From Telopea speciosissima (lineage: Eukaryota > Streptophyta > Magnoliopsida > Proteales > Proteaceae): a stretch of DNA of 64,000 nucleotides. A program made the position numbers and the translations under genes. A model generated the notes under the pieces. The model was not told the origin of the DNA, did not search any database, and saw nothing but the letters and a program-made list of their open reading frames with translations. Where the stretch lies: assembly GCF_018873765.1 (NCBI RefSeq), contig NC_057926.1, positions 46,987,043 to 47,051,042 of the forward strand. Direction: 5' to 3'. Positions 1-64,000 of the stretch are shown piece by piece. How positions within the stretch are numbered: position 1 is the stretch's first letter; every line of letters begins with the position of its first letter.

Positions 1-280
1 TTGAAGCATTGGAAATTCTATAAAATAAGGACAATAATTCATGCTTCTTATTAAACACATTAAAAGGATTTGAGGCATCAGGGTAGGGTACACTAGTATC
101 CTTTCTCTATAACTCTCTTCTTCACATGAAATGACCTCGTTCCCTCACGCAGTTGTTCCATTGCACCTCCATCGGTGCGCTACTCTATGTCGTTTGTTGA
201 AAGATCCCTCTTCGTTCCACATAATAATTCGATCAGACACCTCATGACCAATACTCTAGCTAGTTGACAATGGATCCACC

Positions 281-537
281 TGTAACGCCCCAAGAGTATG
301 GCCTAATACTGGGCCGCCTGGGAGAACGGTGAGGTGTCTTCACTAGGAGATGATCTAGCACCAAGGGGTTTGGGAGATCGGTAAGGGGGTGCAAACTTAG
401 TCTCATATCGGCTAGGGAGGGAGATCCTGAACTATTGATAAAGAGTAGACCTTCTCTACTTGGTATGACGCGATTTAAAGTCTTGAGGCCCATTGGGCCA
501 AAGAGGACCATATCATGCCAATAGAAGGGTCGTTACA
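281..537 (-). mobile_element. TRIM-like solo LTR
   Basis: The element is bounded by the inverted termini tgtaacgcccc and gggtcgttaca (TG..CA) and flanked by ccacc on the left and ccact on the right, a near-perfect 5-bp target duplication. Read on the minus strand it has the order typical of the widespread plant small-LTR repeats that begin TGTAACGACCC: a tggtcctctttggcc block, a pyrimidine-rich middle and a terminal GTTACA. No internal domain or second LTR is present, so a solo LTR or TRIM remnant is the simplest reading. Confidence 0.6.
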
Positions 538-1191
538 CCACTACTCCAAATTCAAATCTTTTGGTAGTTTTCATAGAAACTACCTATATTAAAACAAACA
601 CCAAAGAAACACGAAGCAAAACGAAAACAGAGTAAAGATGACACATATTTGACGTGTTTCATACACCAATGTGATGTGCTACATCCACGGGCGAAGCTGA
701 ACATGATTCACTATGTAATGGAAGAAGATTATAATAAAGATCTCTCAAGAACACCCTAAAGAAAAAATAAGAGAAAAATAAATAAATTAATAAATTAATG
801 AGAGCTACGTCTTGCTAACCTCAAAAAATATTCCAGGTAGGTAATCCTTTGCCATCAACAACTCCATAAAAAGGAGAAAGAAAATAAAAAATGATTTATT
901 CTCATTACACGATAATGGGAGAGGGTTGGGTCCTAAAAGGCAGCGTAGCTTCTATGCCAACATAAGACCAGTAGGAGCATATGTGGAAGCACCAACAGAA
1001 CGAGATTTCTACCTTTCATGGGGATACGTTAATCAATTCACCCTGTGTCTTGGCACATGGGCGAGGCTGCCTTTCAAAGTTCCTTTTCCTATAATCTAGA
1101 ATCCATAATCTGAACGTTGGGTTTGAACTTATAGTTTTGATAATATAAAAAAATTAAATAAATAAAATAAAATAAAATCGAATCTAAGACT
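538..1191. other. intergenic, no gene seen
   Basis: AT-rich sequence between the solo LTR and the first hairpin MITE. If the receptor-kinase gene at 1362-2139 is intact, this stretch belongs to its first intron. No kinase motifs are visible on the minus strand here. Confidence 0.5.
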
Positions 1192-1333
1192 AGAATCCTC
1201 TCCAGTACGTACCGGCGGGGCGGCGGTGCACATCCGACGGCACAACAGAGGTCACATGGCACACATGGCCTCTGTTGTGCCGCCGAATGTGCACCGCCAC
1301 CCTGCCGGGTACTGAATGCAGAGGATTTTAATT
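1192..1333. mobile_element. hairpin MITE H1
   Basis: Almost the whole element is an inverted repeat. The left arm (gaatcctctccagtac, then a GC-rich ggcggtgcacatccg block and cacaacagagg) is repeated in reverse complement on the right, with a loop of about 13 bases. Imperfect 9-bp flanking repeats tctaagact and cctaagatt fit a Mutator-type target duplication. It lies just past the donor site of the receptor-kinase exon. Confidence 0.75.
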
Positions 1334-1361
1334 CCTAAGATTATCATTGGATACTACTTAC

Positions 1362-2139
1362 CATCTGAGCAGTTGAAACGGTGCACGTTAGAGTGACAGA
1401 AACAAACATAAGATTCAGACAAAGAAGGGTTGACTCCGCACCTTCCACCAGTGTTCTCACATCTAAGGCAATCCTCTGTCTTGGTAAACCTAAGCTCAAA
1501 CCCCTTCTGCAGATAACCCCTCAGATCCTTCGCCGCACTTACATTGAAACCCACCTTTGTGAATATGTAGAACGTTTCACAGTTAGGGTGCGTAACGAGC
1601 CCTGGCGCATAATAGCAAACATTGGTGGGATCCTGACCTGGACAACCTATACATGCAGCACTCTGGAGCCCCGGTAGATCTCCGGCAGGGATGGTGGTGG
1701 TGCAGTTAAGGTGGGTTCCAAAGGCGTAATCCCAGGGGAGACTGAGGGGAACAGCGGCATAATAGAAGTTGGGCCTGGAAATTGGGCCGCAGCTGAAAAG
1801 ATTGTTGTCGGTAGTGAAGAAGGAGAAGGAAATTCTGTCGACGGTGAAGTTGGTAGTGAAGATTCTTAAGGTGTTGTTGTTTTCAGTGCTGGTGATGAAG
1901 AAGGTTTCATTGTTGGTACAGGTGGGTATGAAGTAGGAAGGGTGACAAGGTGATGGAAGGGAGAAGGGATAGGTAAGTGTGATATTGTTGCATGCTGAGG
2001 GTGCACAGAGATTGTAATAGAAAGATGGTTCTGTGCTCCTTAGTTGTTGTGCTCTACTTGGCACCAGAAATGGATTAAGCAAGAGCAGGATTAGGATCTG
2101 TAAGACATGGGTTTTTTGGATCTTTTGCAGATAAACCAT
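1362..2139 (-). CDS. LRK10L/WAK-type receptor kinase, ectodomain exon (partial)
   Basis: First exon of a cell-wall-associated receptor-like kinase. From the ATG at 2139 the protein starts with a short basic stretch and a leucine-rich signal peptide, then a GUB_WAK-type cysteine-rich domain (CAPSACNNITLTYPF near residue 43) with many N-x-S/T sites. It ends in a WAK_assoc-like segment with the motif C-R-C-E-x-T-G-G-R-C-G. The open frame stops only because it reads into a canonical donor: exon CSDG, then GTAAGT, last exon base 1362, phase 1. In this family the transmembrane and kinase exons follow, so they should lie left of position 1 or have been lost; none is seen in 1-1361. An upstream in-frame ATG at 2187 is possible, but the 2139 start gives the better signal peptide. 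Ligand is unknown; pectin or glucan binding is family inference. Confidence 0.75.
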
Positions 2140-2514
2140 TGCAATTGAGAGAGAGAGAGTAAGAGTTTGTATCGGGTATAGAAGCAAGGAAGGGATAAGT
2201 AGTAAATTGTTTTATAGCTAGATGATGAAGAGTGATCCAAATCCGAAGTTGATGGAATGCGTTAAATCAAACCCTTTAACTTATCTCTTACTAAGCTGGC
2301 CTAATCTAGCACCCATACACTAGAGTGGACCTCATTAGTCAATTTCGCTCATAGAATCCTAGAAACCATATACATGAGCTACATTGGTTCTATGATTCAC
2401 ACGCAAAATTTGACTATTGTTAAGGATATTATGGGAAGTTCACCCTGTGGTTAGGGTAATTTCGCCATTATAAAAGAGTTAACACGACTTAATTGTATAG
2501 ACCAAACAAAGTGG
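2140..2514. other. upstream region of the receptor-kinase exon
   Basis: About 375 bases with no coding signal; presumed promoter and 5' UTR of the minus-strand receptor-kinase gene. A short (ga)n run (2144-2156) is adjacent to the start. Confidence 0.4.
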
Positions 2515-3055
2515 ACTAAGTCAAAATAAAGTCATACTATAAAGGGTGTCTATGATATTTTGATAGTTTTTGGGGTGTCCATTATATTCGATAAACTTAT
2601 AGGGGGTGTCCATTCAATTTTTCAAAAAAATACTGAATTGCTAAGTAGGGATTCTCCCTTGGGTACCCACCTAGTGGGTATGGACCCTTGATAGGATGAG
2701 CCCAAAAAAGAGAGTCTTCGGACCGTTTTTCCTCTTTCTTTTGTGTATAGTAACTATAGTTAATAGTTGACATTGTTGAGCTGTTGTATGACGGTTGGGC
2801 CTCTTGTCCATAGTCGTTAGCCAAATCTCCTTTTGGGTTCAGTTTTGTTTCTTAGGGAAAGAAAAAATATTGGTTCAATTCAAAAAAACTAATTTTACAA
2901 AATCTTTAAAATCCAATAAAATTGATTTTTTTTTTTAATAATTTTTTAGGGAAATTTCACGGACACCTCCTATAAGTATATCATATATCACAAACACCCC
3001 AAAAACTATCAAAATATCACACACCCTTTACTTTATGATTTTATTTCGACTTAAG
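2515..3055. mobile_element. inverted-repeat element, long TIRs
   Basis: About 110 bp at 2515-2625 recur inverted at 2944-3055. The shared core includes gatattttgatagtttttgg, an ggggtgtcc-type block and a tataggrggtgtccrt block. The roughly 320-bp middle holds no recognised gene. The right end (agggaaatttcacgg) resembles the heads of the long-TIR elements at 7970 and 61154, so a nonautonomous Mutator-like element is the likely class. No target duplication was identified, so the outer borders may extend further. Confidence 0.5.
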
Positions 3056-3589
3056 AATTATTTTGCTTCATGAAACAAAAAAAACAAATGATCAATTATC
3101 TTTAATTTTATATTTAAAGTGTGAAAATATTTTAAAATCTTCATCCATTATCTCTTAATTCAAGGAAAACTTAGGCACGAAGAAGTTTGTGTAATTTATC
3201 CAAAAATAATTAAACTGTTGTGTTCCATCCTTTCGCTGTCTGGCTCAGGCGCCACACAGCTTGGTAGCCTTATTTTCCCAATAATTATTTAGGGTAAAAT
3301 TATTATTTTTGTGTAGAACAACAACACATAAAAATACCTAGCCTACCTTGATCCCGCCATTGGCGGGCCTAGGCTGAACCTTGTGGACCCCACCTAAGCC
3401 TGAGTTTTCAAAAACCTGAACCAACCCAATCCAATTGCACCCATAATTTGTACCTAGAAATAAATGGAGCCAAAATTAATTTGTATATTTTTTCTATAAA
3501 ATATAATTGAAGAATTTCAATTACCGCTTTCTATGTTGTGTTCCCACCTATTTCTCAAATCACCTTGCAAAAACTTTTCCATCAACTGC

Positions 3590-3805
3590 CTTTGGCCGAC
3601 TAATTCCCCTAGGAAGCGTGCACGACCTTGCAACACACACGAACCAGGAGATACTAGGTCCCCATGTTCACCAAGGAGTTTCCTCTCAGGTGGGTGGCCC
3701 CAAGGGGGGAGGCAGAGTCGAACTCAAGACCTTCCACTTCCTTAGGCCTTGTTCCTTGCCACTACGCTGCCCCTTGGGGAAACTTTCTGCAACTAGGAAA
3801 CAAGG
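3590..3805 (-). mobile_element. tRNA-derived SINE
   Basis: On the minus strand the head reads ggggcagcgtagtggcaagg (A-box-like) followed about 35 bases later by ggtcttgagttcgactc (B-box-like), then a ccttggggcca block also found in the SINE at 18161. It sits next to the LINE fragment that begins about 3825. Exact ends are uncertain. Confidence 0.55.
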
Positions 3806-3824
3806 TATTGTGGAGCGATCGAGT

Positions 3825-5110
3825 ATTCCGATTTGTAAATTTCCAACCCGATATCTAGGGGTGGAGATTTTCAAAAGGAAGGATAAAAAAGAGCCCATTA
3901 TTGTGCGATGACGGATCATATTAATGGTAGAATGGCTGGATGGAAGGGGAAGCTACTTTCTATGGGGGGTTGGGTGGAGCTTGTTAAATCAGTGATCTCT
4001 AGCATTTTGGTCCACAATCTCTATATATTGGTATTCGTCAAGCCTGATAGTCATGTTAGAGAGATGGATGAAAAATTTTATAAGGTTGGAGGTGTTGAAT
4101 CGTCTAGGCCAATATGGTAAAGTGAGATACTATGTGCATACCTAAATCTAAAGTAGTCTCAGTATTAGGAGGTTGCGTGACATTAATAAAACTCTCCTAC
4201 ATAAGTTAGCCTACCAGATCAAACATGGAGAGTCAACTATGTGCAATTTCTTCAAAGCAAGATTCCTAAACTAGAAATAGTTCTTTCAGAAGATCCTATA
4301 ACTCTTCTTTTATTTGGCTTTGTATTTGAAGGGTTTGGCATTTTTTTACCAGCCAAGAGAGATAGATGATTGGCAAGGGGAATAAAATCAATTTCTAGCG
4401 CAATAGATGGTTGAATAATTGTTCTTAATTGGTCTTTCCCAGTTGTCCCATCAGGTTCCTTAAACCAATTTTTTCCAAAGCTTACTCTATCGGAATTCTA
4501 GGGATTTTATCTCTAAAAGGGGCGTGGAAAGCTGGGTTTGTTGTGATCCTTGTGATCCTCGATCTATAATCTTTGGTTGGAAAGGAACTTCAGCAGATTT
4601 TTTCTATGTGCATTCAAGGAGTATCTAGGTGTGAAAAAAAAAATTTTGAGGCAGAAGTTTCTGCATTAATTAGAGAATTGCAGTACACCAAGGATCTGGG
4701 ATTCTCTGCCATCTCCCTTGGTTTTTAGGATCCAGATTCTCTACGGTGCACTGCCCGTAGCGGCCTGAGCCATGCGCGCAAAGATCGCCTTACCCCTGTC
4801 CAAACGCTTTGGCCGAACGGAGGTAAGGCGGTCATTGCACGCACGGCCCAGTCTGCGCCGCACAGACCGCTATGGACAGCTGCACCGTAGACGATCTGAA
4901 TTGTGGTTTTTATGGCAAGATTGGCTCGCTCTACAACCTTATTTGACTGCTATTAGGCTGAACATTTCCCATTGTCTCAGGAAATCTAATCCTATTGCGG
5001 ATTTTTTTATCAAATGAAGCTGCAAAATCTAGAATATCAGATTTAGTATATGATTTTCCTTTCCATATAAAAGATGAGATCGGAAGAGATACTCTAGGAA
5101 TGCCCAAATA
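3825..5110 (+). pseudogene. L1-type LINE fragment (RT C-terminus to RNase H), copy A
   Basis: Decayed non-LTR retrotransposon. At 3830-4085 the frames read FPTRYLGVEIF, then GWKGKLLSMGGWVELVKSV, the thumb-proximal end of a plant LINE reverse transcriptase. At 4490-4620 a zinc-knuckle/linker piece (NLWLERNF-like) remains. At 4960-5110 the RNase H tail is seen (SNPIADFF, then KDEI-R-DTLGMPKY). Frameshifts and stops interrupt every part, and MITE H2 is inserted at 4728-4903. The 4490-5110 part is duplicated at 10430-12110, upstream of aldo-keto reductase copy B, so this piece travelled with the segmental duplication. Confidence 0.7.
4728..4903. mobile_element. hairpin MITE H2 with 9-bp target duplication
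   Basis: Flanked by a perfect 9-bp direct repeat TGGTTTTTA (4719-4727 and 4904-4912). The termini are inverted copies of about 23 bases sharing tctacggtgca. The arms meet around gatcgcctta and taaggcggtcattgcacgc. The corresponding place in the copy-B duplicate (about 11030-11050) has no such element, which confirms insertion after duplication. Confidence 0.85.
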
Positions 5111-5233
5111 TCTGTTTTTAAGGGAAAAAATCTTGTCACCAAATGTATTGCAACCATGACAATTAATTCTGCCACGTGGAAAAATTATATGGTAAATCTG
5201 TCTTCCCAAATATTTTCTGTAGAGGATCAAGAT

Positions 5234-5404
5234 CCAAAAGGATCCTCTGCAGCACCCTGTCCGGGCTGCACGTGCAGCGCCGGACATAGCGAGGTGTGAA
5301 AAGACCGCATCACCCCCGGTCGGGCAGGGGTAAGGCGGTCTCTTCACGCCTCGCTGTGTCTGGCGCTGCACATGCAGCCCGGGCAGGGTGCTGCACAGGA
5401 GCCA
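5234..5404. mobile_element. hairpin MITE H3 with paralogous empty site
   Basis: A palindrome of about 170 bp. The left arm ctgcagcaccctgtccgggc is matched inverted by gcccgggcagggtgctgcac, and the centre has the ggtaaggcggtc motif. It is bounded by AAGAT repeats (5229-5233 and 5405-5409) inside slightly diverged longer flanks. The copy-B duplicate at 12536-12545 reads caagatgggctctc with a single AAGAT, giving the pre-insertion site. Confidence 0.85.
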
Positions 5405-5439
5405 AAGATGGGTTCTCTAGGCCACAAAATCATTGGTTC

Positions 5440-5556
5440 CTTTACCTCTGCCCAAGCGCCTTGCCCGAGTGGGGGTAAGGCGGTCATTGCACACCGCCTT
5501 GTATCTGTACATGCAGCGCAGGCCGTTGGGGCAGTTACGCCGTAAAAGATCTGGAT
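5440..5556. mobile_element. degenerate hairpin MITE H4
   Basis: Contains gggggtaaggcggtcattgc and ends agatctggatccg, like the right end of H2. The left arm is short (tgcccaagcgcctt matching aggccgttggggca in reverse complement), so it looks like a deletion derivative. It is absent from the copy-B duplicate, which has a different hairpin (H8) nearby. Confidence 0.55.
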
Positions 5557-5843
5557 CCGAATACCAAACTACTACTAAAGGTAGACCAATTCAACCCCTA
5601 CATGTGGTAGAAAATACTTTACTATTTTGGAAGCTCTCCAATCGTCATTAGTGATGAAAATCCTCTTCTCTAATTCAATCTACATGACCCATGAAGCTTT
5701 AACCTGAGAACCAATACATACAAGAAGCAAGACACATGGAGGAGGAAGATGAGGAGAGCAGCGTGAAGATGAGCTAATCTTCTGTCCACAATATATATAG
5801 ATGATAAGATCTTCCAAAACTATTCAATCTCAGACACTAAGAC

Positions 5844-7160
5844 ATGGAGAAAGTAGCAGAAGTTATCCCAGAGGTAGTCTTGAGCTCTGGACATAAAATG
5901 CCATTAATAGGTTTGGGGACAGCAGCCTTCCCTGTTCCTCCAAATCTCACTTCTCATATTGTTGAAGCCATTAAGCTCGGTTACCGACATATCGATACTG
6001 CTTCTATATATGGTACCGAAGAATTCGTCGGCCAAGCCATAGCCCAAGCACTCGAGCAAGACCTAATAAAAAGCTGTACCGATGTTTTCATTACTTCAAA
6101 GTTGTGGTGTATAGATGCAGACCATGATCTTGTCCTTCCAGCACTCAAGGAAACACTCAAGTTAGTTTCTTTAATTATCTATCTTCTAAACATATTTTCA
6201 CTATATAATCTGTGATATTTTAAATAGAATTTGTTTTATTTTGTTATAGGAAACTTGGTTTAGATTATGTGGATCTCTATCTGGTGCACTGGCCTGTAAG
6301 GTTGAAACAAGGAGCAGGTTTCCCTCCTCAGAAGGAAGACATTCTTCAATTTGATATGAAAGGGACTTGGGAAGCCATGGAAGAGTGTTGCAGGCTTGGC
6401 TTAGCAAAGTCTATTGGTGTTAGCAACTTCTCCTGCAAGAAGCTCTCCCAACTTCTAACTTTTGCCACCATCCCTCCGGCGGTGAATCAGGTATACATAC
6501 CATCATCACATACCTGTAAGTCTCCACATAGGGCTACTTACATTCGATGTGGGATTATTACTTCTTTCTTCCACGTGGAACCCTAACAGATATGAGAGAT
6601 GGTTTTAATCTTAAAATAGCAACTGTGATGATATGTGGTGACTAAATGAAATTTGAAATATGAACTTTTTAGGTTGAAATGAATCCTACATGGCAGCAGA
6701 AGAAGCTGAGGGAATTATGCAATGAGAAAGGAATCCATGTCAGTGCCTAGTCTCCTCTGGCATCATATGGAAGTGCATGGGGTTCATCTGTGGTGATGGA
6801 AAATCCAATCCTCAAAGAATTTTCCCTGTCTAAGGGAAAAAACGTGGCACAGGTATTAATTAAAAGGAATGAGGTTTCAGTAGTTCTTGAAATTCTTTTT
6901 TTTTGTTTAATTAAACATTATTACTGTTTTGACAAATTTCATTGAGATGGACATATCAGCAAGGAGCAAGTCCAATTGTGAAGAGCTTCAACAAGGATAG
7001 GATGAAAGGGAACCTCCAAATCTTTGATTGGGAATTTACCCAGGAAGAACTGGATAAGATAAGCCAAATTCCACAAAAAAAGGGATATTCAGCAGAAATG
7101 TATGTTTCGGCAAATGGGCCTTACAAGTCTTTGGAGGAACTTTGGGATGGGGAGATCTAA
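5844..7160 (+). pseudogene. aldo-keto reductase copy A, broken
   Basis: Four-exon AKR4-type gene related to codeinone reductase/chalcone reductase-like NADPH oxidoreductases. Exons by splice signals: 5844-6160, 6250-6490, 6673-6852, 6936-7160; the sum is 963 nt. The catalytic tetrad is visible: D51, Y56, K86, H119, plus the NADPH-phosphate motif VKSFNKDRM. Three lesions are visible. (1) Codon 212, TGG in copy B, is TAG (6748-6750) in the VSA-W-SPLA motif. (2) The exon 4 acceptor is AA instead of AG (6934-6935). (3) About 35 bp between the TATA-like run (5792-5800) and the ATG, present in copy B, is missing. It is otherwise very close to copy B in exons and introns, so inactivation is recent. 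A short exon 1-3 product could still be transcribed, but a working enzyme is not expected. Confidence 0.85.
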
Positions 7161-7578
7161 CCCCTTTAGGTTTGCTCCTTCTAGAGTCAAAAGGTAATTT
7201 GAGGAACAGTAATGATGAATAAAGCTCAAAATAAATTCTATAGTACTGAGTTTCTCATTCACCGAGGGGTGGGAGAGGCCGGGAATGGGTATCAAGAGGG
7301 TATTTTGGAACATATCAAAACCTTAGGATGGTGTGTGAACCGTCCTCTATGGGTGGAGGAAAACTTTGTCCAATTCTATATTAAGGCAAAAGTTGTGCAC
7401 AACACCAGTTCAAAAATGAAATTACACACATCCTCACATAGTCACATATCAGTGTTCATGTGAAGGGCCGGGGTGATTTGTCATAAATGTTCCTCCCTAT
7501 TGTCAGATTCCATAAAGGGTTCTCTCATTTGCTTGAAACTTCATTCGGGCAATGTAGAAAACTTTCTCCCATTTTTTT

Positions 7579-7715
7579 TATGGGAGAATGTTCTCTGTGC
7601 CGGGGGTGCAGGGTGCACCCAAACACATGGAGGTGGATGCAATGACCACCCTGCTCTCTGAGTGGCAGGCCCATGTGTCTGATTGCAGCCTGCGCTACGG
7701 CACAAAGAACATGAG
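7579..7715. mobile_element. hairpin MITE H5 with 9-10 bp target duplication
   Basis: Flanked by CCATTTTTTT on both sides (7569-7578 and 7716-7725). Arms: gttctctgtgccgggggtgc and, inverted, gcctgcgctacggcacaaag. It is not present downstream of copy B, whose 3' flank runs through without this segment. Confidence 0.75.
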
Positions 7716-7969
7716 CCATTTTTTTGTTCACATAATCTCCATATAACCTGACATATAAGTATAAAATGTTTGTAACCATGTTTTTTGTGCCCTCCCATTA
7801 GAGCATTAGAGAATATAAGACAAAAGGATTATTATGTAATCTGATCATATAATGCGACAAGGGAATTTTCAATTATGGGTCATAACACAATTCATGCCTC
7901 TTTTTTTTTTTTTTTTTTTTTTTATGGAATTCATGCCTCTTTTTACACGTGGAAAAGACAATTTTTTTT

Positions 7970-9659
7970 GGGTAATTTACATGGACCACCCCTGTACTTT
8001 GCCCTGATCACTACCTCCCCTCTAAGTTTAAAGATCACTTCTGTCCCCCTTTAGAGTAACTATATTACCGTAAATCAATCCAAATAATGAAAAGACAATT
8101 TTAACCTCAACCCATCCCTTTCTTTAAGTTCTGACATTGAAAAACCTGCAACTAGAATAATTCATCTTTCATAACAATAGGAACGATAGGGAATAAAAAT
8201 TGTATATGCCATCACTGGTTTGCAATTACTTTTTAGTAAATATTCAACTCTACTACCAATTGGGGTGGTGGGGTACTTGAAAATAACTGAGGTGATGGTA
8301 TTAGTCAACAACTAATTGGGGCTGGCTATACAAGTCTTGGTTGGCTATAAATAAGGAATCCATCTGAGTTGGAGAGAAATTCATCTCCCACCACCATGTA
8401 TCATTTTGGCATCAAGAAAAAACTGAAAAATTGTTGTGATTCTTCATCGATAGCTGAACCAGCTGTTCGATCGGAGATTGTTGTGATTCTTCGTCGATGA
8501 ATCCTTCATGAGTTGTGTTTACATTTTATTTTCGGGCAATTTCGATCGATAGACAAATAGATCAAAATCTATTTATGTCAAGACTGATTTGTTAGTAAGT
8601 GACTAGACAACGGTCAATGATTGAAAACAGTCAGCAGCAGTCAGATCGAAAACGGTCAATGATCGAAAACGGTCAGAAACGATCAATGACCGAAAATGGT
8701 CCGAAAACGGTCAGTAACCGGTGAACGATTAGCAAGGTGATTACAACCAACTCTCAAAGAAGTGGGTAGTTGTGAAACTATCTAGTATGCCATGAAATGG
8801 GTTCCTTTGAATTTGAAAAAACAAAGTGGGAAAGTGGTGAAGGAGATTATGTGCAGTTACGTAACCACCTACAAGTGTTTAAATTTAAATTCAAATGTGA
8901 AGTGATGGAGATGGGAAGTTACTTAACCACCTAATGACTACAAGGGATTGCCAGCCACAACTATACAAGTGATGATAGCGATGAAGAAGGGATTCACAAA
9001 TCAAACAAACAAGTCTTTCATTATCAAAAAAATACAAACAAGTCTTTACTTTTATCTTTATTTTCTTTTATTCTTAGTTGTAAATGATTTCTATTCTTTT
9101 CCTTAAAAGAACCTGTTGGGGTTACTCTCCAATAGTACTATTAGATGCAATGATGCATCCTTCCAAGTCAAATTGAAGATCTCTGCAGTCCTTCATTTTA
9201 CCAAAGATGTATCTGGAGAGAAAATTAATTTGATTGTTTTTTTTTTTTTTTTTTTTTCTTGTTCTTGGTATTGCAATCTTTGCATTTCTTTTGGAAAAGT
9301 CCTTGGATTACCAAGGCACTGGTAGAACTCACTCTTTGATTCAATTCATTTTGTGACATCTTCAATTCACACCGTCAATGCCGAATTTAGTGGAAACAAG
9401 TTGCAGAGTTGATTTTGAGGCTTTTTTATCCAAAGATAAAACAGTAAGTTTATCCTTGTCCAAGGGTAGTTTGGACATTTAAACAAAATTAAATTGCTTA
9501 CATCATCACTTAATTGCAAACAACTAACGGATTGGACTATCTCGTAATAAACCCATTTAGGTAGAGGAGGTCCAAGTGCTCTTTAAACTTAGAGGGGGGT
9601 CATGAGTCATGACTCGTGAGTATTGGGCAAAGTACAGGGGTGGTCCCTGAAAATTACCC
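7970..9659. mobile_element. long-TIR nonautonomous DNA element (Mutator-like)
   Basis: About 75-100 bp at the left end (starting gggtaatttacatgg, with ccacccctgtactttgccc) is matched in reverse complement at the right end (gggcaaagtacaggggtgg, then ending near attaccc). The interior of about 1.5 kb has no transposase or captured gene I can recognise. It does contain a promoter-like ctataaataagg at about 8346, a 22-bp direct repeat (ttgttgtgattctt) at about 8430-8495 and the ggtca tandem array at 8605-8735. It lies exactly between aldo-keto reductase copies A and B. The target duplication is unclear because the right flank is a poly-C run. Confidence 0.6.
8605..8735. repeat. degenerate tandem repeat, cggtcaatgaycgaaaa unit
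   Basis: Five to six variants of a 15-18 bp unit built from cggtcaatga and tcgaaaa follow each other inside the 7970-9659 element. Such subterminal or internal arrays are common in nonautonomous transposons; here the function is unknown. Confidence 0.65.
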
Positions 9660-9944
9660 CCCCCCCCGGGCATTCTTTTTTTGTAATAACGAAGAAGGCA
9701 AATTATTTATGGTGATAGTATAACCAACCATAATTATACAAAACAATAATCTTTTCTTAATTAAGAAAGGATTTGTTCTATTTCTAAACTTCTAAATTTC
9801 CTTATTTTCTTGGGTAGGAAATTTTGGAAAGATCAAACGGTCTGATTTTAATATAATAGTTAGTACGTTTATGTATTATATCTAAACGTATCAATTGATC
9901 GACCAATTAATCTTCTACGGTTTTTTTTCTCAAAAACACAAAAT

Positions 9945-10105
9945 CGAATTTTGCTCGTCTCTAGGGAGCCCAGCACGCCCAAGGTGCTGTCAGCCGTTGA
10001 GTTGTGCCGCACATATCCCTAGGCGTGTGCTGAGATGTGTGCAACACAATTCAACCGTTAGATGCACCCTGGGCACACGCTTCCCTGGAGATGATCCTGA
10101 TCCCA
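9945..10105. mobile_element. hairpin MITE H6 (same family as H14)
   Basis: The left arm agggagcccagcacgcccaa and the right arm ccctgggcacacgcttccct are inverted copies. The inner part gtgccgcacatatccctagg matches H14 (60220-60388) in order and sequence, so both belong to one subfamily. Target duplications were not resolved. Confidence 0.65.
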
Positions 10106-10264
10106 CAAAATACATCATGGACTTTATAGCGTCATTTACTAAAGGATTAATCTATTTGTAAATTGGTTACAACAGACTTTTGTAACTTCTTTAGACTATG
10201 TTTAGTTGGCAAGAAATGGATAGAAAAGAAAAGAAAAAATTCAAATTTTGATATGGGATTCCAA

Positions 10265-10560
10265 TCTTTTGTCGAGATCGATTTTCTAATTTTGATTGGA
10301 GGATAGTTAATGAGAAGCTTCAAATAGACAATGCGCTATCTGTTATATGTGTCCATCAAGCTTCAAGATGTGAGCTATGTTCATGCCACATGGAATCACT
10401 AGTCCATTTATTTTTCGATTTTATCTCTGAAAAGGGATGGAAAGCTGGGTTGGTTGTGATCGTCTATAATCTTTGGTTGGAAAGGAATTTCCGCAGATTT
10501 GAGGATAGAAGGAGATCGCATGACATTGTCTTCAAATGATATGGTAGGATATGCATGATT
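10265..10560 (+). pseudogene. LINE fragment, zf-RVT region (copy B)
   Basis: The frame reads WRIVNEKLQIDNAL, then a Cys/His knuckle (CELCSCHMESLVHLFFDF) and NLWLERNFRRF, the zinc-binding C-terminal region of a plant LINE polyprotein. The 10430-10500 part is the duplicate of 4505-4600. The LINE resumes after inserted DNA at 10905-11055 and 11950-12110 (RNase H tail, MPKYRF). Confidence 0.65.
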
Positions 10561-10686
10561 TCGGCTCTAAATTAAAGGGATCAGTTTCCTCTGTAGCTGA
10601 CCTAGTATGCTTATCTAAATTGGTTCTAAACCAGTATTATCTTATACAAAGATGAATATTGATGGTTGTTTGTTTGGCAACCCAGT

Positions 10687-10877
10687 GGATTGGGCTCCTC
10701 TCCTTGGAGGGCATCACCCAATGAGTGCCCAATGAGGCATCCAACGGCTGGACTGTGCCGCATACATCCGACGTGTGCCCAATCAATCATCGGGATGTGT
10801 GCGGCACAGCCCAACCATTGGATGCCTCATTGGGCACTCATTGGACGATGCCCTCCAAAGAGAGGAGCCAAATCCAA
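10687..10877. mobile_element. hairpin MITE H7
   Basis: Long, well-preserved palindrome: tggattgggctcctctcctt at the left, inverted as gagaggagccaaatcca at the right. The inner arms (caatgaggcatccaacggct and its inverted partner) leave a loop of about 25 bases. It lies in the LINE part of the copy-B duplication unit and has no counterpart in copy A. Confidence 0.75.
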
Positions 10878-11071
10878 AAGAGTGGGTGCAAGACGTGTTT
10901 TTAGAGATTACCAGGGGAAGGTTCTATGTGCATTCAATGAGTATCTATGAGTGAAAACAAAATTTGATACAAATTTTCCGTGTTAATTAGAGGATTGTAG
11001 TACGTCAAGGATATAAGATTCTCTGACATCTGGATTAAGTATGGATTTTTGCGGCAATCTTAGTGGAAGGT

Positions 11072-11790
11072 TTTTTTTTTTTTTTTTTTTTTGATGGGTA
11101 ATATCAATTTTTTTTGCCAAAGAAAAAGGAAAAACAATTTACAAAGACAAAGGGGATACTCCCTAAGCCACTCGAAGATAGACCTTACAAGAGGTATTGA
11201 ACCCCAAGACAAGAAAAACACCTCCAAGGGAACAAAAAAAGACCCATAATGATCCAAAACAAGGAGAGCCCCAAGAGGGGACAAGCCAAATAACTATAGG
11301 GAGTGAGAGACTATCTTGATACTATCTTGAGGATCAAATTGGCTGAATAGCCCATTTCTGTTCAAGGTATTGATTCCTAGGGGTATTGGGCCCCTTGAGA
11401 ATGATAGTCTGACAATGTTCCTCCATATCCGAGCGAATGTTTTTAACAATGATTAGACTAGTACTAGTCTTATTCCGAAAGATACAAAAATTCATTTTCT
11501 TCCAAATGTAATCTATAGTACGGCAAAATGCTAGCTTGGCAATGCAACCTATAAGATCTCCCATGAAATAGCTCTCCATCCACTTAGCCTACTCCAATTC
11601 TAGACTAGTCCCAGGCACCTCGAAGGGTAGCATAACCTAAGAATCACTCTCCATATTTGGGAGGTAAATGGGCATTCAAAGAATAGATGGTCTCTAGTTT
11701 CCAATCCCGCCCACAAAAACAACCAAAATGATCCCTAACCCAATGAGTTCCACTGAAGTAGCAGGACCTTGACTCAGGAATCTAATCCTA
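11072..11790 (-). pseudogene. LINE 3' end, inserted antisense
   Basis: Begins with a poly-T tract (11072-11092), which is the poly-A tail on the minus strand. Reading right to left, the minus strand gives a zinc-knuckle remnant (ETRDHLFFECPFTSQ at about 11660-11700), then AKLAFCRTIDYIWKKMNF and a 3' UTR. This is the last part of a different LINE copy, inserted opposite to the host LINE fragment in the copy-B unit. Confidence 0.7.
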
Positions 11791-11794
11791 TTAA

Positions 11795-11958
11795 AGGGCG
11801 TACCCAGTGCACGAAGCTCCCGCCATTGTGGGATCTAGGGAGGGTCATAATGTACACAGCTTTAACCCTGCTTTCATGAAAAGGCTGTTTCCAGACTTGA
11901 ACCCATGATCACTTGGTCACAATGGAGCAACCTTACCACTGCACCAAGGCCCACTCTT
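11795..11958 (-). mobile_element. Au-type SINE
   Basis: On the minus strand it carries the Au SINE order: ggtgcagtggtaaggttgct (A box), tgaccaagtgatcatgggtt (B box), then ggctgtt, the tcataatgtac-type block in reverse, and the conserved terminal block ending in cactgggtacgccct. It is about 160 bp and diverged. It is nested beside the antisense LINE end. Confidence 0.8.
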
Positions 11959-12099
11959 AGGGAATCTAATCCTATCGTGGATTTTTTTATTGAATGAAAC
12001 TGCAAAATCTGGAATATCAGATTTAGTTTATGATATTCCTTTCCATGTAAAGGATGAGATCAGAAGAGATACTTTAGGAATGCCCAAATATCGTTTTGC

Positions 12100-12395
12100 T
12101 ATTTAGATTTTAGTCTTTTGTGGTTGGTCGGGTCCTGTTGGTGGTAGTGCCGAAGGTGGGGTCCAGCCTTCCCTCTTTTGTTCTTGTATTACCCGAGTAT
12201 GCCACGCTTATTCTTTGTAGTATATTTTCTACTTTTAATACATTCTTTTCTAATCTTTACCCCAAAATTTTTTTTTTTTTTTTTTTATTTAAAAAGAAGA
12301 ACAAAAAAAAAGAAACAGAAGGGAATTAGTTGGCTAAAGAATTTCTTAATTTTCAAACAATGAGTTTTTAGTTAAAATAACAAAGAGGGAAAACT
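12100..12395 (+). mobile_element. LINE tail or retroposed insert with A-rich end
   Basis: After MPKYRF the LINE-like sequence runs into a 3' UTR-like stretch (tttgtggttggtcgg...) and an AT-run around 12265-12320. This segment is missing from the copy-A duplicate, where 5105 joins directly to the sequence matching 12400. It may be the LINE 3' end retained only here, or a later insert. Confidence 0.4.
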
Positions 12396-12632
12396 TAATT
12401 TGTTGTCACCAAATGCATTGCAACCATCATGATTCATGACAACTAATTCTGCCATGTGGGAAAATTATGTGATAAATCCAACCATTGGATAAACAACCAT
12501 TTCTTCGGCTCTTCCCAAATATTTTGGGTAGAGTCAAGATGGGCTCTCTCAAGCTCTTGGCCACAAAATCATTGATTGGTTCCTTTCCCTCCATGGGTAC
12601 ATGAGGTCTCTGATAAAGGCATACCAAATCCA

Positions 12633-12780
12633 GCGCGGATGCTGTCCTTGTACAAGTACCGTCCAAGGTCTTCTAGGATCACTCACATGTAATCCACTGT
12701 GAGATCCACAAGAGAAGTGGATTCCATGTGAGTGGCCCTGGAAAGACCTTGGACGGTACTTGTACAAGGATAGGATCCGG
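12633..12780. mobile_element. hairpin MITE H8
   Basis: Very regular palindrome: tccttgtacaagtaccgtcc and ggacggtacttgtacaagga, with arms continuing through cactcacatg/catgtgagtg. The termini ggatgctgt and, inverted, ggatcctat. It lies in the copy-B 5' flank and is not in copy A at the matching place. Confidence 0.75.
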
Positions 12781-13090
12781 TCTCGATCAAATCAACCCAA
12801 CATGTGGCAGAAAATACAACACCGTTATGAAAGCTCTCCAATTGTCATTGATGATGAAAATTCTCTTCTAAATCAATAAGACAATTAAGGAATTTTCTTT
12901 CTAGATATAAAGTTTGACATGCATTCATATACGATAGACATGACCCATGCTTGCTTGACCCTGAGCACCAATTCATGCAAGAAGCATGGCGGCTAAGACA
13001 ATATCACTAGAAATGTGGTTCTTAATTTGTGGCACAAGCACATAAAATAAGAGAGCAGCGTGCAGGTGATCAAGCTAATCTTCTGTCCAC

Positions 13091-13100
13091 TATATATATA
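13091..13100 (+). promoter_or_regulatory. TATA box of aldo-keto reductase copy B
   Basis: The run TATATATATA lies 81 bases upstream of the copy-B ATG, a normal plant spacing. Copy A keeps a similar run (5792-5800), but only 43 bases from its ATG because of a deletion. Confidence 0.5.
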
Positions 13101-13180
13101 GATGATTTAACACAAACGTTTGTTCAAACAAGAGAGTGCTTCCATCTTCCAAAACAATCAATCTCAAACACTCACCAGTC

Positions 13181-14473
13181 ATGGAGAAAGCAGCAGAAGT
13201 TATCCCAGAGGTAGTCTTGAACTCTGGACATAAAATGCCATTAATAGGTTTGGGGACAGCAGGTTTCCCTGTCCCTCCAAATCTCATTTCTCATATTGTT
13301 GAAGCCATTGAAGTCGGTTATCGACATATCGATACTGCTTCTATCTACGGGACCGAAGAGTCTGTCGGCCAAGCCATAGCCCAAGCACTCGAGAAAGGCC
13401 TAATAAAAAGCCGTAGCGATGTTTTCGTTACTTCAAAGTTATGGTGTATAGATGCAGACCATGATCTTGTCCTTCCAGCACTCAAGGAAACACTCAAGTT
13501 AGTTTCTTTAATTATTAATCTTCTAAACATATTTTCACTATACAATCTATGATATTTTAAATAGAATTTGATTTATTTTGTTATAGGAAACTTGGGTTAG
13601 ATTATGTGGATCTCTATTTGGTGCACTGGCCTGTAAAGTTGAAACAAGGAGCAGGCTTCCCTCCTCAAAAGGAGGACATTCTTCAATTTGATATGAAAGG
13701 GACTTGGGAAGCCATGGAAGAGTGTTGCAGGCTTGGGTTAGCAAAGTCTATTGGTGTTAGCAACTTCTCCTGCAAGAAACTCTCCCAACTTCTTACTTTT
13801 GCCACCATCCCTCCCGCCGTGAATCAGGTATATATAAGGAGAGGGTGCCGAAGGACCTATGTGGAATTATTACTTCTGCCTTTTGCGTGGAACCCCAACA
13901 GATATGAGAGATGGTTTTGAGCTCAAAATAGTATCTGTAATGATTTGGTGACTAATTGAAATTTGAAATTTGAAATTTGGGACTTTAGGTGGAAATGAAT
14001 CCTACATGGCAGCAGAGGAAGCTGAAGGAGTTCTGTAATGAGAAAGGGATCCATGTCAGTGCTTGGTCTCCTCTTGCCGCATATGGAACTTACTGGGGTT
14101 CAACTTCAATAATGGAGAATCCAATTCTCAAAGATATTGCCATGGCTAAGGGGAAAACTATTGCACAGGTATTAAACCATACTAACATGTTGAAGCTCTG
14201 CAATGAAATTTGTGCTTTTATAATTAAACATCAGTACTGTTTTGACAGATCTCACTGGGATGGATATATCAGCAAGGATCAAGTCCAATTGTGAAGAGCA
14301 TCAACAAGGATAGGATGAAAGGAAACCTCCAAATATTTGATTGGGAATTTACCCAGGAAGAAATGGATAAGATAAGCCAGATTCCACAGAAAAAGGGATC
14401 TCCAGGAGAAATTTTTGTCTCACCAAATGGACCTTACAAGTCTTTGGAGGAACTTTGGGATGGGGAGATCTAA
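13181..14473 (+). CDS. aldo-keto reductase copy B (AKR4, codeinone-reductase-like)
   Basis: NADPH-dependent cytosolic aldo-keto reductase of the plant AKR4 group that includes codeinone, chalcone-linked and methylecgonone reductases. Exons 13181-13497, 13587-13827, 13989-14168 and 14249-14473 join in frame to 320 residues with GT..AG borders throughout. The (beta/alpha)8 signature [15 protein letters not shown] supplies D51 and Y56; TSKLW supplies K86; LVHWP supplies H119. The aromatic VSAWSPLA motif (W212) and the NADPH 2'-phosphate motif VKSINKDRM are present. One oddity is G250 (GGA, 14258-14260) in the ISL-G-W motif, where copies A and C, and AKRs generally, have Arg. The substrate cannot be predicted; alkaloid, flavonoid or general carbonyl reduction are all possible. 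It is the only full-length open copy of the A/B pair. Confidence 0.88.
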
Positions 14474-14804
14474 CCCCTTTAGATTTGCTACTACTAGTCA
14501 CAAGGGAATTTGATGATCATTAATGATGAATAAAGCATAAAAAAAATTCTATATTTTTTTTATTCAGATATTCTCCATATAACTATTGTGTAATCTGATC
14601 ATATTAAGGGACATAATGCCACTTCTCATGCCTCTCCTTCTCTCTCTGTCAAATTCATGCCTCTTTACACATGCGAAGAAGAGGAATTGGTGATAAAATC
14701 AGACAGTTTTATCTTTCCAAAATTTCCTCCCCCTCTGTAATTTTTTTACATTTTAAGTCACCAAAAGAATATATTTAAATAATATAAAAATGATGTACAG
14801 ACCC

Positions 14805-14960
14805 CATGCAACGATAAAGGTTGCTCTATTGTGACCAAGTGGCCACGGGTTTGAGTATGGAAATAGTCTCTCTGCAAAAACAAAGGTAAGGCTACGTACA
14901 TTATGACCCTCCCCAGACCCCCCCTAATAGCGGGAGCCTCGTGCACTGGGTACGCTCATT
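14805..14960 (+). mobile_element. Au-type SINE
   Basis: The plus strand reads tgcaacgataaaggttgctc (A box), gtgaccaagtggccacgggtt (B box), then ctctctgcaaaaac, aaggctacgtacattatgac and gcctcgtgcactgggtacgc, the Au SINE consensus order. It lies between copies B and C. Confidence 0.85.
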
Positions 14961-15289
14961 AGCTACCTCCCCTACTCATTTTAATCTTAAATTATACCAA
15001 ACAGATGCTTCTCTGATCCTCTTTATCACATTGGCCTAACCCATGTATTGTAATATAACAAGTAGTGAAGTGTTGTACTTCACTAGGTATAGTGATGGAG
15101 AAGAAAACCCTATTTTTTTAAGTACAAGTTGATGTCAGAAAAATGGTGATCAACTCCAAATTGAAGTCAACAACTACTTGAGACATTAAATGCAATACAC
15201 TAAATACCAGACCCAGTGAGACTCTTTAACACTTCCATCTTCCTCAACTCTCAAAATCCTGAAAACAGTGAAATCAATTACCAAACAGA

Positions 15290-16504
15290 ATGCCAAACAG
15301 AATGCCAGTGATAACCTTTGGAACAGCCTGCAGTCCAATCCCCCCACCAGACTTTCTCATTTCAACTTTCATGGATGCCATCAAGGTCGGTTACAGACAC
15401 TTTGACACTGCTTCAATCTACGACACTGAAGAGCCCTTAGGCCAAGCCATTGCTCAAGCCCTCCAGCAAGGCCTGATCAAGAACCGCGAAGAAGTTTTTG
15501 TTACTTCAAAACTGTGGTGCTCTGATGGACACCCTAATCTTGTTCTTCCAGCACTCAAGAAAGCACTCAAGTTACTATCCCTTACTGAAATTTTAGCTAT
15601 CAGTATAAATGCTTGAAATGTCCAAAATTTTTGCATATACTTAGTAGGAATTGTTTGTTTCATGTTTTGATAGGAAACTTGGGCTAGACTATGTGGATCT
15701 CTATCTGATACATTGGCCAGTGAGATTGAAAGAAGAATCTAGCTTCTATTTCAAGAAGGAAGATCTACTTCCATTTGATATGAGAGGGACATGGGAAGCC
15801 ATGGAAGAGTGCTCTAGACTGGGTTTAGCAAAGTCAATTGGGGTCAGCAACTTTTCCATCAAGAAGCTCTCCCAACTTTTAGCTCATGCAACTATCCCTC
15901 CTGCAGTGAATCAGGTATGTAACTAATACCCACCAAGATTTTGACCTGAAATCATCTGTTGATGATAGTGATGATGAGAAGGTTGAAATTGCATCAGGTA
16001 CAAATGAATCCTTCATGGAAACAGACAAAGCTGAGGAAGTTCTGCTCTGAGAATGGGATTCAAGTGAATGCAGGGTCTTCTTTGGGAGCAACTGGGACTT
16101 TTTGGGGTTCCTGTGTAATCATGAAGAGTCCAATCCTCCAAGATATTGCCAAGGCAAAGGGGAAGAGCGTTGCACAGGTATTAAAAACCTCCCAACACTT
16201 AAAAACAGAGTTATATGTAGTGAAGGCTGTTTATTAGCACTGTGTACAGTTTTTTCTAGTTTGAGAAGAGCTCTGTGTGCAGATTTCACTGAGGTGGATA
16301 TATGAACAAGGAGCGACTCCAATTGTGAAGAGTTTCAACAAGGAAAGGATGATAGAAAACCTCCAAATCTTCAACTGGGAACTTAGTAATGAAGAACTTG
16401 ATAAGATTAACCAAATCCCACAATGCAGGGGATTTACAGGAGAAGTGTTTATATCACCACAAGGGCCTTACAGGTCAATTGAAGAACTCTGGGATGAGCT
16501 CTAA
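15290..16504 (+). CDS. aldo-keto reductase copy C, short N-terminus and altered cofactor pocket
   Basis: Third AKR4-type gene, clearly older than the A/B pair. Exons 15290-15570, 15674-15914, 15998-16177 and 16283-16504 join in frame to 307 residues. The catalytic tetrad is kept: D39, Y44, K74, H107 ([25 protein letters not shown]). The usual N-terminal beta hairpin (about 12 residues) is missing; the start lies in a 12-bp tandem duplication (ccaaacagaatg twice), with an in-frame stop 7 codons upstream. The motif that reads VSAWSPLA in copy B is VNAGSSLG, so the aromatic residue expected to stack on nicotinamide is Gly200 (16073-16075). The exon 1 donor is GTTACT, weaker than GTTAGT in A and B. 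It may be a diverged enzyme or an early-stage pseudogene with an open frame. Confidence 0.8.
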
Positions 16505-18160
16505 AATCTTGCATCTCCATTTGGGAATTTCACCACACAAACAAGTATGGATCTTGCTAAAACAGTATTCAGTGGTAATGAAGACCAGAAACTACTCATG
16601 TTGTTCAATTCCTCTCTCCCCCACCCCCCCTCTGCCCCCTTTCTTCTTGAAATCTTGTTCGCAAGTTAACTAAGTAGTAAATGTTTCTTCTTCTGAAATT
16701 TTCAAATTCCCTCTTACATTCAGAAGTAAAAATGGTTTGATTGACAAAGTTACTTGTTTTTTTGCCGTATTATTCGGGAGGACAAAGCTGGACTTCCAGT
16801 TTTTCGTATGTAATTTTGATTTTTAGTTTCTGTGATGGAAAAGGGTGAGGTGATTTGGTTTCGAGTAGAGAGTGGTTTTTTCTCCATGGGTTGGGGTAAG
16901 GCGGGTTGTCCCCCTTGTTCTTATTGATTTTATATCTTAGTAACATTTAGGGGCTTCCTTGGATCCCAGATAATATTCGGGTTAAAACAACTAAGGTAGT
17001 TGTTGGGTAAATCTCATCATCCTCAGGAGGGGTCATTGCAGTCACCTAATTAAGGAGGTGGTAATTCAGGTTAATAAAGATAAGTTGCTTGTAAGGAAGA
17101 GTACTGTGTTCTTATTCCATTTGAGTGTCTTCTCAATTGTAAGACAGTAGCACCTTCAGTTCCAGGCTATTCTTTCAGCTCCAACTTTTGATACTTGGGG
17201 AGCTTTCAAAACAATAGCACATGTATGTCTATAAAATACTGTAAACACTACTACTAAAACTTGTTGACCAGCTAAGTTTGCATGTCTTCAAGGGTAAGAC
17301 AGTCATTCTGGGTCAAATGGTCAAACCCATTGGACTAGCTTATTCCCTGAATGATGCATAGACCTCCAAATAGCCTTTAGAAATTTGAAGGGGCACCTGT
17401 TCAAAAGGCCTTAGGTATGTCTCTTTTTTTTTTTTGTGGGGTTAGGGGGGTGGGGAGGGGTGTAGGAGTGGTGGGCACTCAGGTCTATGTGGTCCACTCT
17501 GGATCTTAAGGGCATCTAATTCCAATGTGCTCTCTCTCTCTCTCTCTCTCTAAAATAAAAAAATACAAAAAACAGCACATATGAATAATCAAATTAGAAA
17601 AACTATCCACTTAAGTCCATAAATCCAGTGGGGCTTCCAAATCATAGTCAACCATTTTAGGGTATCCACTGGGCCAAAACTTGCCCAAGAGAGAAGTGGG
17701 GACCATTCATAGGCTAAACTACCAATGATTTCTTTCTTTTCTGTTTTTTAAGTTTCTTTTAAGCCCCTTAAGACCTAAACTTGACACTCATTGGTTAGGA
17801 ACCATGAGACTCATGTGAGCTATTGCAGGGTAGGAATTGCTGCCAACCACTAAGTCAAGAGGAACATGGTTGGCACTTTGAAACTGCAGAGGAAAACTGG
17901 GACCAGTTCCAGCCTGCACGGGGTGTTATAATAACACTGGGAAGTCCAGGCTGAAGGGAAGGCTTCTATGCACATGCAACATTGTATCCTCTAAATCAGA
18001 GACCGTATCTCTGACTTTGGGATCCACATGTAAGAATCTCATATTTCCATACATGCCCTACCCCAAAAACTGGAAGCCCTAGGTATGGCAGCTGAACTTT
18101 AAAACAAGAAATCCAAATTAAATTAAGTATTTTACCAGCTAAGCTCATTTGGAGTAGAAG
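16505..18160. other. intergenic, no gene seen
   Basis: 3' flank of copy C and non-coding sequence. It contains a T-run at 17425-17436, a G-rich stretch (17437-17475) and a (ct)n microsatellite at 17529-17551. No homology to known genes was recognised on either strand. Confidence 0.5.
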
Positions 18161-18375
18161 AACCCCAAGGGTGTAGCTTAGTTGGCAAGGGAGCGTGCCT
18201 AAACCAACATACGTCCTGAGTTCAACTCCCCTACCCCCTTGGGGCCAGCCCCGCGGCTTCTATGGTTCCCATAGGATCCAGTGCTGACCCGGTGTGCATG
18301 TGTAGAGGTGTATGTGCGTTCCCGGGGACCAATCAGGCCAAAGGTCCGGACACCCTGTTAACCCCCCAAAATTTT
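18161..18375 (+). mobile_element. tRNA-derived SINE, second family
   Basis: The head tgtagcttagttggcaaggg is an A box and gtcctgagttcaactcccc a B box. A cccttggggccag body follows, and the element ends after aaccccccaaaatttttttt. Imperfect flanking repeats (tttggagtagaag on the left, tttggagtggatg on the right) fit retroposition. It shares the ccttggggcca block with the minus-strand SINE at 3590. Confidence 0.65.
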
Positions 18376-20856
18376 TTTTGGAGTGGATGGACATTTGGGT
18401 CCTTGATCCAAGAGTAACAGATTCTATAATAGGCATTATCATCCAGCATTTGATTCATCCTGTCATCTTCCCTAATTTGCCCTGTACTTTTGATGGGGAT
18501 ATCTTCGAGAGTGAAACTTCCAGAACTATACCATCCAATACCCAGCTTCTATTTGGTTCTGAAAGAAGATCTAGAAATATTTGTAAGGTTATACAAACCT
18601 TTAAAACTTTTTTTGTAGCGTTTCTAACTACCACCAGCAACAGAGATAAACAGGTACAGTGTATCCTACGGAAGAGCTGAAGGCTAGAAAGAACATATAA
18701 CATGACAGTTGCAGATGAATGGGTACCATTGTAGAAATTTAGGGGCATTGCAATAAACAGTTTTTATGGAGGTGTATGTCAAGCAACAATGAAATGATTG
18801 AATTTAGCAGTGATGAGGATGATGAAATGTAAAAGTGGCTAGACCAGGAAGTACAGAACAAAAAATGAATATATTTGAGGAATCTTTGTGGTTTCACCAA
18901 TAAGTGACAAGATAGTTACATTAGGAAAAAGTTATTAAGACAAAGGACAAAATTGATTAAGAAGGTTCTGCCATGTGCAACAAAGACCAACAAATACAGC
19001 TATTAGGAGCTATAAAGGTTCATTTGGAATGCTGGAGTTGCAAAAATGACAAGGAAAAGTCTGAAGATGAACAGGGTATGTGTGTTTTGAGGAAAAAACA
19101 TGTCTTCAGTGTGGAATCACAAAAAGGATTCATTCAGCTAAATCCAATTAGTTGGGATGACGCTGACTTGAGTTAAGCTGATGGCTTGATCAAAAGGCAG
19201 TAACTGACACAGAATAAGAGTCAAAAAAACAATAGCTTAGCCACAATGCCACATTCAATTTTACCTCAGCCGAAGTTGCATTTGAACAAGTGACCTTATA
19301 TCTGCCATGAGAGAAAAAACCTACATGGTGACCTATCTCACACAAGGTTTCCAAGGAAAAACAAAAAAAAATATACCGAGTGAAACCCATTATCAGTTTC
19401 TCTATATTCAAAATCAATATGGGGACTAATGAATTTAATAGTTCCAAATCAACAATTCACTCAAAAATTAACTTGTGCGAGTCTACATTAACGTGTAGGC
19501 AAATACATTCAAGTAGTCTGAATAGCTGAGCTAAGGACATTCTCTGAAAAATTTCCTTTGACCAGCTTTATCTGATGTTCATATTTACATCCATATAAAT
19601 ATCCTCAAATATAGTACAGATATTTTGGAGGTTTCAGCTAGCCATTTGAGTGCAAGTGTAGACATTAATCAACCGATATTATTCACTTTGTTAACTTGCA
19701 AAGCCTGCAAAAGATAAGAACTTTCGTGATCAAAGATAAGAATCTATGAAACTATTAATTGCAACAGAAATTCATGAACCTATGAGGATATATTTTGACG
19801 GAACACAACTTCATTATAAAGAAATGATAACTACATACGTTCAACTAAAGAACAAAGACAAGGAGGATATAATGTATCCAAAGAAGATATTCTTAGATTT
19901 CAAAACCCTTCAAATGTTAATATAGCCAAAGAAAATGCTTCTCAATTCCAGAGCCAGGTTGGAATTCATTACCAGTATAAAGTTGGAGGTTAAATTGGAG
20001 TACAAGACAACACCATTGTTCATATCCATATAATAGGCCAGTAAGTGATGTAATAAAGACACATTGTTGAAACAGAATTGTGTTTAATGAAGGTTTCAAC
20101 GTGAACAGGTATAAAAGATCCATCCCATATTCTTTTTTTTTTCATTCCTTTTCTTCTTGACAAGTAAAATAATAGGATCAAACTGGAAAAATCCAGCCTC
20201 CTCTTAAAGAAAAGGGGGGTTAAAAAATCACAAAGCCTACTAAACTGTATAAAGCCACTCGAAAGAGATATACAAGTGAAAGTGCAAATTTAAAAGTTCA
20301 CGAAGTAACTCCCAATAATTCAACTATTTAAACAAAATATCATCCATTGACATAGGCCAAGAGCAACGTAAAACCTACCCAAGAACAAGCTTGCTGGACT
20401 TTCCAGACAGCAGGACCATTGATACTTGATCCCAAAGACATGAGGATCTTAACAATATCAGATTAAACAAAGATTAAATCCAACATACTAGACCAAACAA
20501 GTAATTCAACAAGCTATAAGCCAAATTGGTATATGAAGTATTAAGGAAGATATGACCCAGTCACTTGACTCAACCATGGGTATTTGCTGCAAGTTTCTTT
20601 TCCCCTATTCTAAATTCAAATTAGTATATTCTCAAGTTGTGATGACAACAATTTAGTGCTATATTAAGATATGCAGAATGTAATCAGAATGATTGCCATG
20701 AAGCTAGATGATCGATAAACAAAACATAGGTGAAAAAAGTACCTTTGTTATCAATGCAGAGCAGAATAAGAACCAGTAGGAGTTGCCAACCATCCGCTTA
20801 AAGAACAAAATAGTGCAAACTTTCGAGGAAACTAAACTGATAGGTCGTCATCAGTT
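18376..20856. other. intergenic or 3' region of the YaaW-like gene
   Basis: About 2.5 kb downstream of the stop codon at 20857 (gene on the minus strand). The 3' UTR must be here. A weak RTE-tail-like piece (agttgggatgacgctgacttg) occurs at about 19150. No ORF with recognisable homology. Confidence 0.4.
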
Positions 20857-23800
20857 TTACACCTTATAAGTGCGAGTGATGCGGATCTGTGTAAACAGTA
20901 AAGATGTAATAGTGTCTATAAGAAAAGATATATAGAGTTAATCAAACCCAAATGTCAAGTCCTGACTATCTTCTGGAGCCCAACTAACCATTGGGTGGCA
21001 TCAAGGAGCTACAATCGATAAAAAATTTCCATTCATTATTTTTGTATGAGAATATCAATATACTCAAAAAGTTAATGGGCTCAGGTTCGATTTTTCTGAG
21101 CTGATTACCATTCTTCAATAGAGACCCGAGACCACCAACATGAATAAGCCCACAGCCAAAACATAAAGGGCGTACCCAATGCACGAGGATCCCGCCACTG
21201 CGGGGTCTGGGGAGGGTCATAATGTACGCAGCCTTACCCTGCTTTCACAGAGGCTATTTCCAGACTCAAACCCGTGACCACTTGGTCACAATGGAGCAAC
21301 CTTACCGTTGCACCAAGGTCCACAGCCAAAACATGATGACCATAAATCTAATGGATGGACCAAAGGACACTTTTTGGCTTGGATTCATGCTACATTTGAC
21401 AGATTATAGAACATAAATCAAGCTAAACATCCACCAACAAAGGGCACCTACAGAACAACCCTTCCATAGGCCATTAGGTCCTCTCATGAACAAGTTACCT
21501 GTGCAAATGCATAAATTGCACGAAGAATTCTAGCATAATCAGTTCCAAGCATTTGGATAACAACGTCTGCCAGAAATGTTCCCCACAGCCTGCTCACAAC
21601 ACCCAAGGAAAAGTTTTGGTCATGTTTGATGAAAAATAAACTTCCGAAAATTAAAAGAAAATATACAATGAGAAAATAAGACATTCACCAAAATAAGTAA
21701 GAATCAAGAAACAAAGTAAAACCATGGCTAGAAACATAATAACTCCGAGTACAAAAGCCACCGAACAGGATAAAAGCACCTAAGACCAGGCCACAAAAAC
21801 CAGAGGCAACCCCGACACTGCCAACCAAACTATAAAAAAAAGAAATCTTCCATATATGAAACTAAAGAATAAAAAGATATCCAAAGGACCAAAGCAGTAT
21901 TTGGATATTCTGGCAGTAAGATTAAGACATTATAGCTGCTTTTCTATATCAATGACATGTTGACGTTTAAAACATTACAAAGCATTGCCAACAAAAAAAT
22001 TTTGAGCCAAATAAATTAATTACTTTCTTACAACCACAAGAATCCCCATATAAAATTAATAAACATATTTAGTGTCCATTAACACTCAACCCATGTTTTT
22101 AATGACCATTTGAGCATGAAAGCTTACATCTCTTCACTCATAAAAAGAATCAAAGATTAGATTTTCACAGTAAGAAGTTACATATTAATTCATAAAAATA
22201 GCAATGGAGTAGAAGAGCCTCTACATTGGTCCAAGTAGCATCATCATGCTTCTAAGCCCCAGATATCTGGAAGCAGCTCCTGCAAAACCCTGACAACAGT
22301 AAACAGTAAGAAATTTGTTTTAGTCTACAGCAACAAAACTATTAAGCAGTCTGAAGGAGTAGAACTAATATTGACTATCTACCAAACAGTCAAATTTTTA
22401 TGTAACTTGCTTTTATCACCATGAGCTGATGGCAAAGAATTATATCAAATTTATTGCTGTAAAATCAGTTTTTAATTTTTATAATAAAAATTGGATTTTG
22501 ATATAAATAAAGGAAGAGGTTTTCCTGGATGGCACATCCACCATGTAATCTATGAACGGACACCTAGTTGTGCCACATGGCATGTCAAACGGGGCTGAAG
22601 TTTTTTGAACAGATTGACCCCAAAGTCTCCTGCTCACATGTCAAGTTTCAGCCCAAATGGAGTAGGCCAAATGGAAAAACAAAGCAGCGAAGACTTGGGA
22701 CTATTGAGAGGGTGACCGGCAATGCTTGAACTACCAAGAGGGTGCATGTGAATACATGGTAGGGTATGTGATTGAATTTGAGTCTGAAATTTGACATGTG
22801 GACAATCCAGACTATTCTCTCGATTTCCAACAGTTGGAATTGCCACATCACCCTTTCAAATGGCACAACTAGGTGTGCAGTCCATAGATTCATAGTGGAT
22901 GGACCATCCAGGAAACATTTATCATAAATAATATTCTAAAAAGTATTGCTTTTATTAGAAAAACTGAAAACAAATAATGTTATGACTACAAGAATGCAAT
23001 GGTTAGATATAGAGTTTTTAAACAATAAATATTAAGAAAAAACTAGACTCATAATTTGTTCAATATTTGCCATGAATGTGACTAAAGATGACCCTTCGTG
23101 AATATGAGAAGTACCTTTCACACAAAAACAATTACCAATACATACACTTTTTTTTGGTAAAAATATCAATACTCTAGTTAATGCCAAGTCCTATCCATCA
23201 AACTCCCATGGTTATTGAGTGATTAGTGGACACGGCCTCAAGGATAACCTTGTCAAATGACTTAGAGATGGAAGAAGAGTTTCATTTTAGAATTGAACAT
23301 GGCTGGAGATTTTCTCTTCTTTCTCTTTTATCCTTTCTCCCCTAATTCTCTCCAATCTTTGGACCACTCAACAGAATTTTCTCTCTTGCTTTATCTCCTT
23401 TTCTCTTCTAATCGATAGCCTTCTCTTTCTTCTCATTCTTCTGCCGATTTGTTTTAATTTCAGACACTTGCTTTTAGGAAAGATTTTATCACTTCTCTCT
23501 CACCATACCACCCAGCGACCATCACTTTCTTCTGTATTCCCATCGATTCTCAATTATTTGGGATTTTTATTTTCAGGTTTTAATTCTGAAGTCAGTTGTT
23601 AATACCCTGTAGTTACACCATCTTTAAATTTGGCTGTTAGATCGAAGATCAGATCTGAGCAATCTTAACCATCAGATCTAAATTTTTCATCTTATTTCAT
23701 TAGTGGGCCCATTACCAGACCAATTAGATATGATAGATCCATCTCTCTTCCCCAAAAAAATAGCACTACGGATACATGTAGACACCCATACCAGTGCCAT

Positions 23801-26800
23801 GTTGCTGCCCACCTCACAGCCCACATATGCAGAACAAGGGGCTACTGCAGTATGTAGGTATCATTGTTCAATACCAATTGAAGCATATTAAAGTATTAAC
23901 CCACAAATTTAAAATAAAAAAAAAAAAGAATTACCTGTCTTGCTGCAAGCAGGGCTGCTCTTGACTCAAGGTTAAGAGCTGCCATCCGTCCACCCTGTAA
24001 CCCAAGCAATTATAGAAGGCCTGTTAATCCATCTATCCCAAAAGACAGCTTGAGCCAATGCAATAGATGGAAAAGTGAACCACATGTACAGGTGCAACAT
24101 ATGTGAGAAACAGGAAATTACAGAGCTTCTAACTGCAAAACTTCTTGCATGCAGAAACTGGCTACAGAAGACATACACGGAATAAAAAAACTAGAAAATG
24201 AGAAACTTCAGCCTACCAAACTACAAATAGGTAATGGCTTTATTCATTTATCACCACATAAAAAAAATAAAAATAAGAAAATGAACACTACAGTTTGTAA
24301 TGATGCGAGATCCAGGTCACTGTTGACAGGCCCAAAGACACCACCTTCACCTATCGGTGTCCCCCTCGCTTCTTTGTTCAGTGTGCCCATTAACATCCCT
24401 GTCAGAGGAGCAAGAGGGACACTTTGGTAAAGGTGGTGTCCTGGGCAAGTCCACGCTGGTCTGGATCCAGGCTCTTGGAATGATAGCTTGTACCTTTGCA
24501 ACAAGTTCATGCTTTATTTGATAGTTGGCAGCTTCTAATAGCATCTTCCCCGATAAGCCCTTTGCTAACTACCACAAAAAAGAAACAAAATTACAAACCC
24601 ATAACCAGGGAAAAATAATTAAAATGAAAGGCATGTAGGTAGTTCTTATACCAACTGAAAGATCCTTGCCAGTGTAAGCACACCACCACCCTTAACAAGA
24701 AAAAAGACGAAGACGACGAAATAAAGAGCAGGTTGAGTTAGAAATGACTATGAGGATGACGTAATCATAAGACTGTTAATAGTACAGAGAAATGACCAGA
24801 ACCTTCAAAAACGTTGACTGGAGCTCTGCAGCCCCAACTTTTAAAGCAGCAAGGGCTTGAACCTTCCATTGACTGAGTCCAAGTTCTAGGCTACCATGAC
24901 TTCTGGAAATCTTAGAGCTTTCCAAGGAGCATGGAATGGTGCCTGATTCGTGACTGCAAATAGCACATGATGGGTTTCAAGCCATCAAGAAAATGAATAA
25001 TATATTTGCTGACAAAAGAAAACTGTTCATGCATTTACAAGGAACTCATGGATTCACTAGAAACAAATTTTTTTCCACCTTATTTCCACTCAAAAAACCC
25101 TTCACTTCTTTTCTTTTTAAATTCTCATTTTTCACTTCATTTCACTAATGAAATTTTCTCACACTTCAAAGTTCAAACTAAACAGGGCCTAAAAGAATGA
25201 TAAAAAACATGGAATTATCAAGCAAAGTTGGAAACGAAAAGATCAACTCCTAAATATGGATAAATGAAAAATGAATGAGATCAGGCCATATAATAGCCGG
25301 ATAAGGTTCCTGCTGCATGGCCCACTCTTTTGCCATGTGGATTGATAACCATTGAATAGATGAATCCTATGGATAGGCCACATATCAAATTTGGTGGCCT
25401 ATCACAATAGTATTGATGTTGATTGACTAAGGAAGAAGAGAAGATGGACCAGCCAGCCCATTGAACCAAGCAACCCATTCTGGCCAGCTAGCATAGGCCC
25501 AAGCCTAAATGGTCTTCATGCGTCAGACTTAGGCCCAACACTACATATTAAGTTGTCTATGCGTGGGGGATTATTAGAAGATCTTATTAGTTGGGTGGAG
25601 AGGTAAGGAGTGCCGAGGAGATCGAGATTGTCCCCTACTGACGTTAGGTGTGAAAGAGACTTATTTTATCTGAATTCTCAATACCGTTATGGTGTATGAG
25701 GTTGTGTATTTATAATTGAAGATTACAAGAGTTTACAATGTACATTACTTGAGGAATACTCAAAGTAGAGATAAGGCAAAAGCCGTGGCTATTCTTTAGG
25801 AGTTATCCTGGAGATAATCCATTTGAGTTTGTGTCCTCTGAGGCTCTGAGGACTCTTGCTGTGACGTGGATGACCCATCTTGTAACAACCGAGGTGTTAC
25901 TCTATCACACCCCCTCAAGCATAACAGGAATTCTTGAACTATGAGCTTGTCCCTTATGTGCTTGAACCTTGAATGTGAGAGCGGTTTAGTCATAATATCC
26001 GCCGTCTAATCTTGGGTAGTGATGTAGCGAACATCCAAGACCTTGTTGGAGACTTGATCACGTACAAAGTGATAGTCAACTTCAACATGCTTCGTCCTGG
26101 CATGAAGAACCGGATTGGCTGCCAAGTATGTTGCCCCGATATTATCACACCAAATCAGCGGTGGATATTGCAGCTTGCATCCTAGATCACGTAGCAAAAA
26201 CTGGAGCCATATGATTTCTGAAGCCGTGTTGGCCAGGCCCTTATACTCGGACTCGGTGCTAGACCGTGCAACCGTTGGTTGCTTTTTGGAGCTCCAGGAG
26301 ATCAGATTTGGGCCCAAATAGACACAATACCCATTGGTTGATTTTCTATCATCAGGGCATCCAGCCCAGTCTGCATCAGTGAAAGCAGTGAGCTCAAACT
26401 TTGAAATGGGGCGGATAACAATACCATGTGACGTAGTGCCTTTTATATAGCGCATTATGCGTTTGACTGCCATCCAATGATCCAAAGTCGGATTGTGCAT
26501 GAATTGACAGACCTTGTTCACACAAAAGGAGAGATCAGGTCGAGTTAACGTCAAGTATTGGAGAGCCCCAACTGTACTGCAATATAGAGTCGCATCTGGA
26601 AATAATGGACCAGCGTCCTTGGCTAGTTTGGAGCCTGAAGTGGCCATGGGAGTGGAGCAGGGCTTGCAATCGACCATGGCCGGTGTTGTATTTACTACAC
26701 GTTAGTAGCAGTCACTATTTTAGAAGTTGTTTGTATTTTGTAATATCTCTAGAAGTTAGATCTTAGATTAATATAAGTTTCTATTTTAAAATTGTAATAT

Positions 26801-29800
26801 TTTGTAGGGGGATTCCTCCGCACAAGGGGGTCCCTAGTTGCTGTTATTAATTAAAAAGGGGGCAGCTACCACCCAAAGAATTTTTGAGACTGAAAAAAAA
26901 AGATTGGCTTAATGCCTTTTGTTTGCTGTGAGAGACAATGGTGGGGGTGAGAGACCCTACCGGCTGGTGAGAGGCCTAGGTCATATCCGCTCTTCTTCCA
27001 TTCCATTTTCTTCCATTTTCTTCTTTTCTGGTTTTGAAATCTTCATACTTTTGTTACACTGCTTCTTGTTACTGTGGTGCTTTCTAGACCTTGCTTTATT
27101 GCTGATTAGAAGGCTATTGGTCATATAAACTGTTGGGCACATGTAGTTATTGCATCTGAATATTCCTGCTGATTAATAGAGGGCTAGCGGTTCTCTGTTT
27201 TGGAAGTTTTCTGGAATGCTACTTCAAATACTGGTATTCCATCATCTGATCCTTGGACTGCTATGAAACTTTGGGGTTTCCAAGAGGTAATACTATATGC
27301 TGCCACTGACCTTATCTAGAGTCTGCTCTGATCTGTGGTTAGAAAGTCGCAGGTAGTTACTAATTCTGCTACTTGGTAACTAATTCTGTGTTGCTGCTGA
27401 ACTGAGGAATCCAGCCATCGGATTGAGTGAATTTTTGAAAACTTAGAGGTCAGTTCCAAGTAGCCTAGTATGATATCGAGTAGAGCTGATTGGAGGGAAA
27501 GGATACAGGTAGCTGACCCCAGTTAGTTGGAGTATGATTGAATTGTAGTTGTTGTTCTGTAACTTGTGTTCCTTTTCTTTTTACTGTTATTATTAATATT
27601 TTGTCTTTGCAAGGATCCATGTAGCCGACCCCATTTAGTTGGGATAAGGCTGAGTTGTTGTTGTTGTTAGAGGTCTGTTCCAGCAGTACCATTGACCTAA
27701 AGTTGTGTCATAACAGGCCTGCCGATAGTGATCTATGTATGGTTGTTGTTTTCTGTTGTTAGTTGCTATTTTCTATGCTTCTATTGCTCTATTTAATCTG
27801 TTCGTTGGATTACCTTGGGTTTGGTATATGGTGTTCGGATTATAGAGCGGGTGATCTGTTGTTAATTTGATGGTGAGTTGCTGTGTTGATAGAAATAGCT
27901 AGGTTACTAATTCTGAAACCTAGTTGCCATTTTGGTGATCATACAATATCCCTCCCTTCTACCATTGGATTGGGATCAACTTTTGAGGTATTAAAACCCT
28001 TAGGGAGACCTATTAATACTATAACTTGGGGCTGATCAGACATCGTGTGGGAGCTATCATCAGTTTACTTTGCTGTTTGTTTCCATATGTGATTCTGCCA
28101 GTGGGAAGATGTTAGCTTGAATCCAACATTTATGGGATTTTCCCCTTGTTTTGTTTTCTATGCATTGCCATTTTTTTAACAGAATTGACTTATTCAGCCA
28201 ATTTTCAAAGCCTTACACTAACACATGGCAATGCTGGATTGAGCTGAAAATCAACCCAAGGTAAGATAATGATGTGGAATACGAATCCACACATTTTGAA
28301 GGCCACCAAGAATTGCAGGTAGGCAGAAAGCACAAAGAAGCAGGAAGCCATTACAACTGCCAAGCAGGATGGATCCCCAACCCAAATGAAAACTTTGGTT
28401 TTAAAATTCATAAATTACTTCCAAAATGATGAATTGTTATGTTCATTGGTGCTTTACAGAGGTCCAACAATTCTCCAATAAGTCTGACCATCTTAATTCT
28501 GCAGCGTGTGACTCTCTTGCCTCTCTCTATTTTTCTCTGTTCAGTACCTTGTTTTCTTTCCTAATCTTACCAGCTATTGTGGTCATGATAACCCCCCACC
28601 CCCCAAAAATAACTTTTAGGAATAACCAACTGTTTGGAAAGAAGTCAAGAAAGAGTACAAAACAAACCTAAAAAGCAACCTATTCTAGACACTGAAACAA
28701 CATTTTCGAACATGAAAATACAATCCCAGACAGAACGATCATGAAGAACTGGCTCAAAGCTCATTGAATCTCTCAAGGCAACTTCCATGGTGAGAACATC
28801 AGCAACATATGAGTCTCTCATGTATGCTATTTGATGAGCCTTTCCCATGAGATGAGGGTGTCCACAAGGACCACTGCCCGATCCACAAACTAACCAAACA
28901 ATAACACTCGATGAATCCTATGAACCTAGTATCCGGACAACCGTTGCTCCTTCCCTAGATACCTGTGACCAGACTTTTCCGAACCCCAAAAACTGTCTCA
29001 AAGGCCAAAGCATAGACTCAGCTCCTTAAATCTAGATCTACTATACCTCATTAATCCCAAATCTAATCCCAACATAATAACTTAAGACTCTATGCTTCCA
29101 CCATACATCCGTTTGGCATTACTCCACACTTGAAAAGTGGTGAAATGGATTGTTCTAATAAATGGAAAGTAAAATGAAAAGAGAGAGAGAGAGAGAGAAA
29201 AGTGAAGATTACTCAAAGTTCAAAAGTTTGAAAGCCTTCTAGTCCAATGTGGGATTTCAAAAATTCTAAGACCCCAGAACAAACTTCTAAATGAAACAAC
29301 CCAAATATTTAACCACTAAATTTGACAACATCCCAGAATTCTCCAGTGGACGTAACAGAAATATACTGAAATTCATTGGGAAGTCATCTTCGTTGATCTG
29401 TTACTAATCAATCATGATATTCAAGTCCTTCTGCTCTTTTGAAATCAAAATCCCCCTGCTCCCCATTGCTTCTTGCAAATTCTCATGAAGGCACAATAAG
29501 AAAGGACTACGCACACAACCACAGAGTTACAGATGTGGACAAAATTCAAACAGTGGGCAGGAACTAAAACACACCATCAGATAAGCATCACATAGTGAAT
29601 ACTCCATCATGCCAATACATAAATACACCATCAGGTAAGCATCACATAGTGAATACCCCATCATGACAATACATAAATACACCCTATATTATGAATCCTA
29701 ATGATGCCAGGTTTGGAGTTGGCAGAATATTCAATGGCAGCAGTACACAGTGTAATGCATTGTTTCAATTAACAAGAAGGATAGCATAAACTGACCCTTC

Positions 29801-31349
29801 AGAGTACTACGCTTCTGGTGACCAAGGTAGCCAGCAGTCAGCACTAGTTTCTTAAAATAAATAAATATGATCTTTATTACCAACATGAAATACCTCAGTT
29901 TAACAAGTATGCCATACGTTCCTCTAACATAAGAGAAATCCTAAAAGCTTAAAATTGATTAGAATCCCAGCAGCTCATTTTGTTTACTTGTCATTGACAC
30001 CTTTTCAGTATTTTTCATGAAAGATAAGATCTTTTATAAATTCTTGCTACTATATTATTATATCATGCTTCTCCAAATTTCAGTGTTTTTGAGGAAAATA
30101 CCTAGAGTAATCCTGCAACAGATGAAGAAAGATCTCCACTTCCAGGTCTTCTGTAGGCAGTTTGTTTGAACAAGGGACTCTTAGTTTTCTCCTCACATCG
30201 AGCAACACATCCCTGTAAGTAGGTCTCCAACCCCTTCAAAGAATATCATAGGATGAAATCATTTAAATAGAAAATTCCAAATTCCAAAGATTTTAATGCC
30301 ACAAAGTCAAAATTCCACTGGGCTCATTATCCGATCCATTATAAAAAATAAAAGTAATGAGCATGAGTCCCCAATCTCCATCGTTGTTTTATTCTGCAAT
30401 TGAACCAGGATTGATAGGAGTTGATAGGAGTTGGTAGCCAGTAGCCAAATTTCCCAATTCACAGGAAAAATGAAACTAGACAAAACTTGGCCATTTCGAT
30501 TACAACCTTAAAGGCAACCGCCCAAGAAAGAGAACCACTCGATCAACATATTTAGACTAAACCAAGATTTTCAAATCCTTGCTATCATAAGTAAAACAGC
30601 TTTACAACCTTAATGTAGATCGTGCATCCGCTGCAAGGAATAGAAATCGCGACTCCAGAAGCTCTGTAAAATATTGACGTTCCTCATAGTCTTCTCCAAT
30701 CACAATATAGTCATCTTCGGCCCTTTTCGTAAATGATTTTAAAAGCGGACTGAAGTAGCTGAACAGAAACAAAATACAATAAAGTTTAACAAGCCAATAT
30801 AGCTTCAGTTCAGCATCAACAGGAGAGTCTTCCCTCTTGGAAGTGCAACAACAGCCAATGGGGAAAGAATTTAACTACAAGAAACACACACAAAAATTTA
30901 CCTCGGACCGAAAAGAATTCTTTCGAGCTCATACAACTCTGAGTCTGTAGCTAGTTCGAGCACTGACCGCAGCTCAGGATCGAAAGGACCTGTAAAATAA
31001 ATTAAATAAAAAGGGCGAATAATCAACACAATGCGGAATGGGAAAACCAGCAGGTCAGAGAAAACAGCAGAAAAATTCACCACCTGCTCTTTCTGAAATC
31101 GCAGCCTGAAGAGAACCCACAAACCCATGACCATGTTTACGCCTACTAGACCTAAGAATCTGCGAATTCGATCCAACAAGAAGCCGACGGTTATGGTTTG
31201 TTCTTTTTGAGATTGAAAAGTACTCGGATTTTGAAGCTTACCCATGAAGAAACACCAACTGGGTATCTGAATTTCATGGCTGAGCAAGTGGAGGGAAAGG
31301 GATTGTAAGAGAGGGACATGATTAAGGATGTCGGAACTAAAGTAGCCAT
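20857..31349 (-). CDS. plastid-type YaaW/UPF0174-like protein, 11 exons, frame problem in exon 1
   Basis: Conserved plant gene of unknown function whose middle part (T-Y-R-D-V-L-L-D-V-R-R-K-L, then a Cys-Ser-x-K-L-x-T-E-D-L stretch) resembles bacterial YaaW/UPF0174 proteins. Minus-strand exons: 31349-31084, 30989-30902, 30758-30609, 30233-30102, 24953-24803, 24690-24652, 24568-24494, 23994-23935, 22289-22225, 21589-21499, 20886-20857. Phases agree at every junction. The start MATLVPTSLIM with a Ser/Arg-rich stretch suggests a plastid transit peptide. Conserved blocks are FDPELRSVLELATDSELYEL, YFSPLLKS, ESRFLFLAADARSTLR, LLEAANYQIKHEL and the hydrophobic MLWGTFLADVVIQMLGTDYA. The exons total 1147 nt, one too many: the exon 1 frame breaks at an A run (31229-31232). 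With one base fewer the product would be 381 residues. This may be a sequencing error or a real mutation. Confidence 0.72.
21165..21319 (-). mobile_element. Au-type SINE with 15-bp target duplication
   Basis: Intact Au SINE in minus orientation inside intron 10 of the YaaW-like gene. It is flanked by a perfect direct repeat CCACAGCCAAAACAT (21150-21164 and 21320-21334). The B box reads tgaccaagtggtcacgggtt on the minus strand. The perfect duplication makes it the youngest Au copy in the window. Confidence 0.9.
22511..22922. mobile_element. TIR element of about 410 bp
   Basis: Termini of about 60 bp are inverted copies, sharing ttcctggatgg, atctatg and cacctagttgtgccac. ATAAATAA flanks both sides (about 22502 and 22923), suggesting an 8-9 bp target duplication. 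A related but diverged element lies at 51245-51645. It is inserted in intron 8 of the YaaW-like gene. Confidence 0.65.
25649..26695 (-). mobile_element. Ty1/Copia remnant: RNase H plus 3' LTR
   Basis: The minus strand from about 26695 reads the end of a Copia polyprotein: MVDCKPCSTPMA, YLTLTRPDLSF, then the RNase H core with TDADWAG, ARSSTESEYKGLA, WCDN and HARTKHVEVDYHF. An in-frame stop (26006-26008) interrupts it just before TADIMTKPL. After a polypurine tract (ttgaggggg) comes an LTR, about 25649-25909, with TGTGA..TCACA ends and a TATA-like ataaataca. The 5' LTR, gag, protease, integrase and most of RT are missing, so it is a truncated, inactive copy in intron 4 of the YaaW-like gene. 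Confidence 0.85.
27490..27670 (+). repeat. two RTE-LINE-type 3' tails with gtt repeats
   Basis: Two close copies, at 27498-27557 and 27611-27671, of the plant RTE tail: aggatcca-tgtagccgac, ccatttagttgggataaggc, then (ttg)n. Two independent 3' ends 110 bp apart imply repeated targeting or a tandem duplication. Confidence 0.6.
29571..29683. repeat. tandem repeat, two 54-bp units
   Basis: Units start acaccatcag at 29571 and 29625 and differ at only a few positions. It lies in intron 4 of the YaaW-like gene. Confidence 0.85.
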
Positions 31350-31939
31350 TCTCTCTGTCCACAGTTGAAAGTTCAACCACAGCTTCGATTAGTCCAACAC
31401 TTTTCACTCCAACAACAGTGGTTAAGAATTATGTCGGTCTCCCCCTCATCACTCCCAGCATCAAGGGTGTTTCATTTGAGGAAACTCTGTACTCTGGAGT
31501 CTGGACTCTGGAGTCTGAAGTGAGGCTGAAGCCGCTGAACTGCTTGATGCCTGAACATACCCCCCGTTGTAATTTCTACAATGTTCAGGGGCATTTCATC
31601 TCGCCCAAGAACGATCCTTCATCGATGGTTGGCCTCTCTTTGGGACGGAGAGCACATTCTTTGCGACTCATTTAGCTTTAGATGCACTGGGGAGCCAATC
31701 ATGCGAACGGATAAAGTATCTCCTGTTCCAAGCATATTTACCATCAAACGTACGGAAAAATAATCTCTCAACCTGGCCCGTTTGTTTGACGGCGAGAATG
31801 GAGTGGGAATTTTTTATTTTTTTTTGATAAAAGCACTTTATTTAGAAAATGTGAAAACTCATCGCTATAGGACACATAAATCCATTAATCATGGATCGGA
31901 AGTAGGCAACATCATCGTGTACGTTACCCATAGGGCCTT

Positions 31940-32720
31940 TTTTGTTAGGGAATCAGCATAACTATTAATCTCCATTGGAACAAAATGTCGAATATTATAC
32001 ACTTGTTATCCGATTCAATAATAATCCGATCATAACCTTCAGAAACTGCTTGAAGTAAAGAATGTCGAATTGTTAAAACCTCACCCAAAGCAATATCACC
32101 AAAATGCATTGGAATCAACACCGCATGAAGAGGATGACTAGCACAATCATGGTTGATTGTTCCAATATCAACTGCAGACCCATTTAAAGGTAAAGATGCA
32201 TCACAATTTATTTTCACATGGCCTGGACTTGGCATACTTCAAAATATCGAATCTGTTGAAGCAACAGGTAATGAAATCTGATGTGTATCAGTGGTAGTTT
32301 GGGATTTCATAAAATTTCTAAAACCCAAAAGAGAAGACTGGATAACTTCTTGAGGAGTTTATCTACGTCGCCCAAAAACAACATCATTACGGGCTTTCCA
32401 TAACGTCCAACATATGAAGGTACAAAGCAAAACCACTTCCCGTTTGATCACTTTGTTCGGAGATGCTATAGAATCCCATGCCCGAATCCATTGGGACAAA
32501 GAAAGATCATTACCTGATGTTAAAATATGCCTCAATGAACTTCCAAACCATACAGCCCATGCAAAAGGGCATCCAAGTAGAATATGAGAGATTGTCTCCT
32601 CATTACCACAATAGTGGCATCCACTATCAACATTGACATTAAAGTGTTGCAAGATTGAATTTTCAAGTGCCACATCAGCAACAAAACATTTAATGTCAAG
32701 AACCCTAGAGGTGTCATTTC
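31940..32720 (-). pseudogene. LINE fragment: zf-RVT plus RNase H
   Basis: Minus strand, right to left: a Cys/His knuckle CHYCGNEETISHILLGC followed by FAWAVWFGS and WTLWKARNDVVFGRR (32359-32673), then an RNase H-like segment VKINCDASLPLNGS...IIIESDN (about 31985-32235). Reading frames are broken between them. It lies about 600 bp upstream of the YaaW-like ATG and may limit that gene's promoter. Confidence 0.75.
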
Positions 32721-32934
32721 GGTCGATTCAATTTAGTTTTGGACTTTTGATTTTATGGATTTCGGTGTGAGAATGGGTGAACTTGAAACCATAAGGGAAT
32801 ATTCGATTTCAATTGGTTTAGGTTTTGTTTTAGGTTTGGATTGGTTTTATTATGGTTTTCTCTTAATTGTTTGATATAAGGTTTGGTCCGATTTGTCATG
32901 TATATATACATAATTGGAAAAAAGAACTCTGTCC

Positions 32935-33076
32935 AGGATTGTTGAGTGTGGCCTGTGCCAGCACTCCCATGAGTCTATCTCTCTCCTCCCCATATGAAAA
33001 GGCACATCTGCCCCCTTGTTTTGAGGAGGAGAGAGATAGATACATGGGACTGCTGGTGTAGGCTACACTCCCGGAC
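32935..33076. mobile_element. hairpin MITE H9
   Basis: The arms share tctatctctctcctcc and its inverse, and the outer parts tctgtcc/ggacaga, with gagtgtggcctgtgccagca matched by the inverted right arm. Target duplication not resolved. Confidence 0.7.
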
Positions 33077-33619
33077 AGAAAACTATTTCCCTACATAATT
33101 ATAGGGAAAAATATATGTTTCTTTTATAATTTTTGGGTTGATACCGGTTTAGGTTCAGTTATGATCTGATTTTCCATATTCAGTTTCGGTGCTGCCATGT
33201 TTTCAACCAATTTCACAATACCCCAATCCAAAGTCCAATAAACCTCGACTTGGATTAGTTTGGATCAGTTTGGTCTGAATTCACCGATTCGGTTCACATT
33301 TTGACACCCCTTGAACCCTCTTCAGTTCACTTTTATGCTCTTTGGTTCATACTTGGCCGATTTCCCTATTTACAGGAGAAGCAAGGTCCAACAGAGAACC
33401 GACAAGGATTTCTTTGAATTTCATTTAGTTCACATCCCCGTACTCCAAATAAGCCATGGAATACACTGGAAGAAGTGGCCTCACTTTCTCACCCCCTTAT
33501 TCCCACCCCTACAAAACCCTTGCAAATAAACACAACCTTTGGTAAGGTTCGTTTTCATTTGGTATCCTCTTCCTTAATTTGGATTATATAATGAATGAAT
33601 GAAACTTGTTCCTTATTTC
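33077..33619. other. intergenic, no gene seen
   Basis: Contains the right end (ttttgacacccctt) of a degenerate repeat whose left end may be aggtgtcatttcggtc at about 32710; nothing coding. Confidence 0.4.
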
Positions 33620-33772
33620 AAAAGCTCCCGCGTTTAGCAGGGTCTGGGGAGGGTCAAATGTACGCAGCCTTACCCCTGTTTCTAAAGAGGTTGTTTTCAA
33701 GACTTGAACCCGTGACCAAGCGTTCAACAAGTGAGCACTTGACCAACGCACCAAGCACGACCTTCGGTTTTC
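33620..33772 (-). mobile_element. Au-type SINE, truncated and rearranged
   Basis: Shows gggtctggggagggtcaaat, gtacgcagccttacccctgt and acttgaacccgtgaccaagc, the Au body on the minus strand. The A-box end is altered (a duplicated gtgagcacttgacc segment). Confidence 0.7.
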
Positions 33773-34340
33773 CAAGACAAGAGACGATAAATTGTATCTG
33801 TAGAACATGCCATACAGAAGACAAATTGAAGAAGGTTCCATGTCCCCAAATTTTCCGTCAATTTTTATTTTCATGATGAGCAGGTTTTAAAAATGGGGAT
33901 CTTTCGCAAAACTATTAGTGCATATTTGGGACGATTCTTATCAATTCGTTACCAAATCATAACTGATTCTGATCAGATCCATATCAAAATCTGCTGAAAC
34001 CATTCTAGATCTCTATTTTTGGCTATGTTAGGTATGTATTCTAGGTTGATTTCGTATTCTGAGATAATAAAAATAACTAATTTTATTATCCAAGAATACA
34101 AAATCGACCTAAAATGCATTCCAATAATGCATACCAAACAGAGTCTCAGTTTTTAAACCTTGATGATAGACCATTTTTAACTTATGATGACTGAGCTTCT
34201 CTAGATAAAGAAGTTCAACGTCAGGGAATGATCTATATTCTATACAAATATTAATTTTATGGGCAAGGATCAACATGCTGTCAGGTTTTGCCCAATCTCA
34301 AGATCTGGCAAGCTCACTGATAAGAATATAAGATCATGGG

Positions 34341-34579
34341 TTTTTTTTTTTTTTGTCGGTGCAATTCAAGGGCCCACCGGCCATCAACCTCAACAAGACC
34401 CCACAAGGAGGCAATGAGGGGACCCACAAGGGGTCAAATATGGTACCCAAAGGCTCCACTTCTTGGAAAGCAATTAAATGTGGATTAGGTGTCGCTAAGG
34501 AGACTTGAACCACCGATCAAACGCCTGACGTAGTTCTCCCAAGGGAGTAGCGAACCACCAGGGCAAGCCCTAGATCGAC
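34341..34579 (-). mobile_element. tRNA-derived SINE, third family, with target duplication
   Basis: Flanked by AAGATCATGG (34330-34339 and 34580-34589). The plus strand starts with a poly-T tract, so the poly-A tail is on the minus strand. The minus-strand head reads tggtggttcgctactccctt (A-box-like) and ggtggttcaagtctcc (B box). About 240 bp. Confidence 0.8.
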
Positions 34580-34589
34580 AAGATCATGG

Positions 34590-35666
34590 TTCAAATAAGC
34601 GGAATTAGCAATGGACTGGCCTCCACCAATTCCGATTCAACCGGATTTGATCAAACCTTAGAAACCCTGACTGAATCTAGGCTTATTCCAATGCGAGTCA
34701 GCCGGAAAAAGCAATCCAATTTTGATTACTCAAACCAAGGGTAAGATAGCACCCAATTTTGATTACTATTTTAGGATTGACATGAAATATTGCAAAACCA
34801 TCTAGAACTGAACCACTAAAACTTGGAACCAACCCGTTGTCATTAAATGGAACGGTTTTATAAGCTGCTGTTTTTTTTTTGGGTAGTAGTTTTATAAGCT
34901 GCTTTTGGGAATGGTTATTAAATGGTTCTAACATTTATATACTTGGAAAGTTATTTATAGTACGAATTTTGGACTTATTTGAATATTTGAATGTCCAGGG
35001 TCTAGACCCCATTAAAGAACCAAACCGAACCAGACCAGACCCCCATGATTAAACACCCTTACTGCAAGAACAGCAAACCCGAATATCATGGGTCGGTAGG
35101 GTTCCTAAAATGATAGGATACAAGAAATGGAAAATGAGCAATTTGATTTTGGCATGTTGCATATGAAACAGCCTTGGATACACCCCAAATCATCCCAGTA
35201 ACAAAAAAGGAACCAAAAAACCCAGAAACGAGGGGGGAAATTGCAACTGTTCCAAGAGTTATCTATATATAGATGAAAAAATTTGTTTTCCAACGACTGC
35301 AAGTACATGTAATGATACAAAGTTTTCTTCCCAAGTTCCCAAGATTTGTGTTTTCTTAGATTACAGATACCATCAAGATTAATAAACTAATGAAATGCTA
35401 AACAACCCTTTTCCGCAAAGGCACAATATAGGATTCCAATCCAGTTCCAGAAAACATGGCCTCAACTAAGACCCAGCATCTTGCTTTCTGAAGATCAGAT
35501 GTTCTCTCTCCATCTACCTTTTTAACAAAATTAAAGTCACCTTCTCTATGACAGATCCTTAAAAAAAAAGAAAAGAAACATACCTGATTGACTTGGAGAA
35601 GATCCCACCTCCCACCCAACCATTATCAACACTTCAGTATTTCCTTGATGGATGACCCCCAATTCA
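34590..35666. other. 3' flank of the TM9 gene
   Basis: Downstream of the stop codon at 35667 on the minus strand; contains the 3' UTR. No other gene recognised. Confidence 0.5.
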
Positions 35667-38600
35667 CTACTCACACTTGATGGAGCGGTATATGTGACGG
35701 ACAAAAAGCAAAGAGGCACGGAAACCCACAGCTCCAAGCATAAGGAAGAAGCCGTAACAGATGCAAGCCATGTACCCAAAGAAGAACGAGGTTTGCATGA
35801 AACCAGACATATCTGATCGTGCATAATAGTAGTACAGGCAGTAACCATAGATAAATAAACCAGTTGATCCTCCACAGAGGAAAGACCTGTGTAAAACCAA
35901 AGCACAAAGATTATTAATACATTGAATTAAATACCATCCAAAACTGTTGCACTGGAGAAGAAAAAGAAATTACTAGTTACAAGGGAGATAGAGTATGCTT
36001 CAATGCTTCAAACCATTCAAAACTAACCTGCTTATAATAACAATATTTCAGATTATCATGGTTTTAGGACCTCCATACTCAACAGTTGATGCAAGAGCAG
36101 AATAAACATAGCCAAGTAGAAGGGTGTTGGGATTCATATATAGCAGAAGTCAGGTCTAGGATTGAAAACTTCAGAAATTCACACATTTGAAGAACATTAA
36201 GAGTATGCATGGACAACTAAGACCCACAACCAAGGTGTACTATGTTTCAGTTTCGAGCCATGTTTTGACCAGGCTTGAAACCAAAATGTTTTGACCAAAA
36301 CCGATATTCAGTCAAAACCTGTACTTTTTTTTTGTTGAAAATTTCAATGGTTGGGTTTGAGTGCCAAATGACCAAATTAGGTCCTGAAACTTCTCTGACA
36401 CCCTAATTTAGGCCTCCTAAACATAGTTGAACCCTTGTATTTCAAAAAATCTAACCCAAAATGGTAGTTTAATTTTGGCCCCTAGGTTGGTGAGTGTATG
36501 TTGTATACATTCTCTAATATGGATTATTCCACACAATGTTTAGTACTAGAACACATGTAATTCAAGTAAAATAACTTAAATATGCATTAGAAATAAATAG
36601 ACATCAAATTATAAACCATTTCATAAATCATGGATTAAACATGGTTTGTTACAAAGAGAGTCAAATATAATAGAGTCAACAATACAAGCAACAGGTCACT
36701 ACCTCTACACGCATCCTAGAGTCCTAAACTCCTACTACCAAAACAAGTTCCGTACCGGATCAAAACCACTAGAATGTTGTTGCTGCTGCCAAAGCAAGTT
36801 ATCCTCCGACGGTATCACAAAAGCTGGCCATGTCATAGTATGACAGAATAACACTCGAATTCCTCCACAACCCCCTATAAATGGACTCATCAACATACCA
36901 GAGGTAGACTAACCTAGGGTATAGATCTCTGAACCATGAGGAACTCCATCGAGGGCTAATGCTATTGGATGGTGCCTACTGAACCGGAACCGGCATGTAT
37001 GGTTGGGGTTTTGGGAACAACAAGATGATGTCCACAAATGATGATCTAGTGTGTGACTAACCCTCATACTTAAGAGGGTGATGACAATGAAAAAGCTAAA
37101 CTGCCCAAACCAACCATACCCAGTATAATCAAAACCAATGCTCCCATGGCATATGATGGTGCACATCACTGCCCTCCATGCATACCATTCTCATCCCTAC
37201 TCAAACCTTTGAGAGTGTCAGTCAAGCTGGTAACATTGACGTCCATGGACTCCATGCTATCATACTCCTCAGGTGGTAGTATGAATTGGCGACGCACCGT
37301 GGTCCTCATCCTGCGTGGCATGAGTGAACCGAGTCTCACCTATGAAGCGCATCGGCTCCAGCTCCTAGTACCTCTCGCACACAACCACCAAGTATTAGCA
37401 AAAATTTAGTTTTTGGGAAAAGGGATATACCTCAAATGAATCTTGCACAAATCTTCCAACAACGCACCAATTCGTCGCTTTCACTTTCTTCTTCTACTAC
37501 CAAAGTATTTATTCCAAACTTGTACAACAGTGACTTGGCCAAGAAAGCACAAAAATTGGTTTTTTTCAACCTTTACTGCTGAAACCAGACAAAATGGATT
37601 GAACTTTCGACCGATTTCAATCGAAGTCTGGTATTTATACTAAAAGTCTTTAACAGTTTCGACCGAGATATTGGCGAAACGAAACACAAAGAAAATAATT
37701 TCAGCGAAACACTGAAATTACTTTTGAAACTTTGCAATTCTTAGTATTGCAGGATGTTTAATTCGACAGCTTGTGAAACCGATAAATTTCGCAAAATTTC
37801 GGCAAAATTTTCCCATAATTTCATGAAATTTAATACCTTGCCCACAACAGCACTTTTGAGAATTTATTAAGTTCAAAGGCTCTAAAACATGCAAATAAAG
37901 GCCATCTATCAAAAACCAAGAGGAAAATGAAAGCAAAAAAGGCATGGACTATAATAGTAGGAAAAGATTAGAAAGGCCCTGGAGACACTGGCCGATAATA
38001 GAGACAAAGTTCCAGGCATGGACTGTAACAGTAGGAAAAGATTAGGAAGGCCCTGGAGACTCTGAACAATAATAGACACAAAATTCCAGCAAGACGTAGG
38101 TGACAAACCAAACTCATTTAGTAATATTGTACTAAAAAATCTAGTAGTTTATGAGATCATCTATCCTATCAATTACCAAACTCAGCAAGCAATATTGTAC
38201 TAAAAAATCTAGTTTCTCTCTTTCCAAATTCACCGACAAAAGATAATCCGATTCAAATGTACATGGAATCTAAAAATAAGCAGCAGCCCCAAAGCACAAC
38301 TTTTGTTTGCTCAAACATACACTGACCACTTAAAAAAAAGTTCGCCAAACGACAAAAACAGCATTGGAGGAAGTTCTGGTGCGCACCAAAATACTTGTTT
38401 CAATCTAACTTCAATAAAATATCAGACTCATGCAAAACCAGTCACTAAGGCTACATTTGGTTGCAATCCTGCCCTGCGAAAGTCAATCTTAGGTGGAATT
38501 GATTTTTCTTGATTCCCCTCCGCTAGAATGAGCTGTGGGAGTAAAATGGCATTTGGTATATCTGTTCCACAGTTCCAGGATTGAATCCGGTACAGAAAAG

Positions 38601-41600
38601 ATCAGGAACAACTTTTGGAAGGCCATTTTCCAGAATCATTTGTCACTAAACTCAATAATAACGAAGATGTTACGAAAATGCTATTATCACTGATGGCACT
38701 ACACAATGATTACAGATATAGAATTATCTTATGGCACTAAACACGTTAATTACAAAAATGCCAACTGTAAACTTTTAAAAAATTAAAATGATTACAAAAA
38801 TGCCATGTGTAATCATTTCAGTAGTACCAAACCTAAACATGCCTTGCCAAGATCACTAGTGAAAAACCATAAATGTTGCACAAAATTGTTAAAACAATTC
38901 AACAAAAGCAAGTAACCTATCTAGAAGACTAAACGAAAATATGCATTTTGAACAAGAACCTCTCAGATGCACAAAATTATTCAATCATTCGTTTCTTTCA
39001 ATAAATTCAGTGGGAAATGAATGGCCTTATTCCTCCTGTATTTAACTCTTTTGTGTGCCAACCCCAAAATTGCAATTAACATTCCCCCCTTCAAAGAACC
39101 CATATTTTTATCCTACCAGTACCTTATACTGTCCAGTTCCGCCGAGGAAACATGCCTTCCCTATTCTTTATTAGCAATAAATGCTTGTGCCCACTATCTC
39201 TAAACAATCCCCCTTCTCCTTCAAAGGTAAAGACAGAAATCCCCCACATAGAAGGCATTAACTGAAGCATAATGGCATCAATGATCCCCTGGATACTTTT
39301 AAACAGGAGCAGGGGCCATATCAGAGACCAGAACTGGCAATCTAACCACCCTACAGGATGCAGACCCCATAATTAAGCTACTCCTACCAAAGTAATCTCT
39401 TCTAATTTTGATTCTAAAATAAGTGTAGTACTATACATTCCACTTTGGAGTCCTTGATTGTATAACTGCTCAGCAGAGGCTGCCACAAGGCTACATACAG
39501 TCAATTACAAAAACCTTATTAGGGGTCCATCCAAGCGTTTCTGCGCTACTTCCCCCCCCCCCCCCCAAAACACCGCTATCTTAATCGAACCCCTAGACAA
39601 TGACGACCCCTCTTGAACCCCCACAATCCAAGAGTTTAAGAACCTCCCGATGCCGATTTAAACATGTTACCTTTAGTATTTTATCGGGCATAATCCGCAT
39701 GACACCTTGCAACATATTTCTTTCTTCCACTTTTCAAAAAAAAGAATTAACATGCTTATGACATCACCAGTGAAAATTTCTCAATTTAAGCTTATCTAAT
39801 TCCTCGAATACTCCATAGCTTCAAGGATGGGTACAACTTGCTGTGGTGCATGAAGAACTCAATTTCAGTAGATTCAAGTGCACCAATGGCCTCGCATGGT
39901 TTCAGACCAATTAGACCCAGCTCACACATGGTTTTACTGATCATTGATCAATACCGTGAGCCTGCTCAGGCGGGTAATGATGATGAGGGGTTCATCTCAT
40001 CAACTCAGGCGGAAGCATTTGCACCATATGGCAACTCGATCACCTGAAGTCAATCAATCCTGGTGCCACTGCTAAGATCAAATGACACCCCGCGCATCTC
40101 ACTTAGTGGCTGCTTGGGTGCAACGAGAGTTGGTGTGGCACATGTGATGGGGACACCGAGGTTTGCCTCATTGCTTCTGATCATAAGCTGAATTGCATGA
40201 TTGGTTCACTTGTTCTCTCCCTCCTGTTTTTCGTAATCGCATACCACAGGTGATTATTTAATCTCTAGGATTTCCATTACTGGAGACACTGATCACTTTT
40301 TTAACTATTTAAATTGAGAATATAAAGCATTCCCTTTTCATTCTTTTTCTTTCGGGGAATGCATCTATTAAACCTTATTTATCAAGGAATTAATATTTTT
40401 ATTTGCAAAAAAAAAAGGCTGAGAAGCCCCCAAGAGAGATTCTCTGAGTAATTAAGACACCTGATATTGTGTCATATATTGTGTATTTATATAACATGAC
40501 AACCAACCTAACAGCTCATTGATCTAGAAACTTGATTCATTTTGATCAATTAACTACATTTACTGATATAAATGGTCTCGCCTGTCATTTTGTGACAATT
40601 AACATTGCAGTATTCATCTATGAGATAAACAATCCTCTCTTTGTCTTTCATTTTCTTTTGGCACTGAATTGTTAATTTGTCTAGTGCAACTACCTAATAA
40701 AACAATCATATCATTTCCTTACCTACTTGCTCAGGAAATTTTAATCCCTTTTTTAGTAAATTTCCAAAAGACAACATAGAAATCCCCGGACATCAAGTTG
40801 TTCCCAACCTATCTGATTAACAACAAGTTTCCAAATTATAAGATGCATAAGCTAAAAGCATGAGCCATGAAAACAACAATCCAAAAAGAAGTAACCCCAA
40901 AGGGAAAAAATGAATTTGATAAAAAATACAAGCCCTTGTCAGTTAAAAATACAATACAATGAATCTAACAGCTTGGGTATAAAACATGTGTTCCCTCTAT
41001 TGCATTCAATCAGCATGCTAATTCCAATAAAGGAAGACTGCAGTTCTATTTCAATCTATGGCATCCACATGCATTGCATTGACTTCATTCAAGCCTTACT
41101 TATACAAAATCAGAACCCAAAATAACAAACAAGAATCTCCTCTTTGTAAATTAGATAATAGAACTTTTATCCACATGCATCGCTTAAAACTACTAAACAT
41201 TAAATGAAAAAATCTATGGATGCATGTTAGGAAGATGAATTAATAAGAAAAAACTAATTGGATGGAGAAAAGCAAGGCAGGGCAACACACTAAAATGTGA
41301 ACTAGGAGCTGAGTTTACAGGGATGATGCTACAAGTCAGCTAAAGAGACCAGTCAACAGAGGGCGAGAATACTGCATACCTCCACCACCACTCATGGTCT
41401 TCAGCCGCAAGTTGGAAGTATGTCAATGCCACAGTAATGAAAGCGGTGACAATTAGAAGAATTATGAAGACAATGAACAGGATGCTGTAAATGGTGTAAA
41501 TCCTGTGACCCCACACACTGGCAAATATGTAGTAAAGCTCGATGTAAATGGCACTGAAAGGCAAAAAACCTGCCATTGCCATCTGAGGAAGACTTGCCCG

Positions 41601-43856
41601 GTACCAAGGCAATGGAGGAATTTCTCTGGGATACTTTGTTGTTCGGCAAGGAGCTTGGAACTCAGCCTTGCTGTTTTTACCAGCAATCCCACCCAATACA
41701 AGCAAAGGTGATGTCACTAATGTCCATATAAGAACTATTACCATTATAGTGCCAAATGGCAGAGCTGCTGTGGCACTGTAAACAATTGCAACAGTGTTAA
41801 GGAAGCAGAACGTGAAGAACAAAGGCCCACAAAAGAGGCATCCAGTCAACAACAGATTCCTCACCTGTCAAGTGAAAGGTTGGAGAACGTGTTCAGTATG
41901 GCAGAAAGAAAGAAGGTTCTACAGTTCAAAGCCAGACAAATAAATTCCAGAAAGTATCAGTGATAACATACCCAATTTGTTCCTTCAAGTTGGCAATAGA
42001 AACATGTGGCAGTATATCCAGCAATACCCGATGTAAGTGCATATATGACAACCAGTGCAGTGAATAGAGCTCCCCGATTGTATGGGTAAAATACCCCAAC
42101 AAGTGCAAGGATAAAGATGAAAATGGTACTGGAAAACACACACCGAAACAGGTAGTAGGATTAGCAATTGAATATTAAGCATCATCATTTCAAACCAAAC
42201 AGGTTAAATAAGACACCTACAGGGTAAATAACTGTGTGCCAGAACCAAGGGATGCTGCAAACAATGACTTGTACTTGGGAAACCGGAACACATCACCATG
42301 AATGTACTTCCATCCAGTCTCTTCTTGGTCATCAGCTGATTCTTCATCATGAGCATACCTTTAACAGATAGAAGTTAATTAAGTAAATCACAGACCATGA
42401 AACGGCAACCCAGAAATCAACATGTATTTAGAAACATGTCCAGAAGCAAGACTGGCTTGGAGAGGCTTCTTACTTGACAAAATCATTCTTGAGTACTCGC
42501 ATGAGAATAGTCGCTAGAAACCCAGTCAGGAGAAGAACTGTGACACATGAATTAATAATTGAAAACCAATGGATTTCCAAGTGATGAGGCAGTGCAGAAG
42601 ACGATGAGTATTTATCCATCCTCTTCTCAAAAGGAATGGTGGTTTCCTTCCATTTCACAGAGTACATGAACTCGACTTCAACTTCCTTCTCCTCGGTCAG
42701 ATCCACCAAGGAATGTGGGTCAGTTCGGACATTTATTTCAATGACACGATCCTTGTTGTAAGCAATGTCAAAATGAATGTGCTTATAAAGGTAGTACTTG
42801 TAGTCGCTGGGGTCAGTCTTGCCTTCCTTGTCAACCTTTCCAATGAACCCCCAGATCGGCAAATCATCATAGTACATCTGAAAGTAGTAGTCCTTAGTGA
42901 CGGCATTTCGGAACTGAACTACCTCTTCCTTAGACAGCTTCTTTTTGCAGACAACGTCAGAGTCTTTGTCACCAAGGAACTCGAGCTTGTAGGGAGCACT
43001 GACTAAACGATCTCCGTTCAAGACTTCACCAAGAGCTTCTTTCTTCTCAGTCACATGAGCTGCAATTGAGATCCAATCAATAACGAACTTCCATATCTTC
43101 ATTCAAAAATCCAGAAATGCTAACACGTGAGTTACAAGAAACTCACCTGGGGAACAGAATGGAAGATCAAAATACCGATAAGTTTCACTGAAATCAGAAG
43201 CAGGTCAACAGAATCAGGCCATGCTTAGAACCAAGAATAAATTGTTAGTTCAAATTTTATTTTTTTTTTAAAAAGCAAACTTTCTCCAATGTAAACACAT
43301 GGCAGCTCAAATCCTCAGCAAAATTCGTTACAGGACATCAAATCTAACTGAAAATGTCGGCCATTTTCCCGAATTCGTACAACTCCATTATGTTTCCTCA
43401 ATTTCTAACAAGAAGAGAGTGAACTTGAAGAAGAATCAAGTTCCGTTTTCACCAAAAGACCATTTAAACCATCCAGATCCAAATTCAAGACCCTCAAATC
43501 TACACGCCACAAATAAATTCAACCCTTCAAATCAAACAATGCAAAAAATAATTCAGACAAACAACGAAATCAAGTCAACCAAAGCATCAAAAACCCTAGA
43601 ACCAAACAAAACATAGAGAACCCAGAAGATCAAGAACCAAACCCACATCTATTAAAGGGAAATGAACAACCAATTGATATTGGTGAGTTGACTGATCGAT
43701 TTACCTGGGATTGTGAAATGGGCCAACCTTGTTTGCAAACAGAGGCACCGGATCTCCGGACTTATAGCGATGGTTAGAGGCATCCGACCTGACTTGGCTT
43801 CCATAACAGAGGATAAGAACAGTGACGACGACCACGGAAGCAATTAACTTCCTCAT
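35667..43856 (-). CDS. transmembrane 9 superfamily (nonaspanin/TMN) protein, complete
   Basis: Multi-pass Golgi/endosomal protein of the TM9SF/EMP70 family. Minus-strand exons 43856-43705, 43187-43147, 43059-42474, 42358-42221, 42128-41972, 41864-41380 and 35886-35667 join without any frame break to 1779 nt, 592 residues, the normal TMN length. Order: signal peptide (MRKLIASVVVVTVLILCYG); lumenal N-domain beginning HRYKSGDPVPLFANKVGPF and ending in PHHLEIHWFSIINSC; then nine predicted membrane segments including GCLFCGPLFFTFCFLNTVAI and GFMQTSFFFGYMACICYGFF. The C-terminus RSIKCE carries the K-x-D/E-type Golgi retention and COPI-binding signal. All plant-conserved blocks are intact, so it should be functional. 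Intron 6 is about 5.5 kb and has taken up a hAT element and tandem repeats. It is most like the plant TMN2-5 subgroup, inferred from the last two exons. Confidence 0.93.
36231..37840. mobile_element. hAT-type element with 8-bp target duplication
   Basis: Flanked by a perfect 8-bp direct repeat CCCACAAC (36223-36230 and 37841-37848). The termini are inverted: CAAGGTGTACTATGTTTCAG against CAAGGTATTAAATTTCATG. Length is about 1.61 kb. The interior holds cgaaattt-rich subterminal sequence and short minus-strand frames such as SMDVNVTSLTDTLKGLSR, but no transposase core. It is a nonautonomous or decayed hAT inside intron 6 of the TM9 gene. Confidence 0.85.
37940..38088. repeat. tandem repeat, two 74-bp units
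   Basis: Units starting aggcatggact at 37940 and 38014 are near-identical. A further partial duplication (caatattgtactaaaaaatc) occurs at about 38128-38212. All lie in intron 6 of the TM9 gene, just right of the hAT element. Confidence 0.85.
38448..38845. mobile_element. hAT-like MITE, diverged
   Basis: Starts ggctacatttggttgcaatc and ends near ccaaacctaaacatgcc, the kind of tttggttg/caaccaaa terminus seen in the two MITEs at 44146-44836. The interior has repeated attacaaaaatgcca units. Borders are approximate. Confidence 0.4.
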
Positions 43857-44145
43857 TTCCTCTTACGTCTTGAAGAAGAAGCGAAGAGAGACCGAATGAA
43901 CAAAAACAAATCGACGTAGCAGGGATCACCAAATTTGGTGCTTATGAACCCCCCAAAAACCCGCCCCTCTCCCCCACCCCAAGAAAAAAAAAAAAAAGTT
44001 TAATTGTGTGAAAGCTTTGAAGCGGTTAGGCACCAAGGCAGTAAGGCCTGAAGGATTAAAGTATAACTTTTTTTCGGTAAACAGGATTAAAGTATAACAG
44101 TAGAATACTAATTACATTTCATTCTCTTTGGTTTTTACCTTTAGG

Positions 44146-44485
44146 CTATGTTTGGTTGTAAGGGGAATAAAAGGGAAAGGAAGGGAAGTGAAAATTTTCA
44201 TACCTTAAAAAGAAATTTTATAACACCCACACCATGTGATTGTATAAACTACTAAAATTTCATACCATATTTAATAATGATATATTTTACATGTAATTTT
44301 TATTTTACTTTTTAAATCAAAGGGAATTGGATGCATGCAAATTAAAACGAAATTTAATAACCAAATATGGAATGATTTGGAGTAAGTAATATAGTCACAT
44401 GGAGTAATGATTACAAAAATTTTTTATTTAAGTTTAAAATTTTCATTTTCTTTTCCTTTAATTTCCCATGCAACCAAATGGAGCC
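44146..44485. mobile_element. hAT-like MITE (first of a pair)
   Basis: Left end ggctatgtttggttgtaagg, right end catgcaaccaaatggagcc, in inverted orientation; about 340 bp, AT-rich interior. It lies about 290 bp upstream of the TM9 ATG. Confidence 0.65.
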
Positions 44486-44487
44486 TT

Positions 44488-44836
44488 AAGCTTCGTTTGG
44501 TTGCAAGGGTAATTGAAGGAAGAAGAAATGAAAATTTTCAAATTACAAAAAAAAAAAATTTGTAATTTTCACCCAATGTGACTACATCACTAATTTCAAA
44601 TCAATGAATCATACAATATTTGGTTATTAAATTTCATTTTGTTTTGCACTTAATTTTTTTTTGGATTAAAAAGTAAAATAATAATTACATGTAAAACATA
44701 TTATTACTAAATACGGTAAGAAATTTAAGTAATGTATACAATCACATTCGATAATGTATACAAAATTTCCTTTTTTTTAGTCTGAAAATTTTCCCTTTCT
44801 TTCCATTTAATCTCCCTTCCAACCAAACGTAGTATT
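44488..44836. mobile_element. hAT-like MITE (second of a pair)
   Basis: Left end agcttcgtttggttgcaagg and right end ccttccaaccaaacgtagt. It lies end to end with the preceding MITE of the same family, and the interiors share attaccaaatatgg-type and acatgtaaaacatatt-type blocks, partly inverted. Confidence 0.65.
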
Positions 44837-46259
44837 TGGAGAAGTTTTTTCCCCTTCACTTTCAAGTTTCAACTGAGGTTTTAAAGACCGAAATTTAGAT
44901 CCAGATCGACTTGGATCAGTTTTGATCGACCAAGGGAGTTAAAAAAAGAAAAAGGTTTCTAGAGTCTTTGCCTCCCCCAACTTTTCAATCGTCCCCTCTT
45001 TGCCTCCATCACTCTCCCATTGCAACACCCTCTCTTGTTGCTTACTCTCCCCCTCCTCCTCCCCTGTCCATTACCGGGCATGCAAAGGTTCTGGTCTGGT
45101 TCTGGTAGGATTATTGTTGTAGCAGTGGTGGGCTTGAAGAGCTGCGCATGCAAAGGTTCGGGTCTGCTTCAAAGTTGGTGAGATCTAGGTTGACAGAGGT
45201 GCCTCTCTCTCTCTCTCCATCCATCCATCCATCCAACTAGGGGTGTCAATGGACTGGGTTTTTAAAACCCCAATCTAATCCTAAGTTCTCTTAACTAATC
45301 CTAAGTTCTCTTAACTCAACCCAGGCCCAGCCCAACCCTAAATGAACATAATTGGGCTGATTAGGGAAAGATTGGCTCTGATTGATTCTGTTGACCCTCT
45401 TTGACATTGTGTTTTGCCATTTTGTGTCATTGAATGTACTAAAAAAAGGGCGAAACTGAAACATCACCAACACCAATCATTTTTAAAGAAAAAGTGTCAA
45501 CTTGTTATAATAAATCAAGAAAACATAGACCTATGCATAATGAGTCTGAGTGGTAGAGATAGATTAAAAAATTAAAGTGTGGGTGAGTTGTGTATATATT
45601 TACAATTTATTTATATACATTATATATAGGGCCGGGTTCAGCCGAAGATCTTTGCTCAAACCCAACCTAGCCTGGTCTTGAGTCTGAAAACCCCAGAGAA
45701 AGACCAGCATGGGTTTGATGATGGGCTCGATTAGCTCGGGTTTGAAGGATCATGTGGTCGACGGGTTGGAGATTTCGACCGATTCAATTCCGATTTTTCA
45801 ATTCCTGCTTGCAACGGAGCCTATGGGTGTGGGGAAAAAAAAATTTTGTTGTAGGCAGAGAAGTTGGGATATCTAGTCTTAGATTATTTTTTATTGTTAT
45901 GATCATCCAATGAGATCAAGAATTGTTGTTTGACTTGATTAAGACAAATAGATTAATGGTGTTGGGTCATAGTTTAGAGGTCATTTTGATCTTAAAATAC
46001 GTTCTTCCACATGAGTTGTGGGGATTGATTAAGCTTTAAGGAAGAGGCACTACGAAGTAATGGTGCTAAATTTGGGTCGGAACACTCTGGAGGAATCGCC
46101 TAGCCCTTATCGGTATTGGTATTGAATTGGTATCGATTGAGACCAATCCATATCTGACTCTGACACCAACTGCATGGTTTCATAACTGGGTTAATTGAGG
46201 ATGGGCTCGGGTTGGGAGCACAACCTAGATGAATCACCACCTACTTGGTTCAACCCGCT
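44837..46259. other. intergenic, no gene seen
   Basis: Contains (ct)n(catc)n microsatellite sequence at 45200-45237, the degenerate repeats starting aggggtgtcaatgg (45239), and tatcgg-rich low-complexity sequence near 46100. No coding signal. Confidence 0.5.
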
Positions 46260-46275
46260 TCATAATTATTAATTT

Positions 46276-46434
46276 TTTGATAATTGGGAGCTTTACATAT
46301 ATATTTGATAGAAGGGGGGTGATGGAACCGGGGAGGGGATAAGATACCAGCCAAGAGACTCGAACTCGAGATCTCTTGGTGAGCATGGGCATGAAGCGCA
46401 CCATGGCTCACCAACTGAGCTAAGCAGCTGTTGG
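46276..46434 (-). mobile_element. tRNA-derived SINE with 16-bp target duplication
   Basis: Flanked by TCATAATTATTAATTT (46260-46275 and 46435-46450). The minus-strand head reads gcttagctcagttggtgagc (A box) and agatctcgagttcgagtct (B box). It is distinct from the Au family. Confidence 0.88.
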
Positions 46435-46579
46435 TCATAATTATTAATTTGTTAAAACACAAGCGCGTGATGCAGCTAGATTAAAAATGTTTAAGAGGAG
46501 AGAGAAAGAAAGAAAGTGATTTCCAAATCAAATGGGGGCATCTCGACTGTTTTGGCTTCGAATGGTTTGGAGTTGGACT

Positions 46580-46776
46580 TGTCTCTTGTGCAGCCGTGGT
46601 GGGAGCTGAGGTGCAGCACGAAAACCACCCCAAATAAGGGGGGGAGGTGGTCATTTCACATGTGGGGCCCAGGTGGGACCCACTTATGAAATGATTACCT
46701 TACCCCTATTTTTACTGTCATTTAGTGGTGCTCCACCTGTGTAATTTCCGACACGGTTGCACAAGATCTTTTTCCT
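46580..46776. mobile_element. hairpin MITE H10
   Basis: Termini cttgtgcagccgtggtggga and, inverted, cttgtgcaaccgtgtcggaa. The centre holds gggaggtggtcatttcacat, matched across the loop by atgaaatgattaccttaccc. This is the same core grammar as H2 and H13. Confidence 0.75.
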
Positions 46777-47303
46777 TTGGAGTTCCTCGTCTCTTCCTCC
46801 CTATTTTATTTGTTAATTCTCCTCTTTAAAATTAATTTCGGTTTTAATTTTTCCCCTTAATCTTTAATAAAATTATTTGTATTAATTTTTGGAAATACAC
46901 ATAAAAGAATGCAAGAGAAGGTGGATCAGATAATAGATTAGAGCCCTAAAATTTTTATGTATAACCGATCCAGAGATCCCTTCTTACATCCAATGGTTGA
47001 GATTGATCAGATCATCAGTTGTCCTTATAGTCAAATGAAGCTTGATGATACAGGTGACAAAGGGGAGAGTGACAGAAAAGATCTTAAGGCATGATGGACA
47101 ATAGCGACCATAGTGAAGGAACAATGATTGTCTATGTGCTATTCTTTTTCTTTCTAGGGTCTGTACAAGTATGGTCATGACCATGGATATCTGTGCCGTT
47201 GGATGCCCAGGTAGTTTGGATGCCAAACAGTAGGGGGTCGAAATTTGTGATGGTACAATAGTCCAATCATGTAGTCAAATCATCAGTGCTAAGGGGATTC
47301 TTC

Positions 47304-47480
47304 TGAAAAAGATCATGTCAATCCGAGCAGCATACAACGCCTGGGATGAGGCATGCGCATTGACCACCTTAATCGTGCTCGAGCAAGGTATTGGGCAAGG
47401 GTAAGGCAGTAAATGCACACCGCCTCATCTCAGGTGTTGCACATGCATCATTGCTGCCCGAATTGACAGGAGTCGAGTCC
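47304..47480. mobile_element. hairpin MITE H11 with 9-bp target duplication
   Basis: Flanked by perfect GGATTCTTC (47295-47303 and 47481-47489). The arms share gtcaatccgagcagca and the inverted partner, and the centre has gggtaaggcagtaaatgcac. R2 and R3 lack it at the matching site, giving two paralogous empty sites. Confidence 0.9.
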
Positions 47481-48264
47481 GGATTCTTCCTCCTCCACTT
47501 GTGAAAGAAAACTTTCGCCTGATTTGATACTTTGGTTCATATGATAGAGGACCCTACAATTCCCACATAAGTCAAGTTTCAATCAATAACATGTGGAGAA
47601 ATACCTTAAAATTGTGTTCAAGCTTCAACATGACAAAGTTTATAGAAATAATATTTCATCCTATTGTAGTAAAATGATATTTTTGTAATTTTATGAAACT
47701 TTTAAGCTCATTGTTCAATTAGTTTCGACATCTATTTTAATCTAAAATTTGAACTTTCGTATCGTCCATTAGATCAATCTGAGAGGATATGATGTTGGGT
47801 TGTAAATTAACCATCACCATCCATTAAATCAAATGTTGATCCATTTATTCAGTTCAGTGCTCACATTAGTTAGAAAGGTCTAAATCACATGTCTGTCACA
47901 ATTTTCAATCAATTCCAAAATAGGCCTGATATCATGTGAGAGAGGTGTTGGGTCATGAAATTTTGGAGCATATGTAATTTTGATGTTTTTCATTTGTGTG
48001 TAAACTAATCCAACCACCAAATATAGGAATGGCTATGTCTCTGGTTGAGTTTGTTGGGCAAGGACTCAATAAAAAAAATTTATGGATCATGAATTAGAGG
48101 AATTTATTTTTAGATCAATTAGCCAGTGGATGCCTTCCTACTAGGAAGAGAATTCTCGTCTCTCTTTTCCCTTGACAACTTTAAGATATTTTCTTAAGTA
48201 TCCAGATAGTAGATTATGAGTCCTCGTATACTTACAAAATGAGATATTGGAGTAAACTATATTG

Positions 48265-48795
48265 ATCATAATGACCACCACGTTGTGTTGGATGAAATCA
48301 TCAAAACAATGGATGCTGAGATGTCTGTGTTGGGAGGTCCATTGCAAGCTTCGTTGACTCACCTAGATCCCCAATCCGAGTTGGATCAAGATGTTCCAAT
48401 TGATAATCCGAATGGGGACGGGGTAACCATTCCATTTAATGCAGATGATAGTCCTTTGACGTAAATGGTAGGGGAGTTTTTAGATCTAATAGTGTTTTTT
48501 TGGACCGGGAGAGTCTTTCCTTAGTTTCTAAGAATCAAAGCGCGAGTTGGGTGATTCCTCCCTATAATCCTAATTGAAAGAAGGTCAACTTTATATATTG
48601 TTTCTTTGGGTTTGATTATGTCCATTGTTCCTCTTTGTGTGGCTTTCCTTCAGCTTGATTAGGTTGTAGTTTAGTCTGTTGTTTTGTTGTGGAGTTTACT
48701 CTTTATATTTTTCCTTGTTCTTTTTTTTTTTTTTTAAGAGCAAAGTTTTTCGTGCTTCGTTAATATATTTTTCATTCATCCAAAAAAAATATTTA
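48265..48795 (+). mobile_element. insert in R1 with T-rich end
   Basis: Absent from R2 and R3 at the matching place. It contains non-LTR-like text (ggatgctgagatgtctgtg...) and a poly-T tract at 48720-48735 near its right end. Probably a retroposed LINE 5' or 3' piece; no conserved domain was recognised. Confidence 0.4.
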
Positions 48796-49120
48796 AAGGT
48801 GACTCCTATTACATTTAAGCGAATCTTCACAATCGAGGGGATCAGCCAACAGATTAATCAATTTTCTACGACACTTCTTAGAAATCTAAAGTCTAAATTC
48901 TTTGACAGAATTTAATAAAGTGAGGTAAAGAATCCAACTATTTATATCTGAACATGTTTGCAACTATCATCTAGGAATCTTGAATATCAAAACTGAACCT
49001 CTGTGAAATAGGAGGACATGATTGACAATGTTTCAACATTTTTTTAGGCCGGTTACTTAGGCCGGATACTTTGGTGGCGATTTAGCAAGCTCTTTAAATA
49101 TTATTCCCACAAGTAAATTA

Positions 49121-50153
49121 GGCAAGGAGTTGCCAACATGTTGTGTTGGCATCTGTCAAATGGGTTTAGAAGATCTCACCAAGTTTAGGGGGAAGAGGAG
49201 GAGAGAGACGCATAGAGGAGAGGGCTTTGTGTGTATACAACTTTTAAATAGAGTAGAGAGAGAGAGAGAAGGAAGAAAAAAATACTATAGGCAAAACAGA
49301 AATTTGAGAGGATGGTCCATTACATAAAAGCCTTTTCCCCTTATTTAGAGGTAGTGATTGTGATCTTAAAACCTGGTTTTCCAACCTTGGTTAAAAGTGC
49401 CTATGAAAATCATCATTCCAACACTATATAATATAGGCTCCAGAAAAGTATTTCAAACATAAATAAGATAAGGGAGAGGTTTCCCGCGATGCCAGAGTGC
49501 AGTTTCCCATTCGTCGTGGGAAATGGTTTGTACATAAGGGCAATTAATGTGGAGAGAGAGAGTGGTTCATGGCAATGAATGTGAGAAGGAGTGGGATTGA
49601 ATCTACACCCTGGCGTCTTGGGATCTTTTTCCTAAAAGATTGTAATCAATATACTCTATGGGTCACACTTAAAGGGTTTATTACATTGAAGTTGAGTTAC
49701 TAATTGTTGTGTCTGGAATAAGGTGTTATTGACTTTCTTCATTGATTCCTTGTTTTTAGGTGTCTTTCTAGTTTTGATTTGTCTTCCGAGTTAAGATATA
49801 TATTTGAATTATTCATTTCTATTATCCTATTTTTTGATTATCCATCAAGAAAGAAAAAAAAAAAAAAAAAATAACTCCCAATCATAAACGAAGGCATACT
49901 CACAAGAAATATTATGAACAGAGTCTATTTCGAGTTTAATAGAATTGTATTTAAAAAGAAGCATTATGACCACTAGCTTCAAAATATTTAAAGACATGAA
50001 AGTGTCAATGATAAACAATGATGGTTCATTCTAATACTATCACTATCTATAGTTGCTACAATAAAAGAAATCTAAGAAATAAAAAGCATAAATTTTTTCT
50101 AAAAAAAATTGTATGTTGCAGTGGCCAATAAAATAAAAAGGAAAAAAAAAACC
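49121..50153. other. intergenic, no gene seen
   Basis: 3' flank of the DUF7086 gene (minus strand) and AT-rich sequence with an A-run at 49855-49870. Nothing coding recognised. Confidence 0.4.
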
Positions 50154-51077
50154 CTAAATGACGGAGCTATCCAACTGTTTGCATAGATTAAGATATGTGA
50201 GATAAAGAACGCGATCCTTGGCACCTGTACGATGATTCTTTGTGTGCTTGCAAAAGTATTTCAATTGATCGAGCGTACAACATCCAAGCATTTGCCCAAG
50301 GAGTAAGAAAAGCCAATTTATGTTCTTCTTCTTTACTGCAATAATAGGCTTTACACTGTTTACCTGTTCACAAAAATTGCAAGTTGGAAGTGAAGGATTC
50401 ATCCATTCTTTTGGAGCTCTATCATGCATCTTGCTTCTATTCATGATAATAAAATTTGCAACTTCAAGGAATTTGTTTTGTAGATCAAATTTAATCTCGT
50501 GCTTTTGCTCACACCTCTTGCATTGGACTTCACCTGATATTGTGTGTATTCCAATTTGTAAAAGATGTTTAAGGCTATGTACAGACGCACGACGGTTAGT
50601 AGCCCATGGATAGGGAGCAGGGATTGTTTCACTCTTCCCCCCTCGAGGTGCTTGTGTTGGGTTACGGCGGGTATGGAAATTATGCGAGGGTCCAGGTTCT
50701 TGATGGTGGGATATTAAGGGTGTTGGAGTTGATGTTGATGAGCTTGAAACTAGGGTTGTTGTTGAAGGACTAGTGACTAAATTTGAAGTTGAAGGGTCGA
50801 CAATTGAGACATAAAGTGTATAAGAAGGTTGGGTTGTAGGTGGTGGTGGTAGGGAGAGTGGATTTTGTGATGGTTTTGGTAGTGGTGGTAGTGGCAATGG
50901 TGGTTGTGGTGGTGGAGGAGGATGAAGAGTAATCCTAGGTCTTGTTGATGGAGGTGAAAGAGAAAGGGAAAGATTAAGTGGCTCATCATCTCTTTGTTTA
51001 GAAAATGTGAATAGTGGATAGTCTTGATTACTCTTTCTTTTTCTGCTTTTCTCTTCTTCATCATCCATTTTTTTCAT
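50154..51077 (-). CDS. DUF7086-domain protein with EAR motif
   Basis: Single-exon gene of 307 residues. The N-terminus is charged and has a basic RKRK-type nuclear signal (about residues 12-15), then an LxLxL EAR repression motif (LNLSLSL, residues 34-40), a proline-rich run (50-85) and a Ser/Thr-rich stretch. The C-terminal half (about 152-305) is the plant DUF7086 domain: PYPWATNRRASVHSLK, CxxC pairs at 186/189 and 233/236, HDRAPKEWMNPSLP, NWLFLLLGQMLGCCTLDQLK and FCKHTKNHRTGAKDRVLYLT. The four Cys suggest a metal site. I chose the ATG at 51077; the open frame continues upstream to 51161, but that part reads poly-Phe across a tttttttttttcag acceptor-like site, so a 5' non-coding exon further right is likely. 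A nuclear co-repressor role is inference from the EAR motif. Confidence 0.85.
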   Translation of the reverse strand: MKKMDDEEEKSRKRKSNQDYPLFTFSKQRDDEPLNLSLSLSPPSTRPRITLHPPPPPQPPLPLPPLPKPSQNPLSLPPPPTTQPSYTLYVSIVDPSTSNLVTSPSTTTLVSSSSTSTPTPLISHHQEPGPSHNFHTRRNPTQAPRGGKSETIPAPYPWATNRRASVHSLKHLLQIGIHTISGEVQCKRCEQKHEIKFDLQNKFLEVANFIIMNRSKMHDRAPKEWMNPSLPTCNFCEQVNSVKPIIAVKKKNINWLFLLLGQMLGCCTLDQLKYFCKHTKNHRTGAKDRVLYLTYLNLCKQLDSSVI

Positions 51078-51244
51078 ACTAGAACTGAAAAAAAAAAACA
51101 ACCAAATGGTGTCAGTCAAAATTAGATAGATCGATAATATTTTTTGATAAGATATGTACAATGAGTATGCACATGTATGTATACAAGAAATTCAATTCAA
51201 TAATAAATCAATAAGATACCTACAACATTATGATATGTAAAGTA

Positions 51245-51645
51245 AATTATAAATAGGGTAAATTTTTTCTGGTTGGACTAACTAAATAAGCTTATCTGGT
51301 TCAAACAACAATAAAAAATCGAAGAATGTTGGATGGGGAACAAACAAAATTTTAGACTGGTAGACCTAAGATCTTCCAATCCACACGTCTAAGTTTCAGT
51401 CCAATTAGAGTTGTCCATTTGGTAAATAGAAATTTGAAAATCCACACGTCTATATATGCATGAGAGGGTTATGGAGGTCTATATCAATGCATGGATGACT
51501 GAAATCCGGGGATGCAAGAACAAAATCAGTTGGTTATTTGATTAAATTTGAGTATGGAATCTGACACGTACCCAAAATTGCCACATCATTCTAGTTACCA
51601 CATGGCATAATTACATAGGCCAACCAAATAAGGCGTGAAATAGCT
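51245..51645. mobile_element. TIR element, relative of the 22511 element
   Basis: Left end ttttctggttggactaacta and right end, inverted, tttggttggcctatgta. The internal text (aaatttgagtatggaatctg, aaattgccacatcatt) parallels 22770-22870. Borders are approximate; it lies upstream of the DUF7086 gene. Confidence 0.45.
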
Positions 51646-52191
51646 ATTATACTACACAAAAATTTACTACTTGGTAAATTATCCATTCTAGAAGCAATCT
51701 ATTTTATCAAAATCGTCAAAATAACACAAAGGATGGAAATTTTTAATCTTCCATTCTTGTTCTCTGTGTTGTTTAATATTTTGAGAGAGAGAGAGAGATG
51801 GGTACCATGTTCCTTAGCAATACAAGTTCGAAGTTCAATTCCTTCTAGAAAGACGTTTGAGCTAGACTTGGCACCATCAATGGCACGCTTGAAGTTGCTC
51901 CTAAATGCAGAGACTCAAACCTTGTTCTCATTGAACTAATATAGGAGGGAAGCTTCTTTCCAATGGTGAACATTATCACTCACTCCCCCAAGTGAGTCAT
52001 CATCAATCAGAGAATAAACCAAGGAGTCATTGCTGTTCAACTAAACTAACAATAAAATGTATAGGATATGTAGTTGGAGTGAGAGAGAACTAATGCACAT
52101 TTTACCCAAAAAAAAAAAAAGAGGAGAGAACTAATGCCGACCTAATGTGATATAAACAAAAGAACACAGAAGATGACAAAAGATAATCATA

Positions 52192-52222
52192 AAGGGTCTC
52201 TCGCCACTGCGGGGTCTGTTGC
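52192..52222 (-). mobile_element. Au SINE remnant
   Basis: About 30 bp (gggtctctcgccactgcggggtctg) matches only the distal end of the Au SINE; the tRNA-related part is absent. Confidence 0.4.
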
Positions 52223-53820
52223 ATGGTTCTAAGTATTCGGTATTGTTAGTCATCGATTGCAATACTGTATTGGTAGGACGGTATAGATAATGGGTAAAAT
52301 GATCAAAAATTTATTTTTTTTGGAAATTCAGGGGTAATTTTATTCGATATAGTTGATCCAAGCCAATACCGTATCAGTATCGTATTGATTTTGTGGGTTG
52401 TTGATACCCGTTCTGATACAGTGCAAAAAACCATGGTCTAGTGAGGCTCATAAAATCTAATACTAATAATAGTAATATATATTATAATATAAGAAAAACA
52501 ATCTCTACTTGGTGGTGTTTCCTACACCCTCTCATAGGTCATCGTGAGATGACACCTCCACCCCCTTGGGTAGATACCTAGGCATGCTCACCCATTAACC
52601 CAGACACTTGAGTAAAGACCAAGCGACCAATTAAGTAGAGATCTCTTGCCTATAATATATTAATAGTATAATGTATTAATATACTATAATATATTGTATT
52701 CAAGATTTCACCGGAAAGTAACCAAGTCTCGCCTGAGTCAGGATCATACGAGAATGGCTCACAGCCGTTTAGATTGAATCCATTTTCTGGGACCCAAATG
52801 GAGTGGTTTCATCTGAACCGTTGTGAGTCGTTCTTGTACATTCGCCTTGGTTCTGTGCTATGGTTTATGCCTCAGGGCTTGTTGCAGCCGATGTTTAAGC
52901 ATCAATCTAATTAGAATTTTGGTTGCAATCCAGAACTGAGCTTAAGAGGGTCAGAAGATTAAGCTAGGTCAGCTCTAATTGAATGGATGAATTCCTCCAC
53001 CTAGAACTCAACACAACAAACCTCTGCTTGAAATCACTCACATAATAAAATAGATACATAAACATTCTTTAGTTGAGCTTAGCGGCAGGAGTGAGGTCTC
53101 ATGGAAAGAGACGATCATCAACAAAATAGGAAGCTACTCTTCCAACAATCTTAGGTGCAAACAACTACGTAAACTAGAGACTATAGAAAAAATATTATAA
53201 ACACAGGGATCAAAGTGTTGCACATTAAAGATTTCGAATAGGAATAATGCATAAAAAAAACCAGAAAAACCAAAACAACTATAAAAACGAAGAAACATGG
53301 AAACCAAATATGAAGACATCAAAGTACTCCACAAGACAGTAAATAATAGATGAAGATCAAGAACTAAACCTAAACATAGAACATGGAATTTGTGGAGACA
53401 GCAGCAGCGACACACTACTTACATTCCAACCAGAAGAATCACTACTTCGTTAAACAATTAATTTGACAAAACCAAGAAAGAAAGAAACATTAATTAACTA
53501 CTCACTATTTTGAAATTTGCCGAAGCCAGTCTTCTGATCACAGATTGCACAAATTTTCCTCTCTTCTTCTTGTTCAAGCCTCTCCCTCCCTCTCCACTTT
53601 GAGTCTTGGGTATCTCACTTTAATTACTCTCCTCTCCTTTTCTCTCCAGAAGTCAATTTTTTTTATCCTTGAAAACGTGGGACTATGGGGAAGGTTATAT
53701 TCCTCCCTAAATCGTCCAATCATGGCTCAAGGTCCCTTCGCACTTTAGTTACGTACGGTATCTGATCTCCTTGAGACAGTGAGACGACCCAACTGTCAAA
53801 CAGATGTTGAGTCCCGATTG
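52223..53820. other. intergenic, possible upstream exon region of the DUF7086 gene
   Basis: Includes a degenerate element at 52225-52440 with catggttc/accatgg ends and many tatcag/gtatcg words. A 5' UTR exon of the DUF7086 gene may lie near 53400-53560, but no splice pair could be fixed. Confidence 0.35.
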
Positions 53821-53823
53821 AAC

Positions 53824-53870
53824 TCTCTCTCTCTCTCTCTCTCCTCTCTCTCCTCTCTCTATATCCGCAA
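53824..53870. repeat. (ct)n microsatellite
   Basis: Uninterrupted and near-uninterrupted ct repeats with occasional cc. Confidence 0.8.
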
Positions 53871-56380
53871 CGTTTTTTATTTTCCCAAAAAAATAAATAA
53901 ATGTTAACGGTGAAAGAGAGAAGGAGATGGGAATGTGGAAATATTAAATATTAAAAAAATTGTAAAAAAATAAAGAGATATAGAGAGAAAAAAAAGGTGG
54001 GAACGCATTGTATCCTTTCCAAATACCTTTCTTTATGCCACATTTTTTGTACATTCACGGAGAGAAACCCGATACCACTATTATTGTTTTTGTTAAATTC
54101 AAAACTCCCTCTTTTATAGGAATCTATTGGATATTATCGCACTCAAATAGGTAACTAATTCAAATAGTTAAATTAACTAGTTTGATACATTCTTCCTAAC
54201 TATAATCATGTCCCAATTTTTTAAATCTTTACCAAGAAATTAATCAACCTTTAATTATATCTCAATTTTTTTTAACACATGAAATCCAATTAAAATCGAT
54301 TATAACCAGACTGTCTAATCGTTTAAAAACCTAACAATTTAACCTAGCAAGTAGCAACTACTAACTACTAAGTAGTCACGTTTCTTCAATAAATGATTTC
54401 CTTTAAAAAAAAAAAAAAAAAAACTAATAACTTAATAAATAATAACTAATAACTAATAACTAATAAGTAGTATTAATAAATAAAGTAGTAAATGTAAATC
54501 GGTAAACAGTTTTCGTTCCCCAAAGAAAAAAAAAAACGGGTAGACAGTAAACCCGAATGGCCTAACTTCTTATGGAGAACAGGAGAGGAGAGGAAACCAA
54601 CGTAAACTTTAGTAACCATCTAACCGAAACCGTGTAAAACCATAGAGAACCATTTAACTAAAATTGTTTAAAAACCATTTAACCGAAACCGTTTACCAAA
54701 TAGTCCAGGTTTTGATTATGAGACCACTTAGTTAAACAATCTAGTTACGGTTTCTACTCTCAAGCAACCAAAACCGAAACGAATTGAACCGTTTAATCAA
54801 ACCGGACCGTTTAACACTCTTAGTCCTAGAGGTGTCAATTGTAAGTTCACTAGTAGGACCGATCTGTCCCAACCGGTGAAAGCTCAAAATTGGCTGAAAC
54901 TGTTAATTTAATGTATCGGGTTAAGGCCCGAGCGACCCCAACGCATTTAAGTATCGACTCATTTAAGTCCATTTATGGACCATTTGTTTTACCCCATATT
55001 TTTCATATTATATCCCAAATATACCATTTTCTTAATCTCCTTGATTAACCTCATATTACAATTAGAAATCAAAATTAAAGAAACAAAAACATTAGCTGAA
55101 AATTCCTAAATCCATGGTTTCTAAACAGAATCTGCTAATTTTGTTAAAGACACTTTTAGAAACTTGATCACGATGATTTTCCCCATACCAATCGTTATCC
55201 CATTATTTTCTCTTCTTATGTTATCCAAACTCTCTTAATTAGGAAGCTAAAAAAAAGAATTTTCAAATTCAACAAATTATTTTCTGTGTTTCAGAATTGA
55301 AAACAGTATGTTTCTGGTGTTTGAGTACTATAATTATTGTAATTGATGGAAATCAGATATAATTTTTTTAGGCAAATGAACAATGGATCTAGATGTGTAT
55401 TTATGATGAGCTCTAGTAATCTACTTGTTAGCTATTGATGAACTAGGTGAGACGCCGAGGTTGCTTCAATTTTGCATCTTGCTTCCCATAAATTTGGATT
55501 AGTAATTTCGATGTGAGTCTGTTGCAGGGTTTTAGTAATTGCTAGTGGGATCTGAAATTGATTCGGATCGATGTGTATCAGGATCGGACAGATTTTTTCC
55601 TTTTTGTCTATACTGATCCACCGATATAAGATTGATTAGGAATCGATATCGGTATCCACTCAACGAATTTGTATGTCTTTTGAAAACATGACCGATGACC
55701 CCTCGAATGACGATCCTTTGATTGAATCTATGAATCACATTTTAAGGGAAAAAAGAACACTGCCTGATCATGTGCAAAATTACCATTTAACTCTTAGTAA
55801 AATAAATAAGAAAAAAAAACTATCCAAGCAAATGCCCTTATGTGCGTTCTCTTTGCCACTTGTCCTAGTGCAGGGCCTACATGACCAGGCAGTGATCTAA
55901 TGCGAATGAGAGGGAGACCCATATCAAGGAGTGTGTAATTAAGAACCATGGTCTGAGAAATCGGCCAATTCATATTGGTATCGACAGGGGGCATGCCAAC
56001 TCGTTAAAATGGTTTCAATGTGTATCAAGGCAATAGATGCGCACAAGCAAGACCACTCTCTGCTTGTAGTGTGGCACTGTTCAACCCAAGAGCACCTTTT
56101 GAAAGAGCAGTTGATGACTTATGAAAAACATAACGGTTTTTTATTTAAAGCAATACAGATGAGATTTTTTATTTTATAAAGGGTAGGGCAGTACTTTTAC
56201 CCACGATACTATGTCTTGGGCACAAGAGCCACGTGACCAAGTAGAATTCTTTTTCCCTTTAAACTATGTGTACGTTACAGAAAGATAATACAATTTAATC
56301 CAAACATTTTTTTTGCTAGAAAGATTTAACCCAAACTTATAGTCGGTAATATAAGGGTGTCACATCAGCCCCATAAGCCC
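53871..56380. other. intergenic, no gene seen
   Basis: AT-rich and low-complexity sequence with an A-run at 54405-54422, (taactaa)n-like words at 54425-54480, aaccgaaacc-type words at 54600-54800 and tatcgg words near 55600. No supported gene. Confidence 0.5.
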
Positions 56381-56389
56381 ATCTAAGAC

Positions 56390-56575
56390 AGATCGTTATT
56401 CTTCGTTGTCCGCTGCCCGAACAGCACCTGTTGTCCCTTCACATGGGGGCGAATTGATGACTTAACCTCCCGACCCGAACACACTGCCCGAGGGAGGTTA
56501 AGTCGTCATTTCGCATCCCATGTGAGGGGACAGCACTGTGCTGTTCAGACAGCGAACAGCAGAGGATAAAAATTC
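56390..56575. mobile_element. hairpin MITE H12 with near-perfect 9-bp target duplication
   Basis: Flanks ATCTAAGAC (56381-56389) and ATCCAAGAC (56576-56584). The arms share gctgcccgaacagcac and its inverse, and the inner arms gacttaacctccc and gggaggttaagtcgtcattt form the central motif. Confidence 0.88.
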
Positions 56576-57913
56576 ATCCAAGACTGCCCTAATGGAATAA
56601 TCCAACAGGTTCAGTGAAACCAAAGCAACTGTTCTGGCCTAGAAATCTCAGCCCTAGCATGGCCAGCGGGTTTAAAAGTGAAACCCAGGCCCAGTCTAAC
56701 TCAGGGTGGGCTTCGGGCATGCTCTGGCTAAGTTCTATTAAGCGGCCAGCAGAACAGTTCTATTAAGCGGCCATGTATTGATTTTATGAAATGTAATTTT
56801 TGGATCACCGTTTATCAGTTTTACCATTTTACCCTTCATCCATACTGATCCACCGATATGGGATTGGCCAGGAATCAGGATCGGGACCCGCAACGAATTC
56901 CTAAAACCATTGTTTGTGTTTGGCATCTCTTAATGGACAATGTTCAAATCCTCTTTTATCAACCTAACTGTATCAATCAGCCTCCATAAGTGATCATAGT
57001 TTGATGGACATAGTTTTTCATTCACCTTCCCCTACCATGGGCGTCAGTATCGTTGGATGCCAAAGGGGAGGGATAATTTCGACACCAAATAATAGCGGTC
57101 AGAAGTTTGTGATGGAACAAGAGTCCAATAATCACATGGTCATATCCTCATGGTGAGGAGATTATTCCTTCCCCACTTGCGAAAGAAAACTTTTGCGTAG
57201 TTTACTATTTTGATTCATGTGATAGAGGACCCTACACTTCCCTTGTGGGTTATATCTCATTCAGAAATATATGGGGAAATGCCTTAAAACTTTGTTCAAG
57301 TTTCAGCGTAATAAAAGTTACAGAAATACTATTTTATTTCATTTCAGTAAAATTATATATTTGTAATTTTATAAAAGGGTTGAAGTTCTTTGCGCCGCAG
57401 CGCAGCCTGCGCCCACACAGAAAACATTAGGCCAACTTTTAAACTCATTTTTTCCACATTAATTTCAATCTAAAATTTGATCTTAGTGTGCGGGTCCTTT
57501 ACAAAGCCCAAGCACACACCCATTCAATTTGGTGGGGGTGTTGGGTTGTGAAACGATCATAGGTGGATGGGTTAGTGTGTTGGGTTAGTAAGTTAGGGGT
57601 AGATGGGTAATTAGCAGTTCTGGGTAAATGGGTAAATCTGTTAAATTGTAAGCAAGTTTGGTAACTAGAGGTTGATGGTTAAATAAGGACGAGTAGTCAT
57701 GTAAGGAGTATAAAATAATTAATCAAAATCTCTCTTCTCTGTCTCCAATTCTAGGAGCTTACTGCGCCTCCAAGCAGCCCCTTTCGTTATTTTCCCTTTC
57801 CTGCAAATTAGGTCGTATCAGGTTGTAAACTATCATCTATTAGATCAATTTGGTGGTGTGTTGGGTTGTAAACCATCAACATCCAGTAATTCAATTGTTG
57901 ATCCATTTATTCA

Positions 57914-58100
57914 AGAATAATTATCACCTCCAATTCGTTGCCCGCTTCAATTTTCTCCAATTCCTCACATAGGAGTGGAAATGACCACCTTACCCTACAT
58001 TGGATAGTGTGTTCGGGCAAGGGGTAGGATGATCATTTTCGCTCCTATGTGAGGAATTGGAGGAATTAAAGCGGGCAGCCAATTAGAGGGGATAACGATT
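57914..58100. mobile_element. hairpin MITE H13 with 9-bp target duplication
   Basis: Flanked by perfect ATTTATTCA (57905-57913 and 58101-58109). Arms of about 80 bp are well conserved: ttgcccgcttcaa, aattcctcacataggag and their inverses. The centre is an A/T-shifted form of the core motif (taggatgatcattttcgctc). R1 and R3 are empty at this place. Confidence 0.9.
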
Positions 58101-58773
58101 ATTTATTCAATGCTCACAATAGTTACAAAGGTCTAAATCACATGTCTGTCATGCATGTTAGATGATTAATTAGATCAATAGTTTAAATGACTTGAGGATA
58201 TCACAATTCCAGTCAATAAAAAAATAGGCCCAATTTGGGTGGTGTTGAGTCATGAAAATTTGAAGCACATGTGATATGGAAGCATTTCACTTATGACTAA
58301 ACTAATCCGACTATCAAATAGAGTATAAATATGTGAATGACTATGTCTGTGGTAGAGTTTGTGTAGCCAAATTTTATAGAGTTAATTAATCTTTAGGGAC
58401 TCAATAAAAAAATTTATGCATCATGAACTACAAGGATTTACTTTTTAGATCAATTAGCCAATGGATCCCTACCTAATAATTCTCTTCTCTTTTTTCCCTT
58501 GACAACTTTAAGATATTTTCTTGAGAAGACATCCACATGGTATATTATGAGTACTTGTATACTTACAAAATGTGATATGGGAGTAAACTAATATGTAGAG
58601 GTGAATCCTTCATTACACTCAAGCGAATTCTTCACAACCACGACCATCTATCGCAGAGGGGGATAACCATGCTCGACTCATCAACTGAAATCTCGTTTCC
58701 AACTTGCTTGCTCTCAATCGATTCCATTAGTTAGTTACAGGGACCAAGGGGGCAACTCTCCCTTCTTAGTTGA

Positions 58774-59106
58774 GGAATTCGTTGGCAATATGTCTATGCT
58801 GGTTCAAATCCAGCTTGGTCCAATAATTTGCCGATTCATCATGAGGATGATATAATCAATTTGTCCTCCAGAAATGTTTGATATGGGGGAAAAGAGTCCA
58901 TTTTTCGGCTATATTCTTATTTATTTTATTTGTTTTTGTTCCCACCAATAATTCCCTTGATTTTTTGGGCTATCTTTCAAATGTACAACTAAATTATTCG
59001 GTGGTAAGTGGTCAAATGCTAGAAAATTCGTTTCTAATAGATATTGCTATTAAGAAGTTTGATACCATAGTTCCAATAATTCCTCTGATTGGATCATTGG
59101 CTAACG
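58774..59106 (+). pseudogene. plastid DNA insertion: trnY(GUA) 3' half joined to matK piece
   Basis: 58776-58822 reads aattcgttggcaatatgtc, then ctggttcaaatccagc, the 3' half of plastid tRNA-Tyr, followed by trnY-trnD spacer-like sequence. About 58875-59105 then reads a matK segment: [27 protein letters not shown] and [12 protein letters not shown]. In the plastid genome these two loci are far apart, so the insert is a mosaic. The matK part lacks most of the gene, and the tRNA lacks its 5' half and anticodon arm. It is absent from R1 at the matching place. Confidence 0.82.
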
Positions 59107-59290
59107 GAGACCACCAACAGATGAATTAATTGTCCAGTAAGAGATCTTGAATATCAGAACTGGCCCTTAAAATGCTTGGTTTTTAAACCTACGGAGGAAA
59201 ATCTTAAGTTTTGGAGTCATTAAACAGGTTTCTTTAGCTGCAATTTAGCAAGCTTTTTAAATATAATTCGCGCATGGAAGTTGGAAGAAG

Positions 59291-60184
59291 GGTCTATTTG
59301 GGGAGAGATATTTGAATACATAGTCCAGCTTAATAAAATAGTCTTCCAAAGAAGCCGAAAGACAATCTTAATGAAATGATAATTTGCTTTTGCGGAACAT
59401 CTTGGATGATGAAGGATCTAATTGATAGAAGAAGCACCGTTTGGGCCAATACAATAAGAACTATTTCGTCATGCTATGAGATGAAAGCTAGGAATCCACT
59501 TATGTAATAGAGTTGATCCACTAAGGTATTACCAGCGGTGTAGCATTAGATCCTAAATCCCAAAGAAAGTAAGTTTTATATGAATATTAATTAATATGAA
59601 ATCCACATAATTCTCTTTCGGAGCATTTTGGAGCTTAAGGTTGCCACAGCATGATGACTAATGTATGTAGCTAACTAAATTTATTATCATCAAACTAATT
59701 ATTGCTTTGAAACAAGGCTCTGTTTGGAAGGTTACAAAGAGATTTTATAACTGGACCTTTTGTCCTTGTAGAACTGGGGTATAGTGTCTAAATATGTAAA
59801 TTCACAACAATTCTGATCTCTCCAAAGACTTATTGGAAGGTGCGGCTTGATTGGATTGAGCTTTAATTGTTCATTATCTGATTGGTCTTCTTCCTTAGAC
59901 AATTTCTTGAGCTTTTGTATATTCTCAACATTTCTTTGAAGCCTTCTCTGCTTCTCACCTCTGCTTCCGATTTCCGTAAAATTTGTACTTAAATTCTCCT
60001 TCCTTTGTTTCTTCTCCCCCCCCCCCCCACAACGCCAATACTCAACAACCCTCGTTTCTTTAGTTTCTGATTTCTGTTTTTCACCGATTACCTCCCCAAT
60101 CAATTAGATCCGGCTCCTATGTAGCATGGGGCTATATGCTACGATCTTGTGGCCAAAATTTTGTTGAAAAAAATCAATTTTCTA
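59291..60184. other. region between R2 and R3, no supported gene
   Basis: Contains a 123-codon minus-strand open frame (59732-60103), rich in Lys, Glu and Gln and without any family I recognise, next to a poly-C run (60019-60029). It is left unannotated. Confidence 0.4.
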
Positions 60185-60219
60185 TTTTGGGAAATACACA
60201 GAAAAGAATGCAAGAGAAG

Positions 60220-60388
60220 GGGATCAAGATCATCTCCAGGGAGCCCAGCGCCCAAGGTGCTATCAGGGGGCATCCAGCGGTCGAGCTGTGCCGAACAGAT
60301 CTCAACGTATGCCTAGGAATGTGTGCAGTATAGTCCAACGGTTGACAGCACCCTGGGCGTGCTGAACGCCCTGGAGGCGAACTAAATT
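60220..60388. mobile_element. hairpin MITE H14 with 9-bp target duplication
   Basis: Flanked by perfect CAAGAGAAG (60211-60219 and 60389-60397). Arms: tctccagggagcccagcgcc and, inverted, cctccagggcgttcagcacg. It is the same subfamily as H6. R1 has a single caagagaag at the corresponding site (about 46911-46919). Confidence 0.9.
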
Positions 60389-61320
60389 CAAGAGAAGATG
60401 AATCCGATAATAGATTAGAGCTTTTATCAAAACAAAAAAGAAAAAAAAAGAAAAAGATAATAGATTAGAGCCCTAGAATTTTATATATGACCAATTTAGA
60501 AATCCCTTCTTACATACATCCGACGGTTGAGATTGACCAGATCCTCAGCTATCCTTACAGTCAAAATGAAGCTTGATACAAGGTGACAACAGGGTGAGTG
60601 ACAGAGAACTGAGAGAAAATCCTAACGTGTAATGGACAATAGTGACCATAGTGAAGGGACTATGATTATAAATAACGACCAGATCATCAGCTGTCCTTCG
60701 ATGTACAACTATTGGTGATGTTCCTGTTTGATGGACTTGTTAGATTAGTGATCGATTTTGATGGACTAAGTTTCCATTTACCTTCCCTCACCATGGGCAT
60801 CTGTGTCATTGAATGCCCAATGGGAGAGATAGTTTCGACACCAAACAATAATACGGGCCAGAAGTTTGTGATAGGACAAGAGTCCAATCACAAACTTCAT
60901 CAGTGACGAGGATAATCTTCCTTCTTCACTTTTGAAAGAAAAATTTCACGTAGTTTGATACTTTGTTTTGGTTCATGTGATAGAGGATCCTACACCTCCC
61001 TTATGAGTCAAGTTTCAATTAGAAATATGTTGAAAAATGCCTTAAAACAGTAAGTAACATTGCATTCCATTGCAGTGAAATGATATTTTTGTAATTTTAT
61101 ATAACTTTTAAACTAATTGTTCAATTAGGTTCTGTACGGCAACATTTTTGTTTGGGTAAATTATATTACGACCCCTTGAGGTTTGTCTTAAATACAAAGC
61201 AATCCCCTGTGTTTTTAAATTATACAACTGTGCCCCCTGAGTGGACGGTATTAAATAATATAATGTAAAATACCAACTTTACCCTCTTCTAATATGATTA
61301 AATAATACAAGGTAAAATGC

Positions 61321-62112
61321 TCACCAATCCTTCACAACCAGTCCTCTGTTCTTAACTCTCTTCAGAAAATCTTGGCCAACCAAGTCTTCAATCTCCACAT
61401 TGTCCTTTTGATCCACTTTCTTCCCTTTCAATACCCACAAGAACCTGCAACCACTCTTCTCCAATCCATCACCCAACTCTCTAATTTGATCTTTAGATAA
61501 AGTCGTTCTGCTCCCGAAGCTTACATACACCACTGACCCTGCAGGTTAGGTGTCCAGCCATGAAAGCCAAGGTCCTTGCCCATAATGGTTCCAATGGACC
61601 GATTACAAGCACTTGTGGGAGCCTAGATTGTTAGAATTCTATTTAAAATGGAATTAATAAACCTATTGTGGAGTAATATTAAAGTCTCCTAAATTCAAGC
61701 AATTGTGGGAGCCCAGATAAGACTTTTCCGTTGTTGAGTGCCTCAAGGATCTCTGGCTCCTATGCTTGAAAGGTTTTTGTTAGAATCCCTTTGGCCTTAA
61801 TGAGCCCTCGACCATTTGAAACCAAAAGTCTTCTACAAATATGGGTTAAGTCAAAGAGAGGCGGAGGACGCCAACATTTTGATAAGGTAGACAAACCAGA
61901 GATTTTGGAAATGGGATCCAGATCATTAGATACTTCTTTGTGACCGTGCGTAATGAACGTTTTATCCTCGTTCGGGCAAGACACTCTAGCATGGATAAGG
62001 CGATCAATACGTGCCACCTTGTGTCCGCGTAGCACGGTAGGATAGGAGCCCGTGCCGTAGAAGATCTGAATCCGGTGAAGAGTGCAAGCATTTTAGCAGA
62101 GGAGGTGTGAGG
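61321..62112 (-). pseudogene. UDP-glycosyltransferase fragment (UGT708-like)
   Basis: The minus strand, right to left, gives pieces in the correct order of a plant family-1 UGT: TSSAKMLALFT (about 62070-62105); ISGLSTLSKCWRPPPLFDLTHI and GRGLIKAKGIL (about 61765-61925); EILEALNNGKVLSGLP (about 61705-61752); VIGPLEP (about 61590); WLSWLDT-stop-PAGS; and [23 protein letters not shown] to GLVVKDW (61324-61533). The WRPPPL and VSFGSR/GDGL wording resembles UGT708 C-glycosyltransferases. Damage includes MITE H15, a ~90-bp insert bounded by ttgtgggagcc repeats (61613-61623 and 61703-61713), a frameshift before GPWLSWLD, and TAA for Gln before PAGS. The N-terminal acceptor region and the PSPG box are absent. 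Confidence 0.82.
61938..62080. mobile_element. hairpin MITE H15 inside the UGT fragment
   Basis: Splits the UGT reading between LALFT and ISGLS. It contains tagcatggataaggcgatca, the central motif, and ends ccgtagaagatctgaatccgg like H2 and H4. The left arm (accgtgcgtaatgaacg) is diverged. It shows the hairpin family was active after the UGT sequence became noncoding. Confidence 0.65.
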
Positions 62113-62637
62113 GCTGTTCTTCATGTTACCACAGTACCACCGCTTTCCATCCCCGACAGATTGAAACTTTCTGCACCAAGAAGTACTTGACTTGTGTTGG
62201 GCATTGATTGGAGAGACAATAGGTGCTGGAATAAATAAAATAGAATAGGGCTGCGATTCCTTGAAGACAGATTTCTATCCTCAATCAATATTAATTTCAT
62301 CAGCAACTTGAATCAGCTGAGGAGGAAAACCCAAAGGTTAGTATCTCTGCAATTATTCTCTTCATTCGAACTCTTAACCCCCCTTTCTGATTCGAGTAAC
62401 TGGGGAAATGGGTGAAGTTAGGGATGCCCTATGGGCAAAATGGTAAACTCATATCTTGAAAAAGATATATTAATCATTTGAAGGCAAACTTAACCAATAT
62501 CGTAACACGTAACTAACAGAGTGGGGTTGATTATAACAACTAATCTAAACTTAGGGGGTGCGACTGTATAATTTAGAAGCACATAGAGTTGCTCTGTATT
62601 TAGGACAAATCATAGGGGGTCACAATGTAATTTACCC

Positions 62638-63073
62638 TTTTTGTTTTAAATAACTATTTCTGAGTCAGAAAAAAAATTTTGTTTCGGGTTTTTTAGAGTA
62701 CTTTTGTATCAATCGATGTTCTATGCTAAATTTTAAGAAAAAAATTGTATGGAATGCATCTTTACAAAAGTTTATCTTTTGGTGGCAATGGTGGTGATGA
62801 TGGCGGCGGTGATTTTGGTTGAAGTTGCATTATAGGTGATAGTGATGCTGTTTCTGTCCTAGCTTTTTGTTTTTGTTATTATTTTTTTTTAGCTTCCTTT
62901 AATTGTTTCTCTCGAAATTGTTCCAAATGTGTTTTCTTACCTGATTCGTTTCAAAACCAAGAACAAAAAAAAATACACGGACGACACATAAAAGTTTTGT
63001 TCAATTTTTGTTAACAAAAAAATACAAAAACACCGGAAACAGTTCTTTGAACTTTGCCATACAGACCCTTTGT
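62638..63073. other. sequence between the Pack-MULE and the rest of R3
   Basis: No counterpart in R1 or R2. Its right end (ttgccatacagacc) is an inverted match to gttctgtacggcaa at 61129-61142, so 61129-63070 may be one nonautonomous element into which the Pack-MULE inserted. No coding content. Confidence 0.4.
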
Positions 63074-64000
63074 CTCTACGCCTATTTCAATCTAACATTT
63101 GACCTTAGTGTGTAGTCCTCTATAAAACCTAAGCACACACACATTTAAGTCTACGTGGCAAAGTCTTTGCCGATTTAATAACCTTATTTTATTCTTTTTA
63201 TCTTTTTTTGGGGTTGGGTGTTGGGTTGTAAACCATCGTCCATTAAATCAATCTGGGGGGTTTGTTGAGTTGTAAATCATGGTCATCCATTAAATCAATT
63301 GTTGGTCATATTATTTATTCATTGCTCACATTAGTTACAAAGGTCTAAATGAAATATCTGTCATGCATGTTAGATGCTTAGATCAATGGTTTAATGACCA
63401 GAGGATTTCACAATTTCAATTAATGCAAAAATAGACCTTATATCATGTGGGTGGTATTGGGTCATGAAATTTTGAAGGGCACATGTGATATGGAAGCAAT
63501 TCACTTATGACTAAACTAATCTGACTACCAAATAGATTATAAATATATGAATAAATATGTCTTTGGTAGAGTTTGTTGAGCTAAATTTTTAGATCAATTA
63601 GACAATGCATGTCTTTCTATTAGGAAGACAATTCTTTTTCTCTTTTTTCCCCTAGCAACTTTAAAATATTTTCTCAAGAAAGTATCCAGATAGTAGATTA
63701 TGAGTCTTTGTACATTTACAAAATGAGATATTGGAGTAAACTAATATTCGTCCTTGTATTCATGAAGGACGATTCTCTGAAGATACGTTTCTCCCTGGTG
63801 TTGATGATGATATTCACCATTGATAAAAATCCAAATTGTGTCGATAGCCTGTGGTTCGTAATTCAATATCTCTGTATCAAATACCCTAATCATACTCCAC
63901 TATCGTAGTCCGACCAATCTCAGGTCACGAACATCCTTGGAGGCTACGGATTTCTCCAACAGAAAATAGGGTTGGTGGAGAGGTTGCCAATGACCAACCA

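Follow-up and report, generated by a model that had tools for sequence, protein, structure and literature searches.

A Mutator-like element (MULE) of 1484 bp spans positions 61154-62637 of the window, the whole 64-kb stretch of Telopea speciosissima DNA analysed here (C11:46987043-47051042), and was compared with the entire genome (823 Mb, 1287 contigs). We consider it very probable that this is a non-autonomous member of a MULE family with the end sequence GGG(A/T)AAATTACA..., that it carries a UGT708-type glycosyltransferase fragment from a donor gene on C3, and that it is now a relic. Related ends elsewhere in the genome, target site duplications (TSDs), a donor locus, cargo limits and secondary inserts in the cargo are all directly observed. 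The element coordinates of a preliminary description were exact, and its identification of a Pack-MULE with UGT708-like cargo is upheld by sister elements with 9-bp TSDs, a donor gene that outruns the cargo, and strong donor matches only between the terminal inverted repeats (TIRs). The features, with strand where one was assigned, are the following.

61145..61153, left copy of the TSD, TTTTTGTTT, matching the right copy
61154..61242 (+), left TIR, 89 bp, 76% identical to the right TIR and matched by sister ends
61243..61320 (+), left subterminal region, matched in sisters, with two 22-bp repeats 47 bp apart
61324..61605 (-), cargo, UGT708-like fragment, 93% identity to the donor on C3
61606..61628, first copy of a 23-bp direct repeat that is single copy in the donor
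61629..61695 (+), 67-bp terminal fragment of a long terminal repeat (LTR) of about 533 bp, from LTR matches
61696..61718, second copy of the 23-bp direct repeat, which is at the same time the start of the following cargo piece
61696..61942 (-), cargo, central UGT part, 91% identity to the donor
61943..62073, truncated MITE, with 18 bp of donor sequence missing at the site
62074..62107 (-), cargo, UGT fragment, 33/34 positions identical to the donor
62107..62108, point at which, in the donor alignment, about 400 bp of donor sequence are lost by internal deletion
62108..62237 (-), cargo, donor sequence around the start codon with some 93 bp of 5' flank, 86% identity over 122 aligned positions with 24 gap columns
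62238..62336, stretch of about 100 bp, for which neither a source nor another copy was found in the genome
62337..62548 (+), right subterminal region, matched in many sisters from 62375 and at C3:21860757 from 62337
62549..62637 (-), right TIR, pairing with the left TIR
62638..62646, right copy of the TSD, TTTTTGTTT, matching the left copy

The perfect 9-bp target duplication reported previously was recovered, with TTTTTGTTT identical at 9/9 positions on both sides of the element. The flank is T-rich and a 9/9 match also occurred at 1 of 380 downstream control positions, so that the TSD by itself is not decisive and is convincing only jointly with the paired ends and the sister elements. Inverted ends had been described as TIRs of about 95 bp; the ends themselves are real, while their length is better given as 89 bp ungapped (68/89 positions paired, 76%) or about 110 bp gapped. 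Their local alignment score was 47, against a maximum of 15.5 among 1000 shuffles of one end.

Related TIR pairs elsewhere in the genome, proposed earlier as a check, are present. A genome search with the whole element (40 of 1354 candidates scored) gave 86 matches, of which many fall on the right terminus (approximately element positions 1222-1484, 76-84% identity). Twenty regions were fetched, comprising the donor and 19 family places, of which the 12 delimited at both ends (858 to 2033 bp) form the sister set; seven with an incompletely delimited second end were excluded from the sister counts (L011, L015, L018, L020, L024, L027 and L028), although L011, L018, L027 and L028 do show a second end, partly or wholly. 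TSDs of the sisters match at 9/9 positions in six and at 8/9 in three, the remaining three being poor as delimited (L010 7/9, L025 6/9 and L016 3/9), and that of L025 becomes 9/9 on a one-base shift of one end. The 42-bp majority end was found at 178 places in the genome with up to 3 mismatches (99 forward, 79 reverse), compared with 0 forward and 0 reverse for a reversed-pattern control. Both ends of the present element differ from the majority end at 6/42 positions each and are absent from the 178, which makes it an outlying family member. Its TIR identity is also the lowest among the 13 elements compared, with the sister TIRs at 80-94% across the equivalent 89 bp once gap columns are excluded.

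The parental UGT was located at C3:13234090-13235211 on the minus strand, where the cargo aligns in four pieces with 625/685 identical positions (91.2%, K2P 0.093). The next UGT loci found with the donor protein as query were 61%, 58% and 58% identical (126 of 393 candidates scored). The donor gene lies at approximately 3225-4715 on the minus strand of the fetched region L009 (C3:13230500-13238500), its frame extends past the cargo limit, and no family end was found in this 8-kb locus. On the donor, the cargo reaches from about 93 bp 5' of the start codon to approximately codon 343, representing about 1.1 kb. The captured piece had been described as roughly the middle of a UGT. It does contain the central part, and in addition the 5' flank and the start, together with the internal deletion, the approximately 400 bp lost being the donor's N-terminal coding part. 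The best solved-structure matches of the cargo were SbCGTa, UGT13, LpCGTb, UGT708C1, UGT708A6 and GgCGT, with SbCGTa the best (E 1.9e-27) and LpCGTb and UGT708C1 matched by the central part. Judged by this similarity, the cargo is of the UGT708 type and closest to the solved C-glycosyltransferases of that group, the label being taken from the match entries UGT708A6 and UGT708C1 as a similarity-based assignment. Protein searches gave nothing meaningful for the frame at 61846-62274 (a single match at E 1.5) and 0 matches for the far 5' frame.

The limits of the cargo bear on the alternative that a local UGT pseudogene was already present and was later enclosed by MULE ends or nested transposons, without any capture. 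A cargo that is broken and holds other insertions would fit such a history. Yet the two ends are correctly oriented and have a single 9-bp TSD in common, the cargo starts 4 bp past a left terminus that is matched in a sister (element positions 1-167), and the sisters show the same plan with other interiors. When positions 60901-62900 were compared with the donor locus, every match with E <=1e-10 fell inside 61324-62237; those outside it were simple-repeat-like (E 0.001-0.004, at 62780-62889) or weaker. Strong donor matches are thus confined between the TIRs, where the preliminary description had asked whether UGT sequence ran past them, and it is the donor gene that outruns the cargo. We therefore give enclosure of a resident pseudogene hardly any credence and retain capture by the MULE as the explanation.

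A second alternative is that the fragment was an mRNA-derived retrocopy, picked up afterwards, and not genomic DNA. The comparison of intron content suggested previously is uninformative here, since no intron lies in the captured stretch of the donor, which leaves a retrocopy compatible with the cargo on that point. The cargo also includes about 93 bp 5' of the start codon, against a retrocopy, although this could be a transcribed leader, and no second UGT copy that might have served as an intermediate was found among the scored candidates. An mRNA origin is accordingly judged improbable. Under the favoured reading, the C3 segment would have been captured as DNA, with gap repair around a transposition as the probable mechanism, in an element mobilised by MURA transposase supplied in trans.

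Such a transposase was sought within and around the family. In Pfam, four read-through frames of the element, three of which were partial, yielded no transposase and a single weak, sub-threshold match to UDPGT. In a genome search for the MULE domain PF10551 (150 of 828 candidates scored), no scored place lay within 10 kb of 100 listed end sites (of the 178) on inspection by eye. Two wide pairs of family ends, also inspected by eye for a transposase, contained retroelement-like frames instead; one of them (L069) lacks a TSD at its pattern-matched ends. Among the places scored and inspected, no autonomous partner could be linked to the family ends.

The cargo has been altered by a deletion and two foreign inserts. 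An insert of about 90 bp with its own ttgtgggagcc duplication had been proposed; the duplication exists, ttgtgggagcc forming part of a 23-bp direct repeat whose copies are identical at 21/23 positions, while in place of a separate element there is a 67-bp LTR end beside that repeat. The 67-bp fragment starts at, or at most 3 bp from, an LTR terminus (40 places scored, the window's own included), and its matches include, by eye, five same-strand pairs 5.8-9.7 kb apart. L067 and L068 each have a pair of direct repeats (535 and 531 bp, respectively) with the fragment at that end, and on this ground an independent small transposon of 90 bp was ruled out. Both 23-bp copies carry common changes that are absent from the donor, for which reason the duplication probably arose in the cargo. 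LTR integration usually duplicates 4-6 bp of target sequence. Since 23 bp exceeds this, the most likely origin of the fragment and the duplication is repair of a staggered break with an LTR end as filler DNA.

The MITE said to split the cargo is likewise real, but truncated, replacing 18 bp of donor sequence. Among 40 scored places of its family, the window copy included, the others are 76-85% identical, and the family left end is missing at 61943-62073. The sequence GGATCCAGATC at 61914 was considered as that left end and ruled out, as it is donor gene sequence and the family left end differs. Four layers of insertion had been thought datable relative to each other. This is not supported: the deletion, MITE and LTR fragment are neighbours within the cargo and not nested in one another, so that nesting gives neither their mutual order nor their place before or after the last transposition; each is either later than the capture or part of it. 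During or after capture, about 400 bp of cargo would have been lost, and the LTR-end fragment with the 23-bp duplication and the truncated MITE gained.

Differences between cargo and donor are spread over the three codon phases as 15/14/14 (187-188 sites each), the pattern expected without coding constraint, and the captured copy would have drifted with no visible constraint of this kind. If 7e-9 substitutions per site per year are assumed, the cargo-donor divergence would correspond to approximately 7 million years, as an order of magnitude only. The donor has a single in-frame stop in the assembly, beyond which the frame runs on for about 150 codons; this stop may be an assembly error. The cargo has a sense codon at the same position, which suggests that the capture predates the stop.

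The element could also be imagined still to act on the donor UGT, for instance through putative small RNAs or a chimeric transcript. In favour stands the 91% identity of cargo and donor across 685 aligned positions, and PMC3310237 states that Pack-MULE cargo has the potential to regulate parental genes. The cargo is, however, split and frame-broken and has no second copy among those found, and the donor itself carries the in-frame stop; present action on the donor appears decidedly unlikely. We return to the reading of a decayed capture, in which the element is most likely an inert relic today.

The sisters share their ends and vary in their interiors. Most or all of the 13 elements have in common the outermost 100-250 bp at the left end and approximately 250-350 bp at the right, and 8 of the 12 sisters contain a continuous stretch, 650 to 1380 bp long, unmatched on either strand in the other 12 elements; the corresponding stretch of the present element, unmatched in the 12 sisters on both strands, is 1016 bp. 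Parts of one interior are common to L010, L014, L022 and L023, and this interior was therefore amplified. A Pfam scan of ten segments, picked by eye from 8 of the 12 sisters, gave matches above the curated cut-off in three of the eight (L016, LRRNT_2 and LRR_1; L017, DIOX_N; L026, LRR_1), a Rad51 match below it in L025, and no match in the segments from L012, L013, L019 and L021. Searched against the genome, the L017 interior matched a donor-like, dioxygenase-like gene at C8:62927706 (82%), near which no family end occurs within the 3.7 kb of L060, and also longer copies on C7 (89-90%) that adjoin family ends. The L025 interior has many further genome copies. An interior without counterpart in the sampled sisters is consequently not necessarily unique in the genome, given that those of L017 and L025 recur. 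With 178 recognisable ends and varied interiors, the family would make capture rates measurable in the Telopea speciosissima genome. Separately, a family element at C2:10889500-10897800 (L070) is flanked on both sides by TATAATATA, and its contents are presumably a tetraspanin-like segment and a copia-like retroelement.

A broader proposal, which we put forward tentatively and regard as possible but rather doubtful, is that the GGG(A/T)AAATTACA family is unusually capture-prone, with host DNA in most members, and that the UGT cargo is a fossil older than the donor's in-frame stop. If this were true, capture and donor decay could be ordered in time.

Elsewhere in the window, MITE-like inverted repeats with 21-bp arms (86% paired) lie at 4730/4901 (window 4730-4901). 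A MITE-like foldback of 77 bp (87%) occupies 5240-5403, and positions 5539-5559 look like an element end; all these sequences resemble the MITE in the cargo. A GC-rich foldback at 1212-1308 (43-bp arms, 88%, 11-bp loop) is situated directly downstream, at lower window coordinates, of a 285-codon frame at 1354-2211. Two reading frames about 7 kb apart, at 5841-6586 and 13106-13552, are closely similar by eye, and we take them to be aldo-keto-reductase-like.

PMC3310237 describes Pack-MULEs as non-autonomous MULEs with TIRs, a 9-11-bp TSD and host gene fragments, and count 2853 in rice, 276 in maize, 220 in tomato and 46 in Arabidopsis, those of tomato being most often 1000-1200 bp long. The present element resembles them in having inverted ends, a TSD within the 9-11-bp range and a host gene fragment, and differs in that its cargo is of the UGT708 type and contains a deletion and two inserts of foreign DNA. 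MULE TIRs are typically 100-500 bp long according to the same paper; by that measure the ends here are short and diverged (89 bp at 76%, about 110 bp with gaps) and lie at the lower limit. Nested insertions occur in over one third of candidate coding-MULEs of maize and rice according to PMC3903597, MITE and LTR-retroelement sequences being nested as here, whereas that survey concerns transposase-coding MULEs and the LTR piece here is a 67-bp terminal fragment only. Pack-TYPE elements of the CACTA, hAT, PIF and Mariner groups also hold captured coding DNA between TIRs according to PMC8903248, with TSDs of 5 nt for CACTA, 8 nt for hAT, TTA/TAA for many PIF and TA for Mariner; the 9-bp TSD here fits a MULE, unlike these. 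In comparison with known UGT708-type C-glycosyltransferases, the donor on C3, a putative C-glycosyltransferase, is similar by sequence but carries an in-frame stop in the assembly. A literature search for UGT-carrying Pack-MULEs, covering a minority of subscription journals, gave one paper that contains both terms and whose title concerns sucrose metabolism genes, and the main text of the lotus genome paper contains no Pack-MULE passages. Since its Pack-MULE features and nested insertions match those in the literature cited above, the element is of a known kind. It is a genuine, decayed Pack-MULE that opens no new question of principle, a well-documented case and not a new phenomenon, in which a capture is fully sourced, with element, donor, sisters and secondary inserts, and the donor is of the UGT708 type.
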